Source: Clostridia bacterium | GTDB lineage: Bacteria > Bacillota > Clostridia > Oscillospirales > Acutalibacteraceae | Direction: 5' to 3' | DNA: 63,157 nt | Assembly (NCBI GenBank): GCA_017434855.1 | Contig: JAFRUA010000020.1 | Span: forward strand, 1-63,157 | Shown here: positions 1 to 63,157 of the stretch, one piece after another | Layout: each line of letters begins with the position of its first letter | Position numbering within the stretch: the stretch's first letter is position 1 | Notes under the pieces: model-generated | What the model was told of the DNA's origin: nothing | The model's database searches: none | The model's input: the letters and a program-made list of their open reading frames with translations, nothing else | Position numbers and translations under genes: made by a program

Positions 1-641
1 CCCGGGCCGGTCGACGGGTCCGGCGTAAAGAGCGGCCGCTGTGCGGGGCGCGTCTGGGCGCCGGCCGATTGCTGGTATGTGACGGGGCGCGGTACCGGCG
101 CGGGGCCCGGCGTCGGGTTCACCGGCGGAGCCGGACGCGGAACAGGGCGCGGCACCGGCTTTTGCACCGGGCGTGGCTGCAGGCGCACGGGCGCGGGGCC
201 GATGACCACCGGCTGGCGCTTTTGTTTGCCGACACGGATGACCGGGTCGTCGATCACGGAAAAGCGAAAATGCATATTGCCGAACGTCAGCATATCGCCG
301 CCGCGGATCATGGCCTTTTCGCCGCACGGCTTGCCGTTCACAAGGATGCCGGACTTTGACCGCAGGTCATAGACATACCACCCGTCAATGCGCCGCGAAA
401 TAACCGCCTGGCTGCGCGACACGGTGGGATAGCCGATGATGATGTCGTTGGTCGCGCTGCGGCCGATGGCCGTTTCCCACATGTTCAGCGGGTACTGTTC
501 GCCGTCGTTGAGGTCGATCAGATAGGCATAGGTCTTTTCGACCGGCCGCCCAAGCAGCAGCGTCATCAAACACTTCACGAGCAAAACCACTGTCAGCACC
601 GGCAGCAGCCAGCGGGAATATGTCATTACAAAAGACAGCAT
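1..641 (-). CDS. FHA-domain membrane protein, 3' end cut by window
   Basis: The reverse strand reads open from an ATG at 641, behind a GGAAAGGAG ribosome site, to the window edge (213 codons). One hydrophobic helix (about residues 7-30) is followed by a forkhead-associated domain (about 40-130) with GR at 60-61, the VSRSQAVIS strand at 74-82 and NG at 102-103, then a Pro/Arg-rich tail that runs off the edge. FHA domains bind phosphothreonine; clostridial membrane-anchored versions often sit beside FtsW/RodA and penicillin-binding-protein genes and take part in Ser/Thr-kinase signalling in division. It lies 21 bases downstream of trmB in the same direction. The domain call is firm; the partner and the C-terminus are unseen. 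Confidence 0.8.
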   Translation of the reverse strand, partial: MLSFVMTYSRWLLPVLTVVLLVKCLMTLLLGRPVEKTYAYLIDLNDGEQYPLNMWETAIGRSATNDIIIGYPTVSRSQAVISRRIDGWYVYDLRSKSGILVNGKPCGEKAMIRGGDMLTFGNMHFRFSVIDDPVIRVGKQKRQPVVIGPAPVRLQPRPVQKPVPRPVPRPAPPVNPTPGPAPVPRPVTYQQSAGAQTRPAQRPLFTPDPSTGP

Positions 642-662
642 GGGGTCGCTCCTTTCCGCGCG

Positions 663-1343
663 TCAATCACGGCCGTGTTTTTGCGCTTTCAGATAATAGA
701 TCGGCTGACCGAGCGCGGTAAAGCGCTGCTCGTACTCGGTCATGATGTTGCCCTCCACCGCGCTGTGATGCAGGTCCAGCGAAACTTCCCGCAGCACAAA
801 ACCGCAGCCGGACAGCGCGCACAGTGAAAACTCAAACAACTGCGCGTTGTCGGTCTTTTGCATCAGCAGCCCGTCTTGTGCAAGGAACCCGCGATAAAGC
901 TCCAAAAAGTCCGGATGCGTCAGGCGGCGCTTTTGCTGCCGCTTTTTCGGGAACGGGCAGGAAAAGTTGAGAAAAATCCTTTGGATGCTGTCCTTTTTCA
1001 AAAGGACGCCGATGTGCTGCGCCCCGATACGCAAAAAGCGAAGGTTGCCGAGCGACGCGGCCTTTGCCTTCTCTGCCGCCTGCACAATGACGTTGCCGTT
1101 GATCTCCACGGCCAGCAGGTTGCGCTGCGGGTTTTGCGCGGCATATTCCGCGGCAAACTGCCCTTTGCCGCAGCCGATCTCCAGGTCCACGGGCCGGTCG
1201 TTGCCAAAGATCGCCGCAAGGTCCAGCGGCGCGGCTTCAAACGGAATGCCGTCATAGCCGCCGGTGGTTTCACCGATGTCCGCAAACCAGGGCTGCACCG
1301 CCTGCATGCGTTCTTCCAGATGTTTTTTTCGTCGCATTCGCAT
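663..1343 (-). CDS. trmB: tRNA (guanine(46)-N7)-methyltransferase
   Basis: This 226-residue protein makes m7G46 in the tRNA variable loop from S-adenosylmethionine. The SAM-binding motif DLEIGCGKGQF is near residue 55, and the family block NFSCPFPKKRQQKRRLT sits near 130. Most TrmB proteins read N-F-S/P-D-P-W/F in that block; here the Asp, the residue thought to contact N7 of the target base, is Cys. The C-terminal TEYEQRF motif is present. The ATG at 1343 follows AAGGGGAC and length is normal for the family. It is transcribed leftward from a clear promoter at 1398-1427 and probably continues into the FHA gene. Assignment is secure; the effect of the Asp-to-Cys change is unknown. Confidence 0.93.
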   Translation of the reverse strand: MRMRRKKHLEERMQAVQPWFADIGETTGGYDGIPFEAAPLDLAAIFGNDRPVDLEIGCGKGQFAAEYAAQNPQRNLLAVEINGNVIVQAAEKAKAASLGNLRFLRIGAQHIGVLLKKDSIQRIFLNFSCPFPKKRQQKRRLTHPDFLELYRGFLAQDGLLMQKTDNAQLFEFSLCALSGCGFVLREVSLDLHHSAVEGNIMTEYEQRFTALGQPIYYLKAQKHGRD

Positions 1344-1397
1344 CGTGCTGTCCCCTTACAAATCAAACGCACAGCTTCTGTGCATATTCAGAATTGT

Positions 1398-1427
1398 ATT
1401 ATACCACAGGTTGCTTTCGTTTGGCAA
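1398..1427 (-). promoter_or_regulatory. Housekeeping promoter of trmB
   Basis: Read on the minus strand: -35 TTGCCA (1422-1427), 18-base spacer, -10 TATAAT (1398-1403), about 55 bases upstream of the trmB ATG. It matches the sigma-A consensus closely. Confidence 0.7.
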
Positions 1428-1542
1428 GAGTGCAGCCGCACTTTGCCCTGCCGAAAAGAAAATTTTTTGGTTCGACAGCGTTCACGCGCAACCGCGCCGA
1501 CGATTTTGTAGGATAGCAAAAGGAACCAAAGGAGGAACAGCC

Positions 1543-1866
1543 ATGTCAGCAAGAATCGAATATCATCAGCGGGCGATCCGCGTCTTTTTTGACGGAGAGA
1601 TCGACCACCACGCCGCCGGGCTGATGCGCGTCGGTATCGACAACGCCATCATGCACAAGCGGCCGCAGCTTCTGGTCCTTGATTTCGGCGCCGTCACCTT
1701 TATGGACAGCTCCGGCATCGGGCTGGTGATGGGGCGCTACAAACAAATGAAAGCCGTCGGCGGCAGCCTGCGGGTGGAAAATCTTTCGCCCGCCGCCTAT
1801 AAGGTCATGAAGCTGGCGGGGATGGACAAGCTGGGCGAGCTGCATCAAAAAGCCGTCAATCATTAA
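1543..1866 (+). CDS. spoIIAA: Anti-sigma F factor antagonist SpoIIAA
   Basis: This 107-residue single STAS-domain protein binds the kinase/anti-sigma factor SpoIIAB and, when unphosphorylated, frees sigma F in the forespore. The phosphorylation motif MDSSGIG spans residues 54-60 (the second Ser, 57, is the expected site). The ATG at 1543 follows AAAGGAGGAACAGCC; a longer in-frame reading upstream lacks a ribosome site and would add residues foreign to the family. The stop is 12 bases before spoIIAB, giving the standard spoIIAA-spoIIAB-sigF order. In Bacillus this operon is driven by sigma H, but no convincing sigma-H site could be picked out upstream. Confidence 0.95.
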   Translation: MSARIEYHQRAIRVFFDGEIDHHAAGLMRVGIDNAIMHKRPQLLVLDFGAVTFMDSSGIGLVMGRYKQMKAVGGSLRVENLSPAAYKVMKLAGMDKLGELHQKAVNH

Positions 1867-1878
1867 GGAGGGCAAACC

Positions 1879-2322
1879 ATGAAGATCATCAATGAAATGA
1901 AACTGACCTTTGACGCGCGCAGTGTCAACGAGGGGTTTTCGCGCGCCGCCGTCGCCGCGTTCGCCGCGCTGCTGGACCCGACGGTGGAAGAGCTCAGCGA
2001 CCTGCGCACCGCAGTCAGCGAGGCCGTGACCAACGCCATCGTGCACGGGTACCGCGAACAGCTTGGCAAAATCTTTCTCACCGCGCAGATCACGGACCGC
2101 CCGGGCATCCGCATCCGCATCCGCGACCGGGGCGTCGGCATCGAGGATGTGGAACAGGCGCGTCAGCCGCTGTTCACCACCGCCGCCGGCGAGCGGGCGG
2201 GGCTCGGCTTTGCCGTGATGGAAAGCTTTTGCGACCGCATGACCGTGCGCTCAACGCCCGGCGTCGGCACCACCGTCACGCTGGAAAAATACATCGGCGG
2301 GAAACCGGCCCGACCCGATTGA
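1879..2322 (+). CDS. spoIIAB: Anti-sigma F factor / serine kinase SpoIIAB
   Basis: This 147-residue GHKL-type protein binds sigma F in the predivisional cell and phosphorylates SpoIIAA. The ATP-binding boxes are visible: N box SEAVTNAIVHGY (about residues 48-59), G1 box DRGVGI (about 86) and G2 box RAGLGFAVME. The ATG at 1879 follows AAGGAGGGC. It is the second gene of the spoIIA operon, 14 bases before sigF. Length and motif order agree with characterised SpoIIAB proteins. Confidence 0.95.
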   Translation: MKIINEMKLTFDARSVNEGFSRAAVAAFAALLDPTVEELSDLRTAVSEAVTNAIVHGYREQLGKIFLTAQITDRPGIRIRIRDRGVGIEDVEQARQPLFTTAAGERAGLGFAVMESFCDRMTVRSTPGVGTTVTLEKYIGGKPARPD

Positions 2323-2336
2323 GGCGGTGACACGTT

Positions 2337-3005
2337 TTGATACCGACAAACGAGTCACAGGCCGACCTTGTCCGGCAAAATCTGGGGCTGGTGCACGCCT
2401 GCGCCAACCGGTTCCGTTCGCGCGGCGCAGAGTATGACGACCTGTTCCAGGCGGGCTGCGTCGGCCTGGTCAAGGCGGCAAAAAACTTTGACGAAAGCCG
2501 GGGCTTTGCCTTTTCCACCTATGCGGTCCCGGTGATTCTGGGCGAGATCAAGCGCATCTTTCGCGACGGCGGCACCGTCAAGGTCGGCCGCACGCTGAAA
2601 GAAAAAGCCCGCGCCGCGCTCCACCTCAAGCAAACGCTGGAAAACGAGCTGCAGCGCGAGGTCACCGTCAGCGAACTGGCCGAAAAGCTGGGCACAGACG
2701 TCCACGAAGCGGCGCAGCTTTTGACGGTCTCGATGCCCGTGATCTCGCTGACCACCGACGACGAAAACGAAAGCCGGCAGTTTGACATTCCCGTGGACGC
2801 CCCGGACGAGGCGCTGACCGACCGCATTTCACTGCACACGGTGCTGGCGTCGCTGGAAGACCGCGACCGAAAGCTGATCGAGCTGCGATACTTTGCGGGC
2901 CTGACGCAGACCAAAACCGCCGCGCAGCTCGGCATGACGCAGGTGCAGGTCTCGCGCCGGGAAAAGGTGATTTTGCAGACGCTGCGCGCACGGCTGCTGG
3001 AATAA
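2337..3005 (+). CDS. sigF: RNA polymerase sporulation sigma factor F
   Basis: This 222-residue sigma-70 family protein directs the early forespore programme. Region 2 (about residues 10-75) includes the core-binding DLFQAGCVGLVKAAKNFD segment and the -10-melting FAFSTYAVPVI segment; region 3 follows, and region 4 (about 165-222) ends in the helix-turn-helix LTQTKTAAQLGMTQVQVSRR. The start is TTG at 2337, eight bases after GAGGCGGTGA; no better start exists. It is the last gene of the spoIIA operon and is followed at once by a strong hairpin terminator. Sigma G is similar, but the operon context identifies sigma F. Confidence 0.94.
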   Translation: MIPTNESQADLVRQNLGLVHACANRFRSRGAEYDDLFQAGCVGLVKAAKNFDESRGFAFSTYAVPVILGEIKRIFRDGGTVKVGRTLKEKARAALHLKQTLENELQREVTVSELAEKLGTDVHEAAQLLTVSMPVISLTTDDENESRQFDIPVDAPDEALTDRISLHTVLASLEDRDRKLIELRYFAGLTQTKTAAQLGMTQVQVSRREKVILQTLRARLLE

Positions 3006-3014
3006 CAAAAATGA

Positions 3015-3056
3015 AACGGCCGCACGGTCCCCTTTCGGACTGCGCAGCCGTTTTTT
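3015..3056. terminator. Bidirectional terminator between sigF and trpB
   Basis: A near-perfect inverted repeat (AACGGC-C-GC...GGTCC / GGAC...GC-A-GCCGTT) with a short loop is followed by TTTTTT on the plus strand and by an A-rich upstream flank that gives T's on the minus strand. It can serve the convergent sigF and trpB transcripts. Confidence 0.8.
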
Positions 3057-3065
3057 CATGTTGTT

Positions 3066-4286
3066 TTATCGCACGCCGTACTTTTCGATAACGTAATCGA
3101 GGTCCTTGTCGCCCCGGCCGGACAGGTTGATCAGCACCGACCCGTGGCCCATCGTCTTGGCCAGTTTCATGGCAAAGGCCACCGCGTGCGAGCTTTCGAT
3201 GGCGGGGATGATGCCCTCCAGCCGCGAAAGTTTGAAGAACGCGTCGATCGTCTCGTAGTCGTCGATGACGTCGTATTTCACGCGGCCGATCTCCTGCAAA
3301 AAGGCGTGTTCCGGCCCGGAGGACGGATAGTCCAGGCCGCTCGCGATGGAATAGACCGGCGCGGGGTTGCCGTTCTCATCCTTCAGCATGATGCTGTTGA
3401 ACCCGTGCATCACGCCCTCGCTGCCGTATTTCAGGCTGGCGGCATGGTCGCCGATCCCGGCGCCGCGCCCCAGCGGCTCCACGCCGTAGATGTCCACGGG
3501 GTCGTTCAAAAAGCCCGCAAACAGGCCCGCCGCGTTGCTGCCGCCGCCCACACAGGCGACGATCGCGTTGGGCAGGTGGCCGGTCATGTCGATGAACTGC
3601 TCGCGCGCCTCGATGCCCACCACGCTTTGAAAATCGCGCACCATCATCGGGAAGGGGTGCGGCCCCAGCACCGACCCGATGCAATAGATCGCGTCGTTAT
3701 ACTCTTTGCTGTACGCCTCAAACGCGGCGTCCACCGCCTCTTTCAGCGTCTGCAGGCCGTGCGTGACCTCCACCACGTTGGCGCCCAGCACCTTCATGCG
3801 CGCCACGTTGGGCGCCTGCTTTTTGATGTCCACCGCGCCCATATAGATGTCGCACGCCAGTCCGAAGTACGCCGCTGCCGTGGCCAGCGCCACGCCGTGC
3901 TGCCCGGCGCCGGTTTCGGCAATGACCTTTTTCTTGCCCATGTACTTGGCAAGCAAAGCCTCGCCCATGCAGTGATTGAGCTTGTGCGCGCCGGAATGGT
4001 TCAGGTCCTCGCGCTTGGCATAAAGCTGCACCCGCCCGCCGAGCGCGTCTGACAGCCGCTCCAGGTGAGAGATCGGCGTCGGCCGGCCCTGAAACTCCCT
4101 GCGGATGCGGCGCAGCTCCGCGATGAACTTGCGCGACTGGCAGATGGAATAATAGGCCTGTGTGATTTCGGCCATCGCGGCCTTCAGCTTGTCGTCCACA
4201 TAGACGCCGCCGTATTTGCCGAAATAGCCGTCGGCGTCGGGATAGTGATTGAAATAGGTGTCAAAGTCAATTCCGTTGCATTGCAT
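3066..4286 (-). CDS. trpB: Tryptophan synthase beta chain (type 1), stand-alone
   Basis: This 406-residue PLP enzyme condenses indole with serine to tryptophan. [13 protein letters not shown] leads to the PLP lysine in [12 protein letters not shown] (K102), then [10 protein letters not shown], the phosphate-binding GGGSNA loop and a C-terminal SGRGDKD motif, all of the TrpB1 type. The ATG at 4286 is chosen because CAGGAGG lies seven bases upstream; eight extra codons could be read from 4310 but have no ribosome site. No trpA or other trp gene lies nearby, so the partner subunit must be elsewhere or the enzyme works alone on free indole. Transcription comes through a tryptophan T-box leader. 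A second, type-2 trpB lies at 36156-37529. Confidence 0.95.
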
Positions 4287-4396
4287 TGTCGGTCCTCCTG
4301 TATCATTCAAGTGATGGGTTTCTTTTGGCCGGACGCCTTCACCATCGTCTTCCGGGTTTCATGCTGCGCCCTCCTTCTTGTCCGTCAAAACAAAAA

Positions 4397-4429
4397 CGCC
4401 CCCAACAGACAACTGCTCTGTCAAGGACG
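4397..4429 (-). terminator. T-box attenuator terminator of trpB
   Basis: On the minus strand a 13-base-pair stem (CGTCCTTGACAGA with TCTGTTGGGGGCG, several G-U pairs) and a seven-base loop is followed by TTTTTGTTTT. Its 5' arm contains the CCTT that would otherwise pair with the AAGG of the T-box, so the two structures exclude each other. Confidence 0.85.
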
Positions 4430-4460
4430 AATCAGACGGATCCGCGGTGCCACCTTGATT

Positions 4461-4621
4461 GGGCACCTCTAAAAACTGCGCGCCGCTCGATCGCGCACAC
4501 CTTTCACCGTCATATTGCCCAAATTATCCTTGAAAGCCGAAAGGATTCCTGCGTCAAAATTATGCAATCTGACGGTAAAATCTGCATCGCGCTCAAACGA
4601 CTTGAGTTTTTAGAGGTGCCC
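4461..4621. mobile_element. MITE-like element with 17-bp terminal inverted repeats
   Basis: This 161-bp element starts with GGGCACCTCTAAAAACT and ends with its exact complement (4605-4621). It is flanked by a direct repeat GATT (4457-4460 and 4622-4625), as expected of a 4-bp target-site duplication. It has no open reading frame large enough for a transposase, so it would need one supplied in trans. A second copy, about 95% identical by eye over 141 bases, begins at 63017 and is cut by the window end. It lies wholly inside the trpB T-box leader, immediately 5' of the T-box sequence on the transcript. The parent transposon family is not known. Confidence 0.85.
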
Positions 4622-4820
4622 GATTCATGGTGCTCCATGCGCTTTGCGGGCACAATCATGCCCCGGCAACTGACGTATGCCCACACGTTGCGGCTTACTC
4701 GGTCTCCCTTTCACCGCACCCCCGGCGGCCCATTGTAACAGCCGTGTCTGCCCGGATTTCAGCGCCCCGGACTCTCTGCAAGGCGTGACTGTTTTTACTC
4801 CCGCGTCATCGGTTTTTTCA

Positions 4821-4849
4821 ATGATAGCATCATTCCCGCTGTTTGTCAA
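4821..4849 (-). promoter_or_regulatory. Promoter of the trpB T-box leader
   Basis: On the minus strand: -35 TTGACA (4844-4849), 17-base spacer, -10 TATCAT (4821-4826). The -35 is a perfect sigma-A match and the spacing is ideal; the leader starts just downstream. Confidence 0.85.
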
Positions 4850-4884
4850 GCGAAAAAGGGAAATATCTAGTCCGCAAAAACACG

Positions 4885-5472
4885 TCACGTGATGGGCAAA
4901 TCATCAGAAAGGACCTTGCCATCCTTCAATTCAACTGAAAAAAGACCGCCAAAATCCTGGAGCCCCTTCATCCAATTGGTACGAAGACCACCGTACCTTC
5001 CGGAAAACCTCGCTTCCAGACGGGGATATCGCTGAACCAGTACCTTCAGCAAAAGCTCCAGCCGATCCGTAAAACCATAGGAACTGTATACAAAAATGCT
5101 GCGTTCCCCCTGATACCGGCATTGCGCACTCGCCAGAACACGCCGAATCCAAAACAACTCATCGTCATGTTCCCAGTGCCACATCTTCATTTCTTTCAAA
5201 AATGACTCCCGTTCTTCCTGCGTCAGCCGATCCAGGTCAAACATAGCAGTATGCAGTTTCCACTGAGTGCGTTCACGGTTTCCCGCCGCCCCCAGGGCCG
5301 GCGTCCAGAGTTTTCCGGGGATCTTCCGGTGCAGCGGGGATTCCGTGCCGCAGCGCGGACACGCCTCAAGATACAGACTGTATCCCCGCCCGCAGTTTTT
5401 GCAAAACTGCAAAGTCATGTCAGGGTCCTCTTTCAACATTGAGAAATCCATTGAGAATCCATATTCTCGCAT
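4885..5472 (-). CDS. Uncharacterised zinc-ribbon protein
   Basis: This 195-residue protein is not recognised as a known family. Residues about 24-42 hold CKNCG and CPRCG, a four-cysteine zinc ribbon, followed by a mixed helical/strand region rich in Trp, Arg and Glu with no transmembrane segment. The ATG at 5472 follows GAGGGTG; an internal ATG at 5418 just before the zinc ribbon also has an AGAGG site and is a real alternative. It stands alone between the trpB promoter and the Imm32-like gene, and looks less G+C-rich than the core genes, suggesting accessory DNA. A nucleic-acid or protein-contact role is possible but is only inference. Confidence 0.7.
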   Translation of the reverse strand: MREYGFSMDFSMLKEDPDMTLQFCKNCGRGYSLYLEACPRCGTESPLHRKIPGKLWTPALGAAGNRERTQWKLHTAMFDLDRLTQEERESFLKEMKMWHWEHDDELFWIRRVLASAQCRYQGERSIFVYSSYGFTDRLELLLKVLVQRYPRLEARFSGRYGGLRTNWMKGLQDFGGLFSVELKDGKVLSDDLPIT

Positions 5473-5506
5473 TCATTCACCCTCTTTTTCGCTGAAAAAA
5501 ACTTCT

Positions 5507-5719
5507 TCACCCGTCCACGTGTTCCACAATCAACTCCGCCGCGCCGTCCTCCAGCGCGTTGAACGCATCCAGATGGACGTGGCTGCCCGGCGGTTCCTCT
5601 GCCAGTGCGGCAAAAATCCCCGCCAGCGACCGCAGGCCCGCCCGGTTGGCGGCCAAAACCGCTGCGCCGTTTTCGATCCGAACGCCGATCTCAAACCCGT
5701 CTTCCCAATGCAGATCCAT
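5507..5719 (-). CDS. Small Imm32-like protein
   Basis: This 70-residue protein contains LRSLAGIFAALAEEPPGSHVHLDAFNALEDGAAELIVE split over two adjacent segments; the SHVHLD-x-FN-x-LEDG pattern resembles the Imm32 family, first described from polymorphic-toxin immunity loci but also found singly. The ATG at 5719 is chosen because AAGGAGG lies six bases upstream; an earlier in-frame ATG overlaps that site. It begins 15 bases after the stop of the GNAT gene, so the two are probably co-transcribed. No toxin gene is adjacent, so an immunity role is uncertain. The family assignment is from memory of the motif. Confidence 0.6.
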   Translation of the reverse strand: MDLHWEDGFEIGVRIENGAAVLAANRAGLRSLAGIFAALAEEPPGSHVHLDAFNALEDGAAELIVEHVDG

Positions 5720-5733
5720 CGTATCCTCCTTCA

Positions 5734-6276
5734 TCAGTCCATGCGTTTTTCAAACCGGAACATCCCGGCCGGAAACTGCTCGTTCATCGCGCTGCCCGCG
5801 TCCGGATCGTGCGGATCGGGGTGATGACTGTTGAAAAACTCCACAATATGAAAGCCGCAGCGATTGACATAAAAGTGAATGTTGCGCGTTTCAAAATACG
5901 GCGTATAGGTCTCCCACACCCGAACGTCGGGGTACCGCTGCTCGATCGCGCGCCATGCGGCGATCCCCACGCCCCGGCTGTGGCAGTGCGGCGCAACAAA
6001 CAGCAGCCCCAGCTCTCCGCGGTCCTGTTTGACATGGACCACCGCGCCGCCGACCGCCGCGCCGTTCAGCAGAATGCGGTACGCTTCGCCACTGTCGATG
6101 GACTGCTCGATCGTCTTGCGCGAGATGATCTGACCGTCCGCTTCAAAGTGGTCGTCGCGGCGGCCGAATTCCTCCAGCGCGCCGTAATTGAACGCGGCCT
6201 GGTTGTCCAGAATGAACTGTTCTCTGTCGTCTTTTGTCAGCGGCGCAAGCGTCACGCCGGTCCGTTGCGGTGTCAT
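5734..6276 (-). CDS. GNAT-family N-acetyltransferase
   Basis: This 180-residue protein has the GNAT fold order: an N-terminal helix pair, a beta strand LLFVAPHCHSRGVGIAAW containing the acetyl-CoA-binding turn (about residues 93-110), and a closing NIHFYVNRCGFHIVEFF strand-helix unit (about 133-150) typical of motif B. It would transfer an acetyl group from acetyl-CoA to an amine on an unknown substrate. The ATG at 6276 follows AAAGGAAG. It lies 18 bases downstream of the TfoX-like gene and 14 upstream of the Imm32-like gene. Confidence 0.82.
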   Translation of the reverse strand: MTPQRTGVTLAPLTKDDREQFILDNQAAFNYGALEEFGRRDDHFEADGQIISRKTIEQSIDSGEAYRILLNGAAVGGAVVHVKQDRGELGLLFVAPHCHSRGVGIAAWRAIEQRYPDVRVWETYTPYFETRNIHFYVNRCGFHIVEFFNSHHPDPHDPDAGSAMNEQFPAGMFRFEKRMD

Positions 6277-6294
6277 ATAAAAGCTTCCTTTCGC

Positions 6295-6609
6295 TCACTT
6301 TTTCTTTTTCGGCGCCGGCAGCTCGTCAAGCATGTCTTCAAACAGCGCCCGCAGCAGGTCGCGGTTTTCAACGTCCTCCACCAGCAGCATCTCTTTCGCG
6401 CCCTCATACGGCAGCTCCATCGGCGCATCCGGCAGCAGCTTCAGCGCGGCCGGCGTGGGCTTGACCAATACCCGGTCGTCATAAATGCCGCCGATCACCC
6501 GGCCCTGATCATACAGAATGAATTCGCCCATCATTGCCCGGTACGACACGCCCGGCACGTCTGAGAGCTGATCCAGAATAAAGTCCAGTGTTGCTTTGTT
6601 TGACGCCAT
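6295..6609 (-). CDS. TfoX N-terminal domain protein
   Basis: This 104-residue protein consists only of a TfoX-N domain: RAMMGEFILYDQGRVIGGIYDDRVLVKPT is the core (written here as consecutive parts RAMMGEFILYDQG and RVIGGIYDDRVLVKPT), followed by a lysine-rich end. TfoX regulates competence in gammaproteobacteria, but single-domain clostridial proteins have no established role. The start is the ATG at 6609, seven bases after AAAGGAG; an ATG two codons earlier is too close to that site. It is followed by the GNAT gene after 18 bases. Confidence 0.8.
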   Translation of the reverse strand: MASNKATLDFILDQLSDVPGVSYRAMMGEFILYDQGRVIGGIYDDRVLVKPTPAALKLLPDAPMELPYEGAKEMLLVEDVENRDLLRALFEDMLDELPAPKKKK

Positions 6610-6688
6610 ATGCATGCTCCTTTTCTGTTGTTTTGTATGATGATGCGCGGACGGCAGCGACCGGGTTCTGTTCCCGAACACCTTTTGT

Positions 6689-7588
6689 TCACGCAAAGAA
6701 TCCTCGTTTGTTTTCTTCCGGGCCGAACGCAGACGCTCCCGCCGGAAGGGGCCTTTGAAACGCGCGTTCAAACACTTCAATGTTTTCACAAAACCGGCCG
6801 CTTCTTTTCACGGCAAACACCACGTCGGAAAAGGCGTGCAGAAAACGCGCCTGCTTCAGTACATCCTGAAACGCTTTTGCAACCACCGCCGGCGGGTTGT
6901 GAAACGCACCGCAGCCGAATGCGCCCAGCACCAGCGCCTCGATTTCATGTTCCATTGCCGCCTCCAGAATGTTGCGGATTCTTGAAACAAACAAACCGTA
7001 TAGCTGATCTTGCGGCAATACAGCCTGCCTGCTTACAAAATAGGGGGCCGCGCAGGTGATGACGTCGACGGTTCGCCAGACGTCCGTATACGTCTGAACC
7101 GGTCTGCGGGCTTCGTCGTCCGGCACATAGCCGACGTCTTCCCGAAAGAATGTCACGCCGGGTGAATACACGATCCTGTCCGTCGCCAAAAACGCCCCGC
7201 TCCAGGGGAGTTCTTTTTGCATCCGGTTGTGCACACGATAATACGGTTCGGCCGAAGCGCCGGTTAAACACAGATACAGATTGCTCGCCCTGCACAGATA
7301 TTCCTCCTGCGCGTTTGCGCCCCGCAAAACACCGCCGCCCGGTTCCACGGGGTTTGCAAAATTGAGAACGGCCGTCTTTTTCCCGGCGTCCGCAAAACGA
7401 TAGGCCGGAATCAGTGTCAGGCCCTCTTCAAAGCTGATCCGGCACATCGGAACAGCAGGGGCTTTGTTTGAAACGAACCCCGCGTCAATGATTGCGGTTT
7501 GCGCCACAGCGCCCTGCGTCAGCCGCAACAACGCCGCATTGTGTTTGATGCGATCCAGCGTTTCCCGGAACACTTCGATGTTATTCAA
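6689..7588 (-). CDS. PARG-like macrodomain protein (TIGR02452 type)
   Basis: The protein carries the poly(ADP-ribose) glycohydrolase signature GGGVLRGANAQEEYL, in which GGG and the two Glu bind and cleave the ribose-ribose bond, preceded by LNFANPVEPG and followed by ADP-ribose-pocket strands (YSPGVTFFR; VLGAFGCGAFHNPP). It is therefore likely to remove or process ADP-ribose. A TTG at 7588 is preferred as start because AGAGGTGG lies five bases upstream and the family usually begins here; an ATG at 7606 and a GTG at 7621 that overlaps the preceding stop are alternatives. About 300 residues, normal for the family. No ADP-ribosyl transferase is seen nearby. Confidence 0.85.
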   Translation of the reverse strand: MNNIEVFRETLDRIKHNAALLRLTQGAVAQTAIIDAGFVSNKAPAVPMCRISFEEGLTLIPAYRFADAGKKTAVLNFANPVEPGGGVLRGANAQEEYLCRASNLYLCLTGASAEPYYRVHNRMQKELPWSGAFLATDRIVYSPGVTFFREDVGYVPDDEARRPVQTYTDVWRTVDVITCAAPYFVSRQAVLPQDQLYGLFVSRIRNILEAAMEHEIEALVLGAFGCGAFHNPPAVVAKAFQDVLKQARFLHAFSDVVFAVKRSGRFCENIEVFERAFQRPLPAGASAFGPEENKRGFFA

Positions 7589-7617
7589 GCGATCCACCTC
7601 TTTCATGATTGGGCTGT

Positions 7618-9510
7618 TCACATGTTCTGAAGATAATAGATGTAGCCGTAGACCGCAAGGACCGGCGGGAATTTTTCAACCAGCTTGTTGACCTTGATAA
7701 AGCCCTGCGCTTCAGCGTCGTCCTCGGCGCCGACGTGCCAGAAGTCGGGCGGCGCGTAACGGATGACGTCCCGGTCGATCGCGGTGAGGTCCTCATAGGT
7801 AAACTCCTGCAGGATCGTGACGCCGGCGTCGAGCAGATCGTGATAGAGCTGTTCCTGATTGTCTGCGCGGCGCAGGTTCAGGTGAGAGAATTCACCCTTG
7901 GCGGCGTTGGCCTTCCACCAGCGCCAGCACAGCTCCGAACGCTCGATATTCGCGCGCTGCTCTTCATTGGCCAGTTGTTTTGCCAGCCAAAAGTCCAGGT
8001 CGATCTGTGCAACGGTTGCCGAAAGGATCGGGCGCATGGTGCCCCAGGAGCTGTAAAGAAAAGTCATGTGGCCGTCAAAGCTCCCGGCAGACCGGGTAAA
8101 GGTATCGATGACGTTGCGCATCATGGGCCAGCCCTTGCCGTAATACGCCTTGAGAAAGCCGTTGACCTCGCTGCTCAGGTCGCAGTACGGGTCCTGCATA
8201 CACTTCGAGATCATGTAGGCACGCAGCTCACCGAACTCCGTATCACAGTTGTCAATGAAATAGTTGCCCTCCACAAAAACGCCCTTGACGTTGTTTTCAT
8301 AGAAAATCTGCATGTTCCGCTGGATCACGCCGAAGTTCGGCATCACCGTGCAGGGGTGCAGATAGTGCGTTGCGTAATCCCAGATATACAGGCGGCCGCA
8401 GATTTTCGACCACGTCTGCAGGTCATTGTAAAACGAACTGTTGCACGCTTCGTCATACGGGTGCGCCATGCAGCAGAAGATGGAGCACAGGCGCACGATC
8501 ACGTTGTCGCGCGGTACGATGCCCTCGGGCGGCGTCTGCGTATACTGATACGCAAAGGTATCAATGGCCACGTTGTCATAGCCCTTTTCTTTCACAACGT
8601 CGGCAATCTGATTCACAAAGTTCAGCATGGTTGCCGACCGTGCGCCGCCGTGCGCTGCTTCAAAGGCCTTGCAGGCTTCGCATTCGCAGTATTCCTGGTT
8701 GTCGTTCTGTGTGACCGAAACGATCTGCAGCGGCGCAGACGGGTCGTGCTCTTCTTCCAGAATTTTCAATACATTGTTCGTGCAGATCTCCAGCACGTCC
8801 GGATTCATCAGGCAGGGCTGCTCTGCCGTCCGCTCGCCATTGTGCAGCGCAAGGTATTCCGGGTGGCTTTCCGCATACGTTTCGGTTTCGCAAAGGCCGC
8901 CGATTGTGTGGCAAAAGCCGCCCAGATAACAGACCGCGCCGCCCATTTCCGCAGGGATAAAACGATTGGACCCGGAGGTCAGCCCGTTCGCCAAGGAATA
9001 TTCCAGGTCATGCGGGCTGCGCCAGTCGGTTTCGGTGTATTCAAAGTACGGCTCATAGACGATGTCGGTGCTTGCCGGGATGCGGATGCGCTCTGCTTTC
9101 GGCAGCACGGTGATCGTTGAGGTATAGACCTTGCGGCCGCAGAATTCCTCAAGGAAACGGTACGCCGCGATCTGCAGCCCGCGCTGCGCGGTCCCGTTGA
9201 TGTGGATGTTGCCGTCGATGACTTTGATGCGGTACCCGTTGTCGGCAACACCGGAAACGTCGGCCGATGACGCGGAACCGACGGCAATGTAGTTTCCGCT
9301 CGCTTCCGTGACGGTGCGGACATCCGCGCCAAAGACCTCGCTCAGGGTGCTTCTCAGCTTTTCTGCCGTAAAGCTTTCATAGCTTGTGGGCGAAGCGGGA
9401 ACCAAAACGGACCAGGACGCGTCGACGGAAATCTTTTCTTTGGCAAGCGCCATGGGCGCCGCACAGAGCAGCAGACAGACGATCAAAACAGCACAGACGA
9501 TTTTTTTCAT
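7618..9510 (-). CDS. Secreted DUF4838-type glycosidase-like protein
   Basis: This 630-residue protein starts with a signal peptide (cleavage likely after ALA, residue 23). Residues about 25-140 resemble the N-terminal domain of alpha-glucuronidase (GH67-like), and the rest fits DUF4838: NDNQEYCECEACKAFE and the TFAYQYTQTPP region are typical. DUF4838 proteins occur in carbohydrate-utilisation loci of gut bacteria; the substrate is unknown. The ATG at 9510 follows AAAGGAGG. It is exported, with no anchor visible. Four cysteines cluster in the CECEACK motif and might bind metal. It is the first gene of a possible pair with the PARG-like gene. Confidence 0.83.
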   Translation of the reverse strand: MKKIVCAVLIVCLLLCAAPMALAKEKISVDASWSVLVPASPTSYESFTAEKLRSTLSEVFGADVRTVTEASGNYIAVGSASSADVSGVADNGYRIKVIDGNIHINGTAQRGLQIAAYRFLEEFCGRKVYTSTITVLPKAERIRIPASTDIVYEPYFEYTETDWRSPHDLEYSLANGLTSGSNRFIPAEMGGAVCYLGGFCHTIGGLCETETYAESHPEYLALHNGERTAEQPCLMNPDVLEICTNNVLKILEEEHDPSAPLQIVSVTQNDNQEYCECEACKAFEAAHGGARSATMLNFVNQIADVVKEKGYDNVAIDTFAYQYTQTPPEGIVPRDNVIVRLCSIFCCMAHPYDEACNSSFYNDLQTWSKICGRLYIWDYATHYLHPCTVMPNFGVIQRNMQIFYENNVKGVFVEGNYFIDNCDTEFGELRAYMISKCMQDPYCDLSSEVNGFLKAYYGKGWPMMRNVIDTFTRSAGSFDGHMTFLYSSWGTMRPILSATVAQIDLDFWLAKQLANEEQRANIERSELCWRWWKANAAKGEFSHLNLRRADNQEQLYHDLLDAGVTILQEFTYEDLTAIDRDVIRYAPPDFWHVGAEDDAEAQGFIKVNKLVEKFPPVLAVYGYIYYLQNM

Positions 9511-9556
9511 TGCAGAGGCCTCCTTTGGTTCTATCCATACTAGACGATGCGCGTGT

Positions 9557-10054
9557 TCATGTTGTTTTCTCGGTTCCCGTTCGGATCAGGTGTCCTTCCT
9601 GCACCGCCGCGATGGTCGCAGCCACGCAGACAACGGCGGCACTGTACCTCAAATCAATAACTGCAAGTGTCAGCGGAAAAAGGAACAGCAGCCCGCCCGT
9701 CACCTTGTTCATTACGGTGTGCGGGGCGACCATTTCCTTTCGCATGACATATCCGGAAATCAAGTTGATCGCCTTGATCACGGCGATCCCGATGATCCAA
9801 ACGAACAGCCAGGCCGGCACCTGAATGGCAGGAATCAGTTTTATCAGACACACAACGACCAAAACAAAATCCGCAGCCGTATCCAGCTTTGCGCCGAACG
9901 CGCTGACGGTACCGGTTTTCCTCGCCACGGCGCCATCGATCATATCGGTGATTCCGGCAGCAATATAGAGCGCCAAAAACGCCGGAGAGAATGCCGGAAA
10001 GAACAGCAGCGCAACGCTGAGCACGATCCTGAGTCCGGTTATAATATTCGCCAT
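9557..10054 (-). CDS. CDP-alcohol phosphatidyltransferase family protein
   Basis: This 165-residue membrane protein has the CDP-alcohol phosphotransferase signature D-x2-D-G-x2-A-R-x8-G-x3-D-x3-D as DMIDGAVARKTGTV followed by SAFGAKLDTAAD (about residues 37-62). Five to six hydrophobic helices are visible. Such enzymes join a CDP-diacylglycerol to an alcohol such as glycerol phosphate; the actual head group is unknown, and the essential pgsA is probably elsewhere. Its ATG at 10054 lies one base after the stop of the VOC gene, so the two form an operon. Confidence 0.85.
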   Translation of the reverse strand: MANIITGLRIVLSVALLFFPAFSPAFLALYIAAGITDMIDGAVARKTGTVSAFGAKLDTAADFVLVVVCLIKLIPAIQVPAWLFVWIIGIAVIKAINLISGYVMRKEMVAPHTVMNKVTGGLLFLFPLTLAVIDLRYSAAVVCVAATIAAVQEGHLIRTGTEKTT

Positions 10055-10055
10055 G

Positions 10056-10418
10056 TTACATCGGTGTCCCCACTTCGATCAGATTTCCGTCCGGATCATA
10101 AAAGCGTATGACCTTCTGCCCCCAGGTGTGGGTCATCAGCCGATTCACATATTTCACATCCGGATCATACTTCTCCAGTTTTTCTATGAATCCCTCAATA
10201 TTTGATTCCTCAAAATAGAGCTCGCAGGCATTGTTCTCCGGAATGATCTCTCTTTCGAGAAACGCTTTCCAGTATTTCTCTTCCTGCAGCACCAATCCTT
10301 CCGTCAGGATCATATTCCCGTCATTGTCAAGGACCGTCTCAAGGCCGAACAGATCGTGATAGAACCGTCTGGATCTCTCGATGTCTTTCACGACGATCAG
10401 TACGTTTTTCAGTTTCAT
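10056..10418 (-). CDS. VOC (glyoxalase/bleomycin-resistance) family protein
   Basis: This 120-residue protein has two beta-alpha-beta-beta-beta modules: KLKNVLIVVKDIERSRRFYH at the start and VIRFYDPDGNLIEVG at the end, the standard vicinal-oxygen-chelate pattern with a metal-binding Glu in the last strand. Substrate and reaction cannot be read from sequence. The ATG at 10418 follows AAGAAGGG. It is less G+C-rich than the core genes. It precedes the CDP-alcohol transferase gene by one base. Confidence 0.83.
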   Translation of the reverse strand: MKLKNVLIVVKDIERSRRFYHDLFGLETVLDNDGNMILTEGLVLQEEKYWKAFLEREIIPENNACELYFEESNIEGFIEKLEKYDPDVKYVNRLMTHTWGQKVIRFYDPDGNLIEVGTPM

Positions 10419-10472
10419 CGTTTTCCCTTCTTCAGACCAACGCCCGGTTTATCCGTTTGTTTCCTGCTTCCC

Positions 10473-10752
10473 ATCCGTATTCCGGATACCGTGTCCGGTC
10501 TTTCGGGCCGTTCCACAAACACCGGACAAAATGATTTGACGCTGCGCGTCGTGAAGTGGCTGCGCCATGATTTCTCGCTTCACTCCGTAATTTGAATTGC
10601 GCCTTGATGCCCCGCAGGGCAATTCATGGCCGCGGGCCAATTCATGCCGTCAGGCAATTCATGCCGTCAGGCCAATTCATGCCGTCAGGCAATTCACGCG
10701 CCGACAGGCGCAATTCATTGCTTGCAAAGCAAACAGACGCACTCCACATGCC
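10473..10752. repeat. Direct repeat copy A with mini-hairpin array and a duplicate of the rlmD 3' end
   Basis: This 280-base block is nearly identical to 11574-11836. Its left part (CCGTATTCCGGATACCG... onward) is unique-looking; its middle is an array of short inverted repeats joined by AATTCAT: GCCC-CGCA-GGGC, GGCC-GCG-GGCC, three GCC-GTCA-GGC(C), GCGCC-GACA-GGCGC and TGCTT-GCA-AAGCA. Its right end (10715-10750) reads on the minus strand as HVECVCLLCKQ-stop, the exact C-terminus of the methyltransferase at 11799-12992. No gene is seen in 10419-10847 besides this. Copy A has one more hairpin unit than copy B. Confidence 0.88.
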
Positions 10753-10847
10753 TTGGGACAATAGGGTGAATAAAAATGGCATTATCTACGCTGACCATAC
10801 GACCCTCGACGTCAGGAATATGCCGTTGATCACAATCAGAAAAACCG

Positions 10848-11444
10848 TTAATCTTCACGTTGTTCAGCTTTGTAAATCCCCCAATCGGCAAACATTTCAG
10901 GGATGGAGAATACGTCTTTTCCGTCCGTAGCAATACGCTCTGACCTACCGGGGTGATCCTGCGAAAAAGTATCCCAAGCAGTCACGATATGTTCTCTTCT
11001 TGTAATCTCATGATCTGCCATAAAATTGATGTATTGCCCGATGTTCCTGCTGAAAATGGTTGTTACATTATATTTGCCGAACATTATCTCATCGTTTGAT
11101 TCATGACAGCCGAAGCCGAAGGAACACAGCCCGTCATTGACCATCAAATCTCCGATACGAAGAAGTATCGTCAATGCTTCTTCATTTGAACATCCGTCAA
11201 TATAGTAAACGTCCTTATGCAGTTTTTCCACGACACCAGGCCTAATCTCTTTCTCATCGTACTGTTTAGAGGGCAATTCAAGAATAAAGAAGAGCGGCTC
11301 TTCATGAATGCAAATAAAATGTTCGATTACCGTCCTGATTTTATCCGCCGATATGTTTGCGATGATTTGATTCTCCGTCAGCATGTACTCCTCGAAAAGT
11401 TTTTCGGGAAAAGGGACTTTACATCCTGCTCTAAGTACAAGCAT
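10848..11444 (-). CDS. Uncharacterised protein, probable cargo between direct repeats
   Basis: This 198-residue protein is not assigned to a characterised family. It has no signal peptide or membrane helix; the middle contains VYYIDGCSNEEALTILLRIG and LCSFGFGCHESNDEIMFGKYN as consecutive conserved-looking stretches, and the C-terminal third is acidic. The ATG at 11444 follows AAAGGAGG. The gene is clearly more A+T-rich than its neighbours and lies between two 263-280-base direct repeats that duplicate the 3' end of the next methyltransferase gene, which suggests it arrived as a cassette. An immunity or stress-related role is possible but nothing in the sequence shows it. Confidence 0.75.
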   Translation of the reverse strand: MLVLRAGCKVPFPEKLFEEYMLTENQIIANISADKIRTVIEHFICIHEEPLFFILELPSKQYDEKEIRPGVVEKLHKDVYYIDGCSNEEALTILLRIGDLMVNDGLCSFGFGCHESNDEIMFGKYNVTTIFSRNIGQYINFMADHEITRREHIVTAWDTFSQDHPGRSERIATDGKDVFSIPEMFADWGIYKAEQRED

Positions 11445-11481
11445 TGTTCTCAGCCTCCTTTTTACATCTATTCTGTAGCCT

Positions 11482-11550
11482 CTACTCGGCTCGAGTGATC
11501 AACGTGATTGTCTCCACATGCCCCGTGTGCGGGAACATGTCCACGGGTAT
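11482..11550 (-). pseudogene. Remnant of an rlmD-type methyltransferase C-terminus
   Basis: On the minus strand this piece reads IPVDMFPHTGHVETITLIT then RAE and a stop at 11482-11484. It matches the last 20 residues of RlmD/RumA proteins and shares the VDMFPHTGHVE core, at DNA level nearly exactly, with the intact gene at 11799-12992, but has a different final segment. No upstream coding continuation exists. It looks like the tail of a second, lost or displaced methyltransferase gene. Confidence 0.7.
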
Positions 11551-11573
11551 TGTCAGTTCGTTTTCTTCTTCAC

Positions 11574-11836
11574 ATCCGTATTCCGGATACCGTGTCCGGT
11601 CTTTCGGGCCGTTCCACAAACACCGGACAAAATGATTTGACGCTGCGCGTCGTGAAGTGGCTGCGCCATGATTCCTCGCTTCGCTCCGTGATTTGAATTG
11701 CGCCTTGATGCCTCGCAGGGCAATTCATGCCGTCAGGCCAATTCATGCCGTCAGGCCAATTCATGCCGTCAGGCAATTCACGCGCCGACAGGCGCAATTC
11801 ATTGCTTGCAAAGCAAACAGACGCACTCCACATGCC
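11574..11836. repeat. Direct repeat copy B overlapping the rlmD 3' end
   Basis: This is the 263-base partner of 10473-10752, with the same order of parts but one fewer AATTCAT-linked hairpin (three GCC-GTCA-GGC units in place of the GGCC-GCG-GGCC unit plus three). Its last 38 bases are the 3' end of the coding sequence at 11799-12992, so the stop codon of that gene lies inside the hairpin array. Confidence 0.88.
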
Positions 11837-12992
11837 CCGTGTGCGGGAACATGTCCACGGGCTGGATCTTTTGAACCTTGTACCCGTGTTTGCAAAGAAA
11901 CACGAGGTCCCTTGCCTGTGTCTCCGGGTTACAGGAGATATATACCACACGTTTCGGCGCAAGGGCGACCACGCTTTTGAGGAACGGCAGGTCGCTGCCC
12001 GCGCGGGGCGGGTCCATAAACACCACGTCCGCCCGCTCGCCCGCCTTTGCGGCCTCGGTCATGAAGCGGCCGGCGTCGGCGCAGACGAAGCGGGCATTGT
12101 CGGCACGGTTCAGCTTTGCGTTGGTTTTTGCGTCGCGCACGGCGTCGGCATTCAGCTCCACGCCGACCACCTGCTTTGCGTGCTTTGCGGCGCAAAGGCC
12201 GATCGTTCCAATGCCGCAATAGGCGTCCAGCACCGTTTCCTGCCCCGTCAGGCCGGCAAACGCCATCGCCTTGCCATAGAGCACCTCGGTCTGCACGGGG
12301 TTGATCTGATAAAACGACCGCGGCGAAATGCGAAATGTGCAGCCGCACAGCGTGTCGGTGATCCAGCCCTTGCCGTACCACACAACGGACCGCTCGCCAA
12401 GCACCAGGCTGGTCTTTGCGCCGTTGACGTTCTGGACCACGGTCGTCAGCTCCGGGTGCTTTGCCAGCAGCGCCTTGAGAAAATCGTGCTTTTTCGGAAA
12501 CTGCGCCGTGGGCGTGACCAGCACCGCCATGACCTCGCCGCTTTGAAAACCGCGCCGCACCAGCACATGCCGCAGCAGACCCTTGCCGGTGTCTTCGTTG
12601 TACGGCGAAAGGCGGAACTGCCGCAGCAGCGCGCGGATTGTCACGATGACCGCGTCCGCCGTTTCATCCTCCAGCAGGCAGTCGTCCACACACACGATGC
12701 GGTGGCTTGCCGACTGATAGACGCCGGAAATGATCTTGCCGCCGCGCGTCAGGCCAAAGGCCGCCTGCACCTTGTTGCGGTAATGCAGCGGGCGCGCCAT
12801 GCCGATGATCTCGTCCACATGGCCAAAGGAAGAAAGCAGCCGAATGCACTTCGCCTGCTTGAAAGAAAGCTGTTCGTCGTATGTCATGTTCTGCAGCTGG
12901 CAGCCGCCGCACTTTTTATACAGCGGGCAGCCGTTGCCCCGGCCGCCCTTTTGCGGGGCAGCGGGGCGCTTTTTGATTTCGGGGCCGCTCAC
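11799..12992 (-). CDS. rlmD: 23S rRNA (uracil-5-)-methyltransferase, RlmD/RumA family
   Basis: This 397-residue enzyme methylates uridine C5 in 23S rRNA with S-adenosylmethionine. The N-terminal cluster CPLYKKCGGCQLQ with the later CVDDC supplies cysteines for the Fe-S cluster of this family; the SAM site is VLDAYCGIGTIGL (about residue 250), and the catalytic Cys is in VYISCNPETQARDL. The usual N-terminal TRAM domain is missing, which is common in short clostridial versions. The start is GTG at 12992, overlapping the stop of the preceding small gene (GTGA). The exact target uridine cannot be told. Its last 13 codons are duplicated at 10715-10752 beyond a cargo gene. Confidence 0.88.
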   Translation of the reverse strand: MSGPEIKKRPAAPQKGGRGNGCPLYKKCGGCQLQNMTYDEQLSFKQAKCIRLLSSFGHVDEIIGMARPLHYRNKVQAAFGLTRGGKIISGVYQSASHRIVCVDDCLLEDETADAVIVTIRALLRQFRLSPYNEDTGKGLLRHVLVRRGFQSGEVMAVLVTPTAQFPKKHDFLKALLAKHPELTTVVQNVNGAKTSLVLGERSVVWYGKGWITDTLCGCTFRISPRSFYQINPVQTEVLYGKAMAFAGLTGQETVLDAYCGIGTIGLCAAKHAKQVVGVELNADAVRDAKTNAKLNRADNARFVCADAGRFMTEAAKAGERADVVFMDPPRAGSDLPFLKSVVALAPKRVVYISCNPETQARDLVFLCKHGYKVQKIQPVDMFPHTGHVECVCLLCKQ

Positions 12993-13105
12993 TTGACGCG
13001 CTGTCCGTACTTTTTCATCACGCGGCGCACGGCCAGGTGCAGCGCCAGCAGCGTCAGTGCGCCGCAGGCCGCGGCAATGGGGTTGCTTTTTTGTTTTTTC
13101 ATCAT
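12989..13105 (-). CDS. Small single-helix membrane protein
   Basis: A 38-residue open frame starts at ATG 13105 behind GAGGTGACG and reads MMKKQKSNP, a hydrophobic helix IAAACGALTLLALHLAV, then a basic tail RRVMKKYGQRVK. Its TGA overlaps the GTG start of the methyltransferase, which implies translational coupling. No family is recognised. A membrane peptide with the basic tail in the cytoplasm is the simplest reading; it may mainly serve to deliver ribosomes to the next gene. Confidence 0.6.
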   Translation of the reverse strand: MMKKQKSNPIAAACGALTLLALHLAVRRVMKKYGQRVK

Positions 13106-13112
13106 CGTCACC

Positions 13113-16226
<3,114 letters not shown>

Positions 16227-16253
16227 TCAAGGGGATTCAAAGTAAACCTCCGA

Positions 16254-16411
16254 TCCGCGTAGGGGCGGACCGATGTGTCCGCCCAAACCGTTGCGAAAAG
16301 CCCACATTGTAAGCGCCGAACACTGATCGGTGAAGATCATCCACAACCCGGCGCTTATAGTGGTTGGCGATCCGTGTCCTGGGCGGACACATCGGTCCGC
16401 CCCTACGCGGA
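16254..16411. repeat. Palindromic element with 32-bp perfect inverted arms
   Basis: The arms 16254-16285 and 16380-16411 are exact complements and contain GGGGCGGACCGATGTGTCCG, itself partly palindromic. Between them lies a second nested inverted pair (TAAGCGCCG at 16319 region and CGGCGCTTA at about 16350). No open frame is present. It occupies most of the 307-base gap between the beta-galactosidase start and the ABC permease end. Size and structure fit a non-autonomous mobile element or a large transcript hairpin. Confidence 0.8.
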
Positions 16412-16461
16412 ATATAACGTTTCTTAAGCTGACAGCCTTGACCGCAGCGGGAATGGTATTC

Positions 16462-17271
16462 TTATTTCACGTTGACCTTGCGCTCCATGATATAGCCGGT
16501 GATGAACAGCATCACAGCGGAAATCAGGAACATAAAGATCAGACCGCCGACGCCCATCAAGCTGGTCGTACCGTCAGGCTTGACCGCTTGCAGTGACAGT
16601 GACTGGGATGCAAACCGAACGGACAGCGGAATGGCTCTTGTCAGCCTTGATTGAATGATGTTTGAAACAATATACGTTGCGAAAAAGATCAGAAATCCAA
16701 AAATCATCGGGTGCTTCTGCAGCGGACGGGTGTTGGCGACGGTGGTGGAAAAATACACCATGCTCACAAACATCAGGATGATGACAATAATATTCACAAC
16801 AAAGAACACCACAGCCTGTACGACGGCCGTGCTCGTCGGCTCCAGCTCCTGGAACATCTGACGGAACATGTTGACCAGTTCTGCATATTCCTCCTGCACC
16901 CACTGTTTCATGTTGAGGAAAAAGCCGATCCAGCAGCCAACCATAATCAGGTTGCTGATGATGATCCAGAAGAAGGAGACCAGAACCTTGGAAAACAGAA
17001 GCATCGGTCCGCTCACCGGAAGGGTGAACGTCAGATAGCCCTGTTCTTTATAGAGCGTATCGTTGAAATTCTTAATTACAAGCACCACGGCCATCAGCAC
17101 GCTGATGCCGCCGACCAGCAGCAAGACCAGAGAAGCAATGAAATTCATGCGCTCCACTCTCAAAAGGAGCGTCGCGATCATCAGAAGAATCACGATCCCG
17201 GCAGAGGCAAGCAGTACCAGAAAATACCGGCTGGATTGTTTGATTTCGTTTTTCATCAGCTTACCAAGCAT
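16462..17271 (-). CDS. ABC transporter permease
   Basis: This 269-residue protein has six hydrophobic segments (near residues 17-37, 46-66, 95-118, 150-175, 190-208 and 240-262) and a cytoplasmic LYKEQGYLTFTLPVSG motif between helices 2 and 3, typical of ABC-2-type exporter permeases. The start at 17271 lies inside the end of the ATPase gene (11-base overlap), so the two are translated together. The exported substrate is unknown; antimicrobial-peptide efflux or a stress response are common roles for this two-gene form. Confidence 0.85.
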   Translation of the reverse strand: MLGKLMKNEIKQSSRYFLVLLASAGIVILLMIATLLLRVERMNFIASLVLLLVGGISVLMAVVLVIKNFNDTLYKEQGYLTFTLPVSGPMLLFSKVLVSFFWIIISNLIMVGCWIGFFLNMKQWVQEEYAELVNMFRQMFQELEPTSTAVVQAVVFFVVNIIVIILMFVSMVYFSTTVANTRPLQKHPMIFGFLIFFATYIVSNIIQSRLTRAIPLSVRFASQSLSLQAVKPDGTTSLMGVGGLIFMFLISAVMLFITGYIMERKVNVK

Positions 17272-17962
17272 TTTTAAAGACCTCCTTGAAGACGTTCTCG
17301 ACGGTGTTGCCCTTTTTGCGGATGTGCTCCACCTCTTCGTTCACGATCAGGTGGCCCTGATTGATCATCAGCACGCGGTCAAAGATGTATTCCACGTCGC
17401 TGATCAGGTGGGTCGACAGCAGAATGGTGGAATCCTTGGTGTGGTTTTCAAGGATCAGGTCCAGGATTCTGGACCGGGCCGCCGGGTCCACGCCGCCAAG
17501 CGGTTCGTCCAGGATATAGAGCTGGGCGTTGCGGCACAGCACCAGCAGCAGCCGCAGCTTTTCCTTCTGGCCCTTGGACATGGTCTTCATGCGCTGCTTC
17601 ATATCCAACCCGAACTGCTCGGTCATCTTGATCGCCTTTTCTTTGTCAAAATCCTTGAAGAAATCGGCAAAGTAGTTGATGGCGTTCATCGGGCGCATCC
17701 AGTCCGGCAGATAGTTGTTTTCCGACAGATAGGCCACAATGCTTTTGGTATAGGGGCCGGGCGCCTGGCCGTCGATCTTGATCGTGCCGCTGTAATCCTT
17801 GATCAGACCGGTCAGCGTTTTGATCAGCGTGGTTTTGCCGCAGCCGTTCGGCCCCAGCAGGCCGATGATCTGCGAGCGGTCGGCAGAAAAGCTGACGCCG
17901 TCGAGCACAACCTTGCTGCCATAGGATTTTTTGAGATTTTCTACTGAAATCAATTTTTCCAT
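17261..17962 (-). CDS. ABC transporter ATP-binding protein
   Basis: This 233-residue ATPase has Walker A GPNGCGKTTL, a Q-loop segment, the signature MSKGQKEKLRLLL (signature Gly-Gln kept, Ser-Lys instead of Ser-Gly), Walker B LYILDEPLGGVD and the H-loop STHLI. The start is the ATG at 17962, about ten bases after AAAGGTG; a GTG at 17977 would lie within that site. It is the first gene of a two-gene ABC exporter with the downstream permease. A GntR-type regulator often precedes such pairs but is absent here. Confidence 0.92.
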   Translation of the reverse strand: MEKLISVENLKKSYGSKVVLDGVSFSADRSQIIGLLGPNGCGKTTLIKTLTGLIKDYSGTIKIDGQAPGPYTKSIVAYLSENNYLPDWMRPMNAINYFADFFKDFDKEKAIKMTEQFGLDMKQRMKTMSKGQKEKLRLLLVLCRNAQLYILDEPLGGVDPAARSRILDLILENHTKDSTILLSTHLISDVEYIFDRVLMINQGHLIVNEEVEHIRKKGNTVENVFKEVFKNAW

Positions 17963-18014
17963 GATTGAAGAAATCACCTTTCTTTATAGAGTTCTATCTT
18001 CACGGCCTGCCGCA

Positions 18015-20327
18015 TCACAAGCGCAGCGAACCGATAAAATACGCAATCAGGCTCCATGCCAGCTGCAAAAAGACCACCGTCACCGGCATGAAAAAGGGCG
18101 TGAGCTTCATCACGATGCAAAGCACCATCACCAGCAGGCAAAGCGCCAGCCCCGTGATGTGCAGAATGCCCGCCAGCTTTTCCGCTTCAAACAGGCCGTG
18201 GGCCGCGTGGACCAGCCGCAGCACGCCGTTTTGCTCCTTGGCGCACAGCAGCGCGGCGGTGCGCGGTTCAGCCGAGGCACGGTGCGCCTGAATGATGCCG
18301 ACGCTTTTGGAATTCATGATCTTGATCGCCGCCACATCCAGCGCCAGCGTTTTGGCCGCGGACTCTTCCGTCAGGCACGGGTCGCCGGAATTGAGCATCA
18401 GCACCAGCCCCGCTTTGTTGAACAGCCGAACCAGGCCGCGCACCTCTTTGCGTACATGATACTGCACCATAAAGGTCGCCGCCACCAGACCCTCCACCGC
18501 CACATACAGCACGTCGCGGTCTTTGGCATAGGCCCGTTCCTCCTCTGCGGTGGGTGCGGGGATGCTGTGCTGCACCAGCATGTCGCGGTTGCCGACCAGA
18601 ATGCGCCGCCCCGCGACCCAGCAGGAATATCCCAGCCGGTCCTCATACTGCAGATCCTCCGCCTCCGGCACCGCCACGTTGGCGTCCGCCAGAAAAGCGT
18701 CAAACTCGCCGCAGATCAGGCTGCGGGTGCCGTGCAGCGTTGCCGCGGCATACAGCGCCGCGTCCTGGGTGCTCATGCGCCCGTTCGGCACCGTTTTGAA
18801 CCGGGTGACCCGGGCGGTAAAGATGTCGTCGCTGTCCAGGATCACGGCGTCTGCTGCGCCCACCTGGGATGCCGCCTGTGCGTTCGGCACGATCACGCTG
18901 ACCCCGGCCAGCCGGGCGTCGCTGCGCATCTTGAGCAGCACAGAGATTGCGTCGCAGCAATACGGCGAAAGCAGGAACGCCCCGCTCACCAGCGTGGGCA
19001 GGAAAAAGCCCGCGCCCTTTTGCAGCACCGCGTTGACAACGGCAAAGACAAACGCCGCCCCGGCCGCCGCCAGGCTGCCCCAGCGCAGCAGCGGCGCGTG
19101 GGAATCGTCCTGCGCCAGCAATGCGTCATACTCCTCCGGCAGCGCAGCGTCTGCGGTATACAGAATGTTGGGGTTCATTTTTTTGGTGATCCCGTGGCCG
19201 ATCACGTCGGCGTCGGGCCCCTGCTCCACCGCCAGCAAGCCCTGCAGTTGCTTGACGCGCGTCATGGCCGACAGGTCGTTGCGCAGAGCCACCGCCTGCA
19301 CAAACTGGGTCGCGTCCAGCAAAAAGAAGGCAAACACGGCGCACGGCACAAAGCTGACGATCTCGGCGCCCTGCAGCGGCAGCACCAGCGAAACCAGCGC
19401 GTGCAGCGCCGCCAGCATTCCCAGCAGCAGCGTCAGCGCCCGCGTTGTCAGGAACCGTTCGCGCAGATGCGCCAGCGCGGCCTTGATCGCATCGGCGGCA
19501 AAGAACGCGCTGCCCGCCAGGATCAGCAGATTCAGCACCGTATAGCCCCGCGCGCCGTAACCGTACAGCAGCGACAGCCGCCCGTGGTCCACATAGACCG
19601 GGATCATCAGCGACAGCAGCATCGCGCCCGCAAACAGCGCCAGTTGGGCGCCGGCGTTCCGCCGGGCCACGGCCGTGCGTTCCGACAGATTCTCCCGCGT
19701 GGTCTTGACGTCCAGCAGCGCGGCCCGCTTTTGCTCCGAGCGCTCTTTCAGCTCCCGCCGCGGGCGAGACAATCGCTTGGCAAACGCCGACTTGTGGTCG
19801 TTTTCATCCTTGTCGGCCCGGGCCACGGCGTCAAAGACCGCCTCGCCCTCTTTCAGCTCCAGCGAATCAAACACGCTGGTTGCGCCCGTGCCGGTGGCGT
19901 CTTTTTCAAGGATCGCGTTATCCTCTTCGTCCGAAGAAAACACACGAAAGCTTTCCACCAGATTTTTACGCTTGTGCTTCAGGTGCGCTTCCACCACAGC
20001 CTCGTCCATCCGGACCGGCGCGTCGGCGTCCTCATACCCTTCCAGCAGCAGTTGCCCGTCGTCGGGCGCATACTTTGGCGGCGCGGGGGCCTTCGGCGGT
20101 TTCAGATCAAAGTGTTTGGTATCGCCGGTCGCCTTGGCTCCGGACGACACGGGGGTAAAGTTTTTGGTCTGTGCCTGCTGCGGTTCCGGCTCGATTCCTG
20201 CTGCGGCGCCGTGTCTGCCCAGCGGTGCAAGCCCCGCCGAACGCAGCAGTGCGTCGATATCGTCCAGCGTATTGACGGCGCCGGGCGGCCCGCCGGTTTG
20301 CGGCGCCGGCGATTGATAATCATCCAT
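18015..20327 (-). CDS. Membrane protein with degenerate P-type ATPase core
   Basis: This 770-residue protein has a long acidic, Pro-rich cytoplasmic head (about 1-225), four hydrophobic helices (about 240-375), two more before residue 480, then a soluble region and two C-terminal helices. The soluble part follows P-type ATPases: VILDSDDIFT (about 495) stands where D-K-T-G-T-L-T is expected, GYSCWVAGRRILVGNRDML matches the nucleotide-domain GxG...VGN region, and LVLMLNSGDPCLTEESAAK (about 646) matches the T-G-D segment. The Lys, Thr and Gly of the phosphorylation loop and the GDGxND motif are gone, so ion pumping is unlikely. It starts inside the end of rlmB (8-base overlap). Function unknown. 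Confidence 0.75.
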   Translation of the reverse strand: MDDYQSPAPQTGGPPGAVNTLDDIDALLRSAGLAPLGRHGAAAGIEPEPQQAQTKNFTPVSSGAKATGDTKHFDLKPPKAPAPPKYAPDDGQLLLEGYEDADAPVRMDEAVVEAHLKHKRKNLVESFRVFSSDEEDNAILEKDATGTGATSVFDSLELKEGEAVFDAVARADKDENDHKSAFAKRLSRPRRELKERSEQKRAALLDVKTTRENLSERTAVARRNAGAQLALFAGAMLLSLMIPVYVDHGRLSLLYGYGARGYTVLNLLILAGSAFFAADAIKAALAHLRERFLTTRALTLLLGMLAALHALVSLVLPLQGAEIVSFVPCAVFAFFLLDATQFVQAVALRNDLSAMTRVKQLQGLLAVEQGPDADVIGHGITKKMNPNILYTADAALPEEYDALLAQDDSHAPLLRWGSLAAAGAAFVFAVVNAVLQKGAGFFLPTLVSGAFLLSPYCCDAISVLLKMRSDARLAGVSVIVPNAQAASQVGAADAVILDSDDIFTARVTRFKTVPNGRMSTQDAALYAAATLHGTRSLICGEFDAFLADANVAVPEAEDLQYEDRLGYSCWVAGRRILVGNRDMLVQHSIPAPTAEEERAYAKDRDVLYVAVEGLVAATFMVQYHVRKEVRGLVRLFNKAGLVLMLNSGDPCLTEESAAKTLALDVAAIKIMNSKSVGIIQAHRASAEPRTAALLCAKEQNGVLRLVHAAHGLFEAEKLAGILHITGLALCLLVMVLCIVMKLTPFFMPVTVVFLQLAWSLIAYFIGSLRL

Positions 20328-21102
20328 GGTTTGTTCCTTCCTTTTCTCCACGCTGCCGCGCGACCTCATACATGAGGATGCCGGCGGCAACCGATGCATT
20401 CAGTGAATTGATCTTTCCCTTCATCGGCAGCGAAACCACAAAATCGCTCTTTTCGCGCATCAGGCGGCTGACGCCGCTGCCTTCCGCGCCGATGATCAGC
20501 CCCACGCCGCCGGAAAAATCCGTCCGGCACCAGGGCGCGCCGTCCATATCGGCGCAATAGAGCCAGACGCCCCGCGCCTTCAGCGCGTCCGCCGCGGCCG
20601 CCAGGTTGCTGACCCGCACCACGGGCAGATATTCCAGCGCGCCGGCTGCGGTTTTGGACACCGCCCAGGTCAGGCTGACGCCGTGCCGCTTGGGAATCAC
20701 GACGCCGTGGGCGCCGGCTGCCTCCGCCGTGCGGATGATGGCGCCGAGGTTGTGCGGGTCCTCGATATTGTCGCACAGGATCAGGAACGGCGCTTCCCCG
20801 CGGTCGTCCGCCAGGGCAAACACATCGTCCAGCGACGCATAGGCATGCGCTGCGGCATAGGCCGCCACACCCTGATGGTTGCCGCCGCCGCAAAGGAAAT
20901 CCAGCTTGCGCTTGTCCACTTCCTTCACGACGATCCCCCGGTCGCGGCACGTTGCAATGATGCGCCCGACAGACCCGACGCGCTCCCCTTTTGCCACAAG
21001 CAGGGCGTTCAGCTCCCGTTCGCTTTTGAGCGCCTCCAGCACGGCGTTGCGCCCGATGATCAGCTCTGTATGATCCGCCGCAGCGGTCGTTTCGTTTTTC
21101 AT
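20320..21102 (-). CDS. rlmB: 23S rRNA 2'-O-methyltransferase, TrmH/SpoU family
   Basis: This 260-residue enzyme has an N-terminal substrate-binding domain (LIIGRNAVLEALKS) and the SpoU knot: NIEDPHNLGAIIRTAEAAGA (motif 1), LIIGAEGSGVSRLMRE (motif 2) and SLNASVAAGILMYE (motif 3). RlmB methylates the ribose of G2251 in the 23S P loop; related proteins act on other sites, so the exact nucleotide is inferred. The ATG at 21102 follows CGGAGG; the longer frame upstream has no ribosome site. Its last bases overlap the start of the P-type-ATPase-like gene, suggesting translational coupling. Confidence 0.88.
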   Translation of the reverse strand: MKNETTAAADHTELIIGRNAVLEALKSERELNALLVAKGERVGSVGRIIATCRDRGIVVKEVDKRKLDFLCGGGNHQGVAAYAAAHAYASLDDVFALADDRGEAPFLILCDNIEDPHNLGAIIRTAEAAGAHGVVIPKRHGVSLTWAVSKTAAGALEYLPVVRVSNLAAAADALKARGVWLYCADMDGAPWCRTDFSGGVGLIIGAEGSGVSRLMREKSDFVVSLPMKGKINSLNASVAAGILMYEVARQRGEKEGTNHG

Positions 21103-21236
21103 GCGGTCCTCCGGGATTTGCAGATAGATTTGCTTATAATTATTGTTTATTTTATCACAGTCCCCGGTTCTTATTTTTCTTTTTTGGAAGTTTGGTGAAT
21201 TATGTCTTTTTGTCATGAAATATTTTCAAAAGGGAC

Positions 21237-21265
21237 TTGAAACTTTTTCAGTTTCTTCATATAAT
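21237..21265 (+). promoter_or_regulatory. Promoter of the glmU-like/pth operon
   Basis: -35 TTGAAA (21237-21242), 17-base spacer, -10 TATAAT (21260-21265). Its position excludes any start codon before about 21272 for the following gene and so fixes the TTG at 21300 as start. Confidence 0.85.
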
Positions 21266-21299
21266 GGGCATGGAATCCACAAGAAAAGAGGTCTTTTCA

Positions 21300-22004
21300 T
21301 TGCATAAGGAAGCATTGGCAGAGCTGCAGGCCTGCACACCCGACGAACGCGCGCGCCGCGCCGCCGCATGGCAGGGGGCCGGCGTCATCCTCCCCTTTCC
21401 GGATTCGGTCTTTTTGGGCAAGCAGATCACGCTGGCGCCCGGGTGCGTCATCCTTGGCGGCTGCATCCTGACGGGGAACACAAGCATCGCGGCCGGCTGC
21501 GTCATCGGGCCAAACACCGTGCTGCACAACGTCACCGTCGGCGAGGGCACGGAACTGAACAACGTCGTCGGCGCCGACAGCACCGTGGGCAACGGCTGCG
21601 CCATCGGGCCGTTCGTCCAGATCCGCCCGAACTGCCGCATCGGCGACAAGGTCCATCTGGGCAACTTTGTCGAGGTCAAAAACTCCACGATCGACCAGAG
21701 CACGAAAGTCTCGCACCTGACCTATGTGGGCGACAGCGACGTCGGCCGCGACTGCAACTTCGGCTGCGGCACCGTCACGGTGAACTATACCGGGAAGGCA
21801 AAGTTCCGCACCACCATCGGCGACCACGTCTTCATCGGCTGCAACACCAATCTGATTGCGCCCGTCACGCTCGGCGACTTTGCCTACACCGCCGCCGGCT
21901 CCACCATCACCGAAGATATCCCGGCCAACGCGCTCGGCATCGCCCGCGCCCGTCAGGTCAACAAGGACGACTGGGTCCTGAAAAAAAAGCCGTATAAGGA
22001 ATGA
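21300..22004 (+). CDS. GlmU-like acetyltransferase (left-handed beta-helix only)
   Basis: This 234-residue protein matches only the C-terminal half of GlmU. Hexapeptide repeats run from about residue 40 to 210. The catalytic residues of the glucosamine-1-phosphate acetyltransferase are kept: His139 in [11 protein letters not shown], Asn162-Tyr163 and Lys168 in NYTGKAKF. The N-terminal uridylyltransferase domain is absent, so it may acetylate GlcN-1-P while another protein makes the UDP-sugar. The TTG at 21300 lies seven bases after AAAAGAGGT; earlier ATGs lie within or before the promoter. It precedes pth by six bases; a glmU-prs-pth order is common in Firmicutes, which supports the identity. 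Confidence 0.82.
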
Positions 22005-22010
22005 ACGCCC

Positions 22011-22613
22011 ATGCTGTTGAAATTTCCCCGCGCCGCGTCGTCGGCCTTTGACACCCTGATCGTCGGGCTGGGCAACCCCGGCGCAAAGTATGAATTCACC
22101 CGCCACAACGCAGGCTTTCTGTGCCTGGATTATTTTGCCGAAGCCGAGCGCCTCCGCGTCAACCGGCTCAAGTTCCATGCCCTGACCGGCGAAGCGCGGC
22201 TGGGCAACCACCGCTGCCTGCTGATGAAGCCGCAGACGTATATGAACCTCAGCGGCGACGCCGTGGGCGAGGCTGCCCGCTTTTACAAGATTCCGCCGGA
22301 GCGCGTCATCGTGTTGTTTGACGACATCAGCCTGGACGTCGGGCGCATGCGCATCCGCCGCAAGGGGTCTGACGGCGGCCACAACGGCATCAAAAGCATC
22401 ATCGCCGCGCTCGGTTCGGCCGACTTTCCGCGCATCAAGATCGGCGTGGGCGCAAAGCCGCACCCGGACTATGACCTGGCGGACTGGGTGCTGACCCCGT
22501 TTGACAAGGATCAGCTCAAAACGCTGCGCACGGTGGCAGAGCATTGCTGCGACGCGCTGCGCCTGATGGTCGCCGGCAACATCGACGAGGCCATGAGCCG
22601 CTGCAATTCATAA
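22011..22613 (+). CDS. pth: Peptidyl-tRNA hydrolase
   Basis: This 200-residue enzyme releases peptides from peptidyl-tRNA that has dropped off ribosomes. LIVGLGNPGAKYEFTRHNAGF contains the catalytic His in RHN (split here as LIVGLGNPGAKYEF and TRHNAGF), KPQTYMNLSG the substrate loop, and GGHNGIKSI the second conserved patch. The frame starts at ATG 22011 six bases after the GlmU-like stop; no strong ribosome site is present, fitting coupled translation. Length and motifs are complete. Confidence 0.95.
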   Translation: MLLKFPRAASSAFDTLIVGLGNPGAKYEFTRHNAGFLCLDYFAEAERLRVNRLKFHALTGEARLGNHRCLLMKPQTYMNLSGDAVGEAARFYKIPPERVIVLFDDISLDVGRMRIRRKGSDGGHNGIKSIIAALGSADFPRIKIGVGAKPHPDYDLADWVLTPFDKDQLKTLRTVAEHCCDALRLMVAGNIDEAMSRCNS

Positions 22614-22671
22614 GAAAAGCGCCCATTTGGCCGACAAATGTTGGAGAACGCCGCATTGTGCCGCGCAATGC

Positions 22672-22700
22672 TTGAAAAAAGAAAAAAACTGTGTTAAAAT
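22672..22700 (+). promoter_or_regulatory. Promoter of the GH3-family gene
   Basis: -35 TTGAAA (22672-22677), 17-base A-rich spacer, -10 TAAAAT (22695-22700), 65 bases before the start codon. Confidence 0.7.
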
Positions 22701-22764
22701 AAAATGATTCCGTTCCCTTGCTTTGCAAAGGCGGCGACCCAGAAAACAGGAGGATGTATCCGGT

Positions 22765-24558
22765 ATGGCATTTTCAGATTTCGGTATTTTTCTCGGCGAC
22801 GTTTCGTTGTTTGAGATCAACCACTTCACCAAGGACCCCAAAAAGACGCAGCAGTCCACGCTGAAAAAGATCTTGTTCATGAACAAGAACTGCGAGTACG
22901 GCCGGCGCTACAACTTTGCCGACATTCACTCGATCGAAGATTATCAGCGCATGGTGCCGCTGTCGACCTATGAGGATTACGCGCCCTATGTGGACCGCAT
23001 GATCCGGCACAAAGAAAAGAACCTGATGTTCACCGGGCTGAACATCCGCTACTGCTCCTCCTCCGGTTCCGTCGGCAAGCCGAAGATTTTGCCGAAATCG
23101 GCCAACGACCTGTGGAAGATGCAGTGCATCGGCTTTTCGGTGTCGGTCGCCACGGCGGCCCACTGGCTCAAAAAGCACAAGAACATCAAGCTGCCGCCGC
23201 AGATGGGGCCGCTGGTGCTCATCCTCACCGGCCACCGGCTGGAGGACGGCAAAAAGTGCAACGGCGCGGGCCAGATCCCGCTGGACTATCTCAAGCACAT
23301 CACGCGCTTTTTCTGCACGTCGCCGGTCTCGCTGCTGCTGCCGGAGCATGAAGAGCTGATCGACACGTCCTATCTGCAGCTGCGCTTTGCGCTGGAAAAT
23401 GAAGACGTCAGCTATATCGGCTCCATGGTCGTCACGCTGCTCACCACGATGTTTGACTATCTGGAAGAGCACTGGCAGATGCTGTGCGACGACATCGAAA
23501 AAGGCATCATCAACCCCAGCGTCAAGATCACGCCGGAGCTGTATAAAAAGTATTCCAAAAAATTCAAGCCGAACCCCGCCCGGGCCACCGCGCTGCGCCG
23601 CGAATTTGAAAAGGGCTTTGACACCCCGATCGCGCCGCGCATCTGGCCGAAACTGACCTGGGGATACAGCATGATGGGCTCCAACCTTTCCGTCTATATC
23701 GACAAACTGCGCAAGGCCGTGGGCGACCTGCCGCTGCACAACATGGGCTATGCCGCCGCCGAGGGCTACTTTGCCACGCCGACGGAGCTGAATGTCTCTG
23801 ACGCCGTGCTGCTGCCGCACTGTTTGTTCTTTGAGTTTTTGCCGGTCAACGCCGGGGACGAATGCGCCGATGAGAACGCCACGCCGCTGCTGCTGCACCA
23901 GCTGGAGGTCGGCAAGGATTATGAGCTGATCGTGTCCAACTATTCCGGGCTGTACCGGTACCGCACGTTCGACGTCTTCCGCGTCACGCGCATGTATAAC
24001 AACACGCCGTGCGTCGAGCTGCTCTATCGCCAGAACCTGAGCATGAACGTCGCCAACGAAAAAACCACCACCCAGATGGTGGACCACGTTGCAAAGCAGG
24101 TGGAAAAACGCATGGGCGTTGAGTTTGTCGGTCACAGCTACTTCCCCGACTTTTCCACGAAGCCGCCGCATTACACGCTGCTGGCCGAGCTGAAGGGCGC
24201 GCCCGAAATCGACGAAGCGACCCGTCAGCAGTTCATCGAGGTGCTGGACGACGAGCTGTGCAAGGTCAACGAAAAGTATGACAAGTACCGCCGCTGGGGC
24301 ATGCTCTCCCGCCCGGAGATGCTCTTCCTGAACGAAAAGACCTATTGGGACTATCGTGAATCCCTGCGCACGCGGGGCGTCGTCCTCAACCAGATCAAGC
24401 CCGTCACCGTCATCAACACCAAGGAACGCGAGCGCTTCTTCTTTGAGCACGTCGCGACCAAAGCCGACGTCGTCGATTTCGTACTGAACGGCGGCGAAGC
24501 CAAAACGGTGGAAGAAAGCAAGCCGGCGGAAGACGCCGCACCAACCGAAGAAGAATAA
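22765..24558 (+). CDS. GH3 auxin-responsive-promoter family acyl-adenylating enzyme
   Basis: This 597-residue protein belongs to the GH3 superfamily, an adenylate-forming enzyme group named from plant auxin-amino-acid synthetases. The ATP loop YCSSSGSVGKPKILP lies near residue 92; GYAAAEGYFA and YSGLYRYRTFDVFRV match the acyl- and adenylate-binding motifs further on. It probably activates a carboxylic acid as acyl-AMP and passes it to an amine or thiol; bacterial substrates are largely unknown. The ATG at 22765 follows AGGAGG by 11 bases. It has its own promoter and terminator, so it is monocistronic. The acidic Glu/Ala tail is unlikely to be structured. Confidence 0.85.
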   Translation: MAFSDFGIFLGDVSLFEINHFTKDPKKTQQSTLKKILFMNKNCEYGRRYNFADIHSIEDYQRMVPLSTYEDYAPYVDRMIRHKEKNLMFTGLNIRYCSSSGSVGKPKILPKSANDLWKMQCIGFSVSVATAAHWLKKHKNIKLPPQMGPLVLILTGHRLEDGKKCNGAGQIPLDYLKHITRFFCTSPVSLLLPEHEELIDTSYLQLRFALENEDVSYIGSMVVTLLTTMFDYLEEHWQMLCDDIEKGIINPSVKITPELYKKYSKKFKPNPARATALRREFEKGFDTPIAPRIWPKLTWGYSMMGSNLSVYIDKLRKAVGDLPLHNMGYAAAEGYFATPTELNVSDAVLLPHCLFFEFLPVNAGDECADENATPLLLHQLEVGKDYELIVSNYSGLYRYRTFDVFRVTRMYNNTPCVELLYRQNLSMNVANEKTTTQMVDHVAKQVEKRMGVEFVGHSYFPDFSTKPPHYTLLAELKGAPEIDEATRQQFIEVLDDELCKVNEKYDKYRRWGMLSRPEMLFLNEKTYWDYRESLRTRGVVLNQIKPVTVINTKERERFFFEHVATKADVVDFVLNGGEAKTVEESKPAEDAAPTEEE

Positions 24559-24576
24559 GAACATCACAAAAAATCA

Positions 24577-24605
24577 CCCCGCCGAAGCGTCACACCTCGG
24601 CGGGG
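24577..24605. terminator. Terminator of the GH3-family gene
   Basis: A perfect nine-base stem CCCCGCCGA/TCGGCGGGG with an 11-base loop is followed by ATTTGTT and preceded by AAAAAAT, so it can act in both directions. Closely similar stem-loops occur at 26495 and 28844. Confidence 0.8.
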
Positions 24606-24740
24606 ATTTGTTCACTTCAATCGTGTTTGAAGCGCCCGGGCCTCAGAACAGCCGGCGCAAGCAGCGCAGGCGCGTGCGCGCAGGGATCGCGTCCGCCTCG
24701 GTGCGCAGGTCCTCCCGCAGGGCTGCGGACCGCGAACCGC

Positions 24741-25433
24741 TCAATAGTGGATTCTGCCGCAGGAACAGGTTCTGTGCCCTTTGATTTTGAACAGCGCCCA
24801 GAGCGGCATCTGGATATGATTGAAGAAGATGTTTTTGAAGAACCAGACAAAGCTGCTTTCACCGGCTTTGCGGCCATGGCAGGTGCAGGTGCAGGCGCGC
24901 TGCACGACGCGGTCCAGCGAAATGGTCACGAGACACCTGCTCCCCGAGCTTGTCACCGTCACGTTCTCTGCGGAGCCGTTGAACGTCACGGCCGGCGTTC
25001 CGTCAAAGACGTAACTGTAGGCGTCCGGTCGATTCGGAAAATCAATCACGATCTTGTACGGACGGTCGGGTTCGATGGCCGGGTCGCCAAAACTGCGTTT
25101 CCTCAACCCGCCCACATGCAGGCAGCCGTCCTCATCCACGGGCCAGCGATACTCCAATTCCGCCCGATAGATCATTTCCTCTCCGTCGTAAACCTCGACC
25201 TCGGGGAAATAGATTTCATCGAGATCGGCGTCAAACCGGATGCGCAGGAAATCGTAGAAATATGTGTTCCACACGATCGCGCTTTCGCGGTCCGGCATAT
25301 AGTACACGGGCTTTTCGGTGATCGCGACGGTGCGCACGCCGTAGTTCGTATCGGCACTCGCGGCAAGGCTCAGCACGCCGAACGCCAGCACCAGCGCCAG
25401 CAGGACGGATACCAGTCGTTTGGTCGTTTTCAT
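24741..25433 (-). CDS. Secreted protein with Cys-rich C-terminus
   Basis: This 230-residue protein has a signal peptide (residues 1-28, cleaved after ASA) and a beta-rich middle, then a hydrophobic, basic segment FVWFFKNIFFNHIQMPLWAL near the end that resembles the amphipathic tails of the neighbouring secreted proteins, and a Cys-rich finish (CTCTCHG and CSCGR). No family is recognised. The ATG at 25433 follows AAAGGAG. It lies 18 bases downstream of the next secreted-protein gene and is probably co-transcribed with it from the promoter at 26424. Surface location is inferred from the signal peptide. Confidence 0.75.
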   Translation of the reverse strand: MKTTKRLVSVLLALVLAFGVLSLAASADTNYGVRTVAITEKPVYYMPDRESAIVWNTYFYDFLRIRFDADLDEIYFPEVEVYDGEEMIYRAELEYRWPVDEDGCLHVGGLRKRSFGDPAIEPDRPYKIVIDFPNRPDAYSYVFDGTPAVTFNGSAENVTVTSSGSRCLVTISLDRVVQRACTCTCHGRKAGESSFVWFFKNIFFNHIQMPLWALFKIKGHRTCSCGRIHY

Positions 25434-25451
25434 AAGATACACTCCTTTGCG

Positions 25452-26315
25452 TTATCTTCTGATCAGTCTTTTGAAGAAATCGCCGAGGCGGCGAATAATA
25501 TCGCGGATCCGTTCCATCACGCGATCAAAGAAATTCTGACGCACGGTTTCCACGGGCTTTTCGGGAACGGGCGCTTTATACTGCTTGATGCCGCCCTTGG
25601 CCGCGTAATAGAACTCCACTTCCTCCGGGTTGTCGCTGTGCGGGTTCATGACGAGCGCTTTCCCGCTTTCTGAAACGATGCACTTGATCAGATAGACCGT
25701 TTTGCCGGGATAGACAAACAGCCCATAGGGGAACGCCAGCTCCGGGAACGCCGGAACGCCGCCGGATTCGCTCAGTTCGCCCAAAAGCTTGTCGCGGGCG
25801 TCCTCCGGCGTCAGGCATTCATATTCCACCATCGCGGCGATCATCGCCTCCACTGCAGCTTCGGCGTCCAGGTACCAGTCGCCGTCCTGCAGGTTGTCGG
25901 TCGTCAGCTTGACTTCCTGCCACTGTACGCCGACCTCGCGCACCGCGCCGTAGAAAAACGCATGGCAGCGTGCAAGGTCCGTCGGCTCGACATAATCGAT
26001 CACATTGCCTTCATATCCGACGTCCTCCGGAAGCTCATAACTTCCGCGCACCACATGGTTTTCACAGTCAACGTACCAGTTGCCCCGGCTCATGCGGTCG
26101 GCATAATCCACGCCCTCCACGGAAAAGCCGGTGTTCGCATTCGCAAATTCAGGGGTGAATTCCAGATAGACGTCGCCCGGCTGCAGACCGTCCGGCGAGG
26201 TGGGGATCGGCGTCCAGTTGAAATCCGGCGTATTCCACGCCAGCGCGACCGTGGCGCACGACAGCACAAAAATCAGTGCCAACAGGATGGATAAAAGTTT
26301 TTTGGTGTGTTTCAC
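25452..26315 (-). CDS. Secreted protein with GD-x-YLD modules and amphipathic tail
   Basis: This 287-residue protein has a signal peptide (to about residue 26), two copies of the module W-x-PIPTSPDGLQPGDVYLEF / W-x-E-x-x-TDNLQDGDWYLD that also occurs in the 714- and 697-residue neighbours, and a C-terminal cationic amphipathic helix FFDRVMERIRDIIRRLGDFF ending in KRLIRR. The start is GTG at 26315, seven bases after AAGGAGGG. The tail could bind membrane or cell-wall polymer, but no function is known. First gene of a two-gene unit. Confidence 0.75.
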   Translation of the reverse strand: MKHTKKLLSILLALIFVLSCATVALAWNTPDFNWTPIPTSPDGLQPGDVYLEFTPEFANANTGFSVEGVDYADRMSRGNWYVDCENHVVRGSYELPEDVGYEGNVIDYVEPTDLARCHAFFYGAVREVGVQWQEVKLTTDNLQDGDWYLDAEAAVEAMIAAMVEYECLTPEDARDKLLGELSESGGVPAFPELAFPYGLFVYPGKTVYLIKCIVSESGKALVMNPHSDNPEEVEFYYAAKGGIKQYKAPVPEKPVETVRQNFFDRVMERIRDIIRRLGDFFKRLIRR

Positions 26316-26423
26316 AGTGGTTCCCTCCTTTAGTTTTTGCGAATCACTGATTCGCTCGGATGCACAGATCCCGGCGGGTCAATCTTTACACATCGAGTGA
26401 TCAGCGATTGCTTGGGTACTTTT

Positions 26424-26452
26424 ATCATACAGGAAAACCGTGCCGTTGTCAA
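26424..26452 (-). promoter_or_regulatory. Promoter of the 25.4-26.3 kb secreted-protein genes
   Basis: Minus strand: -35 TTGACA (26447-26452), 17-base spacer, -10 TATGAT (26424-26429), about 109 bases before the GTG start. Confidence 0.75.
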
Positions 26453-26494
26453 TAAAAGCGGCACGGAATCTTTCTGCTTTCTCTTTTGGAAAAT

Positions 26495-26523
26495 CCCCGC
26501 CGCAGCGACGTGCCACGGCGGGG
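26495..26523 (-). terminator. Terminator of the 714-residue secreted-protein gene
   Basis: Perfect eight-base stem CCCCGCCG/CGGCGGGG with a 13-base loop; on the minus strand it is followed by ATTTTCC. It lies 16 bases after the stop. Confidence 0.75.
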
Positions 26524-26538
26524 TGATGTTTATAATGC

Positions 26539-28683
26539 TCAGAACAGCCGGCGGAAGAAGCTCAGGAGCGTGCGCACAAAGGCTCTGAATGCCGCGATGA
26601 GCCGCTGGAAGAAGTTGCCTTCGCCGCCCTGCGGTTCGTCGGGCGTATCGGGCGTATCGGGCGTATCGGGCGTGTCGGGCGTGGTCGGTTCGTCCGGCGT
26701 GGTGGACGCGGTGTACTGCTTGACGCTCTGCTGCAGCGCCTCATAGTCATAGGGCGTCGCGTCGTCGGGATTCTCGCTCAGATCGCGCGGAAGAACGGCG
26801 CTTCCGGTGATGGGCGGGTTGTCGTCAACCGGCAGCTCGGTGTACTCATACTTGTAAACGCACTGGTCGCCGCCGAAGGAATTGTAGTAGAACACAACGT
26901 GCTCCATGATGGTCGCCAGCACTTCGGCTTTTTCTTCGTCAGACTTGCCGCGGCCGATGATGTCCATGAACGCGGCGGTGTCAAGATACCAGTCGCCATC
27001 GTTCAAACCGTCGGTGGTGTAAGGCAGGACGACCCAGTACGTCGGCTCCTGATACTGCTTGACGTTGTTGCAGAAGACCGTGTACAGTCCGCTTTCCACC
27101 GGAGCGACATAGACCGTTTCTGTCGGATAAATGTAGCCGCTGGACGGCGTCGGCACCACATAACGGTACAGCTGCGCGGTGTTGCCCTTATAGATTTCCA
27201 GCGCGTTCGGGAAGAAGTTGGCGATCCAGGGGTCAACGCCCTGCGCATTGATATCGGCGAGCACCTGCGATGCCGTCGTGTCGTTCAGGGAGTTGCCGTC
27301 ATTGTTGATGCGGTTCGCCTTATAGACCGCATAGTCGTTGACAAAGCCGGCTTTGTCCAGATACCAGTCGCCGTTGTGCAGGTTGTCGGTCGAGGTCGCG
27401 ACCGGCAGCCAGTTCACGCCCGCTTCGCGCAGGGCATAAGACAGGGTATAGGGCGAGGCGTCATAGATCATGTGATAGCTTCTGGGTGTGCCGTTGTCGG
27501 ACGGATAGATCGACGCCGGAATGTTGATTTCGCCCTTGAGCAGCATTTGGTCGGTGTCGATGAGCCACGTGCCGTTGGCATACATTGCTTCGGCGTCCGC
27601 TTTGTTCTCCGGGCGGGAGCTTTCGGTCCTGAAGGAGAAGTCCAGATAGAAATCGCCGTCCGCAAGGCCATCCGGCGAGGTCGGGATCGGTACGCCGTTG
27701 AAGACGAAGTTCTCCGGATGGTACTGCTTGATCACACGGTCAAAGTGTCTGACCTGAGCCAAACGGTCGGGCACGTTGCCGGCATATGCCATCAGCGGAT
27801 AGATCGACAGGGCGTTCCAGATCTCATCCGGCTCGTTCCCCGGACCTGAAGTGTAGGTCGCATACTTGCACAGCTTGCTGGTCGGGTTGATGTAGTAAGC
27901 ATTCTGAAGGTCCTGACGCTCATACATGGCGCGGAAGTGCGGGCCGTCGGTGTCGCCGGGCGCATAGATGCCCTTTTCCACCGCTTCTGCCACTTGTTCG
28001 TCAAAGTCCATGTACCAGTCGCCGTCGTTCAGGTCGTCGGTGTAGAAATGGACGGGGTACCAATGGGGATCGACTTCACGAACGGCAAGGAAGAAATCGT
28101 TGACGATCATGTCGAACGTCGTGGCACGGTTCATGGCGCCGGTCATGCGGAGCATGCCCGCGTCGACGTCAATGTAATAGGTCATCGCCCGCAGCGTGTC
28201 AAGCTGATCCGCCAGGTTGCTGTGGATCTGCACAAGGTGTTCCAGGTCAAGATAGTAGTCGCCGGACTGCAGACCGTCCGCAGACGTCGGCAGCAGTTCC
28301 CAGTGATAGTTGTCGGTGACACCGTAAACTTTGACCAGGGCGTCATAGTAAACCTCTTCAAGAACCTCGGTCTGTTCGCCTTCGTTGGGCGTGGTAACGG
28401 TGATCTGGAGCGCCTTCAGTTCGGGGTCAACCAGCCAGGCTGCGCTCTCATACAAGGCCAGCGCGGCTGCCGCGTCCTCCATATTGGCCCCCGACAGGAT
28501 CATCTGGAAAAAGAACCAACTGAGGTCCAGATAGAGGTCGCCCTCCGTCAGCCCTTCGGTCGAGGTCGGGATGGGCTGCCAATGGTAATCGGGTGTTTCG
28601 CCTTCCGCGAATGCCAGCGTGCCGAACGACAGCAGCAGACACAGCGAAAGCAGGATGGATAAGAGTTTCTTTCCGGTGGTCAT
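26539..28683 (-). CDS. Large secreted protein with six GD-x-YLD repeats
   Basis: This 714-residue protein has a signal peptide (about 1-27) and six repeats of roughly 100 residues, each opening with a pattern such as PIPTSTEGLTEGDLYLDL, LLPTSADGLQSGDYYLDL or LPYTTDGLNDGDWYLD. A Thr/Pro/Asp linker (DEPTTPDTPDTPDTP) precedes a tail, NFFQRLIAAFRAFVRTLLSF then FRRLF, a cationic amphipathic helix shared with neighbours. No catalytic motif or sortase signal is seen. The module resembles none of the domains I can name. The ATG at 28683 follows AAAGGAGACGATC. It has its own promoter and terminator. Confidence 0.78.
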   Translation of the reverse strand: MTTGKKLLSILLSLCLLLSFGTLAFAEGETPDYHWQPIPTSTEGLTEGDLYLDLSWFFFQMILSGANMEDAAAALALYESAAWLVDPELKALQITVTTPNEGEQTEVLEEVYYDALVKVYGVTDNYHWELLPTSADGLQSGDYYLDLEHLVQIHSNLADQLDTLRAMTYYIDVDAGMLRMTGAMNRATTFDMIVNDFFLAVREVDPHWYPVHFYTDDLNDGDWYMDFDEQVAEAVEKGIYAPGDTDGPHFRAMYERQDLQNAYYINPTSKLCKYATYTSGPGNEPDEIWNALSIYPLMAYAGNVPDRLAQVRHFDRVIKQYHPENFVFNGVPIPTSPDGLADGDFYLDFSFRTESSRPENKADAEAMYANGTWLIDTDQMLLKGEINIPASIYPSDNGTPRSYHMIYDASPYTLSYALREAGVNWLPVATSTDNLHNGDWYLDKAGFVNDYAVYKANRINNDGNSLNDTTASQVLADINAQGVDPWIANFFPNALEIYKGNTAQLYRYVVPTPSSGYIYPTETVYVAPVESGLYTVFCNNVKQYQEPTYWVVLPYTTDGLNDGDWYLDTAAFMDIIGRGKSDEEKAEVLATIMEHVVFYYNSFGGDQCVYKYEYTELPVDDNPPITGSAVLPRDLSENPDDATPYDYEALQQSVKQYTASTTPDEPTTPDTPDTPDTPDTPDEPQGGEGNFFQRLIAAFRAFVRTLLSFFRRLF

Positions 28684-28739
28684 AAGATCGTCTCCTTTAT
28701 AAAATTTTGGTTTGGGCGGTGGGGTGCCCTTGCAAGACC

Positions 28740-28768
28740 ATCATACCTTCTTGGCGCAAACTTGTCAA
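28740..28768 (-). promoter_or_regulatory. Promoter of the 714-residue secreted-protein gene
   Basis: Minus strand: -35 TTGACA (28763-28768), 17-base spacer, -10 TATGAT (28740-28745). Confidence 0.75.
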
Positions 28769-28843
28769 GCAAAATGGAGTGAATAGTGCGCCGCAGGGAA
28801 TGAATGATCAAAATCCCCCTGAAATGCGCAGTTTTGGGGAGAT

Positions 28844-28882
28844 AACAGCCCCGCCGAAACGTCAAACCTCGGCAGGGCTGTT
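28844..28882. terminator. Terminator after the 697-residue leucine-rich protein gene
   Basis: A 14-base stem (AACAGCCCCGCCGA with TCGGCAGGGCTGTT, one mismatch) and 11-base loop. The central stem and loop resemble those at 24577, though the T tract is weak on the minus strand. Confidence 0.65.
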
Positions 28883-28915
28883 GAATTGATTTTCATTGTT
28901 TTTGAAGCGGCCTCC

Positions 28916-31009
28916 TCAGAACAGTCTGCGGAAGAAACTCAGGATCGCACGCACAAAGGCTCTGAACGCCGAGATGACCTTCTGGAACAGATTGCCGTCG
29001 TCCTGCGATTCGTCCGGCGTTTCCGGCACGGCGGACGCGGTGTACTGCTTGACGCTCTGCTGCAGCGCTTCATAGTCATAGGGCGTCGCGTTGTCCGGAT
29101 CCCCGCTCAGATCCTGCGGAAGAACGGCCGTGCCGCTGATGGGATCGCCGTCATCCACCGGCAGATTGGTGTATTCATACTTATAAACGCGCTCGGTGCC
29201 GACGGGGTTGTAGTAGAACACAACGTGCTCCTTGAGCACCGCAAGCGCTTCGGCTTTTTCCGCAGCGGACTTGTCGCGGCCGATGAGGTTCATGAACGTG
29301 GTGGTGTCCAGATACCAGTCGCCCTCATTCAGCCCGTCGCTGCCGTAAGGCAGAGTGATCCAGCTGGAGCCGCCGGGTTCGTCGGCGGGCGTCATGTCCA
29401 CAAAGGCAAGGCCGTGCGCGTTGGCATAGGCCTGCACGCTGCCGCCGGCAAAGCTCCAGATCGCGGGCGTCGCGTCGCCGATGTTGTCAAAGGCGGTTTC
29501 GTCAATCGCAGCGTTCGCGTTCATGATGACGACCTTTTCCAGACCGGTGCAATATGAGAAAGTGGCTTCTCCAACGGTGTCCACACCTTCGGGGAGCACG
29601 ACGTTTTTCAGCCGTTTGCAGTAAATGAACGCCTGGGGACCCACAAACGTGACGCCGTCGGGCAGAACAAGCGACTCCAGATACCGGCTTTCGGCAAAGG
29701 CGCCGTTGCTGACGGTCTGCAGCCCGCTGCCGAAGTTGATCGTCCGCAGCGCAAGGCACTCATGGAACGCCCAGGTGCCGATTGTCAAAAGGGAATCCGG
29801 CAGCGTCGCCGTCACAATGCTCGGGTGGAACTGGAACGCCTGTTGCTCGATCTCGGTGATGCCCTCGTCAACAATGAGCTTTGTCGGCTGCACGGATGCG
29901 TTCCAGCCGTAGCCTGCCCCACCGATTGCGCCCCCGCCAAAGACGAACAGCGTGCCGTCCTCATAGCAGACATAGTAGGCGTGATTCAGACCCGTGCCGC
30001 AGTAACCGACCTCAACCGCAGCGCCGCGTGCGGGAATCACCATGGATTCGGTGTGCGCCGGGTCGTTTTCGCAGACGGCGGTGGCAATGCCGGTCGTCGT
30101 CGCGGTGGAATTCTGCGTGATGGTCCAGATGTAGTTATGTCCCGTCGGCAGCTTTGGAACGGTTTTGACGTGACCGGGGGTATTGCGGCAAACGCAGACC
30201 ATCGCGCCCGCCTCGGTGCAGGTCGGGATCGTGGTTGTCACGCCGTCGTACCAGTTGTGCTCCTCTTCCGCAGCAGTCGAAAGGTCCACAAACGTGCGGC
30301 CGAACTGACCGGCTCTGGTTTCCACACAGCCGCCGCCATAGCTGTAAATTGTGGCAGGCAACGGGAATTCGGTCGTCTGTGTGTTGCCGTTCAGATACAC
30401 CAGGGCCCGGATGTTCTGGCACGGGCTGGCAAACGCGCCCCGCCCGACGGTTTCCACGTTCGGACCGACCACAACCGTGTGCAGCAGGTCACAATAGCAA
30501 AACGCCTGCTCACCGATGGTCTTCAGGCTATCCGGCAAAACCAGAATACGATACGCCGGCTCGGTACCGGCAAAGGAATAGCTGAACGCATCCGCTTCGA
30601 TGGTTTCCAGATTGCTGCCGAACTGAATCTCACCGAAGGCCGTTTCATAAAACGCCGCTTTGCCGATGGTCTTCAGGCTGTCCGGCAGGCGGATACTGCC
30701 CAGACGGCCGATGCTTTCAAACGCGCTTTTGCCGATGCGGGTGACGCCCTCGCGCACGATCAGGGACTTGATGCCGCCGTGCTCAATAAAGGCGTTGTCT
30801 TTGATTTCGCCGAAGCCCTCGACGATCAGCTTGCCGTTGCTGTACAGCTTGTACTGCACGTCGCTGCCTTCTGCGCCGCAGTTGCCAGTTTCAACCACCG
30901 TGGCCGGTGTGGGTGTAGGGGTGTCGTCGTTCGCGAATGCCAGCGTGCCGAACGACAGCGCCAGCAGCAGCGCAAGAACGACGGATAAAAGTTTCTTTCC
31001 GGTTTTCAT
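28916..31009 (-). CDS. Secreted leucine-rich repeat (BspA-type) protein with shared tail
   Basis: This 697-residue protein has a signal peptide (about 1-26), two blocks of LRR_5/BspA-type repeats (about 50-220 and 350-500; for example IGKSAFESIGRLGSIRLPDS, VGPQAFIYCKRLKNVVLPEG), one GD-x-YLD module (LPYGSDGLNEGDWYLD, about 555) and the tail NLFQKVISAFRAFVRAILSF then FRRLF. It thus fuses a known binding repeat to the module and tail of its neighbours. LRR_5 proteins of gut bacteria usually bind host or bacterial surfaces. The ATG at 31009 follows AAAGGAGCATGACTT. It has its own promoter. Confidence 0.83.
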   Translation of the reverse strand: MKTGKKLLSVVLALLLALSFGTLAFANDDTPTPTPATVVETGNCGAEGSDVQYKLYSNGKLIVEGFGEIKDNAFIEHGGIKSLIVREGVTRIGKSAFESIGRLGSIRLPDSLKTIGKAAFYETAFGEIQFGSNLETIEADAFSYSFAGTEPAYRILVLPDSLKTIGEQAFCYCDLLHTVVVGPNVETVGRGAFASPCQNIRALVYLNGNTQTTEFPLPATIYSYGGGCVETRAGQFGRTFVDLSTAAEEEHNWYDGVTTTIPTCTEAGAMVCVCRNTPGHVKTVPKLPTGHNYIWTITQNSTATTTGIATAVCENDPAHTESMVIPARGAAVEVGYCGTGLNHAYYVCYEDGTLFVFGGGAIGGAGYGWNASVQPTKLIVDEGITEIEQQAFQFHPSIVTATLPDSLLTIGTWAFHECLALRTINFGSGLQTVSNGAFAESRYLESLVLPDGVTFVGPQAFIYCKRLKNVVLPEGVDTVGEATFSYCTGLEKVVIMNANAAIDETAFDNIGDATPAIWSFAGGSVQAYANAHGLAFVDMTPADEPGGSSWITLPYGSDGLNEGDWYLDTTTFMNLIGRDKSAAEKAEALAVLKEHVVFYYNPVGTERVYKYEYTNLPVDDGDPISGTAVLPQDLSGDPDNATPYDYEALQQSVKQYTASAVPETPDESQDDGNLFQKVISAFRAFVRAILSFFRRLF

Positions 31010-31066
31010 AAGTCATGCTCCTTTGCAAAAAATTTGGGGTCGGGCATTGCGCGCCCTTGTGCTTTT

Positions 31067-31095
31067 ATTGTACTGTTTCAGGTGATGTCTGTCAA
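31067..31095 (-). promoter_or_regulatory. Promoter of the leucine-rich secreted-protein gene
   Basis: Minus strand: -35 TTGACA (31090-31095), 17-base spacer, -10 TACAAT (31067-31072). Confidence 0.75.
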
Positions 31096-31168
31096 GCGAA
31101 TTGGAGTGAATAGCGCGCCGCAGGGAATGAATCGTTAAAATTCCCCGAAAAAGCATTGTTGTGCAGAC

Positions 31169-31192
31169 AAAAAGGGACCCCGCAAGGGGTCC
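31169..31192 (-). terminator. argH terminator
   Basis: Minus strand: perfect seven-base stem GGACCCC/GGGGTCC with a TTGC loop, followed by CTTTTTG, 29 bases after the argH stop. Confidence 0.85.
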
Positions 31193-31220
31193 GCAGACGG
31201 TGTTGGTTTCAAAAAATGAT

Positions 31221-32591
31221 TTATTTCAGCGATTCCAAAAGCGCGTTCGCTTCCCGCAGCACGTTCTGCGGCGCGGGGGCGCCCTTGACCGTCCGCTTTT
31301 CCACGCAGCGGTCCAGGTCGATCATCGGGTAGACGTCCTCGTCAAACAGGCCGCACACCGCCTTGTACTCGGTCAGCGGCAGGGCCTCCAGCGTCGTGCC
31401 CTTGTCGATGCACAGCGCGACGAGCTGCCCCACGCATTTGTAGGCGTCGCGGAAGGGCAGGCCCTTGCCCACCAGATAGTCGGCGCAGTCGGTGGCGTTG
31501 ATGAAGCCCTTTGCGGCGGCGGCGCGCAGGTTGTCGCGCAGCACGGTCGCCGTTTCCAGCATCGGGGCAAAGGTGTCAATGCAGATCACGGCCGTGTCCA
31601 CCGCGTCAAAGACGGCCTCCTTGTCCTCCTGCATATCCTTATTGTATGCCAGCGGCAGGCCCTTCATCACGGTCAGCAGCGTCATCAGGTCGCCGAAGAC
31701 GCGCCCGGCCTTGCCGCGTACCAGCTCTGCGATGTCGGGGTTCTTTTTTTGCGGCATGATGCTGCTGCCGGTGGAAAACGCGTCGTCCAGCTCGATGAAC
31801 TTGAACTCCCACGAGCACCAGAGGATGACCTCCTCTGCAAAGCGTGACAGGTGGACCATCAGAATCGAAAGTACGCTCAGCAGCTCCAGCACATAGTCGC
31901 GGTCTGAAACGCCGTCCAGACTGTTGGCGCTCACGCCGCAAAGGCCCAGCAGGTCGGCGACCAGTTCACGGTCCAGCGGATAGGTCGTGCCCGCCAGCGC
32001 GCCCGAGCCGAGCGGCGACACCGCCATGCGCTTTTTGCAGTCCGCCAGCCGGTCGCGGTCACGGCGCAGCATTTCGCCGTACGCCAACAGGTGGTGGCCG
32101 AAGGTAATGGGCTGCGCGCGCTGCAGGTGGGTGTAGCCCGGCATGACGAAGTCACAGGTGGCCTTCGCCTTTTCGCCGATCACGGTCAACAGGCGCACCA
32201 GCGCCGCGTCGATGCGGTCGGCCTCCGCCAACAAGTACAGCCGCAGGTCCAGCGCCACCTGATCGTTGCGGCTGCGGGCCGTGTGCAGGCGCTTGCCGCT
32301 GTCGCCGATGCGGCGTGTCAGCTCACCCTCCACAAAGGTGTGGATGTCTTCGGCGGTCATGTCGATGACCAGCGCGCCGCTTTCCAGCTCGGCGGCGATG
32401 TCCTTCAAGGTTTTGACGATGACTTCACTTTCCGCTTCGTCGATGATGCCCTGCTTTCCAAGCATGGTCGCGTGCGCGACAGAGCCGGCGATGTCCTGCT
32501 TTGCCATGCGGCTGTCAAACGCAATGGAGGCGTTGAAGTCGTTGGTCTGCTGATCGAGTTGTTTTTTGAATCGTCCTGTCCAGAGTGGCAT
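31221..32591 (-). CDS. argH: Argininosuccinate lyase
   Basis: This 456-residue enzyme splits argininosuccinate into arginine and fumarate, the last step of arginine synthesis. The fumarase/aspartase-superfamily signature GSSIMPQKKNPDIAE holds the catalytic Ser; TARSRNDQVALDLRLYL and PGYTHLQRAQPITFGHHLL are the other two conserved regions. The ATG at 32591 follows AAAGGAG. It stands alone: argG is not adjacent. Length and motifs are complete. Confidence 0.96.
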   Translation of the reverse strand: MPLWTGRFKKQLDQQTNDFNASIAFDSRMAKQDIAGSVAHATMLGKQGIIDEAESEVIVKTLKDIAAELESGALVIDMTAEDIHTFVEGELTRRIGDSGKRLHTARSRNDQVALDLRLYLLAEADRIDAALVRLLTVIGEKAKATCDFVMPGYTHLQRAQPITFGHHLLAYGEMLRRDRDRLADCKKRMAVSPLGSGALAGTTYPLDRELVADLLGLCGVSANSLDGVSDRDYVLELLSVLSILMVHLSRFAEEVILWCSWEFKFIELDDAFSTGSSIMPQKKNPDIAELVRGKAGRVFGDLMTLLTVMKGLPLAYNKDMQEDKEAVFDAVDTAVICIDTFAPMLETATVLRDNLRAAAAKGFINATDCADYLVGKGLPFRDAYKCVGQLVALCIDKGTTLEALPLTEYKAVCGLFDEDVYPMIDLDRCVEKRTVKGAPAPQNVLREANALLESLK

Positions 32592-32629
32592 AGTAATATC
32601 TCCTTTGTTGGTGGGATAGAGGATAAGAG

Positions 32630-32662
32630 GTTATAAGGATAAAAGATAAAGGATAAAAGGGA
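32630..32662. repeat. Seven-base-period repeat upstream of argH
   Basis: Units of GATAAAA/GATAAAG repeat with a period of seven bases in the argH 5' flank. One of several such blocks with different units in this window. Confidence 0.6.
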
Positions 32663-32685
32663 TTGAGAAAGATGTACCCCACTTG

Positions 32686-32866
32686 GCGGCAGCTTCGCTG
32701 CCGCAGACGGCCGCCGCCGGGACGCGCGCCGGCTGAGCCGGCGCGCTGCGGGCAAAGCGCAGCCTTCGCACAGATCAACCGTCCGCCGCCTTGCCGCGCT
32801 TTGCCCGATGCGCTGCCTTCGGCAGCGCACCCGGCGGCGGCCCCTGCGGGCGCCAAAGGCGCCCGC
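32686..32866. repeat. Cluster of five near-perfect triloop hairpins
   Basis: Within 181 bases lie GCGGCAGC-TTC-GCTGCCGC, GCGCGCCGGC-TGA-GCCGGCGCGC, GCTGCG...CGCAGC, TGCGCTGCC-TTC-GGCAGCGCA and GCGGGCGCC-AAA-GGCGCCCGC. The last four or so are enclosed by a 13-base inverted pair (32709-32721 with 32830-32842). Extremely G+C-rich, no coding frame. It fills the gap between the MGMT-type gene stop and the argH 5' flank. Confidence 0.85.
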
Positions 32867-32881
32867 GCATACAGCAGTCCG

Positions 32882-33193
32882 TCAAAAATCAATTTTCCAC
32901 CGGCACCCTGCGACGTCCACTTTGCCGTCCGGCAAAAAGGGCACGCCCTCGCCCTCCAGCAGCGCGCGCTGCACGTTCTCGCCGCCGAACGCAAACGCCG
33001 TCGACAGCGAACCGTCTTTCATCACCACGCGGTGACAGGGAATGACGCCCGGCTTCGGGTTGACGTGCAGGGCATAACCGACCACACGCGCCCAATGCAC
33101 GTTCCCGGCCAGCGCGGCCACCTGCCCGTAGGTCGCGACGCAGCCGCGCGGGATGCGCGTCACCACGTCGTAGATCTTTTCGTATGAATTCAT
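32882..33193 (-). CDS. MGMT-family DNA alkyltransferase, single domain
   Basis: This 103-residue protein is only the C-terminal DNA-binding/active-site domain of O6-alkylguanine-DNA alkyltransferase. The acceptor Cys is kept in IPCHRVV (Cys53), with the helix-turn-helix RGCVATYGQVAALAG before it. Short proteins with Trp or other residues instead of Cys are alkyltransferase-like; here Cys suggests real repair. The ATG at 33193 overlaps the stop of the GDPD gene (ATGA), so the two are coupled. The start lacks room for the missing N-terminal domain. Confidence 0.88.
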   Translation of the reverse strand: MNSYEKIYDVVTRIPRGCVATYGQVAALAGNVHWARVVGYALHVNPKPGVIPCHRVVMKDGSLSTAFAFGGENVQRALLEGEGVPFLPDGKVDVAGCRWKIDF

Positions 33194-33999
33194 TTCGTCC
33201 CCTCGAAATAGGTTTTTGCCGCCAGCAGCCAGTCGGTCTGGACCACGTCAAAGCCCCTGTCGCGGAACCAGCCCCAGCCGAAATCGGGGTCGCCCGTCAC
33301 GGCGGCGTCGTCCGTGTGCCCGGCAGAGATCACGTCACGACGGTTGTAAACGATCGCGTTTCCCCACAGGAAGCGGCCGCGTTCGTGCTGGGCGGCAATG
33401 AACGCCTCCGACGCGACCGGCGCGTCCCCGGTTTTGAACAGCGCCTCGACGCCGACAAAGTTCAGCCTGCGCCGGGCTGCGGCCTGCGCGTCCTTCGGTG
33501 AGCGCGCCATGACCACAAACGGCAGATCGGGCGCCACCGCCTCCACGGCGGAAAGGTCGTGCGGCGCGGACGATGTTTTGATCAGGACGTCGTCTGCCAT
33601 CCCGTGCCGGCGGATGCAGGCGGTGATCGCTTCCGGCGCCGTCCAGAATTTGTCAATGTTGACGATGCACCTGCCGCGCAGCAGCTCCAGCGCGTCGTCC
33701 AGAAGCATCACGCCGTAAACCGTTTCGGCACGGTCCTGATTGCCATACCGCCGGCGCAGGACGCCGCTTTTTTTCAACAGACGCAGCGGCAGCGGCGAGG
33801 TCAGGTGCGCGTGCTCCATTCCGGGGTGAAAGACAAACAGCGTGCCGTCACGCGCCTTTGTCACGTCCAGTTCTATGATATCCGCCCCCTGCGCCATCGC
33901 CGCGCGGAACGCCGCCTCGCTGTTGCAGGGGATGTTGCCGCCCGACACGCCGCGGTGCGCCGCCAGATACGGGCGCTGCGGATGCTTCAGCCAATCCAT
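33190..33999 (-). CDS. Glycerophosphodiester phosphodiesterase family protein
   Basis: This 269-residue TIM-barrel protein carries the family residues: HRG at 15-17, NSEAAFRAAMAQGAD, and the metal-binding ELDV and HPG segment. GDPD enzymes hydrolyse glycerophosphodiesters to sn-glycerol-3-phosphate and an alcohol. The usual catalytic HD of HD-x-x-HDR is replaced by VFHPGMEH, a variant whose effect is unknown. No signal peptide. It sits between the TlpA and MGMT genes, four bases after the former. Confidence 0.82.
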   Translation of the reverse strand: MDWLKHPQRPYLAAHRGVSGGNIPCNSEAAFRAAMAQGADIIELDVTKARDGTLFVFHPGMEHAHLTSPLPLRLLKKSGVLRRRYGNQDRAETVYGVMLLDDALELLRGRCIVNIDKFWTAPEAITACIRRHGMADDVLIKTSSAPHDLSAVEAVAPDLPFVVMARSPKDAQAAARRRLNFVGVEALFKTGDAPVASEAFIAAQHERGRFLWGNAIVYNRRDVISAGHTDDAAVTGDPDFGWGWFRDRGFDVVQTDWLLAAKTYFEGTK

Positions 34000-34003
34000 A
34001 CAG

Positions 34004-34669
34004 TCACCCCGCTGCTTCGATCATCGTTTGAATATACAGATCCAGCGTTTCATAGTCCAGCATCCCGACGCGCTTTTGATATACCGTCCCGTCCGGCCAA
34101 AGGAACAACGTGACCGGAATGCCCTGAATGTCGAAACGGTCTGCCGCGTTTCCGTCCGTATCGAAGTACACCGGAAACGTGAGGCCCAAACGGTCGATCA
34201 GCGCCGCGCCGTCCTGCGCGTCATCCTCCATCTGCGTCAGGTTCACCATCATGAAGTCCACGCGGTCGCCATAGGTCTGGTACGCCGCGTCAAAGTCCGG
34301 CAGCTCCTTTCCGCAGGGCCGGCACCAGCTTGCCCAGAAATTCACGATGACGATTTTCCCGCGCCGGTCGCTCAGGCGCACAGGATTCCCGTCTCCGTCA
34401 AATACTGTCAGGTCCACGGCGTCCGCTGCCGGTTCCGCCGCTGTTTCGAAATCATCCGCCGCGGTCTGCGTATAGTTCACCGACGGCAGCTCCTCCGGCG
34501 TCTTTGCCTTTTCCGACAGCGCACGGTACAAAAACCCGCCGCCGCACATACTCGCACCGATCAGGATCACGATCAGCAGCAGCGCCCAAAGCTGCGGCTG
34601 TTTTTTCTCCGGTACCGCCGGGGCTTCCGGCGGCTGCGGCTGCATGGATTCAATGCGTTCTTCATCCAT
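34004..34669 (-). CDS. Membrane-anchored TlpA/ResA-type thiol-disulfide oxidoreductase
   Basis: This 221-residue protein has a cytoplasmic Pro-rich start, one membrane helix (about 28-48), a linker, then a thioredoxin domain with active site WASWCRPCGKEL (about 118) and the cis-Pro loop IQGIPVTLF. It faces outside and would reduce or oxidise protein disulfides. CcdA, which carries electrons across the membrane to such proteins, is encoded immediately upstream. The ATG at 34669 follows AGGAAGGTG. Confidence 0.88.
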   Translation of the reverse strand: MDEERIESMQPQPPEAPAVPEKKQPQLWALLLIVILIGASMCGGGFLYRALSEKAKTPEELPSVNYTQTAADDFETAAEPAADAVDLTVFDGDGNPVRLSDRRGKIVIVNFWASWCRPCGKELPDFDAAYQTYGDRVDFMMVNLTQMEDDAQDGAALIDRLGLTFPVYFDTDGNAADRFDIQGIPVTLFLWPDGTVYQKRVGMLDYETLDLYIQTMIEAAG

Positions 34670-34697
34670 AAAAAACACCTTCCTGTTTCAAATAAAC

Positions 34698-35357
34698 TCA
34701 GGTCAAAAACGACAGCGCCTTTGTCAAAAGCCCGCAGGCCATCAGAATGCCGACGAGGATCAAAAAGCCGCCGCACACGCGGTTGATCACGGCATAGTGC
34801 CGCTTGATCGCGGCAAACATGCCTTTAAGCTGGTCCAGCAGCAGCGCCGACAGCAAAAACGGCACGCCCAGCCCGGCGGAATAGACCAGCAGCAGCAAGG
34901 TGCCGCGCAGCGCCGTTCCGCTGGCAGACGCAAGCGCCAGCGCCGCACCGAGAAAAGCGCCGACGCAGGGCGTCAGACTGACGGAATAGATCATGCCGAA
35001 CAAAAACGCCGACACCGCGCCGCCGACCGACCGGCCGCTTTTCATTCCTTTGAAAAACGGCAGGCGGATCACTTCAAGGTATGACAGGCCGAACACGATC
35101 ACGATCGCGCCGGCGACGATGTTCAGCGCCGTGCGGTACCGGGTGAGCAATTGGCCCAGCGTGCCGGCAAACAGCCCCAGCAGGCAAAACACCAGTGTAA
35201 AGCCGGCCGCAAAGGCCAGCACCCGCAGCAGGAGCACGCCGCGCTTCTGCGCTTTTTCGCCAGCCGCAAAATACGACAGATAGATCGGCAGCATCGGCAG
35301 CATGCAGGGAGAGATGAAGGAGATGAGGCCTTCAAGAAATGTGATGAAATAGGTCAT
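34698..35357 (-). CDS. ccdA: CcdA-type membrane thiol transporter
   Basis: This 219-residue protein has six membrane helices and the two redox cysteines of the DsbD/CcdA family in FISPCMLPMLPIY (about residue 18) and SLTPCVGAFLGAAL (about 127). It passes electrons from thioredoxin to the adjacent TlpA-like protein. The start at 35357 cannot be moved inward without losing helix 1, yet no ribosome site precedes it: the upstream DNA is a block of seven-base repeats. The gene may be read as leaderless or from weak initiation. Confidence 0.9.
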   Translation of the reverse strand: MTYFITFLEGLISFISPCMLPMLPIYLSYFAAGEKAQKRGVLLLRVLAFAAGFTLVFCLLGLFAGTLGQLLTRYRTALNIVAGAIVIVFGLSYLEVIRLPFFKGMKSGRSVGGAVSAFLFGMIYSVSLTPCVGAFLGAALALASASGTALRGTLLLLVYSAGLGVPFLLSALLLDQLKGMFAAIKRHYAVINRVCGGFLILVGILMACGLLTKALSFLT

Positions 35358-35376
35358 AGGAGATCAAGATATAAGG

Positions 35377-35455
35377 GGTTGAGGGTTGAGTAAGTGAATA
35401 GAATGGAGAATGAAGAGTGGAGAGTGAAGAGTGAAGAGTGGAAAGTTGAGAGTTG
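35377..35455. repeat. Seven-base-period repeat (GAGTGAA/GAGTGGA type)
   Basis: About eleven degenerate heptads (GGTTGAG, GGAGAAT, GAAGAGT and related units) in strict 7-base register, directly upstream of ccdA. Outside these repeats nothing coding is supported in 35358-35800. Confidence 0.8.
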
Positions 35456-35595
35456 TATAATAAAAGTGGACACATCGAAGAGAGAATGATAAAACAAGGC
35501 AAAGGGGTGTTCACGATGAAAGGAACAAAAAAGACGTAAAGGAGAGATGCGGTTGCGCGTACACAGTCCAAAAGCCGTCAGGTCACACCGCACAA

Positions 35596-35653
35596 ACTGC
35601 AAACTGCAAACTCCACACTGCACACTCCACACTGCAAACTGCACACTGCACAC
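35596..35653. repeat. Seven-base-period repeat (ACTGCAA/ACTCCAC/ACTGCAC)
   Basis: Eight heptads in register: ACTGCAA twice, ACTCCAC, ACTGCAC, ACTCCAC, ACTGCAA, ACTGCAC twice. The same unit reappears at 51491-51524. Confidence 0.85.
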
Positions 35654-35804
35654 GCATTCTCAACGCTCCGTCTTTATCCCTTTCCCCTTATTCCCTCATT
35701 CCCTTTTTATTTTTTATATTATACCATAGTTTTCCTGTTTTTCAATCCAATCCGCCCGATTTCTTCGGCACAAAAAATTTTTTGAAAAAATTTTCAAAAA
35801 CCTC

Positions 35805-35833
35805 TTGACAAAATTGATTTAAAGTGCTAAAGT
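35805..35833 (+). promoter_or_regulatory. Promoter of the trpB2 T-box leader
   Basis: -35 TTGACA (35805-35810), 17-base spacer, -10 TAAAGT (35828-35833). Preceded by an A/T-rich palindrome TTTTGAAAAAATTTTCAAAA. Confidence 0.8.
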
Positions 35834-35839
35834 ATGCGT

Positions 35840-36106
35840 AAACCGATGAGGAAGAGTGAGTAGGTCACCTCCCCTCCCGCACAGAGAGCTGCCGACGGTG
35901 GGAACGCAGCGGGGAGACGGCGATTGAATGGACTTCCGAGGGCGAACAGAAATGCAGATTTTGCAGAGTATGAAAGCCGGAGCCTGACCCTCCGTCAACA
36001 ACCGTCAGCGTATGACAGTACGCATGAGTGGGTGCGCAAGCACCAAGCCGGGTGGCACCGCAGGATCTGATCCTGTCCCAGCAAACGCTGGGGCAGGTTT
36101 TTGTTT
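35840..36106 (+). promoter_or_regulatory. Tryptophan T-box leader of the type-2 trpB
   Basis: All T-box parts are in order: AGTA-type 5' strand (GAGTGAGTAGG), AGAGAG and GGTGGGAAC in the distal stem I, specifier loop GAATGGA with TGG at 35929-35931, T-box GGGTGGCACCGCAGG at 36050-36064, and an attenuator hairpin at 36072-36097. TGG predicts tRNA-Trp. This leader is intact, unlike that of the other trpB. Confidence 0.93.
36072..36097 (+). terminator. T-box attenuator terminator of trpB2
   Basis: Eleven-base stem CCTGTCCCAGC/GCTGGGGCAGG with an AAAC loop, followed by TTTTTGTTTT. Confidence 0.9.
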
Positions 36107-36155
36107 TGTCCCGGCACATCGCTCAAAACAAAAATCAAAGAAAGGTGGTATCCCC

Positions 36156-37529
36156 ATGAGCGACAACAAAATCCCGTACAAAATCTATCTGAACGAAAAC
36201 GAAATGCCGAAGGCATGGTACAATGTCCGTGCGGACATGAAAACCAAGCCCGCGCCGCTGCTCAACCCCGGTACCCATCAGCCGATGAAAGCCGAAGAGC
36301 TCTCGCCCGTCTTTTGCGACGAGCTGATCGCGCAGGAGCTGGACAACGACACCGCCTATATCCCCATTCCGGAAGACATCCTCAACTTCTACAAGATGTA
36401 CCGTCCGTCGCCGCTGGTGCGCGCCTATTGCCTGGAAGAAAAGCTCGGCACGCCCGCGAAGATTTACTACAAATTCGAGGGCAACAACACCTCCGGCTCC
36501 CACAAGCTGAACTCCGCCATCGCGCAGGCCTACTACGCAAAGAAGCAGGGCCTCAAGGGCGTCACGACCGAAACCGGCGCCGGCCAGTGGGGCACCGCGC
36601 TGTCCATGGCGTGCTCTTATTTCGGGCTGGACTGCAAGGTCTATATGGTCAAGGTGTCCTATGAACAAAAGCCGTTCCGCCGCGAGGTCATGCGCACCTA
36701 CGGCGCGTCGGTCACGCCGTCCCCGTCGATGGAAACCGCCATCGGCCGCAAGATTCTGGAAGCCCACCCGGGCACGACCGGCTCGCTGGGCTGCGCCATC
36801 AGTGAAGCGGTCGAGGTCGCGACCTCCACGCCCGGCTACCGCTATGTGCTCGGCAGCGTGCTCAATCAGGTGCTGCTGCACCAGAGCGTCATCGGCCTTG
36901 AGACCAAGGCGGCGCTCGACAAGTACGGCATCAAGCCCGACGTCATCATCGGCTGCGCGGGCGGCGGCTCCAACCTCGGCGGCCTGATCTCCCCGTTCAT
37001 GGGTGAAAAGCTGCGCGGCGAGGCGGACTATCAGATCATCGCCGTCGAACCGGCGTCCTGCCCCAGCTTCACCCGCGGCAAGTTTGCCTATGACTTCTGC
37101 GACACGGGCATGGTCTGCCCGCTGGCAAAGATGTACACCCTCGGCAGCAACTTTATTCCCGCGCCGAACCACGCCGGCGGCCTGCGCTATCACGGCATGA
37201 GCAGCATCCTGTCGCAGCTTTATCACGACGGCTATATGGAAGCGATCAGCGTGCCGCAGACCGAGGTCTTTGCCGCGGCGGAGGAGTTCGCCCGGGTGGA
37301 GGGCATCCTGCCCGCGCCGGAAAGCGCCCACGCCATCAAGGCCGCGATCGACATGGCAAAGAAATGCAAAGAGACCGGTGAAGAAAAGACCATCGTCTTC
37401 GGCCTGACCGGCACCGGCTATTTCGACATGGTTGCCTATGAAAAGTATCACGACGGCAAGATGGACGACTATATCCCGACCGACGCAGAGCTGGAAGCAA
37501 GCTTCAAGACTTTGCCGCAGGTCGACTGA
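36156..37529 (+). CDS. trpB2: TrpB2-type tryptophan synthase beta-like enzyme
   Basis: This 457-residue PLP enzyme belongs to the long TrpB2 class: extended N-terminus (IPYKIYLNENEMPKAWYNV), PLP lysine in NNTSGSHKLNSA (K117), TTETGAGQWGTALS, GCAGGGSNLGG, and C-terminal GLTGTGYFDM. TrpB2 uses serine or phosphoserine with indole and works without TrpA in several microbes. The ATG at 36156 follows AAAGGTGG. Control by a tRNA-Trp T-box supports a real role in tryptophan supply, together with or instead of the type-1 trpB at 3066. No other trp gene is nearby. Confidence 0.94.
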   Translation: MSDNKIPYKIYLNENEMPKAWYNVRADMKTKPAPLLNPGTHQPMKAEELSPVFCDELIAQELDNDTAYIPIPEDILNFYKMYRPSPLVRAYCLEEKLGTPAKIYYKFEGNNTSGSHKLNSAIAQAYYAKKQGLKGVTTETGAGQWGTALSMACSYFGLDCKVYMVKVSYEQKPFRREVMRTYGASVTPSPSMETAIGRKILEAHPGTTGSLGCAISEAVEVATSTPGYRYVLGSVLNQVLLHQSVIGLETKAALDKYGIKPDVIIGCAGGGSNLGGLISPFMGEKLRGEADYQIIAVEPASCPSFTRGKFAYDFCDTGMVCPLAKMYTLGSNFIPAPNHAGGLRYHGMSSILSQLYHDGYMEAISVPQTEVFAAAEEFARVEGILPAPESAHAIKAAIDMAKKCKETGEEKTIVFGLTGTGYFDMVAYEKYHDGKMDDYIPTDAELEASFKTLPQVD

Positions 37530-37532
37530 GCC

Positions 37533-37560
37533 GTTAGCTGTTCGCCGTTCGCCGTTCGCG
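37533..37560. repeat. Seven-base-period repeat after trpB2
   Basis: GTTAGCT, GTTCGCC twice, GTTCGCG in register directly after the stop; a further short run TAGATGT/TAGATGT/TCGATGA lies at 37607-37627. Confidence 0.65.
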
Positions 37561-37573
37561 ATCAGCAATATTA

Positions 37574-37603
37574 AACCCCACCGTGGAATGTCCCGGTGGG
37601 GTT
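37574..37603 (+). terminator. trpB2 terminator
   Basis: Perfect ten-base stem AACCCCACCG/CGGTGGGGTT with a ten-base loop, followed by GTTT. Confidence 0.8.
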
Positions 37604-37642
37604 GTTTAGATGTTAGATGTTCGATGACGTGACCGGGAACGC

Positions 37643-38101
37643 TCAGCCCTGCGGCGGGGCGGGTTGCTGCATCTGCGCTTTTTGCAGCTCCAGCTGCTGT
37701 GCCAGCAGCGCACGCATCTCTTCCTGCCGCTCGGCCATCCCCGCCAGCACCATCATCGGCGCCGCAGCAACAACGGCACCTGCAATCCCGCCAAAGATGA
37801 CACCCACCGCCATTCCGCCGTTGACATCCGCAAGCGATGCACCGACGATCACCGCAGCAATGATCCCGACGATCATTTCAACAATGGCCGTCACACGAAG
37901 AACTCCGACCCAACTGTCGCTGCGGCGCGCTGTGGCCTTCACGTCCGGCTGCGGCTGCGGCGGTGTTGGGTGCGACTGTTGATATGCGATATACTGATTC
38001 TGAATCTGCGCACGCATACAGTCCTCGCACTGCACGGCCCCGTTTACGGTGAATTCTTCCCCCCATTTCAGGGGTTTTCCACAGGTTTCACAACGCTTCA
38101 T
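37643..38101 (-). CDS. Zinc-ribbon membrane protein of unknown function
   Basis: This 152-residue protein begins with a four-Cys motif (CETCGKPL...CEDC), followed by a Gln/Pro-rich linker, two hydrophobic helices (about 68-88 and 95-120), and a charged helical tail (MAERQEEMRALLAQQLEL). No family is recognised. The ATG at 38101 has GAGGGATGG upstream. It stands alone, convergent with trpB2. A sensor or scaffold at the membrane is possible but not shown. Confidence 0.72.
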   Translation of the reverse strand: MKRCETCGKPLKWGEEFTVNGAVQCEDCMRAQIQNQYIAYQQSHPTPPQPQPDVKATARRSDSWVGVLRVTAIVEMIVGIIAAVIVGASLADVNGGMAVGVIFGGIAGAVVAAAPMMVLAGMAERQEEMRALLAQQLELQKAQMQQPAPPQG

Positions 38102-38295
38102 TCCACCATCCCTCTTTCAGTCGATTGATAGCCCTATCGTATCACAGATTGCCCTGTTTTGTCAATGAAGTGTTTGATTCAGAAAGGCGGCCGCTGCAAA
38201 CCGTGCGCCGTCCGTTCATCGTTTGTTTCCATTTTCGCAACATGTAAAACAAGCTATGACGATATAATATATAAAATCAACAAAAGGAGATGGAA

Positions 38296-39753
38296 ATGAT
38301 GAAAAAAATTCTTTCAATTTGCATGAGCGTCCTGTTGCTTTTGAGCTGTGCGGCGGCTGCGTTTCCGGCAGTTGCAGCCCCGCGGCCGGGCACATGGAGC
38401 TTTGACGCAGAGGCAAAGGTGCTGACCGTTGGGCCGACGTTCGATTTCAATGCGATCGCCGACTATGATATTCCTTATGACGAGGAACACTTTCGTTTGC
38501 CCTTGATCGATCACTGCACGGTCGTGGTGGATGAAGCCAACCCGTATTACAAAAGCGTGGACGGCGCCATGTACAGCAAAGACGGCAAGACCCTCTATTC
38601 TTTGCCGATTGCAAAATTCACCGACGAAAACGGCACCCTGACCATCCCGGCCGAGGTGGAGCGCATCGAAGACAACGCCTGCTCTGTTGATCAGATGGAT
38701 TTTACATACTGGGCAGAGATGCAGCAGGTGAAAAAAATCGTCCTGCCGGAAGGGCTGACGTATATTGGGCGAGCTGCGTTTTCGGGCTATCGCGCCTGTG
38801 AGGACCTGCATTTTCCGGATTCGCTCAAAATGGTCGGCCCCGGTTCCTTCAGCGGGCTGGAATCGCTGAAGGAGCTGGACACGAACTGCATTGAAAACAT
38901 CGGGACCGGCGCGTTTGCTTACGGCGGCATGGAGACGGTACGCGGCGATCACGTGGTCGCATACGGCGGCGAAGGCAATTATGCACTTGGCACGATCCTC
39001 GCTTCTGCGGTGTTCAGAGAGTGCGATTCCCTGAAGACGATCTATATCCCCGCCACCGCGCGGCGCGTCTGCGGCTATGAGCCGGTGGACGGCAAGCTGG
39101 TGTACAACGTCAATCAGGAACGCGATGAACTGCTGTTCCACTGCATCTCGCTGGAAAAGATCGTTGTCGACCCGGCGAATCCCTGGTACAGCAGCGACGA
39201 AGACGGCGTGCTGTATAACAAAGACAAAACCATGCTGCTGCATTATCCGCTCGGCAAAGAGATCGGGACATACAAGGTTGCCGATACCGTGAAATCCATC
39301 GATCCTTATGCGTTCTCGTTTATGCAAAAGACCGACCGCGTGATTCTGCCGCAGAATCTGGAAACGGTTGGTTACGCTGCGTTTGCGTGGTGCTGGTCCT
39401 TGAAAGAAGTCGTCATTCAGCCGGGACCGACCTTTATTGAAGCCGGCGCATTTCATGACGCTTATTCTCTTGAAAAGCTCACCATTCCCGCCTCGGTCAC
39501 GATCATCGGCGACGGCGCAATCATCGGCGACGGTGCAAACGCCTCAAACGCAAAGCTTTCCGACGTTTATTTTGGCGGAACCAAGGCACAGTGGAACGCA
39601 ATTCAGGTTTATGAAAGAAACGATGCACTTAAAAAGGCGACCATCCATTTCGCCGACGGAACCGAAAATAACGAATCTCTGAATTTCTTCCAGAAAATCG
39701 TACAGTTCTTCAAGAACCTCTTTGTGCAATTGAAAAACCTGTTCCGCCGATAA
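38296..39753 (+). CDS. Secreted leucine-rich repeat (BspA-type) protein
   Basis: This 485-residue protein has a signal peptide (to about residue 26), LRR_5-type repeats (for example PEGLTYIGRAAFSGYRACED, LPQNLETVGYAAFAWCWSLK, IPASVTIIGDGAI) and ends in NFFQKIVQFFKNLFVQLKN then LFRR, the same style of Phe-rich cationic amphipathic tail as the 25-31 kb secreted proteins. The ATG at 38296 is chosen as it lies six bases after AAAGGAG; the frame could also start two codons earlier, but without spacing. A TATAAT lies about 30 bases upstream. Surface binding is the likely role. Confidence 0.83.
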   Translation: MMKKILSICMSVLLLLSCAAAAFPAVAAPRPGTWSFDAEAKVLTVGPTFDFNAIADYDIPYDEEHFRLPLIDHCTVVVDEANPYYKSVDGAMYSKDGKTLYSLPIAKFTDENGTLTIPAEVERIEDNACSVDQMDFTYWAEMQQVKKIVLPEGLTYIGRAAFSGYRACEDLHFPDSLKMVGPGSFSGLESLKELDTNCIENIGTGAFAYGGMETVRGDHVVAYGGEGNYALGTILASAVFRECDSLKTIYIPATARRVCGYEPVDGKLVYNVNQERDELLFHCISLEKIVVDPANPWYSSDEDGVLYNKDKTMLLHYPLGKEIGTYKVADTVKSIDPYAFSFMQKTDRVILPQNLETVGYAAFAWCWSLKEVVIQPGPTFIEAGAFHDAYSLEKLTIPASVTIIGDGAIIGDGANASNAKLSDVYFGGTKAQWNAIQVYERNDALKKATIHFADGTENNESLNFFQKIVQFFKNLFVQLKNLFRR

Positions 39754-39770
39754 ACCGTTTCAAAAAAAGC

Positions 39771-39807
39771 AAACCGTTCCTGCCAGTGACGCGGGAACGG
39801 TTTTTTT
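39771..39807. terminator. Bidirectional terminator between LRR and phosphatase genes
   Basis: Nine-base stem AACCGTTCC/GGAACGGTT with a 13-base loop, followed by TTTTTTT on the plus strand and by a T-rich run on the minus strand. It serves the convergent neighbours. Confidence 0.85.
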
Positions 39808-39875
39808 GCTGTCAGATGTCGCGGCCCGCCGGGACCGCTTTTGTTTTCACACCGATGATCAACCGGGGTGTGGGT

Positions 39876-40955
39876 TTATTTGTTCAGTTTGAGCCGGATG
39901 TTCCCGGGCAGATCGACCAGCGTGTTCATCACAGCGTGATATGCCTTTTTCAGCGCGTTCGTGATCGTCCGCAGAATCGGCGGCGCGTCGTCCAGGTCCG
40001 CGGTGGAAAACGTCCGGTTGTGGATCGTGACCGCACCGGGAACCGCTCTGGTTCCGGTACCGAACAGGTCCGCCGGCACGCGGCTGACAAACTGTTCCGG
40101 CTGCGCAATGCCCAGGGCATACAGCGCAATAGCGGATGCGTCGCGGTTGTGGGTGTCGTCGTCCATCGCGGTCGCGTTCACGGTCTTGCCGGTGACTGCC
40201 AGGATCGCGGCGCCCTCTTCCACGGTGAAACCGCCGTGGCCGTGTTTGCTTTCGCCGTGGTCGGCCACAAGGATGAACAGTCCGTTCTCCATCAGGCCGC
40301 TTTGCACAACGGCGTTATAGATGCGGCCCACCAGCATGTCCGCGCGGCGGACGGCGGTGAAGTATTCGTCGCTGAAACCGCCATGGGTGTGGGCGGCGTG
40401 GTCCACGCTGTCAAGCTGCACAAACATCAGCGCCGGCGCGTTGCCCGCGTTCAGATACGCCTCGATCTCGTCAACCACCTTGGGGTCGGTGTCGCGGCGG
40501 ACCTTGGTCACGCCAAGATCGGTTTCGATCAGGCCGTGGTTGATCGCTTCCCAGTTGACAAAAGACGCCAGCTCCGCCTGCGGCATGGCCTGCCGTGCGT
40601 AATAGAAAATGCTGTGGTTCGGCGCAGAGGAGTCGCGCTCGTTTTTCTTGAGGCTGTCGTTGGTGAAGCCGTGGGTCGTGTAATCGACGCCGGTCAGGAT
40701 GGAGCCCCAGTTCTGCGCGCTGATCGTGACGACCTCGGTGTGCGCGTCGTGCCGATAGGCAAAGTCGCCGAAGATGGCGTCAAAGCAGGGCGATTCCACC
40801 TGGCTGAACGCCGCGCCCGCGCCGTCCACGCCGATGATGAACACATGGTCATAGGCGCCGAAGCTGTTGTCTTTGTCTTCTGCGGCCAGTGCCGGCACCG
40901 TGCACAGCGCGATCAGCAGCATGGCAAGGAGAATGGAACCGATTTTTTTCATCAT
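39876..40955 (-). CDS. Secreted alkaline-phosphatase-superfamily hydrolase
   Basis: This 359-residue protein has a signal peptide (about 1-25). Metal sites of the alkaline phosphatase/phosphodiesterase fold are visible: Asp in IGVDGAGAAF, the nucleophile region ISAQNWGSILTG, QLDSVDHAAHTHGG and VADHGESKHGHGG. It probably hydrolyses a phosphate or sulfate ester outside the cell. The ATG at 40955 follows GAAAGGGG. It lies 27 bases downstream of a GPH-type transporter, so uptake and external hydrolysis may serve one substrate. Confidence 0.85.
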   Translation of the reverse strand: MMKKIGSILLAMLLIALCTVPALAAEDKDNSFGAYDHVFIIGVDGAGAAFSQVESPCFDAIFGDFAYRHDAHTEVVTISAQNWGSILTGVDYTTHGFTNDSLKKNERDSSAPNHSIFYYARQAMPQAELASFVNWEAINHGLIETDLGVTKVRRDTDPKVVDEIEAYLNAGNAPALMFVQLDSVDHAAHTHGGFSDEYFTAVRRADMLVGRIYNAVVQSGLMENGLFILVADHGESKHGHGGFTVEEGAAILAVTGKTVNATAMDDDTHNRDASAIALYALGIAQPEQFVSRVPADLFGTGTRAVPGAVTIHNRTFSTADLDDAPPILRTITNALKKAYHAVMNTLVDLPGNIRLKLNK

Positions 40956-40982
40956 AAAAACCCCTTTCAAAATGTTGTTGTT

Positions 40983-42416
40983 TTATTCGTCGCTGTTCAG
41001 CAGCCGCTCTGCCTCGGGCAGCTCTTTTTCATCCAGTTCAACGGCGCGGCGGGCCGCAAGGTCGGCCTGCATCTGTTCCGTGGTCTTCTTGTCCAGCGGA
41101 TACAGCAATATGAGCACCAGCATCAGCGCGATCATGAGGAACGGGCCGAAGGTTGAAACGTTATACATGCCCTTGATGACCTCCGGCGCCTGCTTGCCGA
41201 TGAACTCTTTATCGGTGTTGTAGCCGACGAAGCTGCACAGCATCGGCACGATGGCGGCCAGAGCCTGGCCCATCTTGCGCATAAAGGTAAAGACGGCAAA
41301 GTTGGTCGCTTCCTCGCGCTTGCCCGTGACCCATTCCTGGTGGTCCACCACGTCGCCGCACATGGCCCAGACCTCAAGGATCACAAAGCCGATGCCGGCG
41401 TTGACAAAGAAGGCAAGGATGATATAGACCCAGATGTTCTGGAAGTGGCCCAGCCAGGTGATCAGCGCCGCCACCGAAGAGATGGAGAACCCGACCACGC
41501 AGATGGCCTTTTTGCCCCACGCGCGAATCATTTTGTTTGCAAACGGGATCATGAGCGCCATCGGCAGATAAGAGATCACCAGATAAATGGTGCCAAAGCC
41601 GCTCTTTTCATAAAAGTCCTTGAACAGATAGACGTTTGCCGTGTTGATATAGAGCTGCACCGCAATGACCAGCCCGCCGATCAGGCTCATGGTCACAAAG
41701 GCGCGGTCCTTGATGACGTCCTTGAGGGTGCTGGTGATGTGCACCTGCTCGCTGGAAAGCAGGATCAGCTCCGGCTTTTCCTTCGTCCAGGCGTATGAAA
41801 TGAAATAAATGCTCATCATGGCCACCGCGATGATGCACATGGCAACAAACAGACGCTTGCCGTCCATCTGCTGGCCGTCGTCGCCGCCGACCATCACCAG
41901 CGTCGGAAACAAAAGCTGCGGAATGTTGCCGAAACCGCCGCCGATGGCGCGGCTGACAGACAGGTTGCTGCGCTCGTTGTCCTTGTCGGTCATGACCATC
42001 GCCAGCGACCCGTAGGGTACCGAGAGGACGGTATAGATCATGCCGTACAGAATATAGGTCACGGCAACATAGATGATGTTCACCGTTTCGTTTGACGTCA
42101 GCTTCGGGAACCCGGCCAGCGCATACACCAGCACCGCCGAAATCGCCAGCGGGAACCCCGCCCACAGGATGAACGGGCGGTACTTGCCGCCCTTGCCGGG
42201 CTTGTGCTTTTGCACAATGGTGCCCATGATCGGGTCGTTGATCGCGTCCCAGATGCGGGCGATCCAAAAGATCACGGTGACAATGGTGCCCTTGATGCCG
42301 AGAATGTCGGTGCAATAGATTGCAAGATACGTCCCCATGACGCAAAAGGCCAGGTTGTTTGCCGTGTCACAGAAGGTATAGCCGATATAGTTTTTTGCAG
42401 ACAGCTTATCGTTCAT
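40983..42416 (-). CDS. GPH-family (MFS_2) sugar:cation symporter
   Basis: This 477-residue membrane protein has about 12 helices and the GPH/MelB signatures: GYTFCDTANNL at the start, WDAINDPIMG in helix 2-3 (cation-site Asp residues) and KYRPFILW. Members import sugars or glycosides with Na+ or H+. The ATG at 42416 follows AAAGGAGG. It is the first gene of a pair with the secreted hydrolase. Substrate unknown; the neighbouring phosphatase suggests a dephosphorylated or desulfated sugar, which is inference. Confidence 0.9.
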   Translation of the reverse strand: MNDKLSAKNYIGYTFCDTANNLAFCVMGTYLAIYCTDILGIKGTIVTVIFWIARIWDAINDPIMGTIVQKHKPGKGGKYRPFILWAGFPLAISAVLVYALAGFPKLTSNETVNIIYVAVTYILYGMIYTVLSVPYGSLAMVMTDKDNERSNLSVSRAIGGGFGNIPQLLFPTLVMVGGDDGQQMDGKRLFVAMCIIAVAMMSIYFISYAWTKEKPELILLSSEQVHITSTLKDVIKDRAFVTMSLIGGLVIAVQLYINTANVYLFKDFYEKSGFGTIYLVISYLPMALMIPFANKMIRAWGKKAICVVGFSISSVAALITWLGHFQNIWVYIILAFFVNAGIGFVILEVWAMCGDVVDHQEWVTGKREEATNFAVFTFMRKMGQALAAIVPMLCSFVGYNTDKEFIGKQAPEVIKGMYNVSTFGPFLMIALMLVLILLYPLDKKTTEQMQADLAARRAVELDEKELPEAERLLNSDE

Positions 42417-42479
42417 GGATATCCTCCTTTGAAAAAAACAGGACTTGATCCGTGTCAAGCCCTGTTTGCGTGAACGCTT

Positions 42480-42668
42480 TTATGCTACGGTCTCGGAAAT
42501 GAAATCACCGTCGAAGCAGGCGCAGGACACATAGTTTTCACGGTTGTCCGCATCCTTTGCATTCTTCTTTTCAATCAGCTTCGTGACTGCCTTGTAGATG
42601 AAAACCACAGCGGCAATGACGGCCGCTACGATGGCCACGATCTTTGCGATTTTTTTCGCTTTGCTCAT
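42480..42668 (-). CDS. Small single-helix membrane protein
   Basis: This 62-residue protein has a basic start (MSKAKKIAK), one hydrophobic helix (about 9-29), a charged middle and a Cys-containing end (YVSCACFDGDFISETVA). The ATG at 42668 follows TTGGAGG; a longer frame upstream lies across the promoter. Similar short proteins occur widely in clostridia but none is characterised. It has its own promoter at 42699-42727. Confidence 0.72.
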   Translation of the reverse strand: MSKAKKIAKIVAIVAAVIAAVVFIYKAVTKLIEKKNAKDADNRENYVSCACFDGDFISETVA

Positions 42669-42698
42669 ATTGATAACCTCCAAACAAATCTTTTGCTT

Positions 42699-42727
42699 AT
42701 TATAGCATGTTCTTTTTGACAAGTCAA
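42699..42727 (-). promoter_or_regulatory. Promoter of the 62-residue membrane protein gene
   Basis: Minus strand: -35 TTGACT (42722-42727), 17-base spacer, -10 TATAAT (42699-42704). Confidence 0.8.
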
Positions 42728-42766
42728 CCAAAAGCAGGAATTTTCATCCAAAACTTTTGTCAACAA

Positions 42767-43747
42767 TCAATAAGTGATCTGATAGGTCGCCGTGTGATCG
42801 CCGTGCATTTTCAGCGTGACGGCAACCATAAGCGAACCGCTGCCGGTTGCTTCGGGCACAACCAGGTGGTGCGTCATGGCGGTGATGCGGCCCTGGCTGT
42901 CGATCGTCGCGTCAATGGTGCCGCCGCTGTAGGTGATGTTGAAATCGTCGATCTTTGCGTTTGAGGGCAGCCCCAGCGTGTCGGGATTGATGACCTCCAT
43001 CACCGTGGAATAGTTCGGCGCGGGGGATGTCATTGTTTGTTTTTCGGTCCCCAGCGTCAGGTGGATGCGATAGCCGCCGTCCCCCGTGGGGGTTGCGGTG
43101 GCAGACGTCACAGCGCCCGGCGACAGCGCGGCGTTCCGGTCCGTCGGCGCAATGACGTGTGTGGCGGAAAAGCCGGACGTCGGGTCAGAGCCGCCGGAAA
43201 AATGATAGGTCTTCGGCTGCGAGTTCTGCTTGCTGCTGGCGATCATGCTGTCTGCAAAGCCGCGCACGGAATCCGGGTCCATTTCGTCAATGGCCACGTT
43301 GAGCTGATCGTTCTTGGTCAGCGTAAAATTCGGCGTCGCCTTCAGTTGATTGACCGCATTGATATAGGCGGCCACGATGTCTGCCTTGGACGACGGCACG
43401 GCGGGGGCCGTGGTGGTCGGCGCGGTCGACGCGGTGGGCAGCGTCACCGCCGGGTCGCTTTGCGTCGTGACCGTCGGCAGATAATCGGTCGGCACAGTAT
43501 CGGGCACCTGATTCGGAACGTCCGGATTGGTCACGGCCGGGTCGGTCGGCGCCGCCGGGTCCGTCGGCACGGCCGATGCGGTCGGCGCCGCAGTCGCGCT
43601 GGGCTGTGTGGGCGCCGTTGCCGGAATCGTCGCCTTGGGCGGGTCTGTGGGATTGATCTTTTGTGCCGCGATCCCGAGGGCAACATAATACACCGCAAGC
43701 GCAATCACACAAACGATCAAAAATTGCTGAAATGTTTTTTTCTTCAT
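42767..43747 (-). CDS. Membrane-anchored protein with Thr/Pro-rich stalk
   Basis: This 326-residue protein has an N-terminal hydrophobic anchor (about 8-28), a stalk of about 100 residues made mostly of Thr, Pro, Ala, Asp and Val, and a beta-rich C-terminal domain (about 130-326) with no catalytic motif seen. The stalk would hold the domain off the membrane. It begins 19 bases after the stop of the large fibronectin-III gene upstream, so both may form one surface-protein operon. No family recognised. Confidence 0.72.
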   Translation of the reverse strand: MKKKTFQQFLIVCVIALAVYYVALGIAAQKINPTDPPKATIPATAPTQPSATAAPTASAVPTDPAAPTDPAVTNPDVPNQVPDTVPTDYLPTVTTQSDPAVTLPTASTAPTTTAPAVPSSKADIVAAYINAVNQLKATPNFTLTKNDQLNVAIDEMDPDSVRGFADSMIASSKQNSQPKTYHFSGGSDPTSGFSATHVIAPTDRNAALSPGAVTSATATPTGDGGYRIHLTLGTEKQTMTSPAPNYSTVMEVINPDTLGLPSNAKIDDFNITYSGGTIDATIDSQGRITAMTHHLVVPEATGSGSLMVAVTLKMHGDHTATYQITY

Positions 43748-43766
43748 ACGCGGTCAGGCCCTCTTC

Positions 43767-46700
43767 TCAGCGAGTGAACGTATAATTGTAATCCGACGTA
43801 CCGCCCAGCGTCACGCTGATGGTAATGCCCATCTCTGTCATCTTGACGCTGATATCAAAGGGGCTGACGATTTTGAGCGAATCCAGCGTATAATTTTTGT
43901 TGATCTTGGCCGTGATGGTCGTCGTGCCGAGGTTGGAGTTGTAGTTTTCGCCGAAGTCCTTGGTCAGAACGTCCTTGTCGTTGGCAAAGCTCTGGGTGAA
44001 ACCGGAGTGATATTTCGCGTCGGACTTGGCGCTGACCGATTCTTTCTTGAGGACCACCGTCACGGTTGTGCTGCCGTCGCCGGCGGTCGTTGCCGTCACG
44101 GACTGAATGCCGTTGCCAAAGGCGCCGAGGTTGTGCTGGTCGTAAAGATAGCTCACGCCGCTTGTCGGAACGATCGACGTATTCAGATAAGACGTCTTGG
44201 TCGTTGTGACCGGCGCTTCCCCGTCTGTCACACTTGTCAGCGTTGCCGTGCCCGCGGTGTTGCAGCCGTTCGGGTACCGGCAGGAAGAGGTCACATCCTG
44301 CGACGTATCCATATCCTCCAGCGCCTCCTGAATGAGCGAATCCGGCACCGGGATAAAGAGCGCCGTCACTTTGTAATTGACCGGGGCGGCCGTCATGTGA
44401 GAGGATGCGTTCACGGTGACCGTATCCGTTTCATAGCGGGTGTTGTTGATGGCCTGCAGCATCATCAGGGTATAGGCCTCTTTCAGCCCGTTGCCTGCGG
44501 AGCCGGACAGCGCCGCGGCGGCCGGCGTCTTAAAGGTCAGGTCCTGATAGCCGATATAGGCGCGCGGACTGTATTCGGAATAGGCCAGCGTCTGGCTCTC
44601 GTTATAGGCGTTCAGGGCATAGATGCGGAATTTCACCGTGCCCAGCGCACTGATGCGCACCCGCTGCTCCGCATTCGGCGCCAATCGCAGCGTGGCGCCG
44701 GTCGACGACGTTTTCACCGGGTCGATCCATTCCTCGATCCCCTTGACGACCTCGCTGCGGACCTCATAGCCGGTGGCGCCCGACGCGGCGTTCCAACTGA
44801 TGTTGGAGGCATAGTCGGAACCGGCGGTGTATTTTGCGCCCAGCTCCATCGTTGAAACGTCGACCAGATATTTGGCGTCATAGCGCGCGGACCCGGTCGA
44901 GACCCAGGCGTTTGTCTGCGGGTTCCAGATATCGATGGCATAGACCGCGCTGCTGATGTCGTCCCACGCGATGGTGAACATCTTGCCGTTGCTGCTGAGC
45001 GCAACGGTCAGGTTTTTCAGCGGGGTCGAAGAGGTGCCGTGCTCAGAACTTGCACCGGCTGCGGTTTTGGCGCTGACCGTGGCCGAATACTCCGACGTCA
45101 CGCCGCCGTTCACGGCGCGCACACGGAACTGATAGGTCGTGCCGGCGGCCAGGCCGGTCGCGGTGTAGGCCTTGTTGGGCGTGGTGCCCAGCTTTTGCCA
45201 GCTTCCGCTGTTGATCCACACCTCATAATTTGCCGCGTTGGCCACCTCGTTCCAGTTCAGCGTAATGCTGAAGCTGGTGCCGTTGCTGGAATCCACGGCG
45301 GTCAGGCCGGTGGGTGCGGAAAGGGACGTCACCGGCGTGGAGGACGCCGCCGTCTTGGCGCTGACGGTAGATGAATAGTCGGAATAAACGCCGTTTTTCA
45401 CGGTGCGCACGCGGAACTGATAGGTCGTGTTTGCCGAAAGGTTGTTGGCTGTGTAGCTGGTCGAGACCACGGTATCCAGCTTGCGCCAGGTGCCGCTGCT
45501 GATCCAGACCTCATAGCCCGTCGCACCGCTCACGGAGCTCCAGGTCACGGTGATGCTGCTGTTGGATGCGGTGCTGGAATCCACGGCGTTCACATTGGCC
45601 GGTGCGGCAACCGTCGGCTGCTCCGGGGCTGCGTCATTGGTCTTGACCGTCACCGTGTCAGACCAGGCGCCGTATTGTGCCGTGCCGCTGACAGCGCGCA
45701 CGCGGAAGGTATAGCTGGTGCCCGCGCTCAGGCCGGTCACGGTGTAAGGCATCGAGCTTGTGGTCGTGATCGTCTGATAATCGCTGCCGTTCAGGCGCTG
45801 CACCTCATAGCGCTCGGCGCCCTTGGCGGCGTTCCAGCTCAGCGAGATGCGGCTTGCAGAGATCGCGGTACCGGAAAGGCCCGTCACCTTCGGCGACGTG
45901 GTCTTGACCTGCAGGACCGCCGGGGCGCTTTCGGTGCCGTTCACCACGGCGCAGACATTCAGTGTATAAGAGGTCCCGTTTGACAGTCCGCTGATCGTCG
46001 CGGTCGCCGTGCTGCCGGAAATGCGCGGCGTGACCGACAGCTTTTTGGGGCTGCCGTAATCTTCGCTGAGATACAGCGCATACCCGGACGCGGCGCTGTT
46101 CACCGTCCACTGCGCGGTGAACGACGTGGTGTCCACCTTGGTCATGGTCAGGCCGGTGACCGCGGCAGGCAGCGCCTTGGCCGAAACAACGGCAGACGGC
46201 GTGCCGTATTGCTTCACGCCGTTCAGCGTGTAGTACGGCGTCACGCGGAACTGATAGGTCTTGGTCGTATCCAGCCCGTCAAGAACATAGCTTGTGTTGG
46301 TGGTGGAGGCCACAGACTTCCAGCCGGCCGCATTGACGTTGGAAGAAATTTCATACCCGGTCGCGCCCGGCGTTGCGGTCCATGTCAGGCGCACGCCGCC
46401 CGCGATCTCGGTCGCGGCAAGGCCCGTGGTCTGGCCCGGCGCCGTCTGCACAGACAGCATGGACGCCACGCCCACCTGACTGCCGGAATTCGGCGTCACG
46501 CGGAACACATAAGTGGTGTTGGCCGCCAGGCCGGTCACCGTCACGCTGACCGTGCCGTTCGCCGTGGTCTGCGCCGCCGTCACGGGTGTGAACGTGGTGC
46601 CGTTGGTGCTTTGCTCCAGGGTATAGCCCGTTGCGTCAGACAGCACCGACCAGGACAGCGAAACCGAATTGATCGTGACGCCCGTCGCCGTGAAGTTGCC

Positions 46701-47873
46701 CACGCCGTTTGTCAGCGTCGCGGTCTTGAGTACCTTGGAAAATACGCCGCAGGTCTGGCCGCCGTTTGCGGTGTGATACGCACGGATGCGGAACTGATAG
46801 CTGGTGGATTTCAGCAGGCCCTCGATCTCATAGCGGGTCTGATCGGTGGCGCCGATATAATTCCACTTGGTATCCACGCCGCTGCGCGCCCAGATCTGGT
46901 ACCCGTCGGCGCTGTTCACAGCCTTCCATGTCAGGGTGATGGTCGTGTCGGTGACGTTTGCCGCCTTGACCCCGCCGACCTTTGACGGCGCCGTGCGCAC
47001 CAAAAGATTGTCAGAAAACAGCGAAGCGTAGCTGTCGCCGCTGAGGTTGGAGACAGCGCGCGCCGCAAAGAAATAATCGGTCCCCGGCGTCAGCTTTTTG
47101 ACCAGCGCTTCGGTGGTCGTCGATTTTGCAACCGCCTTTTGCGTGCTGCCGCTGACGCGATAGATGACATAGCTTGTCGCCCCGGCAACCGCGTTCCAGG
47201 TCAGTTTGACTGCGGTGGACGTCACGGCCGTCGCCTTCAGCCCGGTCGGCTTTGGCAGCATCGGGGTCTTGAATTTCAGCGCGGTCGGCAAACCGAAGGC
47301 AACCTTGCCGTCCTTCTTTGTGAACGGCAGCACCCGCACCGCGTTGTTGACGCCGGCGGCCAGGTTCCCCACCTTGGCGGCGGTCTTTTTCGTTGCCTTG
47401 ACCACAGTGACCCACTGCTTGTCACGATAAAGCTGCACGCGATAGCCGGTCGCTTCCGCGCTTGCGGACCAGGTCAGCTTCACCGCCGTGGCCGTCGTTT
47501 TGGCCGCTTTCAGGTTTTTGACCGCGGCGGGGCCGGTTGTCGTCTTGACCGCCGGAGAGAACCCGCCATAGCCGCCGTCGCCATAGGCGCGCACGCGGAA
47601 CACATAGGTCACGCCGAACGACAACCCGGAAACCGTATAGGCCCTGCCCTTGGTCGTGGCGATGGTTTTCCATTGTTTGGCACTGTACTGCTGCAGCTGA
47701 TAGCTCGCCGCGCCGGCGGTCTTGGACCACTTGAGCGTGACGGAATCCAGCGTTGTTGCGCTGACCTTCAGCGCCTTGACGGCTGCCGGCGCCGCAAACG
47801 CGGGGACCAGCGTCGTACACAGCAGAAGCGCCGACAGGCAAAGCGCAAGCAGTGCCTTGGACAGTTTCTTCAT
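43767..47873 (-). CDS. Large secreted fibronectin type III protein
   Basis: This 1368-residue protein has a signal peptide (about 1-28) and ten clear FN3 domains plus a divergent eleventh (start motifs such as VTLKWSKTAGAASYQL, ITLTWKAVNSADGYQIW, ISLSWNAAKGAERYEV). The last 300 residues are a different, beta-rich domain with no repeats. No sortase motif or anchor helix is present, so attachment is unclear. Domain-to-domain DNA similarity is high enough that length could vary by recombination. The ATG at 47873 follows GGAGGAATCTCT. It probably mediates adhesion or acts as a spacer for the C-terminal domain. Confidence 0.88.
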   Translation of the reverse strand: MKKLSKALLALCLSALLLCTTLVPAFAAPAAVKALKVSATTLDSVTLKWSKTAGAASYQLQQYSAKQWKTIATTKGRAYTVSGLSFGVTYVFRVRAYGDGGYGGFSPAVKTTTGPAAVKNLKAAKTTATAVKLTWSASAEATGYRVQLYRDKQWVTVVKATKKTAAKVGNLAAGVNNAVRVLPFTKKDGKVAFGLPTALKFKTPMLPKPTGLKATAVTSTAVKLTWNAVAGATSYVIYRVSGSTQKAVAKSTTTEALVKKLTPGTDYFFAARAVSNLSGDSYASLFSDNLLVRTAPSKVGGVKAANVTDTTITLTWKAVNSADGYQIWARSGVDTKWNYIGATDQTRYEIEGLLKSTSYQFRIRAYHTANGGQTCGVFSKVLKTATLTNGVGNFTATGVTINSVSLSWSVLSDATGYTLEQSTNGTTFTPVTAAQTTANGTVSVTVTGLAANTTYVFRVTPNSGSQVGVASMLSVQTAPGQTTGLAATEIAGGVRLTWTATPGATGYEISSNVNAAGWKSVASTTNTSYVLDGLDTTKTYQFRVTPYYTLNGVKQYGTPSAVVSAKALPAAVTGLTMTKVDTTSFTAQWTVNSAASGYALYLSEDYGSPKKLSVTPRISGSTATATISGLSNGTSYTLNVCAVVNGTESAPAVLQVKTTSPKVTGLSGTAISASRISLSWNAAKGAERYEVQRLNGSDYQTITTTSSMPYTVTGLSAGTSYTFRVRAVSGTAQYGAWSDTVTVKTNDAAPEQPTVAAPANVNAVDSSTASNSSITVTWSSVSGATGYEVWISSGTWRKLDTVVSTSYTANNLSANTTYQFRVRTVKNGVYSDYSSTVSAKTAASSTPVTSLSAPTGLTAVDSSNGTSFSITLNWNEVANAANYEVWINSGSWQKLGTTPNKAYTATGLAAGTTYQFRVRAVNGGVTSEYSATVSAKTAAGASSEHGTSSTPLKNLTVALSSNGKMFTIAWDDISSAVYAIDIWNPQTNAWVSTGSARYDAKYLVDVSTMELGAKYTAGSDYASNISWNAASGATGYEVRSEVVKGIEEWIDPVKTSSTGATLRLAPNAEQRVRISALGTVKFRIYALNAYNESQTLAYSEYSPRAYIGYQDLTFKTPAAAALSGSAGNGLKEAYTLMMLQAINNTRYETDTVTVNASSHMTAAPVNYKVTALFIPVPDSLIQEALEDMDTSQDVTSSCRYPNGCNTAGTATLTSVTDGEAPVTTTKTSYLNTSIVPTSGVSYLYDQHNLGAFGNGIQSVTATTAGDGSTTVTVVLKKESVSAKSDAKYHSGFTQSFANDKDVLTKDFGENYNSNLGTTTITAKINKNYTLDSLKIVSPFDISVKMTEMGITISVTLGGTSDYNYTFTR

Positions 47874-48000
47874 AGAGATTCCTCCTAATATAAAGATACA
47901 GTATAATCATAGCATGTTTGCCGCGCAAAAACAATTCTTTTTATATATTGTTTACAAAATCAAGACAGATTTTGCTCCGGCGGATCCCGGAAAAGCGGAA

Positions 48001-48365
48001 AACAAAACGACGGAAAACTGACCGCCGGGATTTGTATGCGCGGCCGAAAAAACGGCGGGCGTCGCCGAATGCAGTTGCCGTTTCAGCGCGGCGCAGATGT
48101 CGCCGCCGGAGTACAGAACGCCGATGCAGGAAGCCTTTGTAATCATTCTGCGCTCCGGTGGTGAAAGGCGCCCGCGACACAGCAGGCAACATAGACACCG
48201 GCGCCGTGATCGCCGAATCAGCCGGCGTGCAAAGACCGGCGAAAAAATTTTTCGTCAGATGTTTGAAAAAGTCCGCAGGAAGCCTTTGTGGCTTTCAAGG
48301 GCTTTTGAGAACAAAATGGCGGAAAATTTGCCGCCGGGATTTGTGCGCAAGGCTGAAGAGGTGAT
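48001..48365. repeat. Imperfect direct repeats related to the MITE
   Basis: Two pieces, 48001-48056 and 48311-48365, share ACAAAA-x-GG/ACGGAAAA...GCCGCCGGGATTTGT, and GCAGGAAGCCTTTGT occurs at 48126 and 48278. The stretch from CGTCAGAT at 48250 through GCAGGAA and GGCTTTCAAGG follows the MITE at 4461/63017 in spacing and sequence but is far more diverged and lacks the terminal repeats. No convincing gene lies in 47874-48435. Confidence 0.6.
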
Positions 48366-48368
48366 CAC

Positions 48369-48407
48369 AAAAAAGGAAAAGCGCCGAAGGAGCACGCTCC
48401 CCCGGCG
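48369..48407 (-). terminator. rpsT terminator
   Basis: Minus strand: CGCCG-GG-GGAGC paired with GCTCC-TT-CGGCG (2x2 internal loop), followed by CTTTTCCTTTTTT. Confidence 0.75.
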
Positions 48408-48435
48408 TCGAATCGGTTGCCCGACGATTTCCAAC

Positions 48436-48690
48436 TTATTTCGCAAGCTTCACTGCAAGCGCAGATTTCTTTCTCGCGGCGTTGTTCTTGTGCAGCAATC
48501 CCTTCGCAACGGCTTGGTCGATCTTTTTGACTGCGAACTTCACCTGCGCCTCTTTGTCGTCTGCGTTCGATTCAATCGCAGCGTTCGCCTTTTTGATCGC
48601 GGTCTTCAGCGCGGAGTTGTTGGACTTGTTGCGCTCGCGCTTGGCCTCGCTGACGAGCACACGCTTTTTCGCTGATTTAATGTTCGGCAT
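48436..48690 (-). CDS. rpsT: 30S ribosomal protein S20
   Basis: This 84-residue Lys/Ala-rich protein binds 16S rRNA in the body of the small subunit. MPNIKSAKKRVLVSEAKRER at the start, SALKTAIKKA and the end GLLHKNNAARKKSALA are typical. The ATG at 48690 follows GGGAGGTGG. It is divergent from gpr, a frequent clostridial neighbour. Confidence 0.97.
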   Translation of the reverse strand: MPNIKSAKKRVLVSEAKRERNKSNNSALKTAIKKANAAIESNADDKEAQVKFAVKKIDQAVAKGLLHKNNAARKKSALAVKLAK

Positions 48691-48771
48691 CCGTTTTCCA
48701 CCTCCCTAAAACATGATTCCCAAGGATGATATCACATTCTTTCAAAAAATGCAAGTCATTTTTTGATATTT

Positions 48772-48801
48772 GATTAGACTTTTTTTGAAAGATGCATACT
48801 A
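48772..48801 (+). promoter_or_regulatory. Sigma-G-like promoter of gpr
   Basis: GATTA (48772-48776), 18-base gap, CATACTA (48795-48801), 36 bases before the gpr ATG. It fits the Bacillus sigma-G pattern G-H-A-T-R N18 C-A-T-x-H-T-A with one mismatch in the -35. In Bacillus subtilis gpr is read by sigma F and sigma G. Confidence 0.55.
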
Positions 48802-48836
48802 AACACAGCAAAACCGCCGCAGAAGGAGACATTCGC

Positions 48837-49700
48837 ATGGATTTTCGCTCTGACCTTGCGCTGGAGCAGCGTGAAGCGCTTGCCGCGTCCGGCAGTGCCG
48901 GCGTGCAGACCAATGAAAAAACCGTGGACGGCGTGCACGTTTCCACCGTTCGGGTATTGGATGACCGGGGGGCCCACGCCATCGGCAAGCCGGTCGGAAC
49001 CTATATCACGCTGGAAACCGGCAGCACGTTCAAGCCCTCCGGCACGCTGGAAACGCTGCAGTCGCTTTTGACCGAAGCGATCCTGCGCATGCTGCCGCAG
49101 ACGGGACCGGTGCTGGTCGTCGGCCTTGGCAACGACGCCATCACGCCGGACGCCCTCGGCCCCAAAACCGTATCTCACATTTTTGCCACCCGCCACATCC
49201 AAAAGGAGCTGGCCGTGTCGCTCGGGCTGGGCACACTGCGCCCGGTCGCCGCCGTGGCGCCCGGGGTCCTGGGCCGCACGGGGGTCGAGACCGCCGAGCT
49301 GCTGCGTGCGCTGACGCGGCACCTTTCTCCCGCCGCGCTGATCGTGATCGACGCGCTGGCGGCGCGGCAGCTCACCCGTGTGGGCAGCACCGTGCAGCTC
49401 ACCGACAGCGGCATTTCGCCCGGGTCCGGCGTCGGCAACCGCCGGGCAGAGATCAGCGTTCGCACGCTCGGCGTTCCCGTGATCGCCGTCGGCGTTCCGA
49501 CCGTGGTGGACGCCGATACCATGGCGCGCGACCTGACAGGTCTGCCCGCCGATGCGCCGGAGGCCGCCCGACGCATGATGGTCACACCGAAAGAGATCGA
49601 CCTGCTGATCGACCGGGCCGCCGCCCTTCTGGGCGACGCGATCAACCGCGCACTGCAGCCCGCGCTCTCGCTGCAGGAGCTGCGGCAGCTGACGCAGTGA
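48837..49700 (+). CDS. gpr: Germination protease
   Basis: This 287-residue protease degrades small acid-soluble spore proteins at germination. The start MDFRSDLALEQRE resembles both the GPR propeptide and its SASP cleavage site; VVGLGNDAITPDALGPKTV, GRTGVETAELLRAL, VIDALAARQLTRVG and GISPGSGVGNRR are family blocks. The ATG at 48837 follows GAAGGAGA; 15 more upstream codons would cross the promoter. It lies 51 bases before spoIIP, the usual gpr-spoIIP pair. Confidence 0.95.
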   Translation: MDFRSDLALEQREALAASGSAGVQTNEKTVDGVHVSTVRVLDDRGAHAIGKPVGTYITLETGSTFKPSGTLETLQSLLTEAILRMLPQTGPVLVVGLGNDAITPDALGPKTVSHIFATRHIQKELAVSLGLGTLRPVAAVAPGVLGRTGVETAELLRALTRHLSPAALIVIDALAARQLTRVGSTVQLTDSGISPGSGVGNRRAEISVRTLGVPVIAVGVPTVVDADTMARDLTGLPADAPEAARRMMVTPKEIDLLIDRAAALLGDAINRALQPALSLQELRQLTQ

Positions 49701-49751
49701 ATACTTTCCCCCGCCCCCGCATATAAATGATGCAAACGAGGGGGGCTGTCC

Positions 49752-50888
49752 ATGAAACAGGCAAAACCGCTGCGCACGGCGCTGGCGCTGCTGCTGACCG
49801 TCGCAATCCTTGCGGGGGCGGCGGCGCTGCGTGTGCCGCTACTGTCTCTGGTCTGCGGCATGGCGCTCAAAACCGCGCAGTCGTTCCTGCCGACGGCGGC
49901 GCTGACCCGGTTTGCAAATGAAACCGCAAACGAAAGCACGACCGCACCGCCGACCGTGCCGGCCCCCACCGTCACGGAACCGCCGGACGAACCCGCAGCC
50001 GCCCCGGCCCCGGAGGACGCCGACTTCACCGCCACACCGCAGGACGTGCTGGACCGCATGGCGGCGGCAACGGCCGCAGCGTCTGACGAAAAAGGCGGCG
50101 CCATCGTCAAACGCACCTACGGTACCGCGGGCGTCACCGATCAGTGCGGCGTGGTCCGCATCAAAAACACCAACCAAACCCAAATCGACGCGGCCGCCCT
50201 TTTGAAGGAACGGGCAAACCTGACGGTGGACAAATCAAAGCCGGCCGTTCTGATTTTCCATACCCACACGACCGAAAGCTTTCAGCTCACGGACCGTGAC
50301 TTTTATGCCAAAGGCGACGCCGCCCGCAGCAACGACCCGGGCGAAAACATGGTGCGCGTCGGCGACGAGATCTGTAAAGCGCTGGAAAACGCCGGCTACA
50401 CCGTGCTGCACGACGCCCAAATCTATGACGCGAAATACACCGGCGCCTATGACCTGTCGCGCGCGGCGGTGCAGCGGACGCTGAAAAAATACCCGTCCAT
50501 CCAAATCACGCTGGACATCCACCGCGACGCCATCCAGTTGTCTGACGGCAGCCGGGTGCGGCCCGTTGCCGACGTGCAGGGCAAGCCCGCCGCCCAGGTC
50601 ATGATCATCAGCGGCTGTCAGGAAGAGGGCAACAATGTCTCCGGCTTTTCCGGCTGGAAGCAAAACCTGATCTTTGCCCTGCAATTGCAGCGGCAGCTCG
50701 AAACCGACTTTCCCACGCTGACGCGCCCGCTGTTTTTCTGCGGCCGGCGCTACAACATGGACCTGACCCCGTGCAGCCTGCTCATCGAGATCGGCACCGA
50801 CGTCAACACGCTGGAAGAGGCCGTCTACAGCGGCCGGTGCGTCGGCACGTCCCTGGCGCGGCTGATGGCCGCCTATGAAACCGAATGA
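49752..50888 (+). CDS. spoIIP: Stage II sporulation protein P
   Basis: This 378-residue protein is an amidase/endopeptidase that thins septal peptidoglycan during engulfment with SpoIID and SpoIIM. It has an N-terminal membrane helix (about 8-32), a Pro/Thr/Glu-rich linker (about 55-90) and the amidase-3-like domain: FHTHTTESF (metal-binding His), DIHRDAI and LIEIGTDVNTLEEA with the catalytic Glu. The ATG at 49752 follows GAGGGGGGC. It follows gpr and overlaps in function with the sigF operon at 1.5 kb. Confidence 0.95.
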   Translation: MKQAKPLRTALALLLTVAILAGAAALRVPLLSLVCGMALKTAQSFLPTAALTRFANETANESTTAPPTVPAPTVTEPPDEPAAAPAPEDADFTATPQDVLDRMAAATAAASDEKGGAIVKRTYGTAGVTDQCGVVRIKNTNQTQIDAAALLKERANLTVDKSKPAVLIFHTHTTESFQLTDRDFYAKGDAARSNDPGENMVRVGDEICKALENAGYTVLHDAQIYDAKYTGAYDLSRAAVQRTLKKYPSIQITLDIHRDAIQLSDGSRVRPVADVQGKPAAQVMIISGCQEEGNNVSGFSGWKQNLIFALQLQRQLETDFPTLTRPLFFCGRRYNMDLTPCSLLIEIGTDVNTLEEAVYSGRCVGTSLARLMAAYETE

Positions 50889-50901
50889 AGGAGACTCCGT
50901 C

Positions 50902-51228
50902 ATGCGCAGACTGTTTGAACGCTTCATCCTTGCGGCAACGATCCTCACCCTTTTGACACTGGGCAGTACCGGCGCGGCGCGCGTCTTTGACCGGGCGCAG
51001 ACCGTGCTTTACGGCAAACCGGCCGCCGTGCTTGCCATGCAGCAAACCGACGGCCGTCTGGTTCTGACGGATGAACACGGACCGTTCCCCCTGCCGGACC
51101 TGTCGCGGTACAGGAGGTGGACGCCGCTGCTGTATGCCACGCCGCTGGGCAGCGTGCTTGGGGTGATTGAGGCGGTCGCGAAAAGAGAAAGGACCGACGT
51201 TGATTCAATTCGGAATTCGGAATTATGA
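50902..51228 (+). CDS. Small membrane protein downstream of spoIIP
   Basis: This 108-residue protein has one or two hydrophobic segments (about 8-26 and near 85), and no recognised domain. The ATG at 50902 follows AAGGAG, 13 bases after the spoIIP stop, so it is likely in the gpr-spoIIP unit. Its last codons (DSIRNSEL) run into a seven-base-period repeat (ATTCGGA), so its natural C-terminus may have been altered. A sporulation role is inferred only from position. Confidence 0.65.
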   Translation: MRRLFERFILAATILTLLTLGSTGAARVFDRAQTVLYGKPAAVLAMQQTDGRLVLTDEHGPFPLPDLSRYRRWTPLLYATPLGSVLGVIEAVAKRERTDVDSIRNSEL

Positions 51229-51240
51229 ATTCGGAATTGT
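51203..51240. repeat. Seven-base-period repeat (ATTCGGA)
   Basis: ATTCGGA twice, ATTATGA, ATTCGGA, ATTGTGG in register, overlapping the 3' end of the gene downstream of spoIIP. Confidence 0.7.
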
Positions 51241-51423
51241 GGTCGCGCTGACACAATCTGATCACCGGCAGGTCAATACCGCGAAGGAAGCTTTTCACAA
51301 CATCAAGTGTGTCGATCAGAACAAAACCCGTAAGGTTGGCATTCTAATCAACGCGCTTCCGGTTGGCTGCACAGTCCTTTCGCGGAAACGAACTTGCGAT
51401 TGCAGAACCGTACCCCGCGACTA

Positions 51424-51524
51424 CAATTCTCCATTCTCCATTTTTCATTTTTCATTTTACATTCTTCTCAACGCTATACGCGACCTTAACTCCACACTCC
51501 ACACTGCACACTGCACACTCTATC
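51424..51524. repeat. Two seven-base-period repeats (ATTCTCC type, then ACTCCAC/ACTGCAC)
   Basis: 51424-51471 holds ATTCTCC twice, ATTTTTC twice, ATTTTAC and ATTCTTC; 51491-51524 holds ACTCCAC twice and ACTGCAC twice. The rest of 51229-51525 shows nothing coding. Confidence 0.75.
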
Positions 51525-51525
51525 T

Positions 51526-51885
51526 TCACTCCTCGCCGTCCGCCTGCGCCTTCTCAAAGAACTCCTTCGCCTTGTCTTTGGCAACGTCCTTGAGGTCCTC
51601 CAGCTTGACGCCCAGCTCGGTCTGGTTCAGGTTCACCACCGTGCCGTCCGGCTTTTCGATCTCGATCTCGCAGTCCAGCCCGAAAGAGATCAGCGCCGTG
51701 GTCAGCACCGCAAACGGCGCCGCCGTCAGGCCGATCACCGCACCGATGATGCCTGTGTTCAGCGAAAGGTTGAGCAGGGTTTCGCCCCTGCGCTTGAGCA
51801 GCACGCGGGACGCGCCGCCCTCGCGCGCAAACTCCTTGATTTTCTCCACGATCTGCTGCACCTGTTGTTTCGTTTGTTCATCCAT
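51526..51885 (-). CDS. DUF4342-type protein
   Basis: This 119-residue protein begins with a UBA-like helical part (EQTKQQVQQIVEKIKEFARE) and then a DUF4342 strand-helix part: GGASRVLLKRRGETLLNLSL followed by a hydrophobic hairpin GIIGAVIGLTAAPFAVLTTA and an acidic end. Such proteins are common in Firmicutes and uncharacterised. The ATG at 51885 follows GGAGG by 11 bases. Monocistronic. Confidence 0.82.
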   Translation of the reverse strand: MDEQTKQQVQQIVEKIKEFAREGGASRVLLKRRGETLLNLSLNTGIIGAVIGLTAAPFAVLTTALISFGLDCEIEIEKPDGTVVNLNQTELGVKLEDLKDVAKDKAKEFFEKAQADGEE

Positions 51886-51959
51886 GATGATTTGCACCTC
51901 CGGAATTTGATATGTTGATTATAGCACAATCCACGCTGTGTTGCAAGTGCAAACGCACC

Positions 51960-52215
51960 TGAGCGGCGATCCGCGCCCAATGGCCGGCCATTGGCCGGCG
52001 CTACAAGACGTGTTCTATTCGCCGATCGCTGATCGGCACCACAATTTCCTTTCCCTTCACCGCCGCGTGAAACCGGCGGCGCGTCCCTTTCTTTACCGAT
52101 CTTTTCCCCGCGTACAAAATTAAAGAAACGTAAAAACCGCCTGTGCGTCCCGCCGCGGACGAACCCTTTCGGCAGAGAAAACCTTTCCGCGCGACCTCCA
52201 TTCTTCATTCTTCAT
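51960..52215. repeat. Dispersed repeat, copy 1, with a heptad run at its right end
   Basis: The segment 52045-52195 (CACCGCCGCGTG...CGGCGGCGCG, GATCTTTTCCCCGCGTAC, GCCGCGGACGAACCC) matches the reverse complement of 61640-61800 and, in part, 62935-63012. A second palindrome GGCCGGCCATTGGCCGGC lies near 51985. At 52200-52235 ATTCTTC/ATTCTCC heptads follow. Nothing coding in 51886-52313. Confidence 0.75.
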
Positions 52216-52273
52216 TCTCCATTCTTCATTCTCCGGTTCTCCGCCCCTTCCGCACGCACCAAACACAAACACA

Positions 52274-52297
52274 ACACCCCCGCCGCAGCGAGGGTGT
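52274..52297. terminator. Terminator after the Big_2 protein gene
   Basis: Nine-base stem ACACCCCCG/CGAGGGTGT (one G-U) with a six-base loop; TTTTTTT follows on the plus strand and GTTTGTGTTT on the minus strand. Confidence 0.65.
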
Positions 52298-52313
52298 GAT
52301 TTTTTTCTATGGC

Positions 52314-55300
52314 TCAGCCCGTCACGGCAATGACGCACGCGGCCGTATAGCCGCCGTCTTCGGTCATGACCGTGATCACGACGTTGCCCTTTGCCACGGC
52401 GGTGACGACGCCGTTGGAATCCACGGCCGCAACCGCGGTGTTGGCGCTGCTCCACTGCAGAGTTTTGTTCGTGGCGTTGTCGGGATGTACCGTCGCGTTG
52501 AGCTGCACGGTCTCGCCCACCTTCAGGAACTGGCTGGTGCGGTCCAGCGATACGCCGCTGACCTTGCGCGTCACGGTCACGGTGCAGGCGGCGGTCTTGC
52601 CGCCGTCCACGGTGGTCACCGTGATGACCGCCTTGCCGGGGGTGGTGTGGGTGGTCACGTTGCCGTCCTTGTCCACCGAAGCGATCGTTTCGTCGCTGCT
52701 CTTCCAGGTGGCCGCCTGGTTCGTCGCGGTCTTTGGCAGCACGGTGGCCGTCAGCTTCAGCGACCCGCCCAGCTCGACCGTTGCGGTCGTCTGGCTGAGT
52801 TCCACGCCGCTGGCCTTGGTCTCGACCCGGATGGTGAACGTCTTCTCAAAGCCGCCGTCTTCGGTTTTGGCGGTGACGGTGGTGGTCCCGTTTGCCTTCG
52901 GGGTCACGGTGCCGTCTTTGCCGATCGTTGCGATCGTCTCGTCCGCAACGGTATACAGGATCGTCTTGTTGGTGGCGACGGCCGGAACCACGCTGCAGCC
53001 GGACGGCGCACTGGTTCCCACATAATAGGTGGTTTCTTTTTCGGGGACCGAAATGCCCGTGGCGGGAATGTTGACCGTGACGGTGCAGGTTGCCTTTTTG
53101 CCGGTATCGTCAGATTTGGCGGTGATGACGGCCGTGCCGCCGCCCACAGCCGTGACGCTGCCGGTTTCATCCACGGTTGCGACCGCGGTGTCCGAGCTGG
53201 ACCAGGTCACGGTTTTCAGCGTGGCGTTTTTCGGCGCCACGGCGGCCGTCAGGCGAAGCTGCTCGCCCTGGCCCAGCGTGACCTTGGTCTGGTTCAGGCT
53301 GACGCCGGTCACGCGGATGCGCACCTCCACGGTGCAGGTCGCCTTCAGCCCGCTGCGCGGGTTGGTGGCGGTGATGGTCGCCTTTCCGGGCGCCGCGCCG
53401 GTCACGGTGCCGCTGTCGTCCACCGTGGCAACGGTTGCGTTGCTGGTGGTATAGACAATGGTTTTGTCCGCCGCATTTTTCGGCGCCACCGTCGCGCTCA
53501 GCTTCAGCGTGCCGTTCAGCGACAGGATGGCCGAGGTCTTGTTCAGGCTGACGCCGCTCGCACTCTGATACACCTTGACTTTGCAACTCGCCTTCAGCCC
53601 GTTGATCGTCACGGCGGTGATGGTCACGGTGCCGGGCTTGATGCCGACGACCTTGCCCGTGCCGGTGACCTTGGCAATCGTTTTGTCGCTGCTCTTCCAG
53701 GTGATGGTCTGGGCCGCGTCGTCCGGCGTGACAGTCGCGGTCAGGCGGGCCGATGTTCCGGTAAACACCTTGAGTTTGGTTTTATTCAGCTTGATCGACG
53801 TCGGGTTCACGACCACGTTGACCGTGCATTTGTCTTTGAAACCGCCGTCTTTGGTCTTGACGGTGATCACTGCGGTGCCGACGCCCACGGCCGTCACCAG
53901 GCCCCGGCTGTTGACCGTGGCCACGGTGCGGTTGTTGGTCGCCCACTTCAGGTTCTGGTTCGTCGCGTCCCTGGGCGTGACCGTCGCGCGCAGCGTCAGC
54001 GTTTCATTCTTTTCCAGCGTGGCTTCGGATTTATTCAGTGTGACGCCGGTGACGGGGCGCACCACGGTGACCACGCAGGTCGCCTTTTTGCCGCTTTGCA
54101 CGCTGATGGCGGTGATGGTCGCCGTGCCGGGCTTGATGCCCTTGATCACGCCGGTCTGGGTGACCTTGACCACCTTTTTGTCCGTGGTCGTCCACTTCAG
54201 CGACTTGTCGGTCGCGTTTTCCGGCAGCACGGTCGCGGTCAGGGTCTTCTTTTCATCCACCTTGATCTTCAGCGCCGTCTGGTCCAGCGTGACCGAATTG
54301 ACGCCGCGGATGACGTTGACCTTGCAGACCGCGGTATAGCCGCCGTCTTTGGTGGTGGCGGTGATCTCGGCATAGCCGACCGCCTTCGGTGTCACCACGC
54401 CGTCTTTGCTGACGGTGGCCACGTCGTTGTTGGAGCTGGTCCACACCACCGTCTTGACACTGGCGTTGGACGGCGTCAGGGTCGGCGTCAGGGTCGCGGT
54501 CTTGCCGATCGCGACGGTCAGGGCCGTTTTATCCAGCGTGATGCCGGTGACGCCCTGCTGCACGATGACCTTGGTCGCGGCGCGCACCGTTCCGTCGGCA
54601 GAGGTCACGGTGATCTTCACCTTGCCCGGCGCAATGCCGGTGACCCTGCCCTTGCTGTTGACCTTCGCAACCTTTTTGTTGGAGCTCTTCCACTGAAGAT
54701 TTTCCACCGTTGCGTCTGCGGGCAGCACGTTATAGGTCAGATACATCTTTTTGCCGACCTTGACGGTATAGGAGGATTTCTTGAACAGGATCTCGCTGAC
54801 GGGCTGGATCACGATGACCTTGCAGGTCGTCTTGGCGCCCTTGTCGACCGAAGCGCAGGTGATGGTCACGGTGCCTGCCTTCAGCGCGGTCACCTTGCCG
54901 TTCTTATCGACCGAGGCGATGGTCTTGTCAGAGCTGGACCACTTGACGCGGCGGTCGGTTGCAGAGGCGGGCTTGATCGTCGGCACCAGCGTTTTGGACT
55001 TGCCGACATTGAGCTGGATGCTGGTGTATTCCAATGTGACCGAGGTCACCAGCTGAACGACCGTGACCTGGCACTGCGCCTTGTATTTTTTGTCGGAGGT
55101 GGTCGCCGTGATGACGGCCGTGCCGACCTTGAGGCCCTTGATCTGGCCCACGTCGTTGACCGAGCAGATGGTGGAATCGCTGCTGGACCACAGCACCGTT
55201 TTGTCCGTCGCATCCTCCGGCAGCACCGTTGCCGTGAGCACGGTGGTGGCGCCCTTGGCCAGCTTCAGGTTTTCGCTGTTGATCTTGATGCCGGCCTGCG

Positions 55301-58187
55301 GGGTATAGACAGTGATGGTCGCGCTGGCGCTGAACTGGCCGTCCTCTGTGATGACGGTGATGGTGCAGGTGCCTTTTTTGACGCCGACCACCAGGCCCTT
55401 GCCGTTGACGGTCGCGATCGTTTCGTCAGAGGAGTACCACGACACTTTTTTGTTGGTCGCGTTGCCCGGCGCCACGGCAGCCGTCAGCGTTTTGGACGCG
55501 CCGACCGCGATCTTGGCGCTTTTGACATTCAGCGTGACGCCGGTGACGCTCTGGGTCACGGTCACGGTGCAGCGCGCGGTAAAGCCGCCGTCCTCTGTGG
55601 TGGCGGTGATCACGGCCGTGCCGGCGCTCAGGCCGGTCACCAGGCCGCCGTCGTCCACCGAAGCGACCTTCGGCGCGTTGGATTTCCACAAAATCGTTTT
55701 ATTGGATGCATTGCTCGGATAAACCACGGCGTCCACGGCCCAGGTGCCGTCTTTTGCAACGGTCACAGCCGTGTGGCCGATGCCGATGCCGGACACGTCC
55801 ACCTTGGAAATGACACTGACCGTGCAGCTGTCCTTGAACCCGCCGTCACGGGTCGTGACGGTGATGGACGCCGCGCCGACGCCGACCGCTGTCACCACGC
55901 CGGCGGAATTGACGGTTGCAACGCTGGTGTTGCTGGAACTCCAGGTCACGGTCTTGTCGGTTGCCGTGGCGGGCCGCACCGTCGGCTTGAGCGTATAGTT
56001 CTGGGAGGTATACAGGGTGATGGACGGTTCCGGGAACGACACGCCGGACACGCCCTCGATCACCTGAACCGCGCAGGTCGCGGTCTTTTCACCGTTGACG
56101 GTGGTGCAGGTGATGACGCAATTGCCGCCGGCAACCGCCGCCACGCGGCCGTTTTCGTTGACCGTGGCCACCGCCGTGTTGGACGAGGTCCAGCGCACAG
56201 AGGTGTTGGTCGCGTTGTCCGGCGTGATGGTCGGGGTCAGCATATAGACGCCGCCCGCATCCAGCGTGATGTTGGTGGCAGACAGCTTGACGCCCGTGAC
56301 GGCGACGTTCACCGTCAGGGTGCATTCGGCCTTGATGGCAGGATTTGCCGTGCTGGCGCAGGTGATGACGCAGGTGCCCGCCTTTTTGCCGGCCACAACG
56401 CCCGCGGCGCTGACCGACGCGACCGTCGTGTCGCTGGACGTCCATTTCACCGACTGGTTGGACGCATAGGACGGGATAAAGGTCGGCGTCAGGGTAAAGT
56501 TGGTGCCCAGGTCCACCGACGCGAACGCCGGCAGCTGGATTTCGCTGAGCGCCGCCGTGACGGTCACAACGCAGGACGCGCTCTTGTTGCTGCCGTCCAG
56601 GGCAACGGCACGGATGGTGGCGGAGCCCGGACGCACCGGCGTCACAACGCCCTTGTCATTCACGGTGGCAACGCCGGGGTCGGTGCTGTCCCATTCCACG
56701 TCGTTATAGGTGATGCCGGACACGGTGCGCACCGTCGCTTTCAGCGTGACGGGGGCGTCTGATGCGTCCAGATTCAGCACAGACTGGCTCAGCGACACCG
56801 AGGCCGCCACGTCAGACACGCGCACCTCGCAGCTGCAGGAAAGGTCGCTGCCGTCGGTGGTACGGGCCGTGATGGTGCAGGTGCCGATCATTTTCGGGTT
56901 CAGGCGGCCGGCATAGTCCACCGCGCAGATGTCCGGGTTGTCAGACGACCAGTCGATCACCTGATTGCCGGCGCCGGCGGGCAGCACGGTCGCGGTCAGC
57001 TTTTTGGTCTGGTCGTTCAGCGCGACGACCAGCCTGTCCTGAGAGATCGCGATGGACGTCACCGCGGGGTTGACGTTCAGCATGAAATAGCCGTTCTGGC
57101 TGCTGCCGTCGGTCGCGGCAAACGACACGCGGGTCGTGCCTTCGCGCAGGGCCTTGATCTCGGCAAAGGCCTCGGCGTTTTCCACACCGCTGGAAACGAC
57201 CCTGGCAACGCCGGAATCGGCAACGGTCCAGTTCAGTTCCTGGATGCTGGCCGTGGCGGGCACGATCGACACGCGCACGGTTTCGCTGCCGCCCTCGGCA
57301 ATCGTCAGCGTGCCGCCGGCAGACACGGTGATGGGCTTGAGCTCGGTGATCTCTATGATGCGGTTCACCGTCAGCGCACAGCCGGCAGACGCCGAACGCG
57401 CCCCGGCCTTCATGGTGGCAGAGATGGTGCAGTTGCCCTCGCCGTGCACATCCACCACGCCGGTGGATGACACCGTGGCCACGGCGGAATTGCTCGTGGT
57501 CCAGGTGACGGAATCGATCGTGTCGGTCACGGGGCCGGCCGTGTCAACGCCGACGGCCGTCGCCTCCAGCGCAAAGGACTGGCCCTTATAGGCGCTGGCG
57601 CTGGTTTTTGACAGCTTCACCGCGTTCAGCGGGTTTTTGATCGTGATATTGCAGGTGGACGAAAAGCCGTTGGACGACGCCGTGATGCGCACCGCCGCGG
57701 CGCTGTAAGCCTTCACGGTCACCACGCCGGTGCTGCTGACCGACGCTGCCGCGGAATTGCTGCTGCTCCAGCTCACGGCGTCTGCCGCGTTGGCCGGCTG
57801 CAGCGTCACGGTCAGGCTGACCGTTTCGCCCACGTTGGCAGTGATCGAGCGCTGCTTGATCTCGATGCCCGTGGTGTGGTACCGCAGATTGTTGATCGCG
57901 CTGCGCAGGTTGGACTCGGCCATATTGACGTTGTCCTGGTCATACTTGTCGGGCGCCGCCAGAATCTTTGCCGCGTTGTCATACGCCTGCGAAAGCGCCG
58001 CCGTGTCAAAATACAGCGTGCTCCATTTCGACTTGGGGGGCACGCTGTCATACAGCGCCTGCAGACTGGTCGTGTTTGCCGCATACGCCGTGATCACCGC
58101 AGAAAACGACGCCGGCGCAAACGGGATCGCCGACAGCAGCATCAGCACGCACAAAAGCATCGCGAGCGTTCGATTTTTCTTCATCAT
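52314..58187 (-). CDS. Giant secreted protein with about 22 Big_2 domains
   Basis: This 1957-residue protein has a signal peptide (about 1-35), a helical region like a FIVAR module (about 40-110), then some 22 bacterial Ig-like group 2 domains of about 84 residues (start motifs such as GVTLNKSEATLEKNETLTL; ends such as GTAVITVKTKDGG). It stops straight after the last domain with no anchor, catalytic part or sortase signal. Big_2 chains occur in intimins and surface adhesins. Neighbouring repeats are alike enough to allow expansion and contraction. The ATG at 58187 (or the next codon) follows AGGGATTTTC. Confidence 0.88.
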   Translation of the reverse strand: MMKKNRTLAMLLCVLMLLSAIPFAPASFSAVITAYAANTTSLQALYDSVPPKSKWSTLYFDTAALSQAYDNAAKILAAPDKYDQDNVNMAESNLRSAINNLRYHTTGIEIKQRSITANVGETVSLTVTLQPANAADAVSWSSSNSAAASVSSTGVVTVKAYSAAAVRITASSNGFSSTCNITIKNPLNAVKLSKTSASAYKGQSFALEATAVGVDTAGPVTDTIDSVTWTTSNSAVATVSSTGVVDVHGEGNCTISATMKAGARSASAGCALTVNRIIEITELKPITVSAGGTLTIAEGGSETVRVSIVPATASIQELNWTVADSGVARVVSSGVENAEAFAEIKALREGTTRVSFAATDGSSQNGYFMLNVNPAVTSIAISQDRLVVALNDQTKKLTATVLPAGAGNQVIDWSSDNPDICAVDYAGRLNPKMIGTCTITARTTDGSDLSCSCEVRVSDVAASVSLSQSVLNLDASDAPVTLKATVRTVSGITYNDVEWDSTDPGVATVNDKGVVTPVRPGSATIRAVALDGSNKSASCVVTVTAALSEIQLPAFASVDLGTNFTLTPTFIPSYASNQSVKWTSSDTTVASVSAAGVVAGKKAGTCVITCASTANPAIKAECTLTVNVAVTGVKLSATNITLDAGGVYMLTPTITPDNATNTSVRWTSSNTAVATVNENGRVAAVAGGNCVITCTTVNGEKTATCAVQVIEGVSGVSFPEPSITLYTSQNYTLKPTVRPATATDKTVTWSSSNTSVATVNSAGVVTAVGVGAASITVTTRDGGFKDSCTVSVISKVDVSGIGIGHTAVTVAKDGTWAVDAVVYPSNASNKTILWKSNAPKVASVDDGGLVTGLSAGTAVITATTEDGGFTARCTVTVTQSVTGVTLNVKSAKIAVGASKTLTAAVAPGNATNKKVSWYSSDETIATVNGKGLVVGVKKGTCTITVITEDGQFSASATITVYTPQAGIKINSENLKLAKGATTVLTATVLPEDATDKTVLWSSSDSTICSVNDVGQIKGLKVGTAVITATTSDKKYKAQCQVTVVQLVTSVTLEYTSIQLNVGKSKTLVPTIKPASATDRRVKWSSSDKTIASVDKNGKVTALKAGTVTITCASVDKGAKTTCKVIVIQPVSEILFKKSSYTVKVGKKMYLTYNVLPADATVENLQWKSSNKKVAKVNSKGRVTGIAPGKVKITVTSADGTVRAATKVIVQQGVTGITLDKTALTVAIGKTATLTPTLTPSNASVKTVVWTSSNNDVATVSKDGVVTPKAVGYAEITATTKDGGYTAVCKVNVIRGVNSVTLDQTALKIKVDEKKTLTATVLPENATDKSLKWTTTDKKVVKVTQTGVIKGIKPGTATITAISVQSGKKATCVVTVVRPVTGVTLNKSEATLEKNETLTLRATVTPRDATNQNLKWATNNRTVATVNSRGLVTAVGVGTAVITVKTKDGGFKDKCTVNVVVNPTSIKLNKTKLKVFTGTSARLTATVTPDDAAQTITWKSSDKTIAKVTGTGKVVGIKPGTVTITAVTINGLKASCKVKVYQSASGVSLNKTSAILSLNGTLKLSATVAPKNAADKTIVYTTSNATVATVDDSGTVTGAAPGKATITATNPRSGLKATCTVEVRIRVTGVSLNQTKVTLGQGEQLRLTAAVAPKNATLKTVTWSSSDTAVATVDETGSVTAVGGGTAVITAKSDDTGKKATCTVTVNIPATGISVPEKETTYYVGTSAPSGCSVVPAVATNKTILYTVADETIATIGKDGTVTPKANGTTTVTAKTEDGGFEKTFTIRVETKASGVELSQTTATVELGGSLKLTATVLPKTATNQAATWKSSDETIASVDKDGNVTTHTTPGKAVITVTTVDGGKTAACTVTVTRKVSGVSLDRTSQFLKVGETVQLNATVHPDNATNKTLQWSSANTAVAAVDSNGVVTAVAKGNVVITVMTEDGGYTAACVIAVTG

Positions 58188-58369
58188 GAAAATCCCTCGT
58201 TTCTAAAGAGATGAGTTTCGCGCATCATCGGTTTTATTCTATCTGTTTCACTTTAAGCGAACCTTAACCGAACCAACGGCAAAACCTGCCAACGGCGGAA
58301 ACCCGCCCAAATCCGGCCCAAAACAGATGATAGATAATTTATTATAAACGAAAAAATCCGTCTTGTCAA

Positions 58370-58398
58370 TTGAAATTTTTCGACATCTGTGCTATAGT
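58370..58398 (+). promoter_or_regulatory. Promoter of exoA
   Basis: -35 TTGAAA (58370-58375), 17-base spacer, -10 TATAGT (58393-58398). Confidence 0.75.
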
Positions 58399-58440
58399 AA
58401 TGAAAAGTACCGAAAAGAACCCCCGAAGGAGGTCCCGCAA

Positions 58441-59199
58441 ATGAAAAAAATGATCTCGTGGAACGTCAACGGCATCCGCGCCTGTGTGGGCAAGGGCTTT
58501 GCCGACGTCTTCTCTGCGCTGGACGCCGACATCTTTTGCCTGCAGGAAACCAAGCTGCAGCCCGGCCAGCTTGACTTTGCGCCGGCGGGCTATCACTGCT
58601 ACTGGAACTATGCCGAAAAAAAGGGCTATTCCGGCACGGCGATCTTCACCAAAGAGCAGCCGCTGGCCGTCTTTTGCGGCATGGACATCCCGGCACACGA
58701 CACCGAGGGCCGGCTCATCACGCTGGAGTTCGATGATTTCTACTTCCTCACCTGCTACACGCCCAACGCCCAGGACGGCCTGCGCCGCATCGACTACCGT
58801 ATGCAGTGGGAGGACGACTTCCGCGCCTGGGTGCAGTCGCTGGACCAAACCAAGCCCGTGATCTTCTGCGGCGACCTCAACGTCGCCCACAACGAGATCG
58901 ACCTCAAGAACCCCAAGACCAACCGCGGCAACCCCGGCTTTTCCGACCAGGAGCGCGGCAAGTTCGGCGAGTTGCTTGCCGCCGGCTTCACCGACACGTT
59001 CCGGTATCTCTATCCCGACGTGACCGACGCCTATTCCTGGTGGAGCTACCGCTTCCACGCGCGCGACAAAAACGTCGGCTGGCGCATCGACTATTTCCTC
59101 GTGTCGAACCGCATCGCCGACCGCATCGCCGACGCCAAAATCCACAGCGAGATTTTCGGCTCCGACCACTGCCCGGTGGAGCTGGACATCGAAATATAG
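58441..59199 (+). CDS. exoA: Exodeoxyribonuclease III / AP endonuclease
   Basis: This 252-residue enzyme cuts DNA at abasic sites and trims 3' ends. ISWNVNGIRA (Asn metal ligand), LQETKLQ (Glu), FCGDLNVAHNEIDL (Asp/Asn), and the end SDHCPVELD (catalytic Asp-His) are all kept. The ATG at 58441 follows GAAGGAGG. The gene is followed by a heptad repeat and a terminator. Confidence 0.96.
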   Translation: MKKMISWNVNGIRACVGKGFADVFSALDADIFCLQETKLQPGQLDFAPAGYHCYWNYAEKKGYSGTAIFTKEQPLAVFCGMDIPAHDTEGRLITLEFDDFYFLTCYTPNAQDGLRRIDYRMQWEDDFRAWVQSLDQTKPVIFCGDLNVAHNEIDLKNPKTNRGNPGFSDQERGKFGELLAAGFTDTFRYLYPDVTDAYSWWSYRFHARDKNVGWRIDYFLVSNRIADRIADAKIHSEIFGSDHCPVELDIEI

Positions 59200-59228
59200 C
59201 AGTTAGCGGTTAGCGGTTAGCAGTTAGC
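59198..59228. repeat. Seven-base-period repeat (GGTTAGC/AGTTAGC)
   Basis: Four heptads AGTTAGC, GGTTAGC, GGTTAGC, AGTTAGC begin at the exoA stop codon. Confidence 0.75.
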
Positions 59229-59233
59229 AAATG

Positions 59234-59266
59234 ACCCGCCGGGGAAGCCTCGACGGGTTTTGTTTT
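59234..59266 (+). terminator. exoA terminator
   Basis: Stem ACCCG-C-CG/CG-A-CGGGT followed by TTTTGTTTT. Confidence 0.7.
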
Positions 59267-59390
59267 GGTACGCGGTGCACGGTGAGGCGACGGAAAAAGA
59301 CGCTCCGCCACCCAAACGAGCGGCGGAGGAAGGTGGTTTATTGTGCGGGCTGGAACAGGTGCGTCAGGCGGTAGATGATGCGATGCATGT

Positions 59391-59888
59391 TTATTTGATG
59401 ATCAAAATGTCTGGATATGTTAACGACACCGCGATGTTTCCATTATGATCGGAGATTTCCACATCCACACTATAAGTGCCTGCCGGCGTATTTAAAGGAT
59501 CAAAGGTTATGGATTGGCTGATCGTCTGAACGTCGCCGTGCCGGATGAGCTTCGGGGTTGGCACAACAGCGTCAATCATCGTGCCATAGCGCAGCCTTTT
59601 TTGTTCACCGTTTACAACCTGATAAATCGTAACCATCGGGCTTTCATCCGCCTCCTCATATCCGCGATAGGGCCGCCCGACATTTTGATAAACCACTTTT
59701 ACATTAAAACCGTCAATATACGGGACGTTCAAATCAGGTGCAACCGCATATTCACCACGCTCACACACAATCACACCATCGTCAAGATTGCAATACCGCA
59801 CATCAAGCTTCACCGGCTGGCTGCCGTAGAACAACCCGCTGAAAAACAGATAGATTGCCATAAAAATGGCTGTCAGGTTGATTGACAT
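59391..59888 (-). CDS. Uncharacterised exported or membrane-anchored beta protein
   Basis: This 165-residue protein has an N-terminal hydrophobic segment (about 4-22) and a beta-rich body; the end NTPAGTYSVDVEISDHNGNI looks like the last strands of an Ig-like fold. No family recognised. It starts at ATG 59888, behind AAGGAGG, 11 bases after the gene for an S8-peptidase-like C-terminal fragment. Both are visibly A+T-rich compared with exoA and cysE, suggesting transferred DNA. Confidence 0.68.
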   Translation of the reverse strand: MSINLTAIFMAIYLFFSGLFYGSQPVKLDVRYCNLDDGVIVCERGEYAVAPDLNVPYIDGFNVKVVYQNVGRPYRGYEEADESPMVTIYQVVNGEQKRLRYGTMIDAVVPTPKLIRHGDVQTISQSITFDPLNTPAGTYSVDVEISDHNGNIAVSLTYPDILIIK

Positions 59889-59899
59889 AAGTAACCTCC

Positions 59900-60292
59900 T
59901 TAAAGCACTTGAATCGCAAGCGCAATTGCATTTGATGAAACACCGGGCGGCATCGCGCCCTGCTGTCGTACGACTATATTGTAAGTTCCGGCAATTTGTA
60001 TTTCAAAACGAACAAATTCTGCACAACCATACAACAAAGAAGAAAAGTACAACAGAACTCCGTTTGGATCATAAACAAACAATTCATAATTTGTTGCCGC
60101 CTGGGTTTGAGCAACTGTATTTACAGTCGGATCCCAAACAATGGCTGCCTGGAATATATCATACTTACTCAATGAGATTTGTTGTGTCATAACATCTAAA
60201 CCCGGGGAACTGTTGCTTTGATTTTTATGTCGTCCAATATCAATTATTCCCGTTTCAGTCCTCCTTTCAAAATGGTAAAAAACGGTTCCCAA
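59900..60292 (-). CDS. C-terminal fragment resembling an S8 (subtilisin-like) peptidase
   Basis: The frame reads GIIDIGRHKNQSNSSPGLDV then a beta-sandwich: ISLSKYDIFQAAIVWDP, TNYELFVYDPNGVLLYFSS, FEIQIAGTYNIVVRQQG. This layout matches the jelly-roll C-terminal domain that follows the catalytic part of secreted S8 peptidases. Catalytic residues are absent. The AGGAGG at about 60263 lies inside the frame with no usable start 5-10 bases on, so the piece is probably the broken end of a longer gene. An N-terminal S8 fragment on the same strand lies at 62024-62728. Confidence 0.55.
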   Translation of the reverse strand: MGTVFYHFERRTETGIIDIGRHKNQSNSSPGLDVMTQQISLSKYDIFQAAIVWDPTVNTVAQTQAATNYELFVYDPNGVLLYFSSLLYGCAEFVRFEIQIAGTYNIVVRQQGAMPPGVSSNAIALAIQVL

Positions 60293-60383
60293 CTATTTTT
60301 ATTATAACATAATCCATCTCAAAAAACAATGTACAATTATAACAAATAAACTATATATTGATAAAACCGCAGATCACATCGCA

Positions 60384-60430
60384 CCGGCGGCGCGTTCCTC
60401 ACGATCGCCGCCTCGTCCGGCGCGTACCCC
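60384..60430. repeat. Short diverged copy of the dispersed repeat
   Basis: CGGCGGCGCG...GCCG...CGGCGCGTACC in the same spacing as at 62960-63004. Otherwise 60293-60504 shows nothing. Confidence 0.5.
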
Positions 60431-60504
60431 TGTGCACCGAAAAAAATCTGCTTGCCGAATAACCATGCAAACGGCCTGTTCTTCGCACCGTTCGATACAT
60501 CGGC

Positions 60505-60538
60505 ATCTAACATCTATCGTCTAATCTCTAACATCTAA
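60505..60538. repeat. Seven-base-period repeat (CATCTAA)
   Basis: CATCTAA, CATCTAT, CGTCTAA, TCTCTAA, CATCTAA in register, ending at the -35 box of the cysE promoter. Confidence 0.75.
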
Positions 60539-60539
60539 C

Positions 60540-60568
60540 TTGACAAACCGACCGCAATCGTATATAAT
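60540..60568 (+). promoter_or_regulatory. Promoter of the cysE T-box leader
   Basis: -35 TTGACA (60540-60545), 17-base spacer, -10 TATAAT (60563-60568): a perfect sigma-A promoter. Confidence 0.9.
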
Positions 60569-60574
60569 AGATTG

Positions 60575-60838
60575 TAACAGCAAAACGGCTTTGACGGAGA
60601 AGAGTAAGTCCGACGACCGGCGCAGAGAGGGGTGCCACGGCTGCAAGCGCCCTGCCGGGTCCGGGCCCAAGTGCGCTCCCGAGCCGCCGCGGGGAAGGGT
60701 ACCGGCGTACCGCAGTATCCGCGGCCGTTTCCCGCGTTAAGGGCGCGGCCATGTGTCGCCGAGTGAGAAATCAGAGTGGAACCGCGTTTCGACGCCTCTG
60801 TTGCCTTTGCAGCGGGGCGTGTTTTTTTCGGGCGGTCC
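60575..60838 (+). promoter_or_regulatory. Cysteine T-box leader of cysE
   Basis: GAGTAA on the 5' side and CAAGTGCG on the 3' side form a specifier loop closed by GGAG/CTCC; the codon is TGC (60672-60674), for cysteine. AGAGAG and GGCTGCAAGC are the distal stem I signals. The T-box AGTGGAACCGCG is at 60775-60786. The attenuator stem CGCCTC-T-GTTGC/GCAGC-GGGGCG (60793-60829) is followed by TTTTTTT. Uncharged tRNA-Cys would allow cysE expression. Confidence 0.9.
60793..60838 (+). terminator. T-box attenuator terminator of cysE
   Basis: An 11-base-pair stem with one bulged T and a CTTT loop, then a run of seven T's starting at 60832. Confidence 0.85.
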
Positions 60839-60864
60839 CGACCATATACAAGGAGGTTTTTCCT

Positions 60865-61566
60865 TTGTTTACCAGATGGAAAGAAGACATTCAGTGCATC
60901 AAGGACCGCGACCCCGCGGCCCGCAGCACGCTGGAGATCATGTTTTTGTACCCGAGCTTTCGCGCCGTGCGCATGTACCGCCGCGCGCACTGGTGCTATG
61001 TGCACCACCTGTTTTTCCTGGCGCGGTGGATCTCGCAGCGCTGCGTCAGAAAGACCAATATTGAAATCCACCCCGGGGCGCAGATCGGGCGGCGGTTCTT
61101 CATCGACCACGGCACCGGCGTCGTCATCGGCGAAACGGCGGTCATCGGCGACGACTGCATCCTGTATCAGGGCGTGACGCTGGGCGGTACCGGCAAGGAC
61201 CACGGCAAACGCCACCCCACGCTGGGCAACAACGTGCTGGTCGGCGCAGGCGCCAAGGTGCTGGGCCCGTTCAAGATCGGCGACAATTCCAACGTCGCGG
61301 CGGGCTCCATCGTGCTGTCAGAGATCCCGCCCAACTGCACCGCCGTGGGCATCCCGGCCAAGGTCATCAAGCAGGACGGCATCCGCATCGACCGGCTGGA
61401 CCAGATCCACGTTGCCGACCCCGTGGAGCTGGCGCTCTCCGGCGTGAACGCAAGGCTCGACATGCTGGAGGAAGAGATGTCCGACGCCAGCAACGCCTGC
61501 CCGCGTCTGCGTCTGCGCGAGCATGAAAAGGACCTGTGGATCGACCGGGACTTCTGGGTGGTGTGA
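60865..61566 (+). CDS. cysE: Serine O-acetyltransferase
   Basis: This 233-residue enzyme acetylates serine with acetyl-CoA, the first step to cysteine. A helical N-terminal part is followed by a left-handed beta-helix: IGRRFFIDHGTGVVIGETA holds the catalytic Asp-His, then GVTLGGTGKDHGKRHPTLG and AAGSIVLSEIPPNCTAVGIPAK. The start is TTG at 60865, eight bases after AGGAGG; the longer frame upstream runs through the T-box terminator. Control by a cysteine T-box confirms the pathway. No cysK is adjacent. Confidence 0.95.
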   Translation: MFTRWKEDIQCIKDRDPAARSTLEIMFLYPSFRAVRMYRRAHWCYVHHLFFLARWISQRCVRKTNIEIHPGAQIGRRFFIDHGTGVVIGETAVIGDDCILYQGVTLGGTGKDHGKRHPTLGNNVLVGAGAKVLGPFKIGDNSNVAAGSIVLSEIPPNCTAVGIPAKVIKQDGIRIDRLDQIHVADPVELALSGVNARLDMLEEEMSDASNACPRLRLREHEKDLWIDRDFWVV

Positions 61567-61588
61567 GCTGTTAGCTGTTAGCTGTTAG
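61567..61588. repeat. Seven-base-period repeat (GCTGTTA) after cysE
   Basis: Three exact GCTGTTA units directly after the stop codon. Confidence 0.65.
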
Positions 61589-61594
61589 TACGCG

Positions 61595-62020
61595 CCCGAC
61601 AGCTCGGCAACCGGAAGTGACGCCCCGCGAAAAAAATTCGCAATTGCGGTCGCGAGGGATTTTTCCTTTGCCGATGGGTTTCGTCCGCGAAGGAACGCGC
61701 AGGTGAATTCTTTGTTCCTTTTGGTACGCGGGAAAGGTTTGACTCTGCCGGAAGCGACGCGCCGCCGATGATACGCGGCGGTAAGGGGAACGTATTTAGC
61801 CTCCACCGAGATCGGGGGAGGTGGCGCGAAGCGACGAAGGGGGCGTTGTCGCGCAGCGACGAAGGTAAAGCAGCGATTGCCCAAATCACCGCCACCGTAG
61901 GCACCGATCATTGATGGACGAAAGGGCACACCCTGTAGTGCCGATCCGTGATTGACCCGCTTTGCAGCGCCTGTAGCGGTCGGCGATCAGCCGACTGGGC
62001 GCTGAGTGATATGTTTTCGC
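61595..62020. repeat. Dispersed repeats between cysE and the S8 fragment
   Basis: 61595-61800 is the inverted copy of the 52045-52195 repeat (GGTACGCGGGAAAGG, CGCGCCGCCGATGATACGCGGCGG). 61800-61870 holds a G-rich part GGGGGAGGTGGCGCGAAGCGAC with a nearby complementary CCTCCACC. 61940-62020 contains GTCGGCGATCAGCCGAC palindrome. No credible gene is present. Confidence 0.7.
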
Positions 62021-62023
62021 AAA

Positions 62024-62728
62024 TCAATGATTGGCGCCTGCGACGGATGAAACAGCCGAGCCCTGACCGTCATAACCTTCCGTGTCTCTCACATAATCTG
62101 CGTCAACGGTCGGTATGGCAACTTCCAGTTCGGGTTCCGGGTGTTGGGGTTCACTGTAATCGAGCCAAAGAACCTCTTCAATCTCCTGCATACGATCGAT
62201 CCCTTCGATCGTTAAGCTTGCAAGAATCATCGGAGAAAAGTAACTGGCATACACAAGTTCTTCCGGCGTGAGTTCAATGGCTTCAAGATTGTTTTGATTG
62301 TAGGCCGCATACGCTTCCCGGACCAACGCGTTTCGCGTGGAACGCAGATGGTTGCCCATTTCCAGCGTGCGTTCCTGCGCCTCTCGTATGTTTTCCCTGT
62401 AGGCCGAATAAAGTTCTTCAAAATTCGGGTCGTTTTCTTTAATGTCGCTTGGAAAATTCGGGATCGCCCTGACTTCGTCATAAATATCTTTTTCCGTATA
62501 GCCGACAAGGCGTTCGGCTTCTGCGTCGACGTCTCCGAGGTCAAGGTCTTCAAACCAGATATAGACCGTGACGGTTTCGTCTTCTTCCATGGTTTCCATG
62601 CGCTGCTTCAGTGCTTCAGAACGCTTATCCACCGGTTCTGTGCCCGCGTCCGCTTGTGTCGGCTTGGGAAGAATGACCAATGTCGCGATCAGCAAAACAA
62701 AACAAAGCAATGCAATCAGCTTTTTCAT
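62024..62728 (-). CDS. N-terminal fragment of an S8-type secreted peptidase
   Basis: This 234-residue frame has a signal peptide (about 1-26), a propeptide-like region (TVTVYIWFEDLDLGDVDAEA and later LVYASYFSPMILASLTIEGI) and then DADYVRDTEGYDGQG, which in full S8 peptidases leads into the catalytic Asp strand. Here the frame changes to SAVSSVAGANH and stops where repeat DNA begins. The catalytic domain is therefore missing. The ATG at 62728 follows AAAGGAGTGACG. It is most likely a truncated gene that could still express the exported propeptide. Confidence 0.65.
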   Translation of the reverse strand: MKKLIALLCFVLLIATLVILPKPTQADAGTEPVDKRSEALKQRMETMEEDETVTVYIWFEDLDLGDVDAEAERLVGYTEKDIYDEVRAIPNFPSDIKENDPNFEELYSAYRENIREAQERTLEMGNHLRSTRNALVREAYAAYNQNNLEAIELTPEELVYASYFSPMILASLTIEGIDRMQEIEEVLWLDYSEPQHPEPELEVAIPTVDADYVRDTEGYDGQGSAVSSVAGANH

Positions 62729-62934
62729 CGTTCGTCACTCCTTTTTTTGAAATATCAAGGTTTCTCATTTGCTTGTGCTTTACACCTCCCGATCAGATTT
62801 TGAGGTTCCTTCAAAAGAATAGATATCCATTCCGCGCGATTTGTTACAAACAATTTTTCTTTTTTGGCTGCATACGATCGTTCAGCGCAAAGATTCCCAC
62901 CGGAAACCCGCAGCCCCAAAGGGGGCGCCTAAAA

Positions 62935-63012
62935 CATCTTCCCTTCACCGCCGCGTGAAATCGGCGGCGCGACACCTGCGGTTGCCGATCTGTGCGGCGC
63001 GTACCAAAATGA
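62935..63012. repeat. Dispersed repeat, partial copy
   Basis: CTTCACCGCCGCGTGAAA-TCGGCGGCGCG and CGGCGCGTACCAAAATGAA match the copy at 52045 and the inverted copy at 61650-61800. The remainder of 62729-63016 shows nothing else. Confidence 0.75.
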
Positions 63013-63016
63013 AACA

Positions 63017-63157
63017 GGGCACCTCTAAAAACTCGGGTCGTTTGAGCGCGATGCAGATTTTATCGTCAGATTGCATAAATTTGACGCAGGAATCCTCTCG
63101 GCTTTCAAGGAAAATTTGGGCAATATGACGGTGAAAGGTGCGCGCGATCGAGCGGCG
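63017..63157 (+). mobile_element. MITE-like element, second copy, cut by window end
   Basis: It starts with the same GGGCACCTCTAAAAACT terminal repeat and follows the minus-strand reading of 4461-4621 for 141 bases with about seven differences. The right terminal repeat lies beyond the window, so its target duplication cannot be checked. Confidence 0.85.

Follow-up and report, generated by a model that had tools for sequence, protein, structure and literature searches.

A mobile element inserted between Stem III and the antiterminator of a trpB T-box leader

The window, by which we mean the whole 63,157-nt stretch of DNA that was analysed, contains a trpB gene of the TrpB1 type (509.8 bits against NCBIfam TIGR00263, for a cut-off of 392.45) preceded by a tryptophan T-box leader (Table 1). 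The parts of this leader are present and pair as expected: the promoter, stem I, the specifier, Stem III with its RRRxG and AA flanks, the antiterminator and the terminator. The TGG specifier lies inside 4724-4736 and fits the regulated gene, and all ten antiterminator pairs are standard (T-box sequence and antiterminator AAGGTGGCACCGCGG...CGTCCTT), with a G-U pair at the base of helix A2. The original reading, in which the promoter, antiterminator and terminator on the two sides of the element are intact, is borne out. Scans of the sequence find one promoter site (0.6 +/- 0.8 in shuffles) and one terminator (0.8 +/- 1.0 in shuffles); these counts do not exceed the shuffles, so it is their position that counts.

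Table 1. Features of the trpB locus, in window coordinates.
Feature	Position	Strand	Remarks
trpB (TrpB1-type, 406 aa)	3066..4286	-	NCBIfam TIGR00263
Micro-ORF MKPGRRW after the T-box, possible Trp leader peptide	4339..4362	-	
Intrinsic terminator, 13 pairs, then TTTTTGTTTT	4397..4429	-	
Antiterminator: helix A1 AAGG/CCUU, T-box bulge UGGCACC, helix A2	4423..4456	-	
Target duplication copy 2, AAUC in RNA	4457..4460	-	
MITE (family A), 161 bp	4461..4621	.	17-bp perfect terminal inverted repeats
Target duplication copy 1, AAUC in RNA; the entire Stem III-A1 strand	4622..4625	-	
Stem III, CATGG-AGCA-CCATG, then AA	4626..4639	-	motif as in PMC7583486
Stem I, specifier, stem II, stem IIA/B region, ending in AAGCG (RRRxG motif)	4640..4818	-	RF00230 alignment
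Promoter, TTGACA, 17-nt spacer, TATCAT	4821..4849	-	11/12 consensus bases

The leader has the elements of a transcriptional Trp T-box of the RF00230 type (stems I, II, IIA/B and III), namely the promoter, stem I, the TGG specifier, the RRRxG-StemIII-AA motif, the antiterminator with its UGGC bulge and the terminator, but differs from it in that the discriminator is split by 165 nt. The RF00230 match (4420-4818, minus strand) spans the inserted element and scores 58.4 bits (E 3.6e-12) against a gathering score of 93, whereas an element-free trpB leader of the genus (G012:C14:26078-26320) scores 93.0. The trpB T-box was absent from the Rfam scan of the window at the curated threshold, and from the whole-genome scan as well, and was recovered when the whole-window scan was ranked on E-value. 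Interrupted T-box switches can score below, or drop out of, standard model searches. A match to Rfam snoU6-47 (E 0.78) was taken as chance.

The inserted element is 161 bp long and ends in perfect 17-bp inverted repeats (GGGCACCTCTAAAAACT), and it is flanked on both sides by the target duplication GATT (plus strand; AATC in the RNA sense). Size, repeats and duplication had all been noted originally, and the sizes, sequences and coordinates proved correct to the base. The insertion point is the 4-nt strand that joins Stem III to antiterminator helix A1, which the insertion duplicated, and the order in the leader RNA is StemIII-AAUC-element-AAUC-A1. Because the duplication copied the whole joining strand, one copy of it is retained on each side. 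The spacing from Stem III to helix A1 is 169 nt, compared with 4-5 nt in 46 of 50 related leaders, so that 165 nt have been added at this joint; when the flanks are joined through a single AATC they align continuously with the Trp T-box leaders of other species. Stem III, the RRRxG-StemIII-AA motif and the antiterminator together form one compact sensor of tRNA charging, the discriminator, as described in PMC7583486. Measured against that description, the trpB leader is an interrupted rather than a typical T-box, lacking the short Stem III-A1 strand. The element had originally been placed in a linker between stem I and the T-box sequence; that position stands, but the linker is not a neutral one, since the Stem III-A1 strand lies inside the discriminator and is in fact an inner joint of the sensor.

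Fifty homologous leaders, picked by similarity to the trpB leader (at least one genome is counted twice, as L037 and L136), all lack the element, and in each the T-box core follows within a few nucleotides of Stem III. The TGG specifier pattern is found in 44 of them. An automatic caller assigns the Stem III-A1 strand a length of 4 nt in 28 and of 5 nt in 18, and the remaining four look miscalled by eye; 47 of 51 such strands (own leader included) start with AA. Nor were the ends of the element found upstream of TrpB in 80 loci drawn from public genomes (upstream DNA of up to 900 nt, and of less than 50 nt in a few loci). At columns conserved in at least 90% of leaders (about 124), the interrupted leader departs from the consensus at 6; the 50 relatives do so at 0 to 32, so that the T-box has no visible decay by this comparison.

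Within the genus, a query made of the 5' part of the leader has matches in seven genomes out of the 33 besides this one, and all eight leaders read were empty. In the proposed comparison of the same locus in close relatives, the nearest relatives differ by more than the absence of the element: no T-box core was found upstream of trpB in eight of eight relative loci (261 nt examined in G004, up to 650 nt in the others), which comprise the six closest by TrpB identity (92-94%), G029 (90%) and G013 (84%). In G001, G003 and G012 (TrpB identity 90%) and in G024 (82%), the leader does precede trpB. The trpB T-box is thus dispensable in part of the genus.

The 161-bp element is a MITE (family A), with inverted repeats and a target duplication, and is multicopy and mobile. 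At E <= 0.001 the genome gives 53 matches, among them short fragments and hits to either strand of the palindrome. Of the 24 copies that reach 135 nt, 19 come from this genome and 5 from relatives, although some lie at contig ends, where two could be a single copy. The copy in the trpB leader differs from the family consensus by 4 substitutions. Matches to the ends (at most one mismatch) number 47 in this genome and 8 in three others, with none in the remaining 30; the reversed-pattern control gave none in this genome and a single match in each of G021 and G030, so that chance is excluded as the source of the 47. A 4-bp duplication could be seen by eye at five copies (L002, L003, L004, L011 and L015), and none was seen by eye at five others (L006, L007, L017, L018 and L019).

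The same terminal repeat occurs at 13 contig ends, where it is followed by non-MITE sequence and is in every case preceded by AATT. Seven of these ends are of one kind (with an ORF start read as MQFGFFDIENKENRLSKLGD) and six of another, and we infer that the two kinds are both ends of one autonomous IS. An identical 17-nt end lies beside a fragment (85 aa) of an IS5-type transposase in a viral-collection contig (L226), where it belongs to the element of another organism. This fragment matches NF033581 (E 1.4e-10, 41 bits, below the cut-off of 140) and an IS1182 model (E 3.3e-6), and is above the cut-off for Pfam DUF772; used as a single query, it has no match in this genome assembly, in which the complete IS is not assembled. 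The mover of the MITE is probably an IS5-type element. Searches of phages and plasmids gave no match to the MITE, and the IS end was found in no plasmid and no viral contig. An apparent pair of terminal repeats in contig C18 was considered as the autonomous IS and rejected, as no ORF there is transposase-like by eye. Empty sites in 50 of 50 leaders, the target duplication, the multicopy MITE and the matching IS ends strongly support the mobile-element insertion originally proposed, and we regard insertion into the trpB T-box as nearly certain.

The family resembles MITEs, probably those of the IS5 family, in its short size, terminal inverted repeats, 4-bp target duplication, many copies and matching IS ends in the genome, but differs in that its inner hairpin core is common to MITEs with other ends. 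MITE families with very different ends (GGGCACCTCTAAAAAC, TTAAGGCAACACCGCACAA, GTACCCACTGATTAACTC and GTAAACG.TGA.TAAATC) have this core in common, as seen at window 4461-4621 and at L025, L193, L054 and L166. Four sequences compared with family A have 76-82% identity over 46-79 nt of the core, and for the fifth set of ends (L166) the match to the core is one of pattern alone. Three other loci (L228, L240 and L246) are palindromes of about 55 bp with little beyond two family A inverted repeats. Elsewhere in the window, 63017-63157 is another family A copy, cut by the contig end, and 48225-48333 is a family-C-like repeat.

Folding was modelled on a 428-nt transcript, and the values are secondary-structure estimates that leave aside tRNA and tertiary contacts and assume a start site. 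In the model, 124.3 of the 161 nt of the element are paired internally, while its pairing with the leader outside it amounts to 0.0004 nt; the long stem expected from its ends is therefore borne out in silico, in the form of an insulated hairpin. None of 120 dinucleotide shuffles of the element is equally insulated (outside pairing 31.3 nt on average, minimum 6.8). With each structure forced, the ensemble energy of the antiterminator minus that of the terminator is 2.94 kcal/mol with the element and 2.60 without, and the predicted balance therefore barely moves; this gap is itself not special, as shuffled inserts give 3.4 +/- 2.3 kcal/mol (-1.0 to 10.3). The predicted Stem III probability is 0.77, against 0.74 +/- 0.31 for shuffled inserts. 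Reversing the element in place, a single case, leaves about 24 nt paired with the leader and a gap of 3.8 kcal/mol. While the element is still being synthesized, as modelled by folding successive prefixes, at most about 14 nt of it pair upstream and Stem III stays at or above 0.95, except in the last prefix (180 nt from the start of the element), where it drops to 0.63. The element was also considered as a promoter and as an intrinsic terminator, and rejected as a promoter and, for loops of up to 8 nt, as a terminator: the scans found no promoter-like site inside it, the only terminator found with such loops is that of the T-box, and the U5 run of the inverted repeat is followed by AGAGG. A terminator with a long hairpin may still be present.

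A second interrupted T-box precedes a gene that we named thrS by eye from its translation (G000:C39:23837-24207, minus strand, 39 bits, corresponding to L141 3838-4208). Here the loop of Stem III contains a 163-nt hairpin that belongs to a related, family-C-like group of MITEs. The loop is empty in G027 (CCGCATTTTTTGCGG), and G004 and G029 are also without the insert (L155, L183, L161), as by coordinates are the thrS T-boxes of G027:C16, G028:C5, G030:C48 and G032:C22. The site is a run of T, which prevents a clear reading of any target duplication. In the predicted fold, Stem III has a probability of 0 with the insert, compared with 0.42-0.60 without, and the insert pairs 14 nt outside itself, which is below all 40 shuffles (minimum 18.0). 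Since Stem III is predicted to be displaced in thrS, tolerance by insulation would not be general. With trpB added to the nine T-boxes listed in the genome, two of ten carry MITEs, a small number that could be due to chance.

How the interrupted trpB leader behaves is the subject of competing readings. In the one that we favour, to which we give an even chance, the leader is still responsive to tRNA-Trp, with weaker or shifted read-through. The transcribed element would form its own long hairpin, leaving the leader through the two AAUC strands, and would add a helix to the discriminator. With the terminator untouched, termination would remain the default. The specifier and the UGGC bulge would both stay available for pairing with uncharged tRNA-Trp, and Stem III would still dock, at a cost, since its tether runs across the closed base of the hairpin. 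The extra 165 nt would delay the decision and give the tRNA longer on stem I. For continued switching we count the perfect target duplication and inverted repeats, the 4 substitutions that separate this copy from its family consensus, the insulated fold and the lack of decay, although the insertion may be too young for decay even if it is deleterious. Counted against it are the 4-5 nt spacing of the relatives, which suggests a strong spacing constraint; the indispensability of Stem III for binding the tRNA 3' end, as reported in PMC7583486; the unremarkable energy balance and Stem III probability among shuffles; the outside pairing of the reversed element and of the partly made element in the folds above; and the predicted displacement of Stem III in thrS. 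A broader proposal, which we consider unlikely, is that new T-box domains can arise from MITEs, two T-boxes of one genome (trpB and thrS) having taken hairpin MITEs into the discriminator, at or next to Stem III, and that the trpB switch works across a 161-nt hairpin because the duplication copies the joining strand.

The chief alternative, which we judge somewhat less probable than continued switching, is that separation of Stem III from helix A1 abolishes tRNA-dependent antitermination, leaving trpB1 near its terminated basal level. The near-invariant spacing, the indispensable Stem III (PMC7583486) and the predicted disturbance of Stem III by the related thrS insert all favour this outcome. 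Such a loss might be tolerable through a second TrpB with its own Trp T-box, together with external Trp or indole. A TrpB2-type gene (36156-37526) indeed lies behind an uninterrupted T-box (35837-36083, plus strand, specifier read by eye as TGG), no match to trpA was found in the genome, which is rated 97.9% complete, and the eight relative trpB loci with no T-box core in the upstream DNA examined, by showing this control to be dispensable in part of the genus, keep the alternative alive. Neither the T-box nor trpB is decayed, however, and the in-silico balance is nearly unchanged, both of which speak for a leader that still switches.

RNase III prefers long double strands, and the long hairpin predicted here might be cut (or might cause pausing) so that stem I and the tRNA are parted from the antiterminator; we find this improbable, as the termination decision may precede the cut. 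It is very unlikely that two leaders were misjoined through a repeat during assembly. Repeats do trouble assembly, and many contigs of this genome end in MITE copies or IS ends, but both flanks fit a single Trp T-box (the TGG specifier on one side, the UGGC bulge and trpB on the other), the target duplications match, the joined flanks align continuously with relatives, and the other Trp T-box noticed by eye among those listed is uninterrupted. That the element is a normal domain of this T-box class is refuted by the 50 empty homologues, as the comparison of relatives was meant to decide, and by the target duplication, with element copies at many unrelated sites and the 80 TrpB loci (within the upstream DNA given above) pointing the same way.

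Among known systems, the closest printed case that we met is a pneumococcal BOX element located between two T-boxes of the trp operon (PMC3049150), where the authors judged the flanking riboswitches still functional on the basis of RNA-seq. Both are mobile hairpin repeats transcribed within a trp T-box leader, but the BOX lies between two T-boxes, whereas the MITE lies inside one, in the sensor. The ‘mobile attenuators’ of PMC2965389 bring their own terminator and change the attenuation of the downstream gene; the trpB MITE is likewise mobile, but interrupts an existing T-box. T-boxes with extra discriminator sequence have been described, and their structure and function are called unknown in PMC7583486; the trpB leader also has extra sequence, but here its origin is a MITE and empty sites are known. 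We met no case of a mobile element inside a T-box in the open-licence literature (PMC2965389, PMC3049150 and PMC10969869 included), which does not imply absence in print. The trpB leader is a natural test, with 165 nt at a joint of the sensor, the rest recognizable and 50 element-free homologues, and its function would show whether the short length of the joint is required. Mobile hairpins might also account for some unexplained T-box insertions.

Several further T-box features were observed. A T-box at 60582-60802 (plus strand) lies upstream of a gene that is serine acetyltransferase-like by eye, and both it and the T-box at 35837-36083 are under the Rfam gathering score. An asnB-like T-box (by eye; L184, G021:C65:4737-5129) is 393 nt long and has extra AT-rich sequence compared with that of G020 (L186). 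A literature search found no paper related to a TKRWR motif, which belongs to micro-ORFs of the trpB leaders. An ATG micro-ORF with a Trp codon lies between the T-box terminator and trpB in 38 of 51 T-box-bearing leaders (L064-L138), and 35 of 51 have [KR]RW by eye, mostly as M..LLTKRWR, the interrupted leader having MKPGRRW. These micro-ORFs look like a second, peptide-based layer of control.
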